A DNA stretch of 36,945 nucleotides from Comamonadaceae bacterium. Lineage in GTDB: Bacteria; Pseudomonadota; Gammaproteobacteria; Burkholderiales; Burkholderiaceae_C. The notes beneath the pieces were generated by a model. That model worked only from the letters and a program-made list of their open reading frames with translations. It was not told where the DNA came from and ran no database searches. The DNA lies in the NCBI GenBank assembly GCA_025352965.1, contig JANXRP010000109.1, forward strand, positions 1 to 36,945, given 5' to 3'. Shown here piece after piece: positions 1 through 36,945 of this stretch (its first letter is position 1; each line of letters opens with the position of its first letter). Made by a program: the position numbers and the translations under genes.

Positions 1-109
1 CGTTGCCGGCGGATATGAGTGCAGCTAGCAAAACCGCCCATGAGGCCAAGCTGCCGAATTTTTCGGACACATAGTCCATCCATTTGGCGAATTTGAGTAA
101 AAAAATCAT
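1..109 (-). CDS. TRAP transporter small permease subunit, N-terminal fragment (DctQ-like)
   Basis: Only the first 36 codons are in the window; the gene runs off the left edge. The ATG is preceded by a GGAG Shine-Dalgarno about 8 bases upstream. The visible protein starts MIFLLKFAKWMDYVSEKFG and continues into a hydrophobic stretch ending ISAGN. That pattern, an amphipathic start and a first membrane helix ending in SAGN, is typical of DctQ-type small permeases of TRAP carboxylate transporters. In the family, DctQ pairs with a large permease (DctM) and a periplasmic receptor (DctP) for sodium-driven uptake of organic acids; neither partner is visible. The family call rests on a short segment. 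Confidence 0.6.
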   Translation of the reverse strand, partial: MIFLLKFAKWMDYVSEKFGSLASWAVLLAALISAGN

Positions 110-132
110 TGATATTCTCCGAGAGCAGTACT

Positions 133-161
133 AATACAACTCGTAAATATAACTGATGCAA
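133..161 (-). promoter_or_regulatory. possible sigma-70 promoter for the TRAP permease gene
   Basis: On the minus strand, TTGCAT and TGTATT are separated by 17 bases, just upstream of the TRAP permease start. The hexamers match consensus at 3 of 6 and 4 of 6 positions, so this is weak. The rest of the 300-bp gap before grpE shows no other gene I can support. Confidence 0.25.
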
Positions 162-345
162 GGCATTTTTGACCTGTGAGATACCCTTATGTAAATGCAC
201 TTGGACTCTCGTAAGTAGACACGATGCCGTAATAGACGCGTGACATGCTCTCCAGTGCTGCTTTGCTTTAATGGCAGAGCCTGTCAACAGCCCCTTAAAA
301 GAGGCTCGAATTACAATGAGTGGTTGTCCTTGTAGCGACCATGCT

Positions 346-373
346 CTTGAAATGTGCGTTATTAACCCTACTT
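346..373 (+). promoter_or_regulatory. candidate sigma-32 heat-shock promoter of grpE
   Basis: CTTGAAA (346-352) matches the sigma-32 -35 element exactly. After 13 bases comes CCCTACTT (366-373), close to the -10 consensus CCCCATnT. The start of grpE lies 36 bases further on, leaving a short leader. grpE is a classical sigma-32 target, and dnaK below has a similar element with the same spacer. The transcription start is not shown by sequence alone. Confidence 0.65.
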
Positions 374-384
374 CGGTAGGGTTA
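363..384. repeat. perfect 9-bp inverted repeat with TTCG loop, overlapping the grpE -10 region
   Basis: TAACCCTAC, loop TTCG, GTAGGGTTA: a perfect stem closed by a UUCG tetraloop, followed by a short T-rich run. As RNA it would be a very stable hairpin resembling an intrinsic terminator, but no gene upstream on this strand obviously needs one. It also contains the proposed sigma-32 -10 element. It could be a terminator, a cruciform or operator, or a 5' leader hairpin. Confidence 0.55.
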
Positions 385-409
385 TCAATTTTTAAATCCT
401 GTATTCGTT

Positions 410-970
410 ATGTCTGAACCCAAAAATCCCGAAGATCAAGCACCTAATCCGCTGTCGCCAGAAGATCAACTTGCTGCTGATTTGCAACAAGACAGTCCTG
501 TGGACGAATTATCCCAGGCGCTCGGCGAAATCGTCATACTGAAAGCGCAAGCCGAAGGTCTGAAAGATCAGATGCTCCGCGCCGCAGCCGATGTGCAAAA
601 CGCCCGTCGCCGTGCCGAAGAGGATGTCTCTAAAGCCCGCAAGTTTGGTATTGAGAGCTTTGCTGAGTCATTGCTACCTGTGCTGGATAGTTTAGAAGCG
701 GGTTTAGCACTCAAAGACGCCACCGCAGAGCAAATCCGCGAAGGCAGCGAAGCGACTTTAAGGCAGCTGAAATCGGCGCTAGAGAAGAATAAAGTCATTG
801 CCATCGATCCGCCTGCTGGCGAGAAGTTCGAACCAGCCAAGCACCAAGGCATCAGCATGGTGCCATCCGAGCAAGAAGCTAACACCATCGTGGCTGTGCT
901 GCAAAAGGGTTACTCGATTGCGGATCGCGTGATGCGCCCAGCGCTGGTCACGGTGGCCGCTGCCAAATAA
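410..970 (+). CDS. grpE: GrpE nucleotide exchange factor
   Basis: GrpE releases ADP from DnaK, so the chaperone can rebind ATP and free its substrate in the cytoplasm. The 186-residue product has the family layout: an acidic, probably disordered N-terminus (about 1-35), a long coiled-coil helix (about 38-95) with the run [12 protein letters not shown], and a C-terminal beta domain containing [11 protein letters not shown] and [14 protein letters not shown], which is the GrpE signature region. Length is typical. The gene lies 99 bp upstream of dnaK in the same direction and follows a candidate sigma-32 promoter, consistent with a heat-shock cluster. Confidence 0.97.
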
Positions 971-976
971 AAAAAT

Positions 977-1007
977 GGATAAGCCCTTGAAAAACTAAGG
1001 TTTATCC
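977..1007. repeat. imperfect inverted repeat in the grpE-dnaK gap
   Basis: Arms GGATAAGCC (977-985) and GGTTTATCC (999-1007) pair over 9 bp with one G-U, enclosing a 13-base loop. It overlaps the proposed dnaK sigma-32 promoter. It could fold in grpE read-through RNA and partly limit transcription or protect the mRNA end; no T-run follows, so it is not a standard terminator. Confidence 0.4.
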
Positions 1008-1013
1008 CAAACT
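986..1013 (+). promoter_or_regulatory. candidate sigma-32 heat-shock promoter of dnaK
   Basis: CCCTTGAAA (984-992) is an exact match to the extended sigma-32 -35 region. After a 13-base spacer comes CCCAAACT (1006-1013), a partial match to CCCCATnT. This would give dnaK its own heat-inducible start in addition to read-through from grpE. A leader of roughly 50 bases would precede the dnaK ATG. Confidence 0.55.
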
Positions 1014-1069
1014 CTTACCTATCGCAACTTGGTTGCAAATTCAAATTCAAATTAAAAGGAAATCTCATC

Positions 1070-3025
1070 ATGGCAAAAATCATTGGTATCGACTTAGGCA
1101 CCACCAACTCATGTGTCTCCGTTATGGAGGGCAACACGACTAAGGTGATTGAAAACGCTGAAGGCGCTCGTACCACGCCGTCTATCGTGGCGTACATGGA
1201 AGACGGTGAAATTCGCGTTGGCGCACCCGCTAAAAATCAAGCGGTCACCAACCCCAAGAACACGCTCTACGCCATCAAGCGTTTGATTGGTCGTAAGTTC
1301 ACTGAAAAAGAAGTCCAAAAAGACATCGGCCTCATGCCCTATACCATCGTGCCAGCCGATAACGGTGATGCATGGGTCGAAGTGCGCGGCAAAAAATTGT
1401 CAGCTCAGCAAGTCAGTGCGGACATTTTGCGCAAAATGAAAAAAACGGCTGAGGATTACCTCGGCGAAGAAGTGACTGAGGCCGTCATTACCGTGCCTGC
1501 GTACTTTAACGATGCCCAGCGTCAAGCGACTAAAGATGCAGGTCGTATTGCGGGCTTGGACGTTAAGCGCATCATCAACGAGCCAACCGCTGCAGCACTC
1601 GCTTTCGGCCTCGACAAACACGAAAAAGGCGATCGCAAGATTGCCGTGTATGACCTTGGCGGCGGTACGTTTGATGTGTCCATCATCGAAATCGCTGATG
1701 TCGATGGTGAAAAGCAATTTGAAGTTTTATCGACTAACGGCGACACTTTCTTGGGCGGCGAAGACTTTGATCAGCGCATCATCGACTTCATCATTGCCGA
1801 GTTCAAACGTGATTCAGGCGTTGATCTGTCCAAAGACGTGCTGGCACTGCAGCGTCTCAAGGATGTGGCTGAAAAAGCGAAGATTGAACTATCTAGCAGC
1901 TCGCAAACCGAAATCAACTTGCCGTACATCACGGTGGACGCATCGGGCCCTAAACACTTGAACATGAAGCTCAACCGCGCCAAGTTGGAGCAGCTGGTCG
2001 AAGATTTGATCGAGCGAACCATTGCACCTTGCCGCATGGCGATTAAAGATGCTGGCGTTGCCGTTGGCGATATCCACGACATCATCTTGGTGGGCGGCAT
2101 GACGCGTATGCCCAAGGTGCAAGAGGCAGTCAAAGCCTTTTTTGGCAAAGACCCACGCAAAGACGTGAACCCCGACGAAGCCGTGGCCGTTGGTGCAGCG
2201 ATTCAAGGTCAGGTGCTGTCTGGTGACCGCAAGGACGTGCTTCTCTTGGACGTGACTCCGCTCTCGCTTGGCATCGAGACATTGGGCGGTGTGATGACCA
2301 AGATGATCACCAAAAACACAACGATCCCTACTAAACATGCGCAGACGTTCTCCACGGCGGACGATAACCAGCCTGCGGTGACGATCAAGGTGTTCCAAGG
2401 CGAGCGCGAAATGGCGTCTGTCAACAAACTCTTGGGTGAATTCAACTTAGAGGGTATTCCACCAGCAGCGCGTGGCACACCGCAAATTGAAGTGAGTTTT
2501 GATATTGACGCGAACGGTATTTTGCACGTGGGCGCTAAAGACAAAGGCACGGGCAAAGAAAACAAAATCACCATCAAAGCGAACTCAGGTTTGACCGAAG
2601 AAGAGATCCAAAAAATGGTGAAAGACGCGGAATTGAATGCCGAAGACGACAAGAAAAAATTGGAGCTGATTCAAGCCCGTAACCAAGCGGATGCGCTGAT
2701 TCACAGCACGAAAAAATCTTTGGCTGAGTACGGTGAAAAATTAGATGCTGCGGATAAAGAAAAAATTGAAGCTGGTCTGAAAGACTTGGAAGCGGTGCTC
2801 GCCAGCGAAGACAAAGCCGAGATCGAAAAAGCGCAAGCGGCGTTAGAGCTCTCTAGCCAAAAGCTAGGTGAAAAAATGTATGCTGATATGCAAGCCGAAC
2901 AAGCGGCGCAGGCTGCAGCGCAAGGCGCAGCAGGTGGTGCAGCACCGGGGCCTGATGCGGCGGCAGCCAAAGCCAAAGACGACAATGTGGTAGATGCCGA
3001 AGTGAAAGAAGTAAAAAAAGGTTAA
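1070..3025 (+). CDS. dnaK: Hsp70 chaperone DnaK
   Basis: DnaK is the ATP-driven cytoplasmic Hsp70 that binds exposed hydrophobic segments of unfolded proteins, working with DnaJ and GrpE. The 651-residue product shows the N-terminal phosphate loop [14 protein letters not shown], the second phosphate motif [10 protein letters not shown], the interdomain linker [16 protein letters not shown] near residue 390, a substrate-binding beta domain (about 395-505), a helical lid, a low-complexity Ala/Gly/Gln stretch near 610-630, and a charged tail [13 protein letters not shown]. Length is normal for the family. AAGGAAA precedes the ATG as ribosome binding site. It follows grpE and a candidate heat-shock promoter. 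dnaJ is not directly next to it; a membrane protein gene intervenes. Confidence 0.99.
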
Positions 3026-3098
3026 TCAATTTTCATCCCACGCTACGCTCATCAGCTATTGATTTAGCCGTTGAGCGTTTCGTTTTTAAAGAAATACC

Positions 3099-3689
3099 AT
3101 GAACAAAACTCGCTTAGAAGCTTTTAGTGATGGCGTGATTGCGATCATCATCACCATCATGGTGTTGGAGATGAAGGTGCCGCATGGTGCTGATTGGGCG
3201 GACTTGCACAAGCTGTGGCCCGTGTTTGTGAGCTATGTGCTCAGCTTTGTGTTTGTGGGTATTTATTGGGCGAATCATCATCACTTAGTGCATTTGGTTA
3301 AACGTGTGACGGCTCGGGTGATGTGGGCTAATTTGCATTTACTTTTTTGGATGTCGCTTGTGCCCTTCGTCACGGCTTGGATGGGCGAGAATCATTTTGC
3401 GAAAAATCCTGTAGCTGTATACGGCGGCGTGGCCTTCATGTCAGGCGTTGCCTACGACATGCTAGTTAAAGCGATTCGCGCGGCCAACCACGAAGATCAT
3501 CTATTAGGTGACCGTCTTACCATTTTTCATAAAGGTAATTACTCATTGGTGCTCTACGCGTTAGCGAGTGCTTTTGCGTATTGGCACACGGGTATTTCAT
3601 TCGTCATTTTTGTGTCTGTGGCCGTCATGTGGTTCATTCCAAATAAGCGCATCGAAAAAATCGTGAGCGAATCTTCTTCTTCAAAATAA
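3099..3689 (+). CDS. TMEM175-family (DUF1211) potassium channel-like membrane protein
   Basis: A 196-residue hydrophobic protein with about six membrane segments. The N-terminus MNKTRLEAFSDGVIAIIITI carries the R-x3-FSDG motif that marks bacterial TMEM175 proteins, where the first helix lines the pore of a potassium channel. Bacterial members have a single six-helix repeat and assemble as tetramers; the length here fits that. A His cluster (WANHHHLVHLV, about residues 60-70) follows helix two. The gene sits 73 bp after dnaK and 21 bp before dnaJ on the same strand, so it may be co-transcribed with the chaperones, which is an unusual place. Family assignment is confident; ion selectivity and physiological role are inferred from the family only. 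Confidence 0.85.
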   Translation: MNKTRLEAFSDGVIAIIITIMVLEMKVPHGADWADLHKLWPVFVSYVLSFVFVGIYWANHHHLVHLVKRVTARVMWANLHLLFWMSLVPFVTAWMGENHFAKNPVAVYGGVAFMSGVAYDMLVKAIRAANHEDHLLGDRLTIFHKGNYSLVLYALASAFAYWHTGISFVIFVSVAVMWFIPNKRIEKIVSESSSSK

Positions 3690-3710
3690 CAATTAAACGA
3701 ATCTTTTTCT

Positions 3711-4838
3711 ATGGCGACCAAGCGCGACTTTTACCAAATCCTCGATGTTCCTAAAAACGCATCTGACGAGGACATCAAAAAATCTTATCGCAAGATGGCG
3801 ATGAAGTATCACCCTGACCGCAATCAAGGCGATACCACAGCGGAGGGGAAATTTAAAGAGGTGAAAGAAGCCTATGAGATGCTGTCCGACCCTGACAAGC
3901 GTGCGGCTTACGACCAATACGGACATGCAGGCGTGGACCCTAACCGTGGCATGGGCGGCGGCGGTGGACAAGGTTTTGGTGGCTTTTCTGAAGCTTTTGG
4001 TGACATCTTTGGCGATGTGTTTGGGCAGCAACGAAGGGGCGGCGGTCAGCAGGTTTATCGCGGGAATGATCTCAGCTATGCGATGGAGATCACGCTAGAA
4101 GAAGCGGCTGCTGGTAAGGATGCGCAAATCCGCATCCCTAGTTGGGATGAGTGCTCCACTTGCCACGGCTCAGGCGCGAAGCCTGGTACCAAGCCGATAC
4201 AGTGCACCACTTGTCATGGTCAAGGTCAAGTGCAAATGCGCCAAGGCTTTTTTAGCGTGCAGCAAACCTGTCCGCAGTGCCGTGGCACCGGCAAGATCAT
4301 CCCCGATCCGTGTGTATCGTGCCACGGCATTGGCAAGATTAAAAACAATAAAACCCTAGAAGTCAAAGTGCCAGCAGGCATCGACGACGGCATGCGCATT
4401 CGCTCGACGGGTAACGGTGAGCCTGGCACTAACGGCGGCCCAGCGGGTGATTTGTATATTGAGATTCGTGTTAAAAAACACGAAATTTTTGAACGCGAAG
4501 GCGACGATCTGCACTGCGAAGTGCCGGTGTCTATGACAACCGCTGCGCTGGGAGGTGAAATTCAAGTCCCCACCTTGGCAGGCCAAGCGGGTATTGACAT
4601 TCCAGATGGCACGCAGCACGGCAAGACCTTCCGATTGAAGGGCAAAGGCATCAAGGGCTTGCGCGGTTCATACCCTGGCGATTTGTATTGCCATGTGCAG
4701 GTCGAGACACCCGTCAAACTCACCGAGCATCAACGCAAGCTGATGAAAGAGCTGGATGAATCACTCAAAAAAGGCGGCGCCAAGCATTCGCCTAATGAGG
4801 AGTCATGGGGTGATAAATTGAAGAAATTCTTTGCCTAA
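3711..4838 (+). CDS. dnaJ: Hsp40 co-chaperone DnaJ
   Basis: DnaJ delivers unfolded substrates to DnaK and stimulates its ATPase. The 375-residue product has all type I Hsp40 parts in order: a J domain (1-70) with the catalytic HPD at residues 34-36, a Gly/Phe-rich linker (about 75-110), a zinc domain with four CxxCxGxG repeats (Cys 148/151, 165/168, 187/190, 201/204), and a C-terminal substrate-binding and dimerisation region. Nothing is missing. No strong Shine-Dalgarno is seen before the ATG, but the start fits the family ([13 protein letters not shown]). It converges on ppnP with a 17-bp gap and no clear terminator between. Confidence 0.99.
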
Positions 4839-4855
4839 TTGAGATAACCGCGTCA

Positions 4856-5173
4856 TTAACCAAAATGGCAGACGTAGTGATAGCTCGTCGCCACTTTGAT
4901 ATCAAAGCTAGAGTTTGCTGGCACTGAAAATTTCTCACCAACGCCAGACGTTACCCACACATCCGAGCCCTTGAGTTTGTACTCACAAGAGCCACCTGTG
5001 CATTCCATGATTTCCGCTGCACCTGTATTGAAAGTCAATGTAGATGGCAACACCACACCAACCGATTTTTTTGTGCCATCCGCTTGCGTAAAGCTGTGGC
5101 TCACGCATTTACCGTCAAAGTAAACGTTGGCTTTTGTGGTGATGTTGACGTTGTGAATAATGTCGGTTGTCAT
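4856..5173 (-). CDS. ppnP: pyrimidine/purine nucleoside phosphorylase PpnP (DUF1255)
   Basis: PpnP proteins (formerly YaiE) are small cupin-fold enzymes that split nucleosides with phosphate into base plus ribose 1-phosphate, with broad substrate range. This 105-residue product has the usual size and the family signatures: [10 protein letters not shown] early, [19 protein letters not shown] in the middle and [13 protein letters not shown] toward the end, followed by a short tail with YHYVCHFG. Its ATG overlaps the TGA of argG (ATGA), so the two are very probably translated from one transcript. It has no obvious own promoter. Family call is strong; the in vivo substrate is not set by sequence. 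Confidence 0.9.
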
Positions 5174-6462
5174 TTTTTAGCTTTCGATTTTGTTTTTGTG
5201 GCTTTTGCTTTTGTTGCTGCTGCACGTTCTGCTTTCAAGTTACCCGCAATACGCAGGCGCAATGCGTTCAGCTTGATAAACCCACCCGCATCGGCTTGGT
5301 TGTAGGCACCGCCATCGTCGTCAAATGTAGAAATTTTCATGTCGAACAAGCTATCGGTTTTGCTCTCGCGGCCTACGCACATAATCGTGCCTTTGTAAAG
5401 CTTGAGGCGCACGATGCCGTTCACGGTCGCTTGCGACGCATCAATTAAACCTTGCAGCAGCTCGCGCTCTGGGCTGAACCAAAAGCCGTTGTACACCAAG
5501 CGCGCATAGCGCGGCATCAAATCGTCTTTCAGTGCCAGAACTTCGCGGTCTAGTGTGATCGACTCAATCGCGCGGTGACCCGCCAGCAGCACCGTGCCGC
5601 CAGGGGTTTCGTAGCAGCCGCGTGACTTCATGCCGACAAAGCGATTTTCAACTTTGTCTAAGCGACCAATGCCATGCTTGCCTGCAACCGTATTGAGATG
5701 CGTGAGCACTGTCGCTGGACTCATTTTTACGCCGTCAACCGCCACAATGTCGCCCTTAGCATAAGTGAGTTCTACGATTTGGGGCTTGCCTGGTGCTTTT
5801 TCTGGCGAATTTGTTAAGCGCCACATGCTGTCTTCTGGCGCGAAATTCGGGTCTTCCAAAATACCGCCTTCGTAGCTGATATGCAGTAAGTTCGCATCCA
5901 TCGAATACGGCGCACCGCCCTTACGCTTTTTAAAGTCAACAGGAATGCCGTGCTTGTCGGCATACGCCAGCATGGACTCGCGACTAGAGAGTTCCCACTC
6001 ACGCCAAGGCGCAATCACTTTGACGTCGGGCATCAGGGCGTAAGCGCCTAGCTCAAAACGCACTTGATCGTTGCCCTTGCCCGTTGCGCCGTGGCTAATG
6101 GCGTCACCCTTGGTTTTTTTGGCAATCTCAACCAAACGCTTGGCAATCAAGGGACGCGCAATCGACGTGCCCAGCAAGTATTCGCCTTCGTACAGCGCAT
6201 TAGCGCGGAACATGGGGAAGACGAAATCACGCACAAACTCTTCGCGTAGATCTTCGATGTAAATGTTCTCAGGCTTAATACCCATCTTGATCGCCTTGGC
6301 GCGTGCTGGTTCAATCTCTTCGCCTTGGCCAATGTCAGCAGTAAATGTCACCACTTCGCATTGATATTCGTCTTGCAGCCATTTGAGAATGATGGAGGTA
6401 TCGAGTCCGCCTGAATAAGCTAGGACGACTTTTTTAGGTTTTAGTTTTGCTGGGGTTGCCAT
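5170..6462 (-). CDS. argG: argininosuccinate synthase
   Basis: ArgG joins citrulline and aspartate using ATP to form argininosuccinate, the penultimate step of arginine synthesis. The 430-residue product has the N-type ATP pyrophosphatase loop AYSGGLDTS near the start, then [24 protein letters not shown], and the substrate-binding segment around [10 protein letters not shown]. The C-terminus ends in a Lys/Ala-rich tail ([14 protein letters not shown]), longer than in many homologues and probably disordered. I chose the ATG giving [11 protein letters not shown] rather than a TTG six codons upstream, because the family starts close to the P-loop and TTG is rare. The gene is divergent from the Bug receptor gene with a 58-bp gap and overlaps ppnP downstream. 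Confidence 0.98.
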
Positions 6463-6520
6463 AGTAAATGTGAGAGACAAATTGAAAAATGAACCTTAGA
6501 TTTTAGGCTACGATAAATTC

Positions 6521-7492
6521 ATGGAAAACACATTCAAATCATTATTAATTCTTGCGGCGCTGGCGGTGCTTAGCGCATCTACTAGCGCTCAAAACCCTTA
6601 TCCCAATAAACCCATTCGCTACATCGTGCCCGTCGCGGCTGGCGGTGGCTCGGATACCGTTGGACGTACCGTGACTGAACGCTGGGGAAAAGTGCTGAAT
6701 CAAACCTTTGTGGTGGATAACCAAGGCGGCGGCGGGGGCGTGATTGCCTCGCAAAACACCGCGAAGGCCGCGCCTGATGGTTATACGCTGATGCAGGGTT
6801 ATGTGGCCACGCATGGCACATCGCCTGCCACGCGCAAGCTGCCTTATGACCCCATCCGCGACTTCACCCCGATTGGCATGATTGGCGGCACGCCCAATGT
6901 GCTGGTCGTTAACAGCAATTTGCCAGTGAAGACTTTTAAAGAGTTCCTAGCCTATCTCAACGCCAACCGAGGCCACGTCAGTTATGGCTCGGCAGGGCAG
7001 GGGTCGCTCACGCATTTGTCGATGGAGCTACTGAAAAGCCAAACCAATACCTTCATGGTTCACATTCCGTATCGTGGCATTGCGCCATCGTTTACCGATT
7101 TGATTGGTGGCCAGACGCAGGCCATGTTTCCAGGTCTTGCTGCCGCTATGCCACATCTGCGCAGTGGGCGAATCAGGGCGTTGGCTGTGACGGGACGGAT
7201 GCGTCATCCGCAACTCAAAGACGTTCCGACACTCGACGAGCTAGGCCTTAAAGGCTTTGACGCGCAGCAGTGGTATGGCGTGGTTGGTCCTGCCAATATG
7301 CCGCCCGCAGTCGTGAAGATTTTGAACGAGAGCCTAGCCAAAACATTGCAAGCACCCGATATGCGTGAGAAGCTAGCCATTGAAGCCATCGAGCCACAAG
7401 CCATGACCAGCGAGGCTTTCGGGACATTCATGAAAGAAGATGTAGCTCGCTGGACAAAGCTTGCTAAAGAGAAAAATATTCAACTCGACTAA
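6521..7492 (+). CDS. Bug-family (TctC-like) periplasmic solute receptor
   Basis: Bug proteins are the extracytoplasmic binding proteins expanded in Burkholderiales; some work with TctAB transporters, many are orphans, and they usually bind carboxylates. The 323-residue product has a clear signal peptide (LLILAALAVLSASTSAQ, cleavage likely near residue 23), then the hallmarks YPNKPIRYIVPVAAGGGSDT, VVDNQGGGGGVIA, PDGYTL and, mid-protein, HIPYRG with a following LIGGQTQAMF. No TctA or TctB gene is in the window, so this is an orphan receptor. It lies 28 bp upstream of the MmgE/PrpD gene on the same strand, which suggests a common substrate pathway. The ligand cannot be told from sequence. Confidence 0.92.
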   Translation: MENTFKSLLILAALAVLSASTSAQNPYPNKPIRYIVPVAAGGGSDTVGRTVTERWGKVLNQTFVVDNQGGGGGVIASQNTAKAAPDGYTLMQGYVATHGTSPATRKLPYDPIRDFTPIGMIGGTPNVLVVNSNLPVKTFKEFLAYLNANRGHVSYGSAGQGSLTHLSMELLKSQTNTFMVHIPYRGIAPSFTDLIGGQTQAMFPGLAAAMPHLRSGRIRALAVTGRMRHPQLKDVPTLDELGLKGFDAQQWYGVVGPANMPPAVVKILNESLAKTLQAPDMREKLAIEAIEPQAMTSEAFGTFMKEDVARWTKLAKEKNIQLD

Positions 7493-7520
7493 AAATTAAA
7501 CCACGAAGAAAACCCAAAAC

Positions 7521-8897
7521 ATGGCAACCAATACCAAAGTCATCGCAGATCACAATCCACCCGCAGTCACCAAAATTCTTGCGGAGTTCATCGTCAATCA
7601 TCCGAATTTTGAGAATGGTGGTTGGGATGCAAAAGTTCAGCACGAAGGCGAGCGCACTTTCTTTAACTGGCTTGGCTGTGCGGTCGGCGCGTCGCATCAC
7701 GAAGCGCCAAGCGCCGCATTGGCTGCTGCACAAATCTTGCAACCTGCCCCGCAAGCCACGCTGCTAGGGCGTTCGGAGAGGGTCGATATTGCCAATGCAG
7801 CTCTCATCAATGGCATTAGCTCGCATACGTTTGACTTTGACGACACGCATTTGAAGACGGTGATTCATCCTGCTGGACCTGTGGCATCGGCACTCTTGCC
7901 ACTGGCGGAACTCAAATGTCTTAGCGGCGCTGCCGTGATTGACGCGCTCATCATCGGCATTGATGTGGCTTGCCGCGTGGGCAATTGCATGTACCCGACG
8001 CACTACGACAAGGGCTGGCATATCACGGGCTCTACGGGCATGCTGGGCGCTGCGGCTGCTTGCAGCAGATTGCTTAAGCTCGATGTGCAGCAAACCATGA
8101 TGGCGCTTGGCATTGCCGCGTCGCAGCCTGTGGGATTGCGTGAGCAATTCGGCACGATGAGTAAGCCGCTACACCCGGGTGCAGCGGCACGCACGGGCTT
8201 GATGGCGGCTTTGATGGCACAGCAGGGTTTCACATCTAGCGTTCGTGCGTTAGAAGCACCACGCGGCTTCATTCAAGTCGCTGCGCCGCAATTCAACTGG
8301 AACGAAATTACCGACGAACTGGGTAAACGATTCGAAATTTCCTTTAACACCTACAAGCCCTTCGCCTGCGGCATCGTCTCGCAGCCCAGCATGGATGCGT
8401 GTGTGCAGCTTAAAAACCTAGGCGTGAAGCCTGAAGACGTTGAGAGCTTGGAGCTGAAAGTTCACTCGTTAGTGTTGGAGCTGATGGGCAAAAAAACGCC
8501 AACGATTGGCCTAGAGGGCAAGTTCAGCGTGTACCACTGCTGCGCAGTTGCGCTGATTTTTGGACAAGCAGGTGAGCCCGAATACAGCGATGCGGTAGTG
8601 AATCGTCCAGACGTTCTTGCGATGCGTGCCAAGGTGAATGCGGTAGTGACAGATGGCATCGACGAAGCGGGTGCAGACGTGACCGCTGTTTTAAAAGACG
8701 GCAGGCAAATTCATGTGGTGATTGAGCACGCCATTGGCTCGCTAGAGCGTCCGATGAGTGACAAAGATTTAGAAGCTAAATTTCACTCACAAGCAGATGA
8801 GGTACTGGGGACGGTTAAGGCGCAGGCCTTGATAGATATGGCTTGGCGCATGACAACTATCGGGAATGTCAATGAATTGACTCAATTGGCGGTTTAA
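7521..8897 (+). CDS. MmgE/PrpD family protein
   Basis: The MmgE/PrpD family includes 2-methylcitrate dehydratase (PrpD), cis-aconitate decarboxylase and many uncharacterised members acting on polycarboxylic acids. The 458-residue length is normal. Family features visible: FNWLGCAVGAS near residue 50, NGISSHTFDFDDTH near 95-108, the HPAGP segment, GWHITGSTG near 175, and KPFACGIVSQPSMDA near 280. No prpB or prpC gene accompanies it, so PrpD of the methylcitrate cycle is unlikely; the Bug receptor just upstream points to catabolism of an imported carboxylate. The stop codon overlaps the greA stop on the other strand. Exact reaction unknown. Confidence 0.88.
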   Translation: MATNTKVIADHNPPAVTKILAEFIVNHPNFENGGWDAKVQHEGERTFFNWLGCAVGASHHEAPSAALAAAQILQPAPQATLLGRSERVDIANAALINGISSHTFDFDDTHLKTVIHPAGPVASALLPLAELKCLSGAAVIDALIIGIDVACRVGNCMYPTHYDKGWHITGSTGMLGAAAACSRLLKLDVQQTMMALGIAASQPVGLREQFGTMSKPLHPGAAARTGLMAALMAQQGFTSSVRALEAPRGFIQVAAPQFNWNEITDELGKRFEISFNTYKPFACGIVSQPSMDACVQLKNLGVKPEDVESLELKVHSLVLELMGKKTPTIGLEGKFSVYHCCAVALIFGQAGEPEYSDAVVNRPDVLAMRAKVNAVVTDGIDEAGADVTAVLKDGRQIHVVIEHAIGSLERPMSDKDLEAKFHSQADEVLGTVKAQALIDMAWRMTTIGNVNELTQLAV

Positions 8898-9376
8898 ACG
8901 TAGCGCACAGCCACAATCTCATAATGCTTGGTGCCACTAGGCGTAACGACTGCCACGCTATCACCTTCGTTTTTGCCAATCAACGCACGTGCGATCGGTG
9001 AAGAAAAATTGATGAGTCCCAGCTTGATGTCGGCTTCGTCTTCGCCCACGATTTGATACTTGACCTCGGCACCGCTATCTTCGTCTTCCAGCTCAACCGT
9101 CGCGCCAAACACCACGCGCCCACCTGCATCCAATTCGGCAGGGCTAATCACGGAGGCTGCACCTAGCTTGCCCTCAATGTCTTTGATGCGTCCCTCGATA
9201 AAACCTTGGCGCTCTTTGGCCGCGTCATAGTCCGCGTTCTCAGACAAGTCACCTTGAGCGCGTGCCTCAGAAATCGCGTTAATGACCGCAGGGCGCTCTT
9301 TGGTCTTAAGGTTGATGAGCTCGGCTTTGAGTTTCTCTGCGCCGTTTTTTGTAATGGGGTAGGTACTAGATGTCAT
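8894..9376 (-). CDS. greA: transcription elongation factor GreA
   Basis: GreA binds in the secondary channel of RNA polymerase and stimulates cleavage of backtracked transcripts. The 160-residue product is standard size: an N-terminal coiled coil (about 1-75) whose tip carries GDLSENADYDAAKERQGF, including the acidic residues that act in the active centre, followed by an FKBP-like C-terminal domain ending near SPIARALIGKNEGDSVAV and the GTKHYEIVAV strand. It lies 12 bp downstream of carB on the same strand, the usual carAB-greA order in proteobacteria, so it is probably in that operon. No strong Shine-Dalgarno is visible. Confidence 0.97.
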   Translation of the reverse strand: MTSSTYPITKNGAEKLKAELINLKTKERPAVINAISEARAQGDLSENADYDAAKERQGFIEGRIKDIEGKLGAASVISPAELDAGGRVVFGATVELEDEDSGAEVKYQIVGEDEADIKLGLINFSSPIARALIGKNEGDSVAVVTPSGTKHYEIVAVRYV

Positions 9377-9388
9377 AGGGGGGTGATT

Positions 9389-12300
9389 CTATTTCACCAA
9401 ACGCCCATGCATGTCCTGTACTGAAATCACGCCAAGGTTATCAAGGTACTTCATACCATCGACTGCGGCTTCAGCGGCTGCGATGGTGGTGAAGGTTGTC
9501 ACTCTCGCTAGCAAGCTGCTGACACGAATCGCGCGTGAGTCGCTAATCGCATTGCGTTTTTCTTCCACGGTATTAATGACCAAACAAATCTGATTATTTT
9601 TGATGCTATCCACGACGTGTGGACGTCCCTGCGCCACTTTGTTTACCAAAGCGCATGGCAAGCCTGCTGCGGCAATGGCCGCTTGCGTTCCACCTGTGGC
9701 GACAAGATCGAAACCCATATTCAGTAAGGCTTTGGCGACTTTGACCGCACGCGGTTTGTCGTTGTTTTTAACCGTCATAAAGACGGTTTTCACTGCGTCT
9801 GTGGCACGTGGAATACGAGTTCCTGCGCCAATTTGACTTTTGATGAACGCTTCGCCAAAGGTATCGCCCACGCCCATCACTTCGCCTGTCGATTTCATCT
9901 CTGGCCCAAGAATGGTATCTACGCCTGGGAACTTGACGAAGGGGAATACCGCTTCTTTCACACTGAAGTAGGGCGGTGTCACCTCACGGGTGATGCCTTG
10001 CTCGGTGAGCGTTCGGCCTGCCATGCAGCGTGCCGCCACCTTCGCTAGTTGAATGCCCGTTGCCTTGCTGACAAACGGCACGGTGCGGCTGGCGCGTGGG
10101 TTGACTTCCAGCACATAGATCACATCGTTGCCACCGCGGTGTTGAATAGCGAACTGCACATTCATCAAACCCACCACGTTCAAAGCGCCAGCCATTGCCA
10201 CGGTTTGACGTTTGATCTCGGCAACTGTTTCGCGTGAGAGTGAATACGGCGGCAACGAACACGCCGAGTCGCCGCTGTGTACGCCCGCTTGCTCGATGTG
10301 CTCCATCACGCCGCCAATCAGCGTCGCGCCCGATGCGTCACGGATGCAATCCACATCGCACTCAATCGCATCGTTTAAAAAGCGATCTAACAGCACGGGC
10401 GAGTCGTGGCTGACTTTCACGGCCTCGCGCATATAGCGCTCAAGGTCGCGCTGCTCGTGCACGATCTCCATTGCCCGTCCGCCCAGCACATAGCTTGGGC
10501 GAACGACTAGCGGGTAGCCCAAGCTGGATGCGGCTTCCAAGGCCTGCGGCTCGGTACGCGCCGTGGCGTTTGGTGGCTGAAGCAGCCCTAGTTTATGCAG
10601 TAATTTTTGAAAACGCTCGCGGTCTTCGGCAGCGTCAATCATGTCGGGTGTCGTGCCAATAATCGGCACACCATTGGCTTCTAAATCCAGCGCCAGTTTG
10701 AGCGGTGTTTGCCCACCGTATTGCACGATCACGCCAATAGGTTTTTCAATCGCCACGATCTCCAGCACGTCTTCTAAGGTCACGGGCTCAAAGTAGAGAC
10801 GATCACTGGTGTCGTAGTCGGTGGAAACTGTTTCGGGATTGCAGTTGACCATGATGGTCTCGTAGCCGTCTTCGCGCATGGCGAGTGCCGCATGTACACA
10901 GCAATAGTCAAACTCGATGCCTTGACCAATTCGATTAGGCCCGCCGCCCAGTACCATGATTTTCTTTTTGCTAGTAGGCGCAGCTTCGCACTCCGCTTGC
11001 ACGCCTAGTGTTTCGCTGACTTCGTACGTTGAATACAAATACGCCGTTTGCGTAGAAAACTCTGCCGCGCAGGTGTCCACGCGCTTGTAAACGGGACGAA
11101 CCTTCAGGGCATGACGATACTCGCGAACGTCTGTGGGCGTGGCTTGCAAGAGTTTTGCCATACGGCGATCAGAAAAACCTTTCATTTTGAGCGTGCGCAT
11201 TTGCGCCGCATCAATATCGCTGAGTTTAGATTTTTCAAGAGCCAATTCAATCTTCACAATTTCTTCGATTTGTACCAAGAACCAAGGGTCAATTTTGGTG
11301 AGCGCAAACACTTCGTCCACCGTGTAACCCTTGGCAAAGGCATCGCCCACATACCAAATGCGCTCGGGGCCTGGGTGTCCTAGTTCTTGCTCTAACAGCT
11401 CTAGGTCTTGTGTTTTTTCGTTCATACCGTCCACACCAACCTCTAGCGCGCGCAGTGCTTTTTGGAACGACTCTTGGAAGGTGCGCCCCATTGCCATGAC
11501 CTCGCCGACGCTCTTCATTTGCGTGGTTAGGCGCGAGTCAGCAGTCGGGAATTTTTCAAATGCAAAGCGTGGGATTTTGGTAACGACGTAGTCAATGCTC
11601 GGTTCAAACGACGCGGGAGTTTGTCCACCTGTAATGTCGTTTTTGAGCTCGTCTAATGTGTAGCCCACAGCCAGCTTGGCTGCGATCTTGGCAATGGGGA
11701 ATCCTGTGGCTTTCGATGCCAGTGCAGAAGAGCGGCTGACGCGTGGGTTCATTTCAATGACCACCATGCGCCCATCTTTCGGGTTGATAGAGAACTGCAC
11801 GTTCGAGCCACCCGTATCCACACCAATTTCGCGCAGTACAGCCAGCGATGCATTGCGCAAAATTTGATATTCTTTATCCGTTAACGTTTGCGCAGGCGCA
11901 ACCGTAATCGAGTCGCCCGTGTGCACGCCCATGGGGTCTAAGTTTTCAATCGAACACACGATGATGCAGTTGTCCGCCTTATCGCGCACCACTTCCATCT
12001 CGTACTCTTTCCAGCCCAAGAGCGACTCTTCAATCAAGAGTTCGTTGGTCGGCGAAGCTTCTAAGCCGCGCTTGCAAATCGTCTCAAACTCTTCCGCGTT
12101 ATAGGCAATGCCTCCGCCCGTGCCGCCTAGCGTAAAACTAGGGCGAATCACCGTGGGGAAGCCCAGCGTTTTTTGCACACCCCAAGCCTCGTCCATGGTG
12201 TGTGCAATGCCAGAGCGAGCTGAACCAAGGCCAATCTTCGTCATCGCATCTTTAAACTTGAGGCGATCTTCGGCCTTGTCAATCGCCTCAGGCGTTGCGC

Positions 12301-12667
12301 CAATCAGCTCCACAGGCTTGCCAGTGGCCGCGCCCATATATTTCTCTAACACGCCGTTGTGCCACAAATCTAGTGCGCAGTTGAGCGCCGTTTGTCCGCC
12401 CATCGTTGGCAAAATCGCATCAGGTTTTTCAATCGCGATAATTTTTTCGACTGTCTGCCACGTAATCGGCTCGATGTAAGTGACGTCCGCCGTGGCGGGG
12501 TCGGTCATGATGGTCGCTGGATTGCTGTTAATCAGCACCACGCGGTAACCCTCTTCTCGGAGGGCTTTGCAGGCCTGCACGCCCGAGTAGTCAAACTCGC
12601 AAGCCTGCCCAATGATGATGGGACCCGCGCCAATGATGAGGATGGTTTGAAGATCTGTTCTTTTCAT
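9389..12667 (-). CDS. carB: carbamoyl phosphate synthase large subunit
   Basis: CarB uses ammonia from CarA, bicarbonate and two ATP to make carbamoyl phosphate for arginine and pyrimidine synthesis. The 1092-residue protein has the expected tandem layout: first ATP-grasp half (about 1-400) starting [25 protein letters not shown] is the canonical opening, an oligomerisation region, a second ATP-grasp half beginning near residue 565 with [20 protein letters not shown], and a C-terminal allosteric MGS-like domain (from about 950) with [12 protein letters not shown], where ornithine and UMP act in homologues. It is 15 bp downstream of carA and 12 bp upstream of greA. No disruption seen. Confidence 0.98.
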
Positions 12668-12682
12668 TTCGTTGCTCTTCTT

Positions 12683-13903
12683 TTAGTTTTTGCTTGCCAT
12701 CATGGCAATGAATTTGTCAAATAGCGTGCCGATGTCTTGCGGTCCTGGGCTGGCCTCGGGGTGACCTTGAAAGCTAAACGCAGGGCAGTCTGTGCGCTCA
12801 ATGCCTTGTAGCGTGCCATCAAAGAGGCTAATGTGTGTGGGTTTTAGATTCGCAGGCAATGTTTTTTCGTCCACCGCAAAGCCGTGGTTTTGGCTGGTGA
12901 TAGCGACGTGTCCTGTTGCCAAGTCCTTCACAGGATGGTTTGCGCCGTGGTGACCGAATTTCATTTTGAAGGTTTTTGCGCCGCTTGCAAGCGCCATAAT
13001 TTGGTGGCCAAGGCAAATGCCGAACAGCGGTAAGCCGCTCTGCATAAGGGCTGCTGCGGCATTGACTGCGTATTCGCATGGCTCTGGGTCACCAGGGCCG
13101 TTAGAGAGGAAAACCCCGTTTGGTTTTAAAGCGAGCACATCGGCGACTGATGTTTGCGCAGGCACGACAGTCACACGGCAGCCTCGGCTAGCCAGCATTC
13201 GCAGGATGTTGTGCTTCACGCCAAAGTCGTAGGCGACAACATGAAATTGAGGTGCTGCTTGTGTGCCAAAGTTTGGTTTGTTGTTTGCGCCAAATAACGC
13301 CCATTCCGTTTGCGCCCACTCAAATGTGGTTTTGGTGCTGACGACCTTGGCCAAATCGAGCCCTGACATACTGGGCGCTGCCTTTGCCAATGCGATGGCT
13401 TGCTCAATATGAGCTTGCGTGACAACCGTGCCAGCAGTTAAGCCCATGATGCAGCCGTTTTGCGCGCCGTGCGTCCTTAGGTGGCGCGTGAGTTGGCGCG
13501 TATCGATATTACTGATTGCTACGGTTTTGGCTTCAATCAAATAATCATTCAGGCTTTGCGTGCTTCTGAAGTTGGATGCGATGAGAGGCAAATCTTTGAT
13601 GATGAGACCTGCGGCATAGACCTTGTTGGACTCGACGTCTTGTGTATTGATGCCGTAGCTGCCGATGTGTGGATAGGTTAGGGTGACGATTTGCTGACAA
13701 TAGCTGGGATCGGTCAAGATTTCTTGGTAACCCGTCATCGAGGTGTTAAAGACGATTTCGCCAACGGTGTGAGCTGCACATCCGATAGACTGACCGACAA
13801 AAACAGTCCCGTCGGCAAGAGCAAGAATAGCGGGAGGAAACTTGGAGGCGAGTAAATCGGCGAGCGAGGCCGAGAGGGCAGTTTCAGGGGAAATAGAGGG
13901 CAT
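12683..13903 (-). CDS. carA: carbamoyl phosphate synthase small subunit (glutaminase)
   Basis: CarA hydrolyses glutamine and passes ammonia to CarB. The N-terminal half has [20 protein letters not shown] and the conserved [16 protein letters not shown]; the C-terminal class I glutamine amidotransferase domain has SNGPGDPEP, the nucleophile-containing [13 protein letters not shown], and the catalytic His/Glu in [12 protein letters not shown] chose the ATG giving MPSISPETA (406 residues) because it has a GGAG ribosome site seven bases upstream, whereas the longer reading begins with an unlikely [10 protein letters not shown] extension. The 181 bp between orn and carA presumably hold the operon's promoter; I could not identify a convincing one. 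Confidence 0.97.
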
Positions 13904-14084
13904 CAGTGAACTCCAAAAAAGAGTGCGGCTGGCCTTGTGGGAAACGCCCAAAAACGCTGGTTTTTTGGGAAATCTGCTGATCGTGGATTTTTAGTTGATC
14001 CGCACTTGGCTAGCGGTTAACAGCTAAAAGGAGAGTGTAGCGCCAAGTGATTTTTAAGTGTATACAAAAAATTTTGGCATTAAA

Positions 14085-14639
14085 TCAAAGCTTTAAAAAA
14101 TGCTCACGATAGTGCACAAGCTCCTCAATCGACTCATGCACATCCGCTAGCGCCGTGTGCTTTTGCGCCTTCTTAAACGCATCTTTGACAGCGGGAGCCC
14201 AACGTGCCGCAAGCTCTTTGAGCGTACTCACATCAATGTTGCGATAGTGAAAATATGCGTCTAACTTGGGCATGTATTTCACTAAAAATTTACGGTCTTG
14301 GCTAATGGTATTGCCGCAGCAGGGCGATTTGCTTTTGCCGACGTATTTGCCAATGAATTTAAGGAGAGCTGTTTGCGCTTCTTCTTCTGTTGTTGTGGAT
14401 GCTTTTACTTTATCAATGAGGCCACTTTTTTTATGCGTACCTTGATTCCACTTATCCATCTTGCCAAGCAGTTCGTCGGATTGGTGGATCACGAACACGG
14501 GTCCTTCGATACGCACTGCCAAATCTGGGCTGGTAACGATGACGGCGATCTCTAAGAGACGCTCTTTATCGGCATCAAGTCCCGTCATTTCGCAGTCAAG
14601 CCATACTAAATTTTGGTCGGATTTTTTGAGTTCAGTCAT
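14085..14639 (-). CDS. orn: oligoribonuclease
   Basis: Orn is the DEDDh 3'-to-5' exoribonuclease that clears di- and short oligonucleotides, including pGpG from cyclic-di-GMP turnover. The 184-residue product starts [20 protein letters not shown]; Asp15 and Glu17 of LDCEMTGLD are the first metal ligands, [10 protein letters not shown] and the [15 protein letters not shown] segment (active-site His and Asp) complete the site. A longer reading with 26 more codons overlaps livF and lacks family support. It begins 7 bp after the livF stop and so may be read through from the transporter operon, unusual for a housekeeping RNase. Confidence 0.97.
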
Positions 14640-14646
14640 CCGTCTA

Positions 14647-15384
14647 TTAGACCCCAAGATGTTGAGCCAGCAGTTCTGGCTGCCCAAGCAGGCTAGCCGT
14701 AGCCCCATCAAACACAACCTGTCCTTTGACGAGGATGACGTTCCTATCGGTAATTTGCGTCACGTGTTTCCAATTTTTATCAACAATCACACTGCTGATG
14801 CCTGTCTCGCGTATGATGCCGCAGATGCGCCAAATTTCCTTGGCAATCAGCGGCGCCAGTCCTTCGGTGGCCTCATCCAAAATCAGCACGTCGGGGTTGG
14901 TCATGAGTGCACGACCAATCGTGAGCATTTGCTGCTCGCCGCCAGATAACTGTTGCCCGCCGTGGGTGAGACGTTCCTTCAAACGCGGGAATGTGTCAAG
15001 CACTTTGTCGAAATTCCAATCTTGCCCTGCCTTTGCGCGCGCTTTAGCGGCTTCTGATTTACCCGCGCGAGCTGCCATCACAAGGTTCTCTGTCACGCTC
15101 AAATTACCAAAGATGCCACGTCCTTCGGGCACATAAGCAATGCCCAGTTGTGCGATTTTGTAGGGTGCGGCATTGACCATGTCTTTGCCAATGACCTCTA
15201 CTTTGCCCGTCACGCGTCCTGCTGGCGCTTTGATGAGTCCCATGATGGACTTAAGCAGCGTGCTCTTGCCCATGCCATTTCTGCCCATCAGGCCAATCGT
15301 TTCGCCGCGTGCCACGTGGAAGTTCACGCCTTGCAAAATGTGACTTGCACCGTAGTACGTGTTTAGGTTTTGAACATTAATCAT
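14647..15384 (-). CDS. livF: Liv-type ABC transporter ATP-binding protein LivF (transporter 1)
   Basis: One of two ATPases of a branched-chain-amino-acid-type (HAAT) importer. The 245-residue product has Walker [11 protein letters not shown] (about 37-46), the signature [15 protein letters not shown], Walker [14 protein letters not shown] and a downstream switch region. The ATG giving [12 protein letters not shown] was chosen; it overlaps the livG stop by 8 bp, typical of this operon type, while longer in-frame readings run into livG. LivF and LivG form the nucleotide-binding pair. The true ligand need not be an amino acid: Liv-type systems also import aromatic acids in related bacteria, and this one lies beside aromatic catabolic genes. 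Confidence 0.9.
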
Positions 15385-16090
15385 GCTCTTCTCCGAGGTA
15401 GGCCGCTTGAACGCTTGCGTCCGCGCGAATCGCCGCTGGTGTGCCTGTTGCGATAACGCGCCCATCCACCATCACAGTTAGCACATCCGCAAGGGCGAAG
15501 ATTGCATCCATGTCGTGTTCAACCAAAAGAATCGCGTGACTGGCTTTAAGACCTTGCAAGAGCTCAATCATGCGTTGGGCCTCTTGTGTACCCATGCCCG
15601 CCAGTGGCTCGTCCAGCAATAGGACTCGCGGGTTTCCTGCTAAGCACATGGCGATCTCTAGCTGACGCTGCTCGCCGTGGCTCATGTTTGATGCGACGGT
15701 GTGCGTGTGCTGCACAAGCTTTGCAAGCTCAATGGCTTGCTTGGTTTGCGCCAAGTTGAAGTGCGATGCCAAAAGAACATTTTCAAAAACCGAGAGGGGT
15801 AAAAACACATTCGTCTTTTGGAAGCTGCGTCCAAGTCCCCCTCGAGAGATGCGCTCCATCGACCAGCCCGTGATGTCCACGTTGTCTAGGTGGATATTGC
15901 CAGACGTGAGTGGCAGATCGCCCGACAGTAAATGGGTGAGTGTGGATTTGCCTGCGCCGTTGGGGCCAATCACAGCGTGGATTTGCCCGCGTACCAGATC
16001 AATCGAAACATCGTTCACCGCCGCCAAGCCGCCAAAGCGTTTGGTCATATTTTTGGCTCGTAGCAAGACGTGCTGGGGCATATTAGCCAT
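15377..16090 (-). CDS. livG: Liv-type ABC transporter ATP-binding protein LivG (transporter 1)
   Basis: Second ATPase of transporter 1, 237 residues. Walker A is GPNGAGKSTL (about 40-49), the region FQKTNVFLPLSVFENVLLA is the LivG Q-loop segment, the signature is MSHGEQRQLEIAMCL rather than LSGGQ, and Walker B is VLLLDEPLAGMG. The LivG hallmark end (AAYLGEEHD) is present. It overlaps livM upstream and livF downstream by 8 bp each, so translation is coupled. Confidence 0.9.
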   Translation of the reverse strand: MANMPQHVLLRAKNMTKRFGGLAAVNDVSIDLVRGQIHAVIGPNGAGKSTLTHLLSGDLPLTSGNIHLDNVDITGWSMERISRGGLGRSFQKTNVFLPLSVFENVLLASHFNLAQTKQAIELAKLVQHTHTVASNMSHGEQRQLEIAMCLAGNPRVLLLDEPLAGMGTQEAQRMIELLQGLKASHAILLVEHDMDAIFALADVLTVMVDGRVIATGTPAAIRADASVQAAYLGEEHD

Positions 16091-17075
16091 GCTTTTTCTC
16101 CCACAGTCCCATCAAACCACGTGGCGCAAAGATGACGATGAGGACGATAAAAGTACCCATCCATAGTTGCCAATGTTTGCCCAAACTATTAGGTAAATCT
16201 TTGAAGAGCGAGAGCAAGATCTCAAAACTAAACGCGCCCACAATCGCGCCCGCAAAGTTACCCATACCACCTAAAACCAACATCATGATGGCGTGGGCAC
16301 TCATGTGAAAGCCCATCAGCTCGGGGTTGACAAAGCCGCTTTGCGCGCCGTACAAATACCCTGCCAAACCCGCTAATCCGCCTGCAATCGTGAACGCAGT
16401 CAATTTGTATTTGAATGTGCCGTAGCCCATAGCACGCATACGGTGCTCATTGAGACGAATGCCCGCTAAGGCACGCCCCGTGGGGCTCCAAAGCAGTTTT
16501 CGTAGGATGACGTAGACAAATAGCATCATCACCAGCGTGAAATAGTAAAAATGATTCTTGTTGTCTAAATCAAATGTCTGAACGCCAAAAATAGCGGTGC
16601 TGGGCTTGAAGTTGATGTACAGCCCGTCCGAGCCACCTAGCACTTTGTTGTCAAAAAATAAGAAGTACACCATTTGTGCAAACGCCATCGTCACCATGAT
16701 GAAGTAGATGCCGTGCGTGCGCACCACAAAAAATCCAATGATGAGTGCCGCTAAGCTAGAGGCGAGCACCGCAAGTGGAAGCGTCCACCAAAGACTGACC
16801 GCCGCGCCTTCGGGCGTGAGGAAGGCGAGGGCATAACCCGCGAGGCCAAAGTAGGCTGCGTGGCCTAGCGAGACCAGTCCCGTCACGCCTTGCAGCAAAT
16901 CGAGGCTCATGGCAAAGATGGCGAGGATCATCATCCGCGTGACCATTTCTTTGTAAAAATCAGACCCCAAAGAATCGGAGATAAAGGGGAAGGCGACAAG
17001 GCAGAGCAAAGCCACGACCAGTGTGGCTTGCAGCCCTTTAGGTAAGATTTCTAAATTGGCTTTTAATGTGCTCAT
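16083..17075 (-). CDS. livM: Liv-type ABC transporter permease LivM (transporter 1)
   Basis: A 330-residue inner-membrane protein with about eight to ten hydrophobic segments. It shows the LivM hallmarks MSLDLLQGVTGLVSLGHAAYFGLAGYA, a conserved RLNEHRMRAMGY cytoplasmic loop that couples to the ATPase, and GGMGNFAGAIVGAF near the C-terminus. It pairs with LivH to form the translocation path. It starts 7 bp after the livH stop and overlaps livG by 8 bp. Confidence 0.9.
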   Translation of the reverse strand: MSTLKANLEILPKGLQATLVVALLCLVAFPFISDSLGSDFYKEMVTRMMILAIFAMSLDLLQGVTGLVSLGHAAYFGLAGYALAFLTPEGAAVSLWWTLPLAVLASSLAALIIGFFVVRTHGIYFIMVTMAFAQMVYFLFFDNKVLGGSDGLYINFKPSTAIFGVQTFDLDNKNHFYYFTLVMMLFVYVILRKLLWSPTGRALAGIRLNEHRMRAMGYGTFKYKLTAFTIAGGLAGLAGYLYGAQSGFVNPELMGFHMSAHAIMMLVLGGMGNFAGAIVGAFSFEILLSLFKDLPNSLGKHWQLWMGTFIVLIVIFAPRGLMGLWEKKHG

Positions 17076-17082
17076 ACGGCAT

Positions 17083-17946
17083 TCATGCTTTGAATAATCC
17101 CTCAGGCTTCCACAGCAAAACGGCAGCCATCAAGATATACACCAGCATCCCCGAAATGGACGGTAGCAGTACCTTACCAAAGGTGTCCACAAAACCCACC
17201 AAGAGCGCAGCAATCAGCGCGCCGCGTACCGAGCCAATGCCACCAATCACCACCACCACAAAGCACATGATGAGCACACTCGATCCCATGCCTGGATAGA
17301 CGCTGCTAACGGGCGCGGCAATCATGCCTGCGACTGATGCCAGAGCGACGCCTAGCGCAAACACCACGGCGTGAATCAGTTTGATGTTGATGCCGAGCGC
17401 TTCGGCCATTGGGCTATTGAATGCACCAGCGCGAATCTTCATGCCTAGTTTGGTTTTGCTAATCAGCCAATACAGCCCCAAAGCCAATGCCACACAAACG
17501 CCTGACATCGCCAAGCGATAGACAGGATACGAGAGGGTGTCGGTCAGCGGAATTGAACTTGATAGCAGTTCGGGAATCGCCACGCCGTGCACATCGTCAC
17601 CCCATAGCATGGAGCGTAGCTCTTCAAAAATGTAAATCAACCCAAAGGTTAAAAGCACCTGATCGAGATGATCGCGCTCGTAGAAGTGACGAAACAAGAG
17701 CCACTCCAGCGCCAAACCAAACACCACCGAGAGCAGCGTGCCAACTAGGATGGCTAAGGTGAGGCTACCCAAAAGCCCGCTTAGTGCATACGCAAGGTAA
17801 GCCCCCAGCATATAAAAGCTGCCATGTGCCAAATTGACCACGCCCATGATGCCAAAAATCAGCGTCAAACCCGCTGCCAGCATGAAGAGGAGTAAGCCGT
17901 ATTGAACGCTATTGAGTAGCTGAATAAAAAAAGTTGCTAAGTCCAC
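17083..17946 (-). CDS. livH: Liv-type ABC transporter permease LivH (transporter 1)
   Basis: A 287-residue inner-membrane permease with about eight hydrophobic segments and the LivH signature GLTLIFGIMGVVNLAHGSFYMLGAYLA near the N-terminus, split here as two motifs: GLTLIFGIMGVVNLAHG and SFYMLGAYLA; the loop RAGAFNSPMAEALGIN and the segment VIGGIGSVRGALIAALLVG are also typical. The start is GTG (Val-Asp-Leu-Ala-Thr); no in-frame ATG upstream gives a sensible N-terminus. It follows the nearer binding protein gene by 12 bp. Confidence 0.88.
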   Translation of the reverse strand: MDLATFFIQLLNSVQYGLLLFMLAAGLTLIFGIMGVVNLAHGSFYMLGAYLAYALSGLLGSLTLAILVGTLLSVVFGLALEWLLFRHFYERDHLDQVLLTFGLIYIFEELRSMLWGDDVHGVAIPELLSSSIPLTDTLSYPVYRLAMSGVCVALALGLYWLISKTKLGMKIRAGAFNSPMAEALGINIKLIHAVVFALGVALASVAGMIAAPVSSVYPGMGSSVLIMCFVVVVIGGIGSVRGALIAALLVGFVDTFGKVLLPSISGMLVYILMAAVLLWKPEGLFKA

Positions 17947-17958
17947 TGGAGCACATTT

Positions 17959-19158
17959 TTATACTGCGGCCATCTTGCAGCCCGTGCCAGGATCAGCAAG
18001 CCCTTTAATAGCAAGACTTAGCACTTTGTTTTCACCGTTTTTAACAACGCGCAGGTAGATGTCTTGTACGACGTTGTGCGAAGGGCTCATCTTCCATTTT
18101 CCGCGTGGGCTATCAATGACGGCGACTTCCATTGCTTTGTAGAGCATCGCTTTTTTGCTGAAATCACCGCCCACAGCGGCTGCGCCTTTTGCCAGCAAAT
18201 ATGCCGTGTCATAGCCTTGCACCGCGTACACATCGGGTTGCATTTTGAACTGTAAGGCATAGGCAAGGCGGAAAGCTTTATTCTTAGGTGTATCCAGCGA
18301 ATCGCTGTAATGCATCGTGGTCACAACGCCCTCAGCGGCTGCACCTGCTGCTTCTAGCGTGCCTTCGGTCAACGTGCCTGCGCCGTAGAGTGGAATCTTA
18401 TTTTTGAGTCCCGATGCGGCGTAGTCTTTCATAAACTTAGCAGCACCTGCACCTGCAAAAAAGCAAGCGACGGCGTCGGGTTTGAGGGCAGCAATTTCGG
18501 TCAGCAGCGCTTGAAACTCAACGCTAGGGAAAGGTGCCCACAGCTCCTTGGTAATCACGCCGCCTTTTGGTACAAAGCCCTCGCGAAAGCCCTCTAACAT
18601 CTCTTCGCCAGCGGTGTATTTCCAAGAAATCCAAACGACTTTCTTTAAGCCCTTAGCTAGCAAGGCCGAGCCCAGTGCGTAGGTTTGCTGGTAGCTGGTG
18701 TAGGAGGTGCGAAATACATTGGGCGCGCATAACGAGCGCGTCGCTGCATGCAAGGCGGCTGTCGGGATGATCGAGAGCGTACCGCTTTCGCGCACTACTT
18801 TTTGAATGCCCAATTGCACACCTGAATGCACTGAGCCTACAAGCACATCGACCTTGTCGCGCTGCACAAGCTTGCCCGCATTTTCAATGGCTTTGGACGG
18901 ATCGGACTCGTCATCCACTTTAAAGAACTCAACTTCGCGCCCGCCAATTTTTCCGCCAAGTTCTTTCAAACCAAGGTAGAAGCCGTTTTCAATCGCTACG
19001 CCTAATTGCGCAAACGTGCCTGTATAGGGCAACATAAACCCTACGCGAAGCTTTGTTGTTGGGGTTTGCGCCTTCGCACTGAGAGGTGCAAAGCTGCTTG
19101 TCGCTGCTCCTACTAATGCAAAACTAGATGATAAAAGTTGACGGCGAGTGGTATTCAT
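17959..19158 (-). CDS. Liv-type ABC transporter substrate-binding protein (transporter 1, copy A)
   Basis: A 399-residue periplasmic binding protein (Peripla_BP_6 type). The N-terminus MNTTRRQLLSSSFALVGAA has a twin Arg followed by a hydrophobic stretch and AKAQ, so export by Tat or Sec is plausible. The mature part opens with KLRVGFMLPYTGTFAQLGVA, the family's first-strand motif, and includes VDVLVGSVHSGVQLGI and DVYAVQGYDTAYLL. It is a clear paralogue of the gene immediately upstream; both end in a conserved GTGCK segment, which may form a structural disulphide. It sits between its paralogue and livH, so both binding proteins probably feed one permease. The ligand is unknown; aromatic acids or dicarboxylates are guesses from context. 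Confidence 0.88.
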   Translation of the reverse strand: MNTTRRQLLSSSFALVGAATSSFAPLSAKAQTPTTKLRVGFMLPYTGTFAQLGVAIENGFYLGLKELGGKIGGREVEFFKVDDESDPSKAIENAGKLVQRDKVDVLVGSVHSGVQLGIQKVVRESGTLSIIPTAALHAATRSLCAPNVFRTSYTSYQQTYALGSALLAKGLKKVVWISWKYTAGEEMLEGFREGFVPKGGVITKELWAPFPSVEFQALLTEIAALKPDAVACFFAGAGAAKFMKDYAASGLKNKIPLYGAGTLTEGTLEAAGAAAEGVVTTMHYSDSLDTPKNKAFRLAYALQFKMQPDVYAVQGYDTAYLLAKGAAAVGGDFSKKAMLYKAMEVAVIDSPRGKWKMSPSHNVVQDIYLRVVKNGENKVLSLAIKGLADPGTGCKMAAV

Positions 19159-19191
19159 AAAATCCGAGAAGTCATTGTGAGTAAGGCTAAA

Positions 19192-20379
19192 TTAAGCTAA
19201 TTTGCAACCAGTGCCAGAGTCCGACAGCGCCTTGGCCGCAATACCTAGCACCTTGTTTTCTTTATCTTTCACCACGCGCAAATAGATGTCTTGTACGGGA
19301 TTGTGTGCAGCGCTCATCGTCCATTTGCCACGCGGGCTGTCAATCGCAGCGTCTTGCATTGCCTTATAGAGAGGGGCTTTATTGGTCAAATCACCTTTGA
19401 CGGCGTTCGCACCTTGAATCAGTAAGAGACCCGTGTCGTAACCTTGTACGGCGTACACATCGGGCTGCATTTTGTATTGCTTGGCATAGGCAAGGCGGAA
19501 GGCCTTGTTGCGCGGTGTATCGAGCGAATCGCTGTAATGCAGCGTCGTCGTCACGCCGTTGGCGGCGGGACCTGCCGCGTCCAACACGCCTTCAGTCAAG
19601 AAGCCAGAGCCATAAAGCGGAATCTTGCCCTGTAAGCCAGCAGCGGCGTAATCCTTCATAAATTTAGCTGCGCCGCCGCCTGCAAAGAAGCACGCAACCG
19701 CATCAGGCTTCAATGCTGCAATTTCTGTCAAAAGCGCTTGAAATTCGACATTAGGAAATGGCAGACCTAGTTCTTTAACAATCGTGCCGCCCGCTGCAAG
19801 GTAGCTTTCTTTAAAGCCTTCAAACGCCTCGTCCCCAGCGGCGTATTTCCAGCTAATCCAGACCACGCGCTTGTGGCCTTTTTGTGCCACCACTTTACCC
19901 AGCGCTTTGGTTGGCTGAGAATTGGTGAAGGAAGTGCGGAATACATTCAAAGCGCACAAACCACGAGTCGCGGCATGCACGCCTGCATTGGGAATCAAGC
20001 TCAGCACGCCAGAATCGCGTGCTACCTTATGGATACCCATTTGCACACCTGAGTGAACCGTCCCGACAATGACGTCCACCTTATCGCGCTGCACGAGTTT
20101 GTTGGCGTTTTCAATGCCTTTGGCTGGCTCGGACTCGTCGTCCACCTTGAAGAATTCCACCTCGCGACCGCCCAGTTTGCCGCCTTGTTCATTGAGCGCC
20201 ATGCGAAAGCCGTTTTCAATCGCAACACCCAACTGAGCAAATGTGCCCGTGTAGGGCAACATGAGGCCGACGCGCAACTTACCCGCTTGCGCGGATGCGG
20301 TAGATGCTAAAAACCCCGTGGAAGCCACGCTAACTATGGCTGCGCCTTGGGACAAAACTTGACGACGAGTGGATGTCAT
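19192..20379 (-). CDS. Liv-type ABC transporter substrate-binding protein (transporter 1, copy B)
   Basis: A 395-residue paralogue of the neighbouring binding protein and the first gene of the transporter-1 operon. It has MTSTRRQVLSQGAAIV with twin Arg, a likely cleavage after STASAQ, the LRVGLMLPYTGTFAQLGVAI opening, and long shared blocks with copy A such as LLTEIAALKPDAVACFFAG. A good GAGGAA ribosome site precedes the ATG. Differences cluster in the region between the two lobes (for example NAGVHAATRGLCALNVFRTS against TAALHAATRSLCAPNVFRTS), consistent with divergence of ligand range. The gene is divergent from the glutaryl-CoA dehydrogenase gene, with 136 bp between them for control. Confidence 0.9.
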   Translation of the reverse strand: MTSTRRQVLSQGAAIVSVASTGFLASTASAQAGKLRVGLMLPYTGTFAQLGVAIENGFRMALNEQGGKLGGREVEFFKVDDESEPAKGIENANKLVQRDKVDVIVGTVHSGVQMGIHKVARDSGVLSLIPNAGVHAATRGLCALNVFRTSFTNSQPTKALGKVVAQKGHKRVVWISWKYAAGDEAFEGFKESYLAAGGTIVKELGLPFPNVEFQALLTEIAALKPDAVACFFAGGGAAKFMKDYAAAGLQGKIPLYGSGFLTEGVLDAAGPAANGVTTTLHYSDSLDTPRNKAFRLAYAKQYKMQPDVYAVQGYDTGLLLIQGANAVKGDLTNKAPLYKAMQDAAIDSPRGKWTMSAAHNPVQDIYLRVVKDKENKVLGIAAKALSDSGTGCKLA

Positions 20380-20473
20380 GTGTATTCCTCAATAGAAAAA
20401 GATGTGAATGAAAGTTTAAATCTTAAGCGTAGTGGAGCTTTAAGTTGCATTATCGTGCCGATCTTGCTCTCAC

Positions 20474-20483
20474 TTGTGCACAA
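20474..20483. promoter_or_regulatory. 10-bp perfect palindrome in the divergent transporter/gcdH gap
   Basis: TTGTGCACAA is fully palindromic and lies 33 bp before the gcdH ATG, between two divergent operons. Its size and place would suit a dimeric repressor such as a GntR-family protein. A 10-bp palindrome can occur by chance, and no second copy was found in the gap. Confidence 0.3.
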
Positions 20484-20515
20484 TAGAGGGTGATTACTTA
20501 TGCAAGGCTCATATT

Positions 20516-21712
20516 ATGAATACACAAAAAGCAACCTTCCAGTGGGACGACCCGCTACTCTTAGACTCCCAACTCACGGACGACGAACGCATGATTCGTG
20601 ATGCGGCGAGGGCGTATTGTCAGGACAAGTTGCTCCCGCGAGCGACGCTCGCGTTTCGTAACGAGTACACCGACCCCGCGATCTTCAAAGAGATGGGTGA
20701 GCTGGGGCTTTTGGGCGCGACGATCCCCGAAGCCTATGGTGGCTCTGGACTCGGCTATGTGGCATATGGCCTCATTGCACGTGAAGTCGAGCGTGTGGAC
20801 TCGGGCTATCGCTCCATGATGAGCGTGCAATCGTCCTTGGTCATGGTGCCGATTAATACGTTTGGTACAGAAGCACAAAAGCAAAAATATTTGCCGAAAT
20901 TAGCAGCAGGCGAATGGATTGGCTGCTTTGGACTGACCGAACCCGATCACGGTTCTGATCCTGCGTCCATGGCGACCCGTGCCAAGGCCGTGGATGGCGG
21001 CTACGTTCTCACAGGTAACAAGATGTGGATTTCCAACGCACCGATAGCCGATGTGTTTGTGGTTTGGGCAAAGTGCGTGGGTGGCGATCATGATGGTCGC
21101 ATCAAAGGCTTCATCTTAGAGAAGGGCATGAAGGGACTCAGCGCTCCCGCCATTCATGGCAAGGTGGGACTGCGTGCTTCGATTACGGGTGAAATTGTGA
21201 TGGATGGCGTAGAGATATCAGAAGCGCAAATGTTGCCAACGGTAGCAGGACTCAAAGGACCATTCACCTGCCTTGACTCCGCCCGATTTGGCATTGCTTG
21301 GGGTGCGCTGGGCGCGGCAGAGGACTGCTGGTTTAGAGCGCGTCAGTACGTATTAGACCGCAAGCAATTTGGTCGCCCGCTGGCTGCCAATCAACTCATT
21401 CAAAAAAAGCTGGCCGACATGCAAACCGAGATTACGCTTGGCCTGCAAGGCTGTTTGCGTCTGGGGCGCATGAAGGACGAGGGCACTGCCAGCGTGGAGA
21501 TCACCAGCATCATGAAGCGCAATTCGTGCGGCAAAGCGCTAGACGTGGCACGCCTGGCTCGCGACATGATGGGTGGTAACGGCATTAGTGACGAATTTGG
21601 CGTAGCGCGTCATTTGGTTAACCTTGAAGTGGTCAACACATACGAAGGGACGCACGACATCCATGCGCTAATTTTGGGACGTGCGCAAACAGGCATCCAA
21701 GCATTTAGCTGA
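20516..21712 (+). CDS. gcdH: glutaryl-CoA dehydrogenase (decarboxylating)
   Basis: This flavoenzyme oxidises and decarboxylates glutaryl-CoA to crotonyl-CoA in lysine, tryptophan and anaerobic aromatic degradation. The 398-residue product has the acyl-CoA dehydrogenase fold and the GCDH-specific block [19 protein letters not shown]. Glu92, Arg99 and Ser103 line up with the human residues that hold the substrate gamma-carboxylate, and Glu377 in YEGTHDIH is the catalytic base. The ATG was chosen 14 codons into the longest reading because it has an AAGG ribosome site and the family N-terminus ([14 protein letters not shown]). It is divergent from transporter 1, hinting that imported compounds yield glutaryl-CoA or that the two share control. 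Confidence 0.93.
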
Positions 21713-21725
21713 TAAGCATTTAGCT
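21699..21725. repeat. 12-bp direct repeat with 15-bp period across two converging gene ends
   Basis: AAGCATTTAGCT occurs at 21699-21710 and again at 21714-21725. The first copy encodes the last residues of gcdH (AFS); the second contains the stop of the converging regulator gene. It looks like a small tandem duplication. Confidence 0.7.
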
Positions 21726-22616
21726 ATTTCTTGATTGCCGAAATGCCAGTGGCGATTGCTGCGTCTGCTTTTTAAAAAAACGACTGAAGTAAGCCTCATC
21801 GTCAAAGCCTAGCTTGGCGGCAATTTGTTTGATGCTGTCGTCCGTGTAGGTGAGCTCGCGCTCGGCTTCAAACACAAGCCGTGCGTTGATGACTTCCAGT
21901 GCGGTCAGCCCTAGCACTTGCTTGGTCAAGCGTGTGAGCTGTCCAGGGCTGACGCCGATTCGATTGGCATAGCTGGCGACGGCCTCTGATGACTTAAATT
22001 GCTCGTTGACAAGGCGTTTAAATTTATCCACGACAACGTGAGGGCGTGTGATATGGCCTACGGTGCTATCACTGCCGCCAGATCTATGCGCGTGAAGCAG
22101 CAAAGTTGCAAGCAAGCACAGTCCAGCTGCGGCGTGTCCAAAGCTGTGCGCACGCCATTCGTGTTCAATACTCGTCAGTAAATTGTGCAACGCTGTATCG
22201 GCAATTGGGTCTTGTCCAAGCCTTACCAGATATGGCCTGGCGAGCACCTTGGCAAGCTCAGGCATCACGCTTTGCGCGAGTGATTCCAGTGGTTGCTGCG
22301 CGGCTGTAATGACGGGACCATCGGTGTGTTTCGCAAAGCGAAAGCTATGCACGTTTTGTGCGGGGATGATGATGAGCATGGGGCTCGTCAGCGTTGACGT
22401 GACGCCATTCAGGGTGATGTCGCCACTGCCTTTTGTCAGCACAAAAATTTGCAGAAACGAGTCGTGCACATGCGGTTCGATTTCCCAATTGAAGTGACTT
22501 GAGCGATCAGGGATGCGTTCAAAATGAAACGAATTTGTCCAAGTTGCAGAACGCACAGATGAGCTTGCCTCACCATACAGCTCGTAGTGTTTGATGCGCG
22601 TTGTAGACATGATCAT
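21720..22616 (-). CDS. AraC-family transcriptional regulator, probable activator of pobA
   Basis: A 298-residue protein (296 if the second ATG, MSTTRIKHYELYG, is used). The N-terminal half is a cupin-like sensor domain with EPHVHDSFLQIFVLTKGSGDI split as HVHDSFLQIFVL and KGSGDITLNG; the C-terminal 100 residues hold two helix-turn-helix units, the second with the AraC signature region IKQIAAKLGFDDEAYFSRFFKK and PLAFRQ. AraC-type activators of pobA are known (PobC/PobR types in pseudomonads and relatives). The gene is divergent from pobA with only 74 bp between starts, which supports control of pobA, likely in response to 4-hydroxybenzoate. The effector is an inference. Confidence 0.88.
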   Translation of the reverse strand: MIMSTTRIKHYELYGEASSSVRSATWTNSFHFERIPDRSSHFNWEIEPHVHDSFLQIFVLTKGSGDITLNGVTSTLTSPMLIIIPAQNVHSFRFAKHTDGPVITAAQQPLESLAQSVMPELAKVLARPYLVRLGQDPIADTALHNLLTSIEHEWRAHSFGHAAAGLCLLATLLLHAHRSGGSDSTVGHITRPHVVVDKFKRLVNEQFKSSEAVASYANRIGVSPGQLTRLTKQVLGLTALEVINARLVFEAERELTYTDDSIKQIAAKLGFDDEAYFSRFFKKQTQQSPLAFRQSRNS

Positions 22617-22622
22617 ATTTTG

Positions 22623-22636
22623 CAGGAATTGTCCTG
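22623..22636. promoter_or_regulatory. inverted repeat between the AraC regulator gene and pobA
   Basis: CAGGA-ATTG-TCCTG, 5-bp arms around a 4-bp centre, sits 7 bp upstream of the regulator's ATG in the short divergent gap. A possible operator, although AraC proteins more often bind direct repeats. It also overlaps where a ribosome site for the regulator gene would lie. Confidence 0.35.
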
Positions 22637-22648
22637 TTTATAGCCTGA

Positions 22649-23902
<1,254 letters not shown>

Positions 23903-23909
23903 GAGTGCA

Positions 23910-23942
23910 TTGATTTTGCTGATTGGGTTTTATGTATACAAT
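23910..23942 (+). promoter_or_regulatory. candidate vanA promoter with overlapping GntR-type operator
   Basis: TTGATT (23910-23915) is followed after 19 bases by TATACA, and the palindrome TGTATACA (23933-23940), extended to ATGTATACAAT, covers the -10 region. FCD-type GntR repressors commonly bind short palindromes of the form TTGTATACAA, and such a repressor gene lies one gene downstream. A full TTGTATACAA also occurs inside vanA (24180-24189). Spacer length is long for a sigma-70 promoter, so the operator reading is better supported than the promoter. Confidence 0.45.
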
Positions 23943-23950
23943 GAGTATCC

Positions 23951-25030
23951 ATGAAATCTAAAAAAATCACTTTCCCTTTAAATGCTTGGTACGCCATTGC
24001 CTACGATGTTGAGGTGAAACACGAGCTCTTGGCGCGTACTGTATGCAATCAAAAAATTGTTATTTACAGAACGGAAAACGGCAATGTCGCCGCCTTAGAG
24101 GATGCCTGCTGGCATCGACTACTTCCGCTCTCAATGGGGCGGTTGGAGGGCGATGAAGTGGTTTGCGGTTATCACGGACTTGTATACAACGCCAGTGGTC
24201 GCTGCACTCACATGCCCAGTCAAGAGACCCTCAATCCTTCGGCCTGCGTGCGCAGCTATCCCGTGTTTGAGAAGCATCGCTTCGTTTGGATTTGGCCTGG
24301 CGATCCCGCGCTAGCGGACGAGTCACTCATCCCCGATTTGCATTGGAACCACGATCCTGCGTGGGCGGCAGATGGGCGGCTCATCACGGTGAAGTGCGAT
24401 TACCGATTGGTGATTGATAACCTGATGGACTTGACGCACGAAACCTTCGTGCACGGTTCGTCCATTGGTCAGCAAGCGGTAGCGGAAGCGCCCTTTGTTG
24501 CGACGCATGGCGAACGTACGGCCACCGTTACGCGCTGGATGGAGGGTATTGATGCGCCGCCATTTTGGGCAGGCCAAATCAAGCAGGGCCTCAGCTATGA
24601 GGGCAAGGTGGATCGCTGGCAAATCATCAAGTTTGAAGCGCCGTGTACGGTGGTCATTGACGTTGGCGTGGCCGAAACGGGAACGGGTGCGATTCCGCCT
24701 GGCGGCAACCAAGGCGATGCGTCTATGAGCAACCGCACACGCGGCGTGAATGGCTACGTGCTCAATACCATCACACCAGCGACTGACGGTACGTGTCACT
24801 ATTTCTGGGCGTTTGCACGTAACTATTGTCAGGCCGAGCAGCGCATGACGCATCAATTACGAGAAGGTGTTGCTCATATTTTTAGAGAAGACGAGCATGT
24901 GCTTGAAGCCCAACAAGTGGCGATGGACGAGCATCCTGATCATCAGTTCTACAACCTCAATATCGATGCGGGCTCGATGTGGGCGCGGCGCATGATTGAC
25001 AACATGATTGCCAAAGAGCAGACGATATGA
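23951..25030 (+). CDS. vanA: vanillate O-demethylase oxygenase subunit (Rieske type)
   Basis: VanA is the terminal oxygenase that removes the methyl group of vanillate as formaldehyde, giving protocatechuate. In the 359-residue product the Rieske [2Fe-2S] ligands are Cys53-x-His55 and Cys72-x2-His75 (ACWH and CGYHG), and the mononuclear iron site is DNLMDLTHETFVH with His163 and His168. Size and N-terminus (FPLNAWYAIAYDVEV) match VanA and related aromatic-ether demethylases. The reductase VanB is encoded two genes on. A related demethylase substrate such as veratrate or syringate cannot be excluded. Its TGA overlaps the regulator's ATG (ATGA). Confidence 0.9.
   Translation: MKSKKITFPLNAWYAIAYDVEVKHELLARTVCNQKIVIYRTENGNVAALEDACWHRLLPLSMGRLEGDEVVCGYHGLVYNASGRCTHMPSQETLNPSACVRSYPVFEKHRFVWIWPGDPALADESLIPDLHWNHDPAWAADGRLITVKCDYRLVIDNLMDLTHETFVHGSSIGQQAVAEAPFVATHGERTATVTRWMEGIDAPPFWAGQIKQGLSYEGKVDRWQIIKFEAPCTVVIDVGVAETGTGAIPPGGNQGDASMSNRTRGVNGYVLNTITPATDGTCHYFWAFARNYCQAEQRMTHQLREGVAHIFREDEHVLEAQQVAMDEHPDHQFYNLNIDAGSMWARRMIDNMIAKEQTI
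24180..24189. promoter_or_regulatory. TTGTATACAA palindrome inside vanA
   Basis: A perfect 10-bp palindrome within the vanA reading frame (codons for Leu-Val-Tyr-Asn), 247 bp after the TGTATACA site upstream of vanA. It may be a secondary operator of the GntR regulator or chance. Confidence 0.25.
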
Positions 25031-25734
25031 CAACCGCCGTGCGTGCTCAGTTACAGCTACGCGAGCTCATTTTGTCGGGCGAGTTAGCGGGCGGTGCTCG
25101 TATTGCCGAGCTTTCCATGGTTGAAAAACTGGGTGTTTCGCGCACCCCCGTGCGCGCGGCTTTGTCGCGGTTAGAACAAGAGGGTCTGCTGGAAGCCTTA
25201 CCCAGTGGGGGCTACGCAGTGAAGTCGTTTAGCGAGCGTGACATTGCCGATGCGATTGAGCTACGCGGCACGCTGGAAGGATTGCTCGTGCGAACGGCGG
25301 CCGAACGCGGCGTCTCTGCGGTGGTGCTTGTCGATGCGCGCGCTTGCTTGCAAGCAATTGATGCGGTGTTATCCAAAAGCGCACTCAATGACAAATCGTT
25401 TAAAGCCTATGTCGATTTGAATGAACGCTTTCACGCTTTGCTGTGCGAAATGGCAAACAGCGCGGTGATTGCCACGCAACTGGAACGTGTGGTGGGCTTG
25501 CCGTTTGCCTCGGCCTCGGCTTTTGTGGTGGAGCAAGCTCATTCGCCGCAAGCGCGCGATATGCTCATCGTGGCGCAAGACCAGCATTGGCAAGTGCTAG
25601 ATGCGATTGAACGCGGCGAGGGTGCACGCGCCGAAGCCATCATGCGTGAGCACTCGCGCCTGGCGCAGAGGAACTTACGCCAAGCGCTGGTGCGGCCAAC
25701 CAAATCGCTGCAACTGATTCGGCGCAAGTCCTAG
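25027..25734 (+). CDS. vanR: GntR/FCD-family transcriptional regulator, probable VanR
   Basis: A 235-residue protein with an N-terminal winged helix-turn-helix (about 5-70: LRELILSGELAGGARIAE, then LGVSRTPVRAALSRLEQEGLL) and a C-terminal all-helical FCD ligand domain (about 80-215). The FCD metal/ligand residues are represented by the segments RGTLEGLLVR, DLNERFHALL and DQHWQVLDAI. VanR repressors of vanillate demethylase genes in pseudomonads and Acinetobacter are of this class and respond to vanillate. Here the gene lies between vanA and vanB and overlaps vanA by 4 bp, so it would be made with its targets, giving negative autoregulation if it is a repressor. Confidence 0.85.
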   Translation: MTTAVRAQLQLRELILSGELAGGARIAELSMVEKLGVSRTPVRAALSRLEQEGLLEALPSGGYAVKSFSERDIADAIELRGTLEGLLVRTAAERGVSAVVLVDARACLQAIDAVLSKSALNDKSFKAYVDLNERFHALLCEMANSAVIATQLERVVGLPFASASAFVVEQAHSPQARDMLIVAQDQHWQVLDAIERGEGARAEAIMREHSRLAQRNLRQALVRPTKSLQLIRRKS

Positions 25735-25743
25735 GAAATCCAC

Positions 25744-26727
25744 ATGAAACTTGTTCAAACTTGGCAATCAACCACGATTACTACGCTGACAGACATCACA
25801 CCCACCGTGCGCGAACTCTTGCTGCGCCCGAGTGACGGACATGCGCCGCGTTGGGATGGCGGAGCGCATTTGCAAGTGCATGTCATGGTCAATGGTGCAG
25901 AGCAAACGCGGCATTATTCGCTGGTGGGGCAACCAGACGGCGAGCACTACCGCATTGCCGTTAAGCGTATGGATGGCGGACGTGGTGGCTCCAAAGCCAT
26001 GTGGACATTGGCTTTGAACGATGCGATCAATATCAGCGGGCCGCACAATCACTTTGCATTAGAGCTAGGCGCACCGAGCTATTTACTGGTGGCTGGCGGG
26101 ATTGGGATTACGCCACTCGTGACGATGGCGCAAACGCTCATTGCCAAAAAAGCCGATGTTCGGATGCTCTATGGCGCTCGTACCCGAGCAGAGCTGGCGT
26201 TTCTCGCGCCATTGCAGGGGCTCTTGGGTGATCGCCTGCAAACTTTTGTGGCTGAAGAAAATCAGCACATGGATTTTGCTGCCGAGATCGCTGCGCTGCC
26301 CGCTAAAGCGCAACTGTACACCTGCGGTCCTGTGCCGATGCTAGAAGCAATTCGCGCCGCGTGGAAGGCATCAGGCCGCCGCTTGGCGCATCTCAGATTT
26401 GAAACTTTTGGCTCAAGTGGCAGTTTCCCAGCTGTTGCCTTTCGCGTCGTGATGCCGCGCCACGGGCTAGACTTTATGGTGCCTGCACAGCAGACACTCT
26501 TGGAAGCCTTATCCGATAAGGGTGTGCAGACCATATCTGATTGCAAGCGCGGTGAGTGCGGACTTTGCGCGATGGATGTGCTCTCAGTAGACGGCAAACT
26601 TGACCACCGTGATGTGTTTTTAAGTCCACATGAAAAAGCCGCTTGCAATCGACTCTGCCCTTGTGTATCAAGGGCGGAAGGTACGCTAACGCTTGATTCC
26701 GCTTGGCGATCAGATATTCCAAATTAA
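25744..26727 (+). CDS. vanB: vanillate O-demethylase reductase subunit
   Basis: VanB moves electrons from NADH via FMN and a plant-type [2Fe-2S] centre to VanA. The 327-residue product has the class IA order: flavin-binding domain with RHYSL (about 58-62), nucleotide-binding domain with VAGGIGITPLVTMA and YTCGPVPML, and a C-terminal ferredoxin domain with Cys267, Cys272 and Cys275 (CKRGECGLC) and the last ligand Cys307 in CVSRA. It follows the GntR gene by 9 bp with a GGAAA ribosome site, and ends in an inverted repeat. All cofactor motifs are intact. Confidence 0.92.
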   Translation: MKLVQTWQSTTITTLTDITPTVRELLLRPSDGHAPRWDGGAHLQVHVMVNGAEQTRHYSLVGQPDGEHYRIAVKRMDGGRGGSKAMWTLALNDAINISGPHNHFALELGAPSYLLVAGGIGITPLVTMAQTLIAKKADVRMLYGARTRAELAFLAPLQGLLGDRLQTFVAEENQHMDFAAEIAALPAKAQLYTCGPVPMLEAIRAAWKASGRRLAHLRFETFGSSGSFPAVAFRVVMPRHGLDFMVPAQQTLLEALSDKGVQTISDCKRGECGLCAMDVLSVDGKLDHRDVFLSPHEKAACNRLCPCVSRAEGTLTLDSAWRSDIPN

Positions 26728-26737
26728 TATATCTGAT
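26709..26737. repeat. perfect 9-bp inverted repeat spanning the vanB stop codon
   Basis: ATCAGATAT (26709-26717) and ATATCTGAT (26729-26737) are exact reverse complements around an 11-base AT-rich loop that contains the vanB TAA. The stem is AT-rich with no T-run after it, so it is a poor intrinsic terminator. It could protect the vanARB message, or serve as an operator for transporter 2, whose first gene starts 95 bp on. The remaining gap up to that gene shows no promoter I would defend. Confidence 0.5.
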
Positions 26738-26831
26738 ATTAAGCTATGCGCTCAAAACGCCGTACTTTTTACACACATAATCCATTTTTCGATACCAATT
26801 TTTCTCTTTATTACTATTACTTGGAGTCATC

Positions 26832-28004
26832 ATGAAAAAACGTCTATTTCTATCTACAGTTGTAACGGCTGTCACGCTAGCTTCCGCTGGTGTTAGCTTT
26901 GCGCAAGACAACACGTTCAAAGTGGGACTCATCCTCCCGATGACAGGACCATTTGCCTCCACGGGCAAGCAAATTGATGCAGCGGTCAAACTCTATCTCG
27001 CACAAAATGGCGACACCGCTGGGGGCAAAAAAATCCAAGTGATTTTGAAGGACGATGCCAGTACGCCCGATACCACTAAGCGTCTTGCGCAAGAGCTGAT
27101 CGTGAATGACAAGGTCAACGTGCTCGCGGGTTTTGGTTTGACACCACTCGCGTTTGCAACCGCGCCGCTGGCCACGCAATCTAAAACCCCCATGGTGGTG
27201 ATGGCAGCGGCCACATCCAGCATTACGCAGGCCTCGCCTTACGTGGTGCGCACCAGTTTTGCGCTACCGCAAGCGGCAGTGGCGATTGCTGACTGGGCCC
27301 CCAAAAATGGCATCAAAAAAGTCGTGACTTTGGTCAGTGATTTTGGTCCTGGCATTGATGCAGAGAAATTCTTTAAAGACCGCTTTACCTTTAATGGTGG
27401 CGTGGTGTTAGACACTTTACGCGTCCCTGTTCGCAACCCCGATTTCGCGCCATTTTTGCAAAAAGTACGTGATCTCAAACCCGATGCCGTTTATGTGTTT
27501 GTACCGTCTGGCGCAGGCGCTGCGGTGGTTAAGCAGTATGTTGAGCGCGGCATGGACAAAGCAGGCATCAAGTTGATTGGCACGGGCGACGTGACCGATG
27601 ACGACATTTTGGTGGGCATGGGCGACAGCACACTTGGCATGGTGACATCGCATCACTATTCGGCGGCGCACAAATCGGCAGTGAATCAAAAGTTTGTTGC
27701 TGCGTTTGAAAAAGCCAATGGCGGTTTGCGTCCTAACTTTATGGCCGTGGGTGGTTACGATGGTATGCGTGTGATTGTGGAAGCGCTTAAAGCCACCAAA
27801 GGTAAAGGCACAGGGGACGATTTACTGGCCGCCATGAAAGGTCAAATTTTTGAAAGCCCACGCGGCCCTATGTTTATTGACGCGCAAACCCGCGACGTGG
27901 TACATAACATCTACATCCGCAAGGTTGAGAAGCAAAACGGACAACTCTATAACGTCGAATTTGACACGATCAAAGACGTGAAAGATCCAGGCAAAGCCAA
28001 GTAA
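26832..28004 (+). CDS. Liv-type ABC transporter substrate-binding protein (transporter 2)
   Basis: A 390-residue periplasmic binding protein with a classic Sec signal peptide (KKRLFLSTVVTAVTLASAGVSFAQ is split as KKRLFLSTVVTAVTLASAG then VSFAQ, cleavage near residue 25) and the family opening FKVGLILPMTGPFASTGKQ. Further hallmarks are VNVLAGFGLTPLAFATAPLA and DAVYVFVPSGAGAAVVKQ, and a C-terminal ESPRGPMFIDAQTRDVVHNIYIR. A GGAG ribosome site precedes the ATG. It is clearly different from the tandem pair of transporter 1. Because it follows vanARB and leads a complete transporter, an aromatic acid such as vanillate or 4-hydroxybenzoate is a reasonable but unproved ligand. Confidence 0.9.
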   Translation: MKKRLFLSTVVTAVTLASAGVSFAQDNTFKVGLILPMTGPFASTGKQIDAAVKLYLAQNGDTAGGKKIQVILKDDASTPDTTKRLAQELIVNDKVNVLAGFGLTPLAFATAPLATQSKTPMVVMAAATSSITQASPYVVRTSFALPQAAVAIADWAPKNGIKKVVTLVSDFGPGIDAEKFFKDRFTFNGGVVLDTLRVPVRNPDFAPFLQKVRDLKPDAVYVFVPSGAGAAVVKQYVERGMDKAGIKLIGTGDVTDDDILVGMGDSTLGMVTSHHYSAAHKSAVNQKFVAAFEKANGGLRPNFMAVGGYDGMRVIVEALKATKGKGTGDDLLAAMKGQIFESPRGPMFIDAQTRDVVHNIYIRKVEKQNGQLYNVEFDTIKDVKDPGKAK

Positions 28005-28017
28005 AGAGTGAGCTGAC

Positions 28018-28890
28018 ATGTTGACCATCCTGTTTGATGGCGTCGCCTATGGGATGCTGCTATTTATCCTTGCCGTAGGCCTTGCCGTGACGATGGGGTT
28101 GATGAACTTCATCAACCTCGCTCACGGTGCGTTTGCGATGGTGGGTGGCTACATCACGGTGCTGCTCATGCAAAAAATGGGCGTGCCGTTTCTGTGGTGC
28201 TTGCCCCTCTCGTTCTTGGGTGCAGCCATACTGGGCGCGGCTTTGGAGGTCACGCTTTATCGCAGGTTATATGGCAAACCGCATCTCGATCAAGTGCTGT
28301 TTTCGATTGGCCTTGTTTTTATGGCGGTGGCCGCAACGGATTACTTCATTGGTTCGACTTTGCAGATCATGCAGCTACCCGAGTTCCTCAAAGGTCGCAC
28401 CGAGCTTTGGATGGACACACCGTTTGCACTGGGTATGGGGCACTACCGTTTGTTCATCATTGCCGTGTGTGCCGCATTGACCGTGGCTTTGCAACTAGTG
28501 CTCTCTAAAACCCGCTTTGGTAGTCGTCTCAGAGCCGCTGTCGATGACCAGCGCGTAGCGGCAGGATTGGGCATCAATGTCAATATTGTGTTTCTCACCA
28601 CGTTTGCTGTGGGTTCAGGGCTGGCGGGGCTTGGCGGGGCGCTGGGTGCCGAAGTGCTAGGGCTCGACCCCACTTTCCCACTCAAGTTCATGGTGTACTT
28701 TTTAATTGTCGTGGCGGTAGGCGGCACGACTACGATCACGGGACCGCTCTTGGCGGCGCTCTTGCTCGGCATTGCCGATGTGGCAGGTAAATACTACATC
28801 CCCAAGATGGGCGCTTTTACGGTGTATTGCTTAATGATTGCGATTTTGATTTGGCGTCCACAAGGATTGTTCTCTCGGGGTAGCAAATGA
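28018..28890 (+). CDS. livH: Liv-type ABC transporter permease LivH (transporter 2)
   Basis: A 290-residue membrane protein with about eight hydrophobic segments and the LivH block GLMNFINLAHGAFAMVGGYI near the N-terminus, the coupling loop RAAVDDQRVAAGLGIN, and a late VAVGGTTTITGPLLAALLLG. It begins 13 bp after the binding-protein gene, and its stop overlaps the livM start (ATGA), so the operon is translationally coupled. Confidence 0.9.
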   Translation: MLTILFDGVAYGMLLFILAVGLAVTMGLMNFINLAHGAFAMVGGYITVLLMQKMGVPFLWCLPLSFLGAAILGAALEVTLYRRLYGKPHLDQVLFSIGLVFMAVAATDYFIGSTLQIMQLPEFLKGRTELWMDTPFALGMGHYRLFIIAVCAALTVALQLVLSKTRFGSRLRAAVDDQRVAAGLGINVNIVFLTTFAVGSGLAGLGGALGAEVLGLDPTFPLKFMVYFLIVVAVGGTTTITGPLLAALLLGIADVAGKYYIPKMGAFTVYCLMIAILIWRPQGLFSRGSK

Positions 28891-29864
28891 CAACTCAGAG
28901 TAGCCCCATCCTACGCTCGCTGCAAAGCGATAGTCGCATCAAAAAATGGGAACCACTGGCGTGGTTGCTCGCATTTGCCGCGCCACTATTGATGCCCAGT
29001 CATTCACTTTTGGTCAGCGAAATCGCTATCACGGCGTTGTTTGCCATGTCGCTCGATTTAATTCTGGGCTATACGGGTATTGTCTCGCTGGGGCATGCCG
29101 CTTTTTTTGGCATGGGTGCGTATAGCGCGGCGCTGTTTGCCAAGCTGGTGATGCCCGAACCGTTGATTGGTTTGTTAGTGGCTACTTTGCTTGCGACCAT
29201 ACTGGGTGCGGCTTGCAGCGTGACGGTGTTGCGTGGCTCAGACCTCACGCGGCTCATGGTGACGCTAGGCGTGGGGCTTATTTTGCTGGAGCTCGCCAAT
29301 AAGCTCGATTGGCTCACAGGCGGTGCAGACGGCTTGCAAGGCGTGGTGATGGGACCTGTGTTGGGGTTATTTGAGTTCGATTTGAACGGAAAAACAGCCG
29401 CGTGGTATTCACTTAGCATCGCACTCTTGCTCTTCATTTTGATGCGTCGCTGGATACATTCGCCGTTTGGCGCTGGCCTTAAAGCTGTGCGCGATAACCG
29501 CCTGCGAGCCGCCAGTATTGGCATCCACGTGAGCCGCCGCATCGCCATCATCTATACGCTGGCGGCAGGCGTTGCAGGTGCAGCAGGCGGACTGATGGCG
29601 CAAACAACAGGCTTTGCATCGCTCGATGTTTTTGCCTTCGATCGCTCTGCCGACTTGATGCTGATGTTGGTTATTGGCGGCACGGGTTGGCTCTGGGGTG
29701 GCATTACGGGCGCGGTGGTTTTCAAGCTGCTTCACACCGTGATTTCTAACCTCACGCCGCAATACTGGACGTTTTGGATTGGACTCTTTTTGGTGGTGCT
29801 CGTGCTGGTAGGACGTGAGCGATTGATGCAGCCTAAGACGTGGTTTCGCAGGAGCGCAGCATGA
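28887..29864 (+). CDS. livM: Liv-type ABC transporter permease LivM (transporter 2)
   Basis: A 325-residue membrane permease with the LivM signature MSLDLILGYTGIVSLGHAAF near residues 53-72, the coupling loop KAVRDNRLRAASIGIHVSR, and a C-terminal GGTGWLWGGITGAVVF. About nine hydrophobic segments. It overlaps livH and livG by 4 bp at either end. Confidence 0.9.
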   Translation: MTTQSSPILRSLQSDSRIKKWEPLAWLLAFAAPLLMPSHSLLVSEIAITALFAMSLDLILGYTGIVSLGHAAFFGMGAYSAALFAKLVMPEPLIGLLVATLLATILGAACSVTVLRGSDLTRLMVTLGVGLILLELANKLDWLTGGADGLQGVVMGPVLGLFEFDLNGKTAAWYSLSIALLLFILMRRWIHSPFGAGLKAVRDNRLRAASIGIHVSRRIAIIYTLAAGVAGAAGGLMAQTTGFASLDVFAFDRSADLMLMLVIGGTGWLWGGITGAVVFKLLHTVISNLTPQYWTFWIGLFLVVLVLVGRERLMQPKTWFRRSAA

Positions 29865-30637
29865 GTGACGTCGTTCTCAGTTGCGCGGGTCTCATCAAAC
29901 GCTTTGGCGGCATTACGGCCACGGATAACGTGACGTTTGATTTGAAGCAAGGCGCACGTCATGCGCTGATTGGCCCGAATGGTGCGGGCAAGACAACGCT
30001 CATCAATTTATTGACGGGCGTGCTAGAGCCCACCGCTGGGCGAATCGAATTGCTGGGCGAGGACATTAGTGCTTTGAGTCAACACGAGCGCGTGCGGCGC
30101 GGCATGGTGCGCACGTTTCAAATTAACCAATTATTTGATACGCTCACGCCGCTGCAAACGCTGGCGATGGTGGTATCTGAAACGCAAGGCTTAGGCGGCA
30201 AGTGGTTGCAAGCATTAGGTGCTGGGCAGCCATCTGTAACTGAGCGCTGTGCCGAGCTACTTGAGCAATTTCATCTCACTGAAGTGATGAACCAGCCGAC
30301 CAAAGTGTTGGCTTATGGCAAGCGCCGTTTGCTAGAGATTGCGATTGCGCTGGCTTGCAATCCCAAAGTTTTGCTGCTTGATGAACCCGTAGCGGGCGTG
30401 CCTGCGGGCGAGCGCGAAGAGCTGTTGCAAACCGTGGCCGCGTTGCCAGCCGATGTATCTATTCTTTTGATTGAGCATGACATGGATTTGGTGTTTGAGT
30501 TCGCCACGCGCATTACCGTGCTGGTCAACGGTGCGGTGCTGACTGAAGGCGCACCAGAGGCGATTGCGAACGATTCGCAAGTTAAAGCCGTGTACCTTGG
30601 GCACTCGCTGGATGCCACGTCAGGGAGAAACTCATGA
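29861..30637 (+). CDS. livG: Liv-type ABC transporter ATP-binding protein LivG (transporter 2)
   Basis: A 258-residue ATPase. Walker A GPNGAGKTTL lies near residue 40, the Q-loop segment is RTFQINQLFDTLTPLQT, the signature is LAYGKRRLLEIAIAL, and Walker B is VLLLDEPVAGVP with catalytic Glu. The ATG giving MSDVVLSCAGLIKRFGG was chosen over an upstream GTG because it overlaps the livM stop as ATGA and has a GGAG ribosome site. Its stop overlaps livF in the same way. Confidence 0.92.
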   Translation: MSDVVLSCAGLIKRFGGITATDNVTFDLKQGARHALIGPNGAGKTTLINLLTGVLEPTAGRIELLGEDISALSQHERVRRGMVRTFQINQLFDTLTPLQTLAMVVSETQGLGGKWLQALGAGQPSVTERCAELLEQFHLTEVMNQPTKVLAYGKRRLLEIAIALACNPKVLLLDEPVAGVPAGEREELLQTVAALPADVSILLIEHDMDLVFEFATRITVLVNGAVLTEGAPEAIANDSQVKAVYLGHSLDATSGRNS

Positions 30638-31338
30638 CAGCACTACTCACGTTAGAAAACGTCAGTGCAGGTTACGGCGAAGCGGTCGTTTTGACCAATA
30701 TCTCGTTGTCCATTCAAGCGGGCGAAACTTTGGCGCTCCTTGGCCGCAACGGTACAGGCAAGACCACACTCATCAACACGCTGGCGGGTGCGACGCGTCA
30801 GCATGGCGGCACGATCACCTTAGACGGTCTATCTCTGCAAAAATTAAAAGCTCACGAGCGTGCGGCTGCTGGCATTGGATGGGTACCGCAAGAGCGCAAC
30901 ATTTTTAAATCGCTAAACGTGGATGAAAACCTGACTGCAGTGGCGAGAGCAGGGCGCTGGACACCCCAGCGTGTGTACGAGATGTTCCCACGCCTTGCCG
31001 AGCGCAAATCCAATATGGGCACGCAGCTATCGGGCGGCGAGCAGCAAATGTTGGCGGTTGGGCGTGCACTCGTGCTCAATCCCAAACTATTGCTCTTGGA
31101 CGAGCCGCTAGAGGGTCTTGCGCCCATCATCGTAGAAGAGTTGCTCGCCGCTATCGCCCGCATCACAAGGGATGAAGGCATGAGCGCCATCATTGTCGAG
31201 CAACATCCGCAGGCGATTTTGAAAATTTCGCACACTGCGATGGTGCTCGATCACGGCACAGTCGTGCATGCTAGCCGTGCGGATGAGTTGCTGAGTCAAC
31301 CCGATCTGTTGGATAAACTTTTGGGCGTTGCGCGGTAA
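30634..31338 (+). CDS. livF: Liv-type ABC transporter ATP-binding protein LivF (transporter 2)
   Basis: A 234-residue ATPase with Walker A GRNGTGKTTL, the LivF segment GIGWVPQERNIFKSLNVDENL, signature [15 protein letters not shown] and Walker B LLLLDEPLEGLAP. It completes the five-gene transporter-2 operon and is followed after 16 bp by an acyl-CoA dehydrogenase gene on the same strand. Confidence 0.92.
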   Translation: MTALLTLENVSAGYGEAVVLTNISLSIQAGETLALLGRNGTGKTTLINTLAGATRQHGGTITLDGLSLQKLKAHERAAAGIGWVPQERNIFKSLNVDENLTAVARAGRWTPQRVYEMFPRLAERKSNMGTQLSGGEQQMLAVGRALVLNPKLLLLDEPLEGLAPIIVEELLAAIARITRDEGMSAIIVEQHPQAILKISHTAMVLDHGTVVHASRADELLSQPDLLDKLLGVAR

Positions 31339-31354
31339 TTTTTGCCAGGAAAAC

Positions 31355-32515
31355 ATGGATTTTTCTCTCAGTAGCGATCAAAAAATGATGATTGAAACGG
31401 TGCGCCGTTTCATCGATGAGGAGTTGCAGCCACTCGAATCAAAAGTTGAAGATGCAGGTGAGTTAGACCTTGAAGCCGCCAAGGCTATACACAGCAAAGC
31501 CATATCCCTTGGGCTTTACGCGATGAATATGCCCGAAAACCTAGGTGGCGCGGGGCTTTCCAACTTTGACCGTATTTTGTGCGAAGAGCAATTTGGTCGT
31601 ACATCCGACATTTTGATTCGTCGTGCTTTTGGCAATGTCTACGAGCCGCTTTTGCATTGCAAGGGCGAACAAATAGAGCGTTGGCTCAAACCCACCGTTG
31701 CTGGCACTCGTACCTGCTCGATTGCGATTACCGAGCCTGGCGCAGGATCTGACGCAGCGGGCATTAAAACGCGTGCTGAAAAAAATGGCAAAGGATGGAT
31801 CCTGAACGGCAGCAAGCACTTTATTAGCGATGGTTTGTGGAGCGATTTCTTCCTTGTCTCGGCTAAAACAGGCGAGAAAGATATTTCCATGTTCATGGTC
31901 GACAAAGGGCTCGCAGGATTTACCGTTGGCAAAGATCAAAAGATGATGGGACTCAGAGGTACGCCGCACATCGAACTCTTTTTTGATAATGTGCAATTAG
32001 AGGACGCAGCACTTTTGGGCGAAGCGGGGCAGGGCTTTAAGCTCGCCATGGGTGCGCTGAACGTGGTGCGCCTCGCGCAAGTGGGCGCTCGTGCTGTGGG
32101 CAAGAGCAGCCATGTGCTGGAGATGATGATTGATTACGCCAATCAGCGCCAGCAGTTCAATACCAAGATTGGCGACTTTCAAATGGTGCAACAACAGATT
32201 GCCGATAGCGTGATCGAGGTCAACGCCGCACGCTGGATGGCCTATCACGCCGCGTGGATGTTAGACCAAGGTTTAGACGCACGCGAGCAAATCGCGATGG
32301 TCAAAGTCTATGCAGCTGAGACGCTTGGGCGCGTGGTGGACCGCGCCGTACAAATCTTTGGCGGCATGGGTTTTTGCAAAGAGCTCTCCATCGAGCGCTA
32401 CTACCGTGATGCGCGTATTTACCGCATCTTTGACGGCACCAGCGAAATCCACCGCGGCGTGATCGCCAAATCGACACTTAAAAAAGGCGCGGTTTTGTTT
32501 GATGTGAACCGATAA
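31355..32515 (+). CDS. acyl-CoA dehydrogenase family protein with Asp at the usual catalytic Glu position
   Basis: A 386-residue flavoprotein of the acyl-CoA dehydrogenase fold: N-terminal helices (MDFSLSSDQKMMIETVRRF), middle beta domain with the FAD/substrate motif ITEPGAGSDAAGIKT and the second motif LNGSKHFISDG, and a C-terminal helical domain with RQQFNTKIGDFQ and VQIFGGMGF. In most relatives the base is Glu in YEGT; here the aligned residue is Asp360 in IFDGTSEIH. The alternative base position used by isovaleryl-type enzymes is not an obvious Glu either (VVRLAQVGARAVG). The ATG was chosen for its AGGAAA ribosome site and family N-terminus. It directly follows transporter 2, so it probably acts on the CoA ester of the imported acid. 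Substrate unknown. Confidence 0.9.
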   Translation: MDFSLSSDQKMMIETVRRFIDEELQPLESKVEDAGELDLEAAKAIHSKAISLGLYAMNMPENLGGAGLSNFDRILCEEQFGRTSDILIRRAFGNVYEPLLHCKGEQIERWLKPTVAGTRTCSIAITEPGAGSDAAGIKTRAEKNGKGWILNGSKHFISDGLWSDFFLVSAKTGEKDISMFMVDKGLAGFTVGKDQKMMGLRGTPHIELFFDNVQLEDAALLGEAGQGFKLAMGALNVVRLAQVGARAVGKSSHVLEMMIDYANQRQQFNTKIGDFQMVQQQIADSVIEVNAARWMAYHAAWMLDQGLDAREQIAMVKVYAAETLGRVVDRAVQIFGGMGFCKELSIERYYRDARIYRIFDGTSEIHRGVIAKSTLKKGAVLFDVNR

Positions 32516-32523
32516 TCGGGTGC

Positions 32524-33780
32524 ATGACCACTTCTTATCTTTTCACTTTGTGTTTCGCAGCTGCCCTGTTAGCTGGTTTTTTGCTCCGATCCTATTTATC
32601 AATGCGGCAAGCGCGCTCGGTGCAGCACAATCGCGACGCTGTTCCTAAAGCCTTTGCCGATAAAGTCTCGCAGGCTAATCACGAAAAAGCAGCAGACTAC
32701 ACATTGGCTAAATTGCGATTGGGCTTTTGGGAAGATGTGCTGGGCTGCATTGTGCTGTTGGGTTGGACACTTTTGGGTGGACTGGCGCTTTTAAATGCTT
32801 CGGTGCTCGAATGGCTGGGTTCAAGCTTTTGGCAGCAAATCGTGTTGATGCTGGCTTTTGTGGTGATTGGCTCCGTCATCGATTTGCCGCTGTCGCTTTA
32901 TCAAACGTTTGGTTTAGAAGCACGTTTTGGTTTTAACAAAACCACATGGAAAACATGGGCGGTTGATTTGGTAAAAGGCGTGGTGTTGGGTGCCGCTATC
33001 GGTCTGCCTTTGCTTGCTTTGGTGCTCTATTTGATGAGCGCAGCGGGCAGTGCGTGGTGGTTTTGGGCTTGGGTGGCATTGTCTTTGTTCAGCTTACTCA
33101 TGATGTGGATTGCTCCCACGGTTTTGATGCCGTTGTTTAATAAATTTACACCTTTAGAAGATGAAGCTTTAAAGGCGCGAGTAACGGCACTGATGCAGCG
33201 CTGCGGCTTTAACGCCAGTGGATTCTTTGTGATGGATGGCAGCAAACGCTCGGCGCATTCCAATGCTTTTTTTGTCGGCTTCGGTTCTACTAAACGCGTG
33301 GTGTTTTACGACACGCTACTCGCACAAATCAACCATGACGAGATGGAAGCGGTGCTGGCACACGAACTCGGTCATGCACACCACAAGCACATCATCAAAC
33401 GCATGGTGATGCAGTTTGTGGTCTCGTTTGTAGGCTTTGCGCTGTTGGGTTGGTTGGCCACGCAAACGTGGTTTTATACGGGTCTGGGTGTGCAGCCGTC
33501 CTTAACAGGCAGTAACGATGCACTGGCACTTTTACTCTTCATGATTGCCGTGCCCGTGTTTATGTTTTTTGTAACACCCCTGTTTTCATGGGGTTCGCGC
33601 AAGGACGAGTTTCAAGCGGACGCGTATGCCGTCAAAAACAGCAGCGGTGTAGCGTTAGCTTCGGCGTTATTGACGCTGTATGAGGACAACGCATCGACGC
33701 TGACGCCCGACCCGCTTTACATGAGCTTTTACGCTTCGCATCCACCTGCGACTGAGCGCTTGGCAAGGTTGACGGTTTGA
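32524..33780 (+). CDS. M48-family zinc membrane endopeptidase (Ste24/CAAX protease-like)
   Basis: A 418-residue inner-membrane protease. The zinc site is HELGH at residues 280-284 with third ligand Glu362 in DEFQADAYA, the M48 arrangement. Membrane segments lie near 5-22, 70-92, 105-125, 150-172, 178-200 and two more after the zinc motif, together with LPLSLYQTFGLEARFGFNK (about 121-139), which is diagnostic for the Ste24-like subgroup rather than HtpX. Bacterial members are thought to act in membrane protein quality control; substrates are not known. The gene follows the acyl-CoA dehydrogenase by 8 bp and overlaps rsgA by 4 bp, so M48-rsgA is a coupled pair. Confidence 0.93.
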   Translation: MTTSYLFTLCFAAALLAGFLLRSYLSMRQARSVQHNRDAVPKAFADKVSQANHEKAADYTLAKLRLGFWEDVLGCIVLLGWTLLGGLALLNASVLEWLGSSFWQQIVLMLAFVVIGSVIDLPLSLYQTFGLEARFGFNKTTWKTWAVDLVKGVVLGAAIGLPLLALVLYLMSAAGSAWWFWAWVALSLFSLLMMWIAPTVLMPLFNKFTPLEDEALKARVTALMQRCGFNASGFFVMDGSKRSAHSNAFFVGFGSTKRVVFYDTLLAQINHDEMEAVLAHELGHAHHKHIIKRMVMQFVVSFVGFALLGWLATQTWFYTGLGVQPSLTGSNDALALLLFMIAVPVFMFFVTPLFSWGSRKDEFQADAYAVKNSSGVALASALLTLYEDNASTLTPDPLYMSFYASHPPATERLARLTV

Positions 33781-34712
33781 ACGCTGGTTTGGTTGTTGGC
33801 TTACACGGCCATCACGTGGTTGTTGAAACGCCAACAGGCGAGCGCGTGATCTGTCACGCTCGCGGCAAAAAAAGCCAATGCGTGGTGGGCGACCGCGTGA
33901 AGTGGCAAGCCAGCAAAGACGAAGGCACGATTGAAAAATTAGAGCCACGTCGCAACTTGCTTTACCGCCAAGACGACATCCGCAGCAAACAATTTGCTGC
34001 TAATTTGGATCAAGTGCTGTTTGTGCTTGCCGCTGAACCCGTGTTTTCCGAGAGCCAACTCGCGCGTGCCTTGATCTCGTGCGAAGCCGCCAAAATCAAA
34101 CCCATTATTGTTCTCAATAAAGCCGATTTGACTGTCCCATTTAACGAGGCAATGGAGCGCCTCGCGCCTTACAAACGCATGGGCTACGAGGTGCTAGGAC
34201 TGTCCATAAAGCCTAAAACCGCACGGCTGGAGACCATGCCCGATATGGCTCGCGAGGCACTCATGCAGTTATTGGCAGGCAAAACCACCTTCGTCATGGG
34301 CGCATCGGGCGTGGGTAAAAGCTCGCTGATTAACCTCTTGCTGCCCGAGGCGGATTTGGCAACTCGCGAGATTTCTACAGCGCTTAATTCGGGCAAACAC
34401 ACAACGACGACGACGAGCTGGTTTTGGCTAAAAGAGGGCGAGGTTGGGAGCAAACAAAGCGCCATCATCGATTCGCCAGGCTTTCAAGAGTTTGGTTTGC
34501 ACCATGTGGACAAAATGTTGCTGGCTAAACTGATGCCCGACTTTGCGCAGTACGATGGCGAGTGCCGTTTTTATAATTGCACGCATTTGCACGAGCCACA
34601 GTGCGCTGTACTAGCGAACGTGTCGGAAGAAGAAGTTGATACCGCCATCAGTCCTTCGCGCCATGCGTTTTATGCAAGAGTGTTCGAAGAGCTTAGTCAA
34701 TCTAAATTTTAA
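33777..34712 (+). CDS. rsgA: ribosome small subunit-dependent GTPase RsgA
   Basis: RsgA is a circularly permuted GTPase that aids late maturation of the 30S subunit. The 311-residue product has an N-terminal OB-fold (about 1-75), then G4 VLNKADL, G1 GASGVGKSSLINLL and G3 DSPGF in permuted order, and a C-terminal zinc knuckle ECRFYNCTHLHEPQCAV. The start is TTG, overlapping the M48 stop as TTGA; an in-frame stop lies seven codons upstream and no ATG or GTG lies between, so TTG is the only reasonable start. The short N-terminal extension relative to relatives is a result. Confidence 0.96.
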   Translation: MNAGLVVGLHGHHVVVETPTGERVICHARGKKSQCVVGDRVKWQASKDEGTIEKLEPRRNLLYRQDDIRSKQFAANLDQVLFVLAAEPVFSESQLARALISCEAAKIKPIIVLNKADLTVPFNEAMERLAPYKRMGYEVLGLSIKPKTARLETMPDMAREALMQLLAGKTTFVMGASGVGKSSLINLLLPEADLATREISTALNSGKHTTTTTSWFWLKEGEVGSKQSAIIDSPGFQEFGLHHVDKMLLAKLMPDFAQYDGECRFYNCTHLHEPQCAVLANVSEEEVDTAISPSRHAFYARVFEELSQSKF

Positions 34713-34724
34713 AAAGGAATCACT

Positions 34725-35069
34725 ATGTCCCCCACAGAACTCATCCGTTGGCAATGGAAGGATTACTCACTGTTCCACGCATCCAAGCTCAATCTGCTGA
34801 TTCACATCGTTGCTGTGCCGGTGTTTTTAGTGGCCAACGTGAGTTTGGTGCTTGCGCTATTGCAGGGCAATGTGTGGCGTGTGGTGGGTAGCTTGATCGA
34901 AATGCTGATCGCCTTTGGCGTACAAGCGATTGGACATGGCAAAGAGAGCAATCCGTCGATTCCGTTTAGCAGTTCCACCAATGCGTTCGGCCGTATCTTT
35001 ATCGAACAGTGGATTAACTTTCCGCGCTTTGTGCTGTCGGGTGCTTGGTATCGGGCTTTGATGGGATAG
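34725..35069 (+). CDS. small membrane protein, Mpo1-like (DUF962-related)
   Basis: A 114-residue protein with two membrane segments (about 22-48 and 50-70). It shows a pattern of the Mpo1/DUF962 group: an N-terminal WQWKDYSLFHASKLNLLIHIVAVP split as WQWKDYSLFH and NLLIHIVAVPVF, and after the second helix QAIGHGKE, with His18, His27 and His71 as possible iron ligands. Yeast Mpo1 is an iron-dependent dioxygenase in fatty acid alpha-oxidation; bacterial relatives are poorly studied. The C-terminal NAFGRIFIEQWINFPRFVLSG is strongly patterned and likely conserved. An AAGGA ribosome site precedes it, 12 bp after rsgA. The function is not established. Confidence 0.6.
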   Translation: MSPTELIRWQWKDYSLFHASKLNLLIHIVAVPVFLVANVSLVLALLQGNVWRVVGSLIEMLIAFGVQAIGHGKESNPSIPFSSSTNAFGRIFIEQWINFPRFVLSGAWYRALMG

Positions 35070-35088
35070 ATTCACTCTGGCGCGCAAC

Positions 35089-35116
35089 TTGCTTGTATGG
35101 AATTGCCCTGCATATT
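35089..35116 (+). promoter_or_regulatory. possible sigma-70 promoter for cynS
   Basis: TTGCTT and CATATT separated by 16 bases lie in the 74-bp gap before cynS, which is followed by a strong AAGGAG ribosome site. The match is modest (3 of 6 and 4 of 6). Confidence 0.3.
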
Positions 35117-35143
35117 TCCATTTCTTACTTTTAAGGAGCTCGC

Positions 35144-35587
35144 ATGAATCGCAACGACATTACAGAAAAAATTATCACTGCCAAGGTGTCTAAGGGCATT
35201 ACTTGGGCATCAGTCGCTAAAAAAGTGGGTGAATCGAAAGAGTGGGTGACAGCGGCTTGTCTTGGGCAGATGACTTTGAGCGTAGCGCAGGCCAAGATCG
35301 TAGGCAAGATTTTTGGGCTAACTGCAGAAGAGCAAAAATGGTTGCAAGTCGTGCCCTACAAGGGCAGTCTGCCCACACCTGTTCCTACCGATCCACTTAT
35401 CTATCGCTGGTACGAAATCGTGAGTGTTTATGGCACGACGATTAAGGAATTGATTCACGAAGAGTTTGGAGACGGCATCATGAGTGCGATTGATTTTTCA
35501 ATGGACATCGTGCGCGAGCCTGATCCCAAAGGTGATCGCGTCAACGTGGTGCTCTCAGGTAAATTTTTGCCGTACAAAACCTATTGA
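35144..35587 (+). CDS. cynS: cyanate hydratase (cyanase)
   Basis: Cyanase converts cyanate and bicarbonate to ammonia and carbon dioxide (via carbamate), detoxifying cyanate and supplying nitrogen. The 147-residue product has the helical N-terminal domain and the C-terminal catalytic domain; Arg88 and Glu91 in YRWYEIV and Ser114 in GIMSAIDFSM line up with the catalytic Arg96, Glu99 and Ser122 of the E. coli enzyme with a constant offset of eight. An AAGGAG ribosome site precedes the ATG. No carbonic anhydrase, cyanate transporter or cynR-like gene is nearby. Its stop overlaps the dinB stop on the other strand by 7 bp in total. Confidence 0.96.
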   Translation: MNRNDITEKIITAKVSKGITWASVAKKVGESKEWVTAACLGQMTLSVAQAKIVGKIFGLTAEEQKWLQVVPYKGSLPTPVPTDPLIYRWYEIVSVYGTTIKELIHEEFGDGIMSAIDFSMDIVREPDPKGDRVNVVLSGKFLPYKTY

Positions 35588-36717
35588 TCCTGCGATAAGT
35601 GCCCGACGCGTACGCCTAGTAAACGTATGCGTTTCTCCAGCGGCATCCGCTTTAAAGCCAAGCCAGCAGAGGCTCGCAGGCCTGTGGCATCGTTCAAGGG
35701 CGTGTCCACTGTATGGTCGCGCGTAGCGGTTTTAAAGTCGTCGTATTTGACCTTTACGCCAATCGTTTTTCCCTTGTAGCCTTTGCGCTGCAGGTCTTCG
35801 GCCAGCCGCTCACACAGCCTTGTGAAGATGGCACCCAACTCGGCTTTGTCGCGTACCGCGTGCATGTCGCGCTCAAACGTGGTCTCGCGGCTAATGGTGA
35901 CGGGCTCACTGCTTGTCTCTAGCTCGCGCTCATCCAAACCCCACGCCGCGCGGCTCATCCAACTGCCCGTGGCGTTGCCGAAATGCTCAATCAGCGTCGC
36001 TTCGTTTCGCGCTGCCAATTGCCCAATGGTTTTAATGCCAAGTTGCGTGAGCTTTGCTTCCGCCTTGGGGCCAATGCCGTTAATTTTGCGCACCGCCAGC
36101 GGCCAGATTTTGCCCTGCACATCATCCTCGTAAATCACAGACACGCCGTTTGGTTTATCGAACTCGCTCGCCATTTTTGCCAGCAGCTTGTTGGGCGCAA
36201 CACCAACCGAGCAGGTGAGTCCTGTGGCTTCAAAAATCGCGCGTTGTAGTTGTTCGGCCAGCGCTCGTCCGCCTTCCACTTGCCCACCAATGATGCCTGT
36301 GAAATCGATATACACCTCATCCACGCCACGGTCTTCCATCACGGGGCAAAGCTCCAAAATTACAGCCTTGAACGCCCGCGAGTATTTGCGGTACTCGTCA
36401 AAATCCACGGGCAACAAAATCGCATCGGGGCACAGCTTGGCAGCCTTCATCAGTCCCATCGCCGAGCCCACACCAAAAGCACGCGCCGCATAAGTGGCGG
36501 TGGTAATCACGCCGCGCCCTGTGTAGGTGTGCAGACGCGGGAATTCGTCAAGGTGGATTTCGTGTAGGCCACGTCCATTAAGGCTTGCAAGCATGGCGTT
36601 ATCCTCGCGCCGTCTGCCGCCGCCAATTACCACGGGCAAGCCTTTGAGCTGCGGATAGCGCAAGAGCTCCACCGACGCGTAAAACGCGTCCATGTCGAGG
36701 TGGGTAATGCGGCGCAT
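35581..36717 (-). CDS. dinB: DNA polymerase IV (Y family)
   Basis: DinB is an error-prone translesion polymerase. The 378-residue product has the palm motifs HLDMDAFYASVE (first catalytic Asp at the N-terminus) and RGVDEVYIDFTG (Asp-Glu pair), the thumb HhH segment INGIGPKAEAKLTQLGI, and a little-finger domain ending KRIRLLGVRVGHLSQ. It carries the longer finger insertion near residues 32-70 (GGRRREDNAM to HTYTGRGVITTATYAA) seen in betaproteobacterial DinB. It lacks an obvious C-terminal beta-clamp motif of the QLxLF kind, though the ending is short. No LexA box was seen upstream. It is divergent from the toxin gene at the right edge. Confidence 0.95.
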   Translation of the reverse strand: MRRITHLDMDAFYASVELLRYPQLKGLPVVIGGGRRREDNAMLASLNGRGLHEIHLDEFPRLHTYTGRGVITTATYAARAFGVGSAMGLMKAAKLCPDAILLPVDFDEYRKYSRAFKAVILELCPVMEDRGVDEVYIDFTGIIGGQVEGGRALAEQLQRAIFEATGLTCSVGVAPNKLLAKMASEFDKPNGVSVIYEDDVQGKIWPLAVRKINGIGPKAEAKLTQLGIKTIGQLAARNEATLIEHFGNATGSWMSRAAWGLDERELETSSEPVTISRETTFERDMHAVRDKAELGAIFTRLCERLAEDLQRKGYKGKTIGVKVKYDDFKTATRDHTVDTPLNDATGLRASAGLALKRMPLEKRIRLLGVRVGHLSQDQ

Positions 36718-36777
36718 GGTGTGAGTCAGGGTTTAGTTGATAAATAAAGGCTAGTATGGATGACGTTTCTATTTAAA

Positions 36778-36798
36778 TATATCACTAAGCGATATAAT
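36778..36798 (+). promoter_or_regulatory. palindromic operator overlapping a -10 box, toxin-antitoxin type
   Basis: TATATCACT-A-AGCGATATA (36778-36796) is a 19-bp palindrome with one mismatch, and TATAAT (36793-36798) overlaps its right arm, 9 bp before the toxin gene ATG. The arrangement is what a HigA/HTH-antitoxin operator would look like, so that the antitoxin-toxin complex represses its own promoter. A convincing -35 box is not seen. The surroundings are AT-rich compared with the rest. Confidence 0.6.
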
Positions 36799-36806
36799 TT
36801 GTAAAA

Positions 36807-36945
36807 ATGATGCATCAACTCAAAACCAAATTCTTTCAGCGCTGGCAAAAGAAAACAACGATTACGGATGCGGAATTGTTAGTCGCGCTAACTGAAATGC
36901 AGGCAGGTTTAATTGATGCAGATTTAGGTGGTGGCGTTGTCAAAA
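36807..36945 (+). CDS. RelE/HigB-type toxin, N-terminal fragment
   Basis: The first 46 codons of a gene cut by the right edge. The visible product begins MMHQLKTKFFQRWQKK and continues TDAELLVALTEMQAGLIDAD then LGGGVVK. This is the start of the RelE-like toxin family of the PF06296 type, where FxRWxxK is followed by a helix and DADLGGGVxKxR. Such toxins are usually followed by an HTH antitoxin (HigA-like) gene, expected just outside the window. The palindrome over its promoter supports this. The second Met is an equally possible start. The type of action (mRNA cleavage at the ribosome) is inferred from the family. Confidence 0.72.
   Translation, partial: MMHQLKTKFFQRWQKKTTITDAELLVALTEMQAGLIDADLGGGVVK

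Follow-up and report, generated by a model that had tools for sequence, protein, structure and literature searches.

The acyl-CoA dehydrogenase (ACAD) family gene at positions 31355–32515 (+) of the window, as we call the whole 36,945-nucleotide stretch of Comamonadaceae DNA analysed here, is predicted to encode a (hydroxy)cyclohexane-1-carboxyl-CoA dehydrogenase that uses an aspartate where most ACADs use a glutamate. Translation, Pfam domains, an AlphaFold2 model, Foldseek searches and a tree underlie the assignment. The substrate is probably a hydroxylated cyclohexane-1-carboxyl-CoA of hydroaromatic catabolism, a class suggested by Phe359 and by the genes that surround the orthologues.

The reading frame starts with ATG, is open throughout and translates to 386 amino acids, which include DARIYRIFDGTSEIHRG and the C-terminal motif RIFDGTSEIHR. 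All three Pfam domains of the ACAD family, N-terminal (PF02771), middle (PF02770) and C-terminal (PF00441), score over their gathering cut-offs, at 56.0, 93.8 and 159.5 bits against 22.9, 33.3 and 22.4, respectively. The AlphaFold2 model, built with 30 sequences, has a mean pLDDT of 90.2 and a pTM of 0.89. Foldseek places this model nearest to MmgC, CarC and SCAD/short-chain ACADs, with TMq values of ~0.9 that rise to 0.91 for SCAD/MCAD chains; model and search together give the protein the ACAD fold. The best explanation of these sequence-derived results is that the gene would encode a working acyl-CoA dehydrogenase of ordinary fold.

Residue 360 is encoded by GAC at 32432–32434 (+). In three HMMER alignments, Asp360 falls on the JK-loop Glu (IYEGTS or IYEGTN) of 6fah (CarC), 5lnx (MmgC) and 5ol2 (butyryl-CoA dehydrogenase of C. 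difficile). The initial annotation had pointed out this replacement of the catalytic Glu, the YEGT kept by the gcdH product of the same window (L006 row) and the absence of an evident Glu at the isovaleryl-type base site, and all three observations were borne out. The last site lies on helix G, in a column that we take to be the base position of isovaleryl-CoA dehydrogenase. By residue comparison, this isovaleryl/long-chain-type column holds the non-acidic Val238 (codon 32066–32068 (+)) in 37 of 37 orthologues and thus no Glu. The account of Glu254 and helix G in PMC11153573 agrees with this placement. Candidate bases were sought at two known sites, the JK loop and helix G. Because the helix-G column is Val238, Asp360 is the one candidate among them; judged from the alignment, this acidic residue very probably acts as the catalytic base. 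A concealed second Glu at the isovaleryl-type site was rejected on account of Val238. A sequencing or assembly error, or a lone oddity, was rejected as well, since Asp is kept in all 37 orthologues of at least 60.5% identity; the residue is therefore real.

The spread of the aspartate was followed through these 37 orthologues (window included), seven next relatives (52–56% identity), 74 members of a sister clade (40–48%; 73 rows and L107, which the tree placed there) and 28 further ACADs, the last being similarity-picked or own-genome rows plus CaiA rather than a random sample, with L107 and the repeats L007, L009 and L011 left out. Asp occupies column 360 in every orthologue, in all seven next relatives and in 71 of the 74 sister-clade members. 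Among the 28 further ACADs, the column holds Glu in 22, Gly in three, and Pro, Phe and Asp in one each. The single Asp belongs to a second ACAD of the window's own genome (L003, G000:C124) with the motif ADGPDEVH, 28% identical to the window protein and presumably ACAD10/11-like. A tree of 91 rows, with the sister clade represented by 19 of its 74, united the 37 orthologues in one clade (100/99), joined by the seven next relatives (95/97) and then by the sister clade (90/91); several further ACADs formed long branches of unsure placement. Three sister-clade members (L112, L113 and L114) carry Glu in an otherwise similar motif (IWEGTSEIQRH). This natural Asp/Glu difference inside one clade would be useful for kinetic comparison with the Asp members.

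The sister clade comes from carnitine-type loci, mostly alphaproteobacterial. An acetate–CoA-ligase-family gene was found in 73 of its 74 loci, a CaiD-like gene in 66, carnitine 3-dehydrogenase in 41 and BKACE in 40, the queries for carnitine-type genes having been taken from L041, itself a locus of this clade. Because of these genes, its substrate is likely to be the linear gamma-butyrobetainyl-CoA. As Asp is near-universal in this clade too, where the surrounding genes serve the breakdown of the linear acid carnitine, Asp alone is no sign of a cyclic substrate, and most simply it is older than the substrate split between the orthologues and the carnitine clade. Further, PMC11153573 describes Asp at the position of the MCAD Glu in ACAD10, ACAD11, ACAD12 and Mtb 4HR3, which belong to a different part of the family. 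The initial annotation had taken Asp as the mark of an unusual substrate, a view that it would have given up for a tree position where Asp is routine and the substrate known. Asp is indeed routine in this branch, in the carnitine clade and in the enzymes just named, so the residue loses that meaning; a characterised member of the window protein's subfamily, which would supply a known substrate, was not found. The Glu-to-Asp swap is a clade trait across groups with differing gene neighbours and is thus unfit as the sole predictor of an unusual substrate.

A carnitine role for the window gene itself was rejected, as carnitine dehydrogenase and the acetate–CoA-ligase-family gene occur in none of the 36 orthologue loci, where CaiD and BKACE matched once each (L172 and L154, respectively). 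The predicted gamma-butyrobetainyl-CoA dehydrogenases, although the closest large sister clade (about 41–47% identity) and alike in Asp, differ from the window protein in Trp359, in the lack of a helix-G insertion and in their carnitine-dehydrogenase, CaiD and CoA-ligase neighbours. The model NF002885 for CaiA, crotonobetainyl-CoA dehydrogenase, gave 189.4 of the required 540 bits. E. coli CaiA (L186 5245–6387 (-)) has, unlike the window protein, Gly at column 360 and Glu at column 238, and therefore looks like an enzyme with an isovaleryl-type base. Six of the seven 52–56% relatives (L038, L039, L051, L174, L175 and L178) sit in another conserved cluster with a CaiB-type CoA transferase, two MaoC-like genes and dihydrodipicolinate-synthase-like genes, to which some of these loci add a dihydropyrimidinase gene; all six combine Tyr359 with Asp360.

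The residue before the base is more telling. Phe359 (codon 32429–32431 (+)) is present in 35 of the 37 orthologues, with Tyr in L131 and L147. The next relatives have Tyr in six of seven cases and Phe in L177, and the carnitine clade has Trp in 73 of 73 rows. According to the discussion of a single paper, the ThnO study (PMC11659651), ACADs whose substrates are alpha-substituted, cyclohexane-1-carbonyl-CoA being one of these, have Phe, Leu or Val here in place of the usually conserved Tyr. A second feature of the subfamily is a one-residue insertion in helix G, Gln242 (codon 32078–32080 (+); RLAQVG versus RIT-VA). It is common to the orthologues and the 52–56% group and missing from the carnitine clade, and helix 227–264 of the model runs through it without a break.

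The window protein falls outside the named models for cyclohexanecarboxyl-CoA dehydrogenases, with scores far under the curated cut-offs (232.1 of 650 bits for NF043006, CyhCrbnylCoADH; 162.9 of 575.35 for TIGR03207). As far as is known, the characterised cyclohexane-1-carbonyl-CoA dehydrogenases use Glu. Enzymes of this type (NF043006, TIGR03207, PDB 7xp7) share with the window protein the ACAD fold, a ring alpha carbon as the predicted proton site and, according to PMC11659651, a Phe/Leu/Val-type residue before the base; the window protein differs by the quinate/shikimate-type neighbours of its orthologues. Similarly, ThnO/ThnP of anaerobic naphthalene degradation pair an ACAD and a CoA transferase on a cyclohexane-ring carboxyl-CoA. 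ThnO, however, as described in PMC11659651, has Glu363 and Gly362 and acts on the side chain of 2-carboxycyclohexylacetyl-CoA, whereas the window protein has Asp360 and Phe359.

The neighbourhoods were drawn from the flanks of 36 orthologue loci, window included and four of them shorter than 7 kb, with a custom gene caller and clustering, so that gene ends are approximate; families were named by scanning one or a few members per cluster in a part of the clusters. Among immediate neighbours in the same orientation, the downstream one encodes a 3-oxoacid-type CoA transferase in 16 of the 36 loci and the upstream one a xylose-isomerase-like TIM barrel in 13. Anywhere near the gene, CoA transferases of the 3-oxoacid type occur in 17 loci and those of family III in seven. 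Other recurring neighbours are IclR regulators, KstD/ChcC2-related FAD dehydrogenases, NIPSNAP, shikimate-dehydrogenase-like proteins, type II 3-dehydroquinate dehydratase (DHQase II), a whole or split QuiC-like 3-dehydroshikimate dehydratase, GFO/IDH/MocA proteins and family III CoA transferases. These names denote families rather than proven functions, because the QuiC and ChcC2 models stay below their curated cut-offs (691 of 1200 bits and 415 of 900); the unnamed FAD model PRK12843 is passed by a neighbour (885 versus 758 bits).

Hydroaromatic markers of the shikimate/quinate type were called where at least one of six matched at E <= 1e-20 over half the query. They were picked post hoc, after inspection of the orthologue loci, and were found in 23 of 36 orthologue loci, in none of the seven next relatives and in none of the 74 sister-clade loci, a mostly alphaproteobacterial control that is not taxon-matched. 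With the five loci that supplied the queries removed (L125, L155, L160, L165 and L171), 18 of 31 remain, and 18 of the 23 positive loci have a marker at 40% identity or more. The 13 orthologue loci that lack a marker include short contigs (L123, L159 and L176 under 5 kb, L154 with 12 kb), and nine of at least 13.5 kb: L037, L044, L045, L048, L163, L166–L168 and the window. In G091, the ACAD gene belongs to one contiguous cluster that includes an HPPD-like/QuiC-N pair, MaoC, a family III CoA transferase, a ketopantoate-reductase-like gene and a small gene with no Pfam match. The same cluster also holds a DctP gene, GFO/IDH/MocA, DHQase II and two genes whose size and order suggest TRAP permeases. 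A cyclic acyl-CoA is the likely substrate class, given Phe359 and the hydroaromatic neighbours in many relatives. The initial annotation had proposed a cyclic or aromatic-derived acyl-CoA; the cyclic part gains support from the residue and the neighbours, and nothing was found in favour of aromatic or phenylpropanoid CoA esters.

A tight orthologue is carried by 28 of 399 genomes of the family, or by 34 at E <= 1e-120 when the 52–56% group is included, and by two of five genomes in the window's genus. Of the 28 genomes that carry the ACAD gene, 25 also have the shikimate-dehydrogenase-like gene termed c5, as do 102 of the 371 that lack the ACAD gene (Fisher 8e-11, with shared descent ignored). 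The window itself holds no marker and the partner genes sit on other contigs, which makes the link in this genome one of shared presence on separate contigs. Relatives of all the G091 cluster genes, at 54–84% identity to one or another locus, are found there on contigs C5 and C23. C23 carries the HPPD-like/QuiC-N pair, and C5 the rest of the partner set together with a c5 gene; the contig end of C5 cuts the family III CoA transferase gene. Two partners frequent in relatives, the KstD-like FAD enzyme and the 3-oxoacid CoA transferase, gave just short weak matches and no full-length one in this genome, which is given as 96.7% complete. The C5 locus (L191, G000:C5:6000-14846) brings together DctP, probable TRAP permeases, GFO/IDH/MocA, DHQase II, ketopantoate-reductase-like, shikimate-dehydrogenase-like and MaoC genes and the family III CoA transferase, and is a probable quinate-type catabolic cluster. 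It also contains a small gene of unassigned family, whose relative in L171 has no Pfam match.

In ACADs, a base takes the alpha proton, FAD N5 accepts a hydride from the beta carbon, and ETF carries the electrons away. From the conserved Asp and Phe, the single clade, the neighbourhoods and the partner set in the genome, we infer the substrate, the direction and the order of steps as follows. A free ring acid would be activated by a CoA transferase, for which the window's genome offers the family III gene. The resulting (poly)hydroxylated, alpha-substituted cyclohexane-1-carboxyl-CoA would be desaturated to a cyclohex-1-ene-1-carboxyl-CoA, with Asp360 taking the alpha proton in place of the JK-loop Glu, the beta-carbon hydride going to FAD N5 and the electrons to ETF. 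Shikimate-dehydrogenase-like and dehydratase enzymes may then handle the product toward protocatechuate-type aromatics. Dihydroshikimoyl-CoA to shikimoyl-CoA is the simplest guess for the specific reaction, and taken by itself an unlikely one.

The initial annotation had tied the substrate to the transporter next door or to vanillate/phenylpropanoid-derived CoA esters, with Asp as an adaptation. The position is as it described: a solute-binding protein and livH, livM, livG and livF, assigned by similarity and domains, precede the ACAD gene at 26832–31338 (+), 16 bases separate the livF stop from its ATG, and vanA/vanB-type genes lie upstream beside the Liv set. Across the 399 genomes, the binding protein (129 genomes) is somewhat commoner with the ACAD gene (15 of 28) than without it (114 of 371; p 0.02). 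However, 14 further genomes, some of them short-contig drafts, have both genes, and among the matches listed the binding protein lies on a different contig from the ACAD gene in 12 and 75 kb or more from it in G021 and G188. G001, of the same genus and without the ACAD gene, has livG, livF, M48 and rsgA consecutively; in the window the M48 peptidase gene and rsgA follow the ACAD gene at 32524–34712 (+). Adjacency to the transporter therefore says little about the substrate, and the sharing of Asp with the sister clade also speaks against an adaptation. We regard this explanation as very improbable; the adjacency stands as a fact of position while its functional weight falls away, and the vanillate genes count as weak evidence on context. 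The binding protein adjoining livH is closest to 4ey3/4eyg/4eyk (533 bits), which we take to be aromatic-acid binding proteins of R. palustris. Such ligands fit the adjacent vanA/vanB-type genes, to which the complete Liv set probably belongs as an importer of aromatic acids. As the importer of the ACAD substrate it was rejected, given its aromatic-acid-like binding protein, the separate or distant binding-protein matches listed for other genomes and the livF of G001 that runs into M48. At the same site upstream of M48, G003 has a NIPSNAP match and a TIM-barrel gene before its ACAD gene, and G004 has a different window-related gene; the G002 stretch is short. The place of the ACAD gene between livF and M48 suggests an insertion (or a loss in G001), or else a gene retained from a larger block. 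Elsewhere in the window, a probable second Liv-type transporter set, named by similarity to Liv genes, lies at 14647–19158 (-), with related sets near the ACAD gene in L045 and L156, and a cyanase gene (cynS, 35144–35587) converges on a DNA polymerase IV gene and overlaps its end.

The contrast with G003, where the window has livF directly upstream, would also suit a stranded remnant that has lost most of its carrier block and has little or no role, as would the two partners that lack a full-length match in the genome. Yet the frame is intact, its product is 88% identical across 386 residues to that of G003 and keeps the conserved residues, and C5 carries the set with the family III CoA transferase gene, all of which makes a remnant improbable. 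Rather less easily dismissed, though still unlikely, is a substrate from a later stage of the same catabolism, such as one formed once the ring has been cleaved: a linear or short branched acyl-CoA, with the ring-acid neighbours a reflection of one regulon and no more. MaoC and the family III CoA transferase in the G091-type cluster and in the C5 set would suit such a substrate, as would MmgC, CarC and SCAD as the nearest structures and the carnitine-type, linear-substrate loci of the sister clade. Phe359 points the other way, as do the commonest direct partners, a CoA transferase (16/36) and a TIM barrel (13/36), and the neighbour clusters that were scanned included none named as a thiolase.

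An Asp-based dehydrogenase for hydroxylated cyclohexane-1-carboxyl-CoA thus remains the preferred reading. Beyond it, we tentatively suggest a CoA-dependent hydroaromatic branch in a range of proteobacteria. Saturated relatives of quinate and shikimate, such as dihydroshikimate, would receive CoA from a CoA transferase, and the Asp-based dehydrogenase would oxidize them to a CoA ester of shikimoyl type. With the CoA handed on to a further substrate molecule, the freed acid would enter the known route through shikimate dehydrogenase and dehydroshikimate dehydratase to protocatechuate. Among the matches listed in a literature search, which covered titles and the starts of abstracts with subscription literature mostly outside its scope, there was no report of such a dehydrogenase. 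The window gene represents a patchily spread ACAD subfamily with a testable substrate class, and hints that the breakdown of hydroaromatic acids from plants may include a CoA-dependent step.
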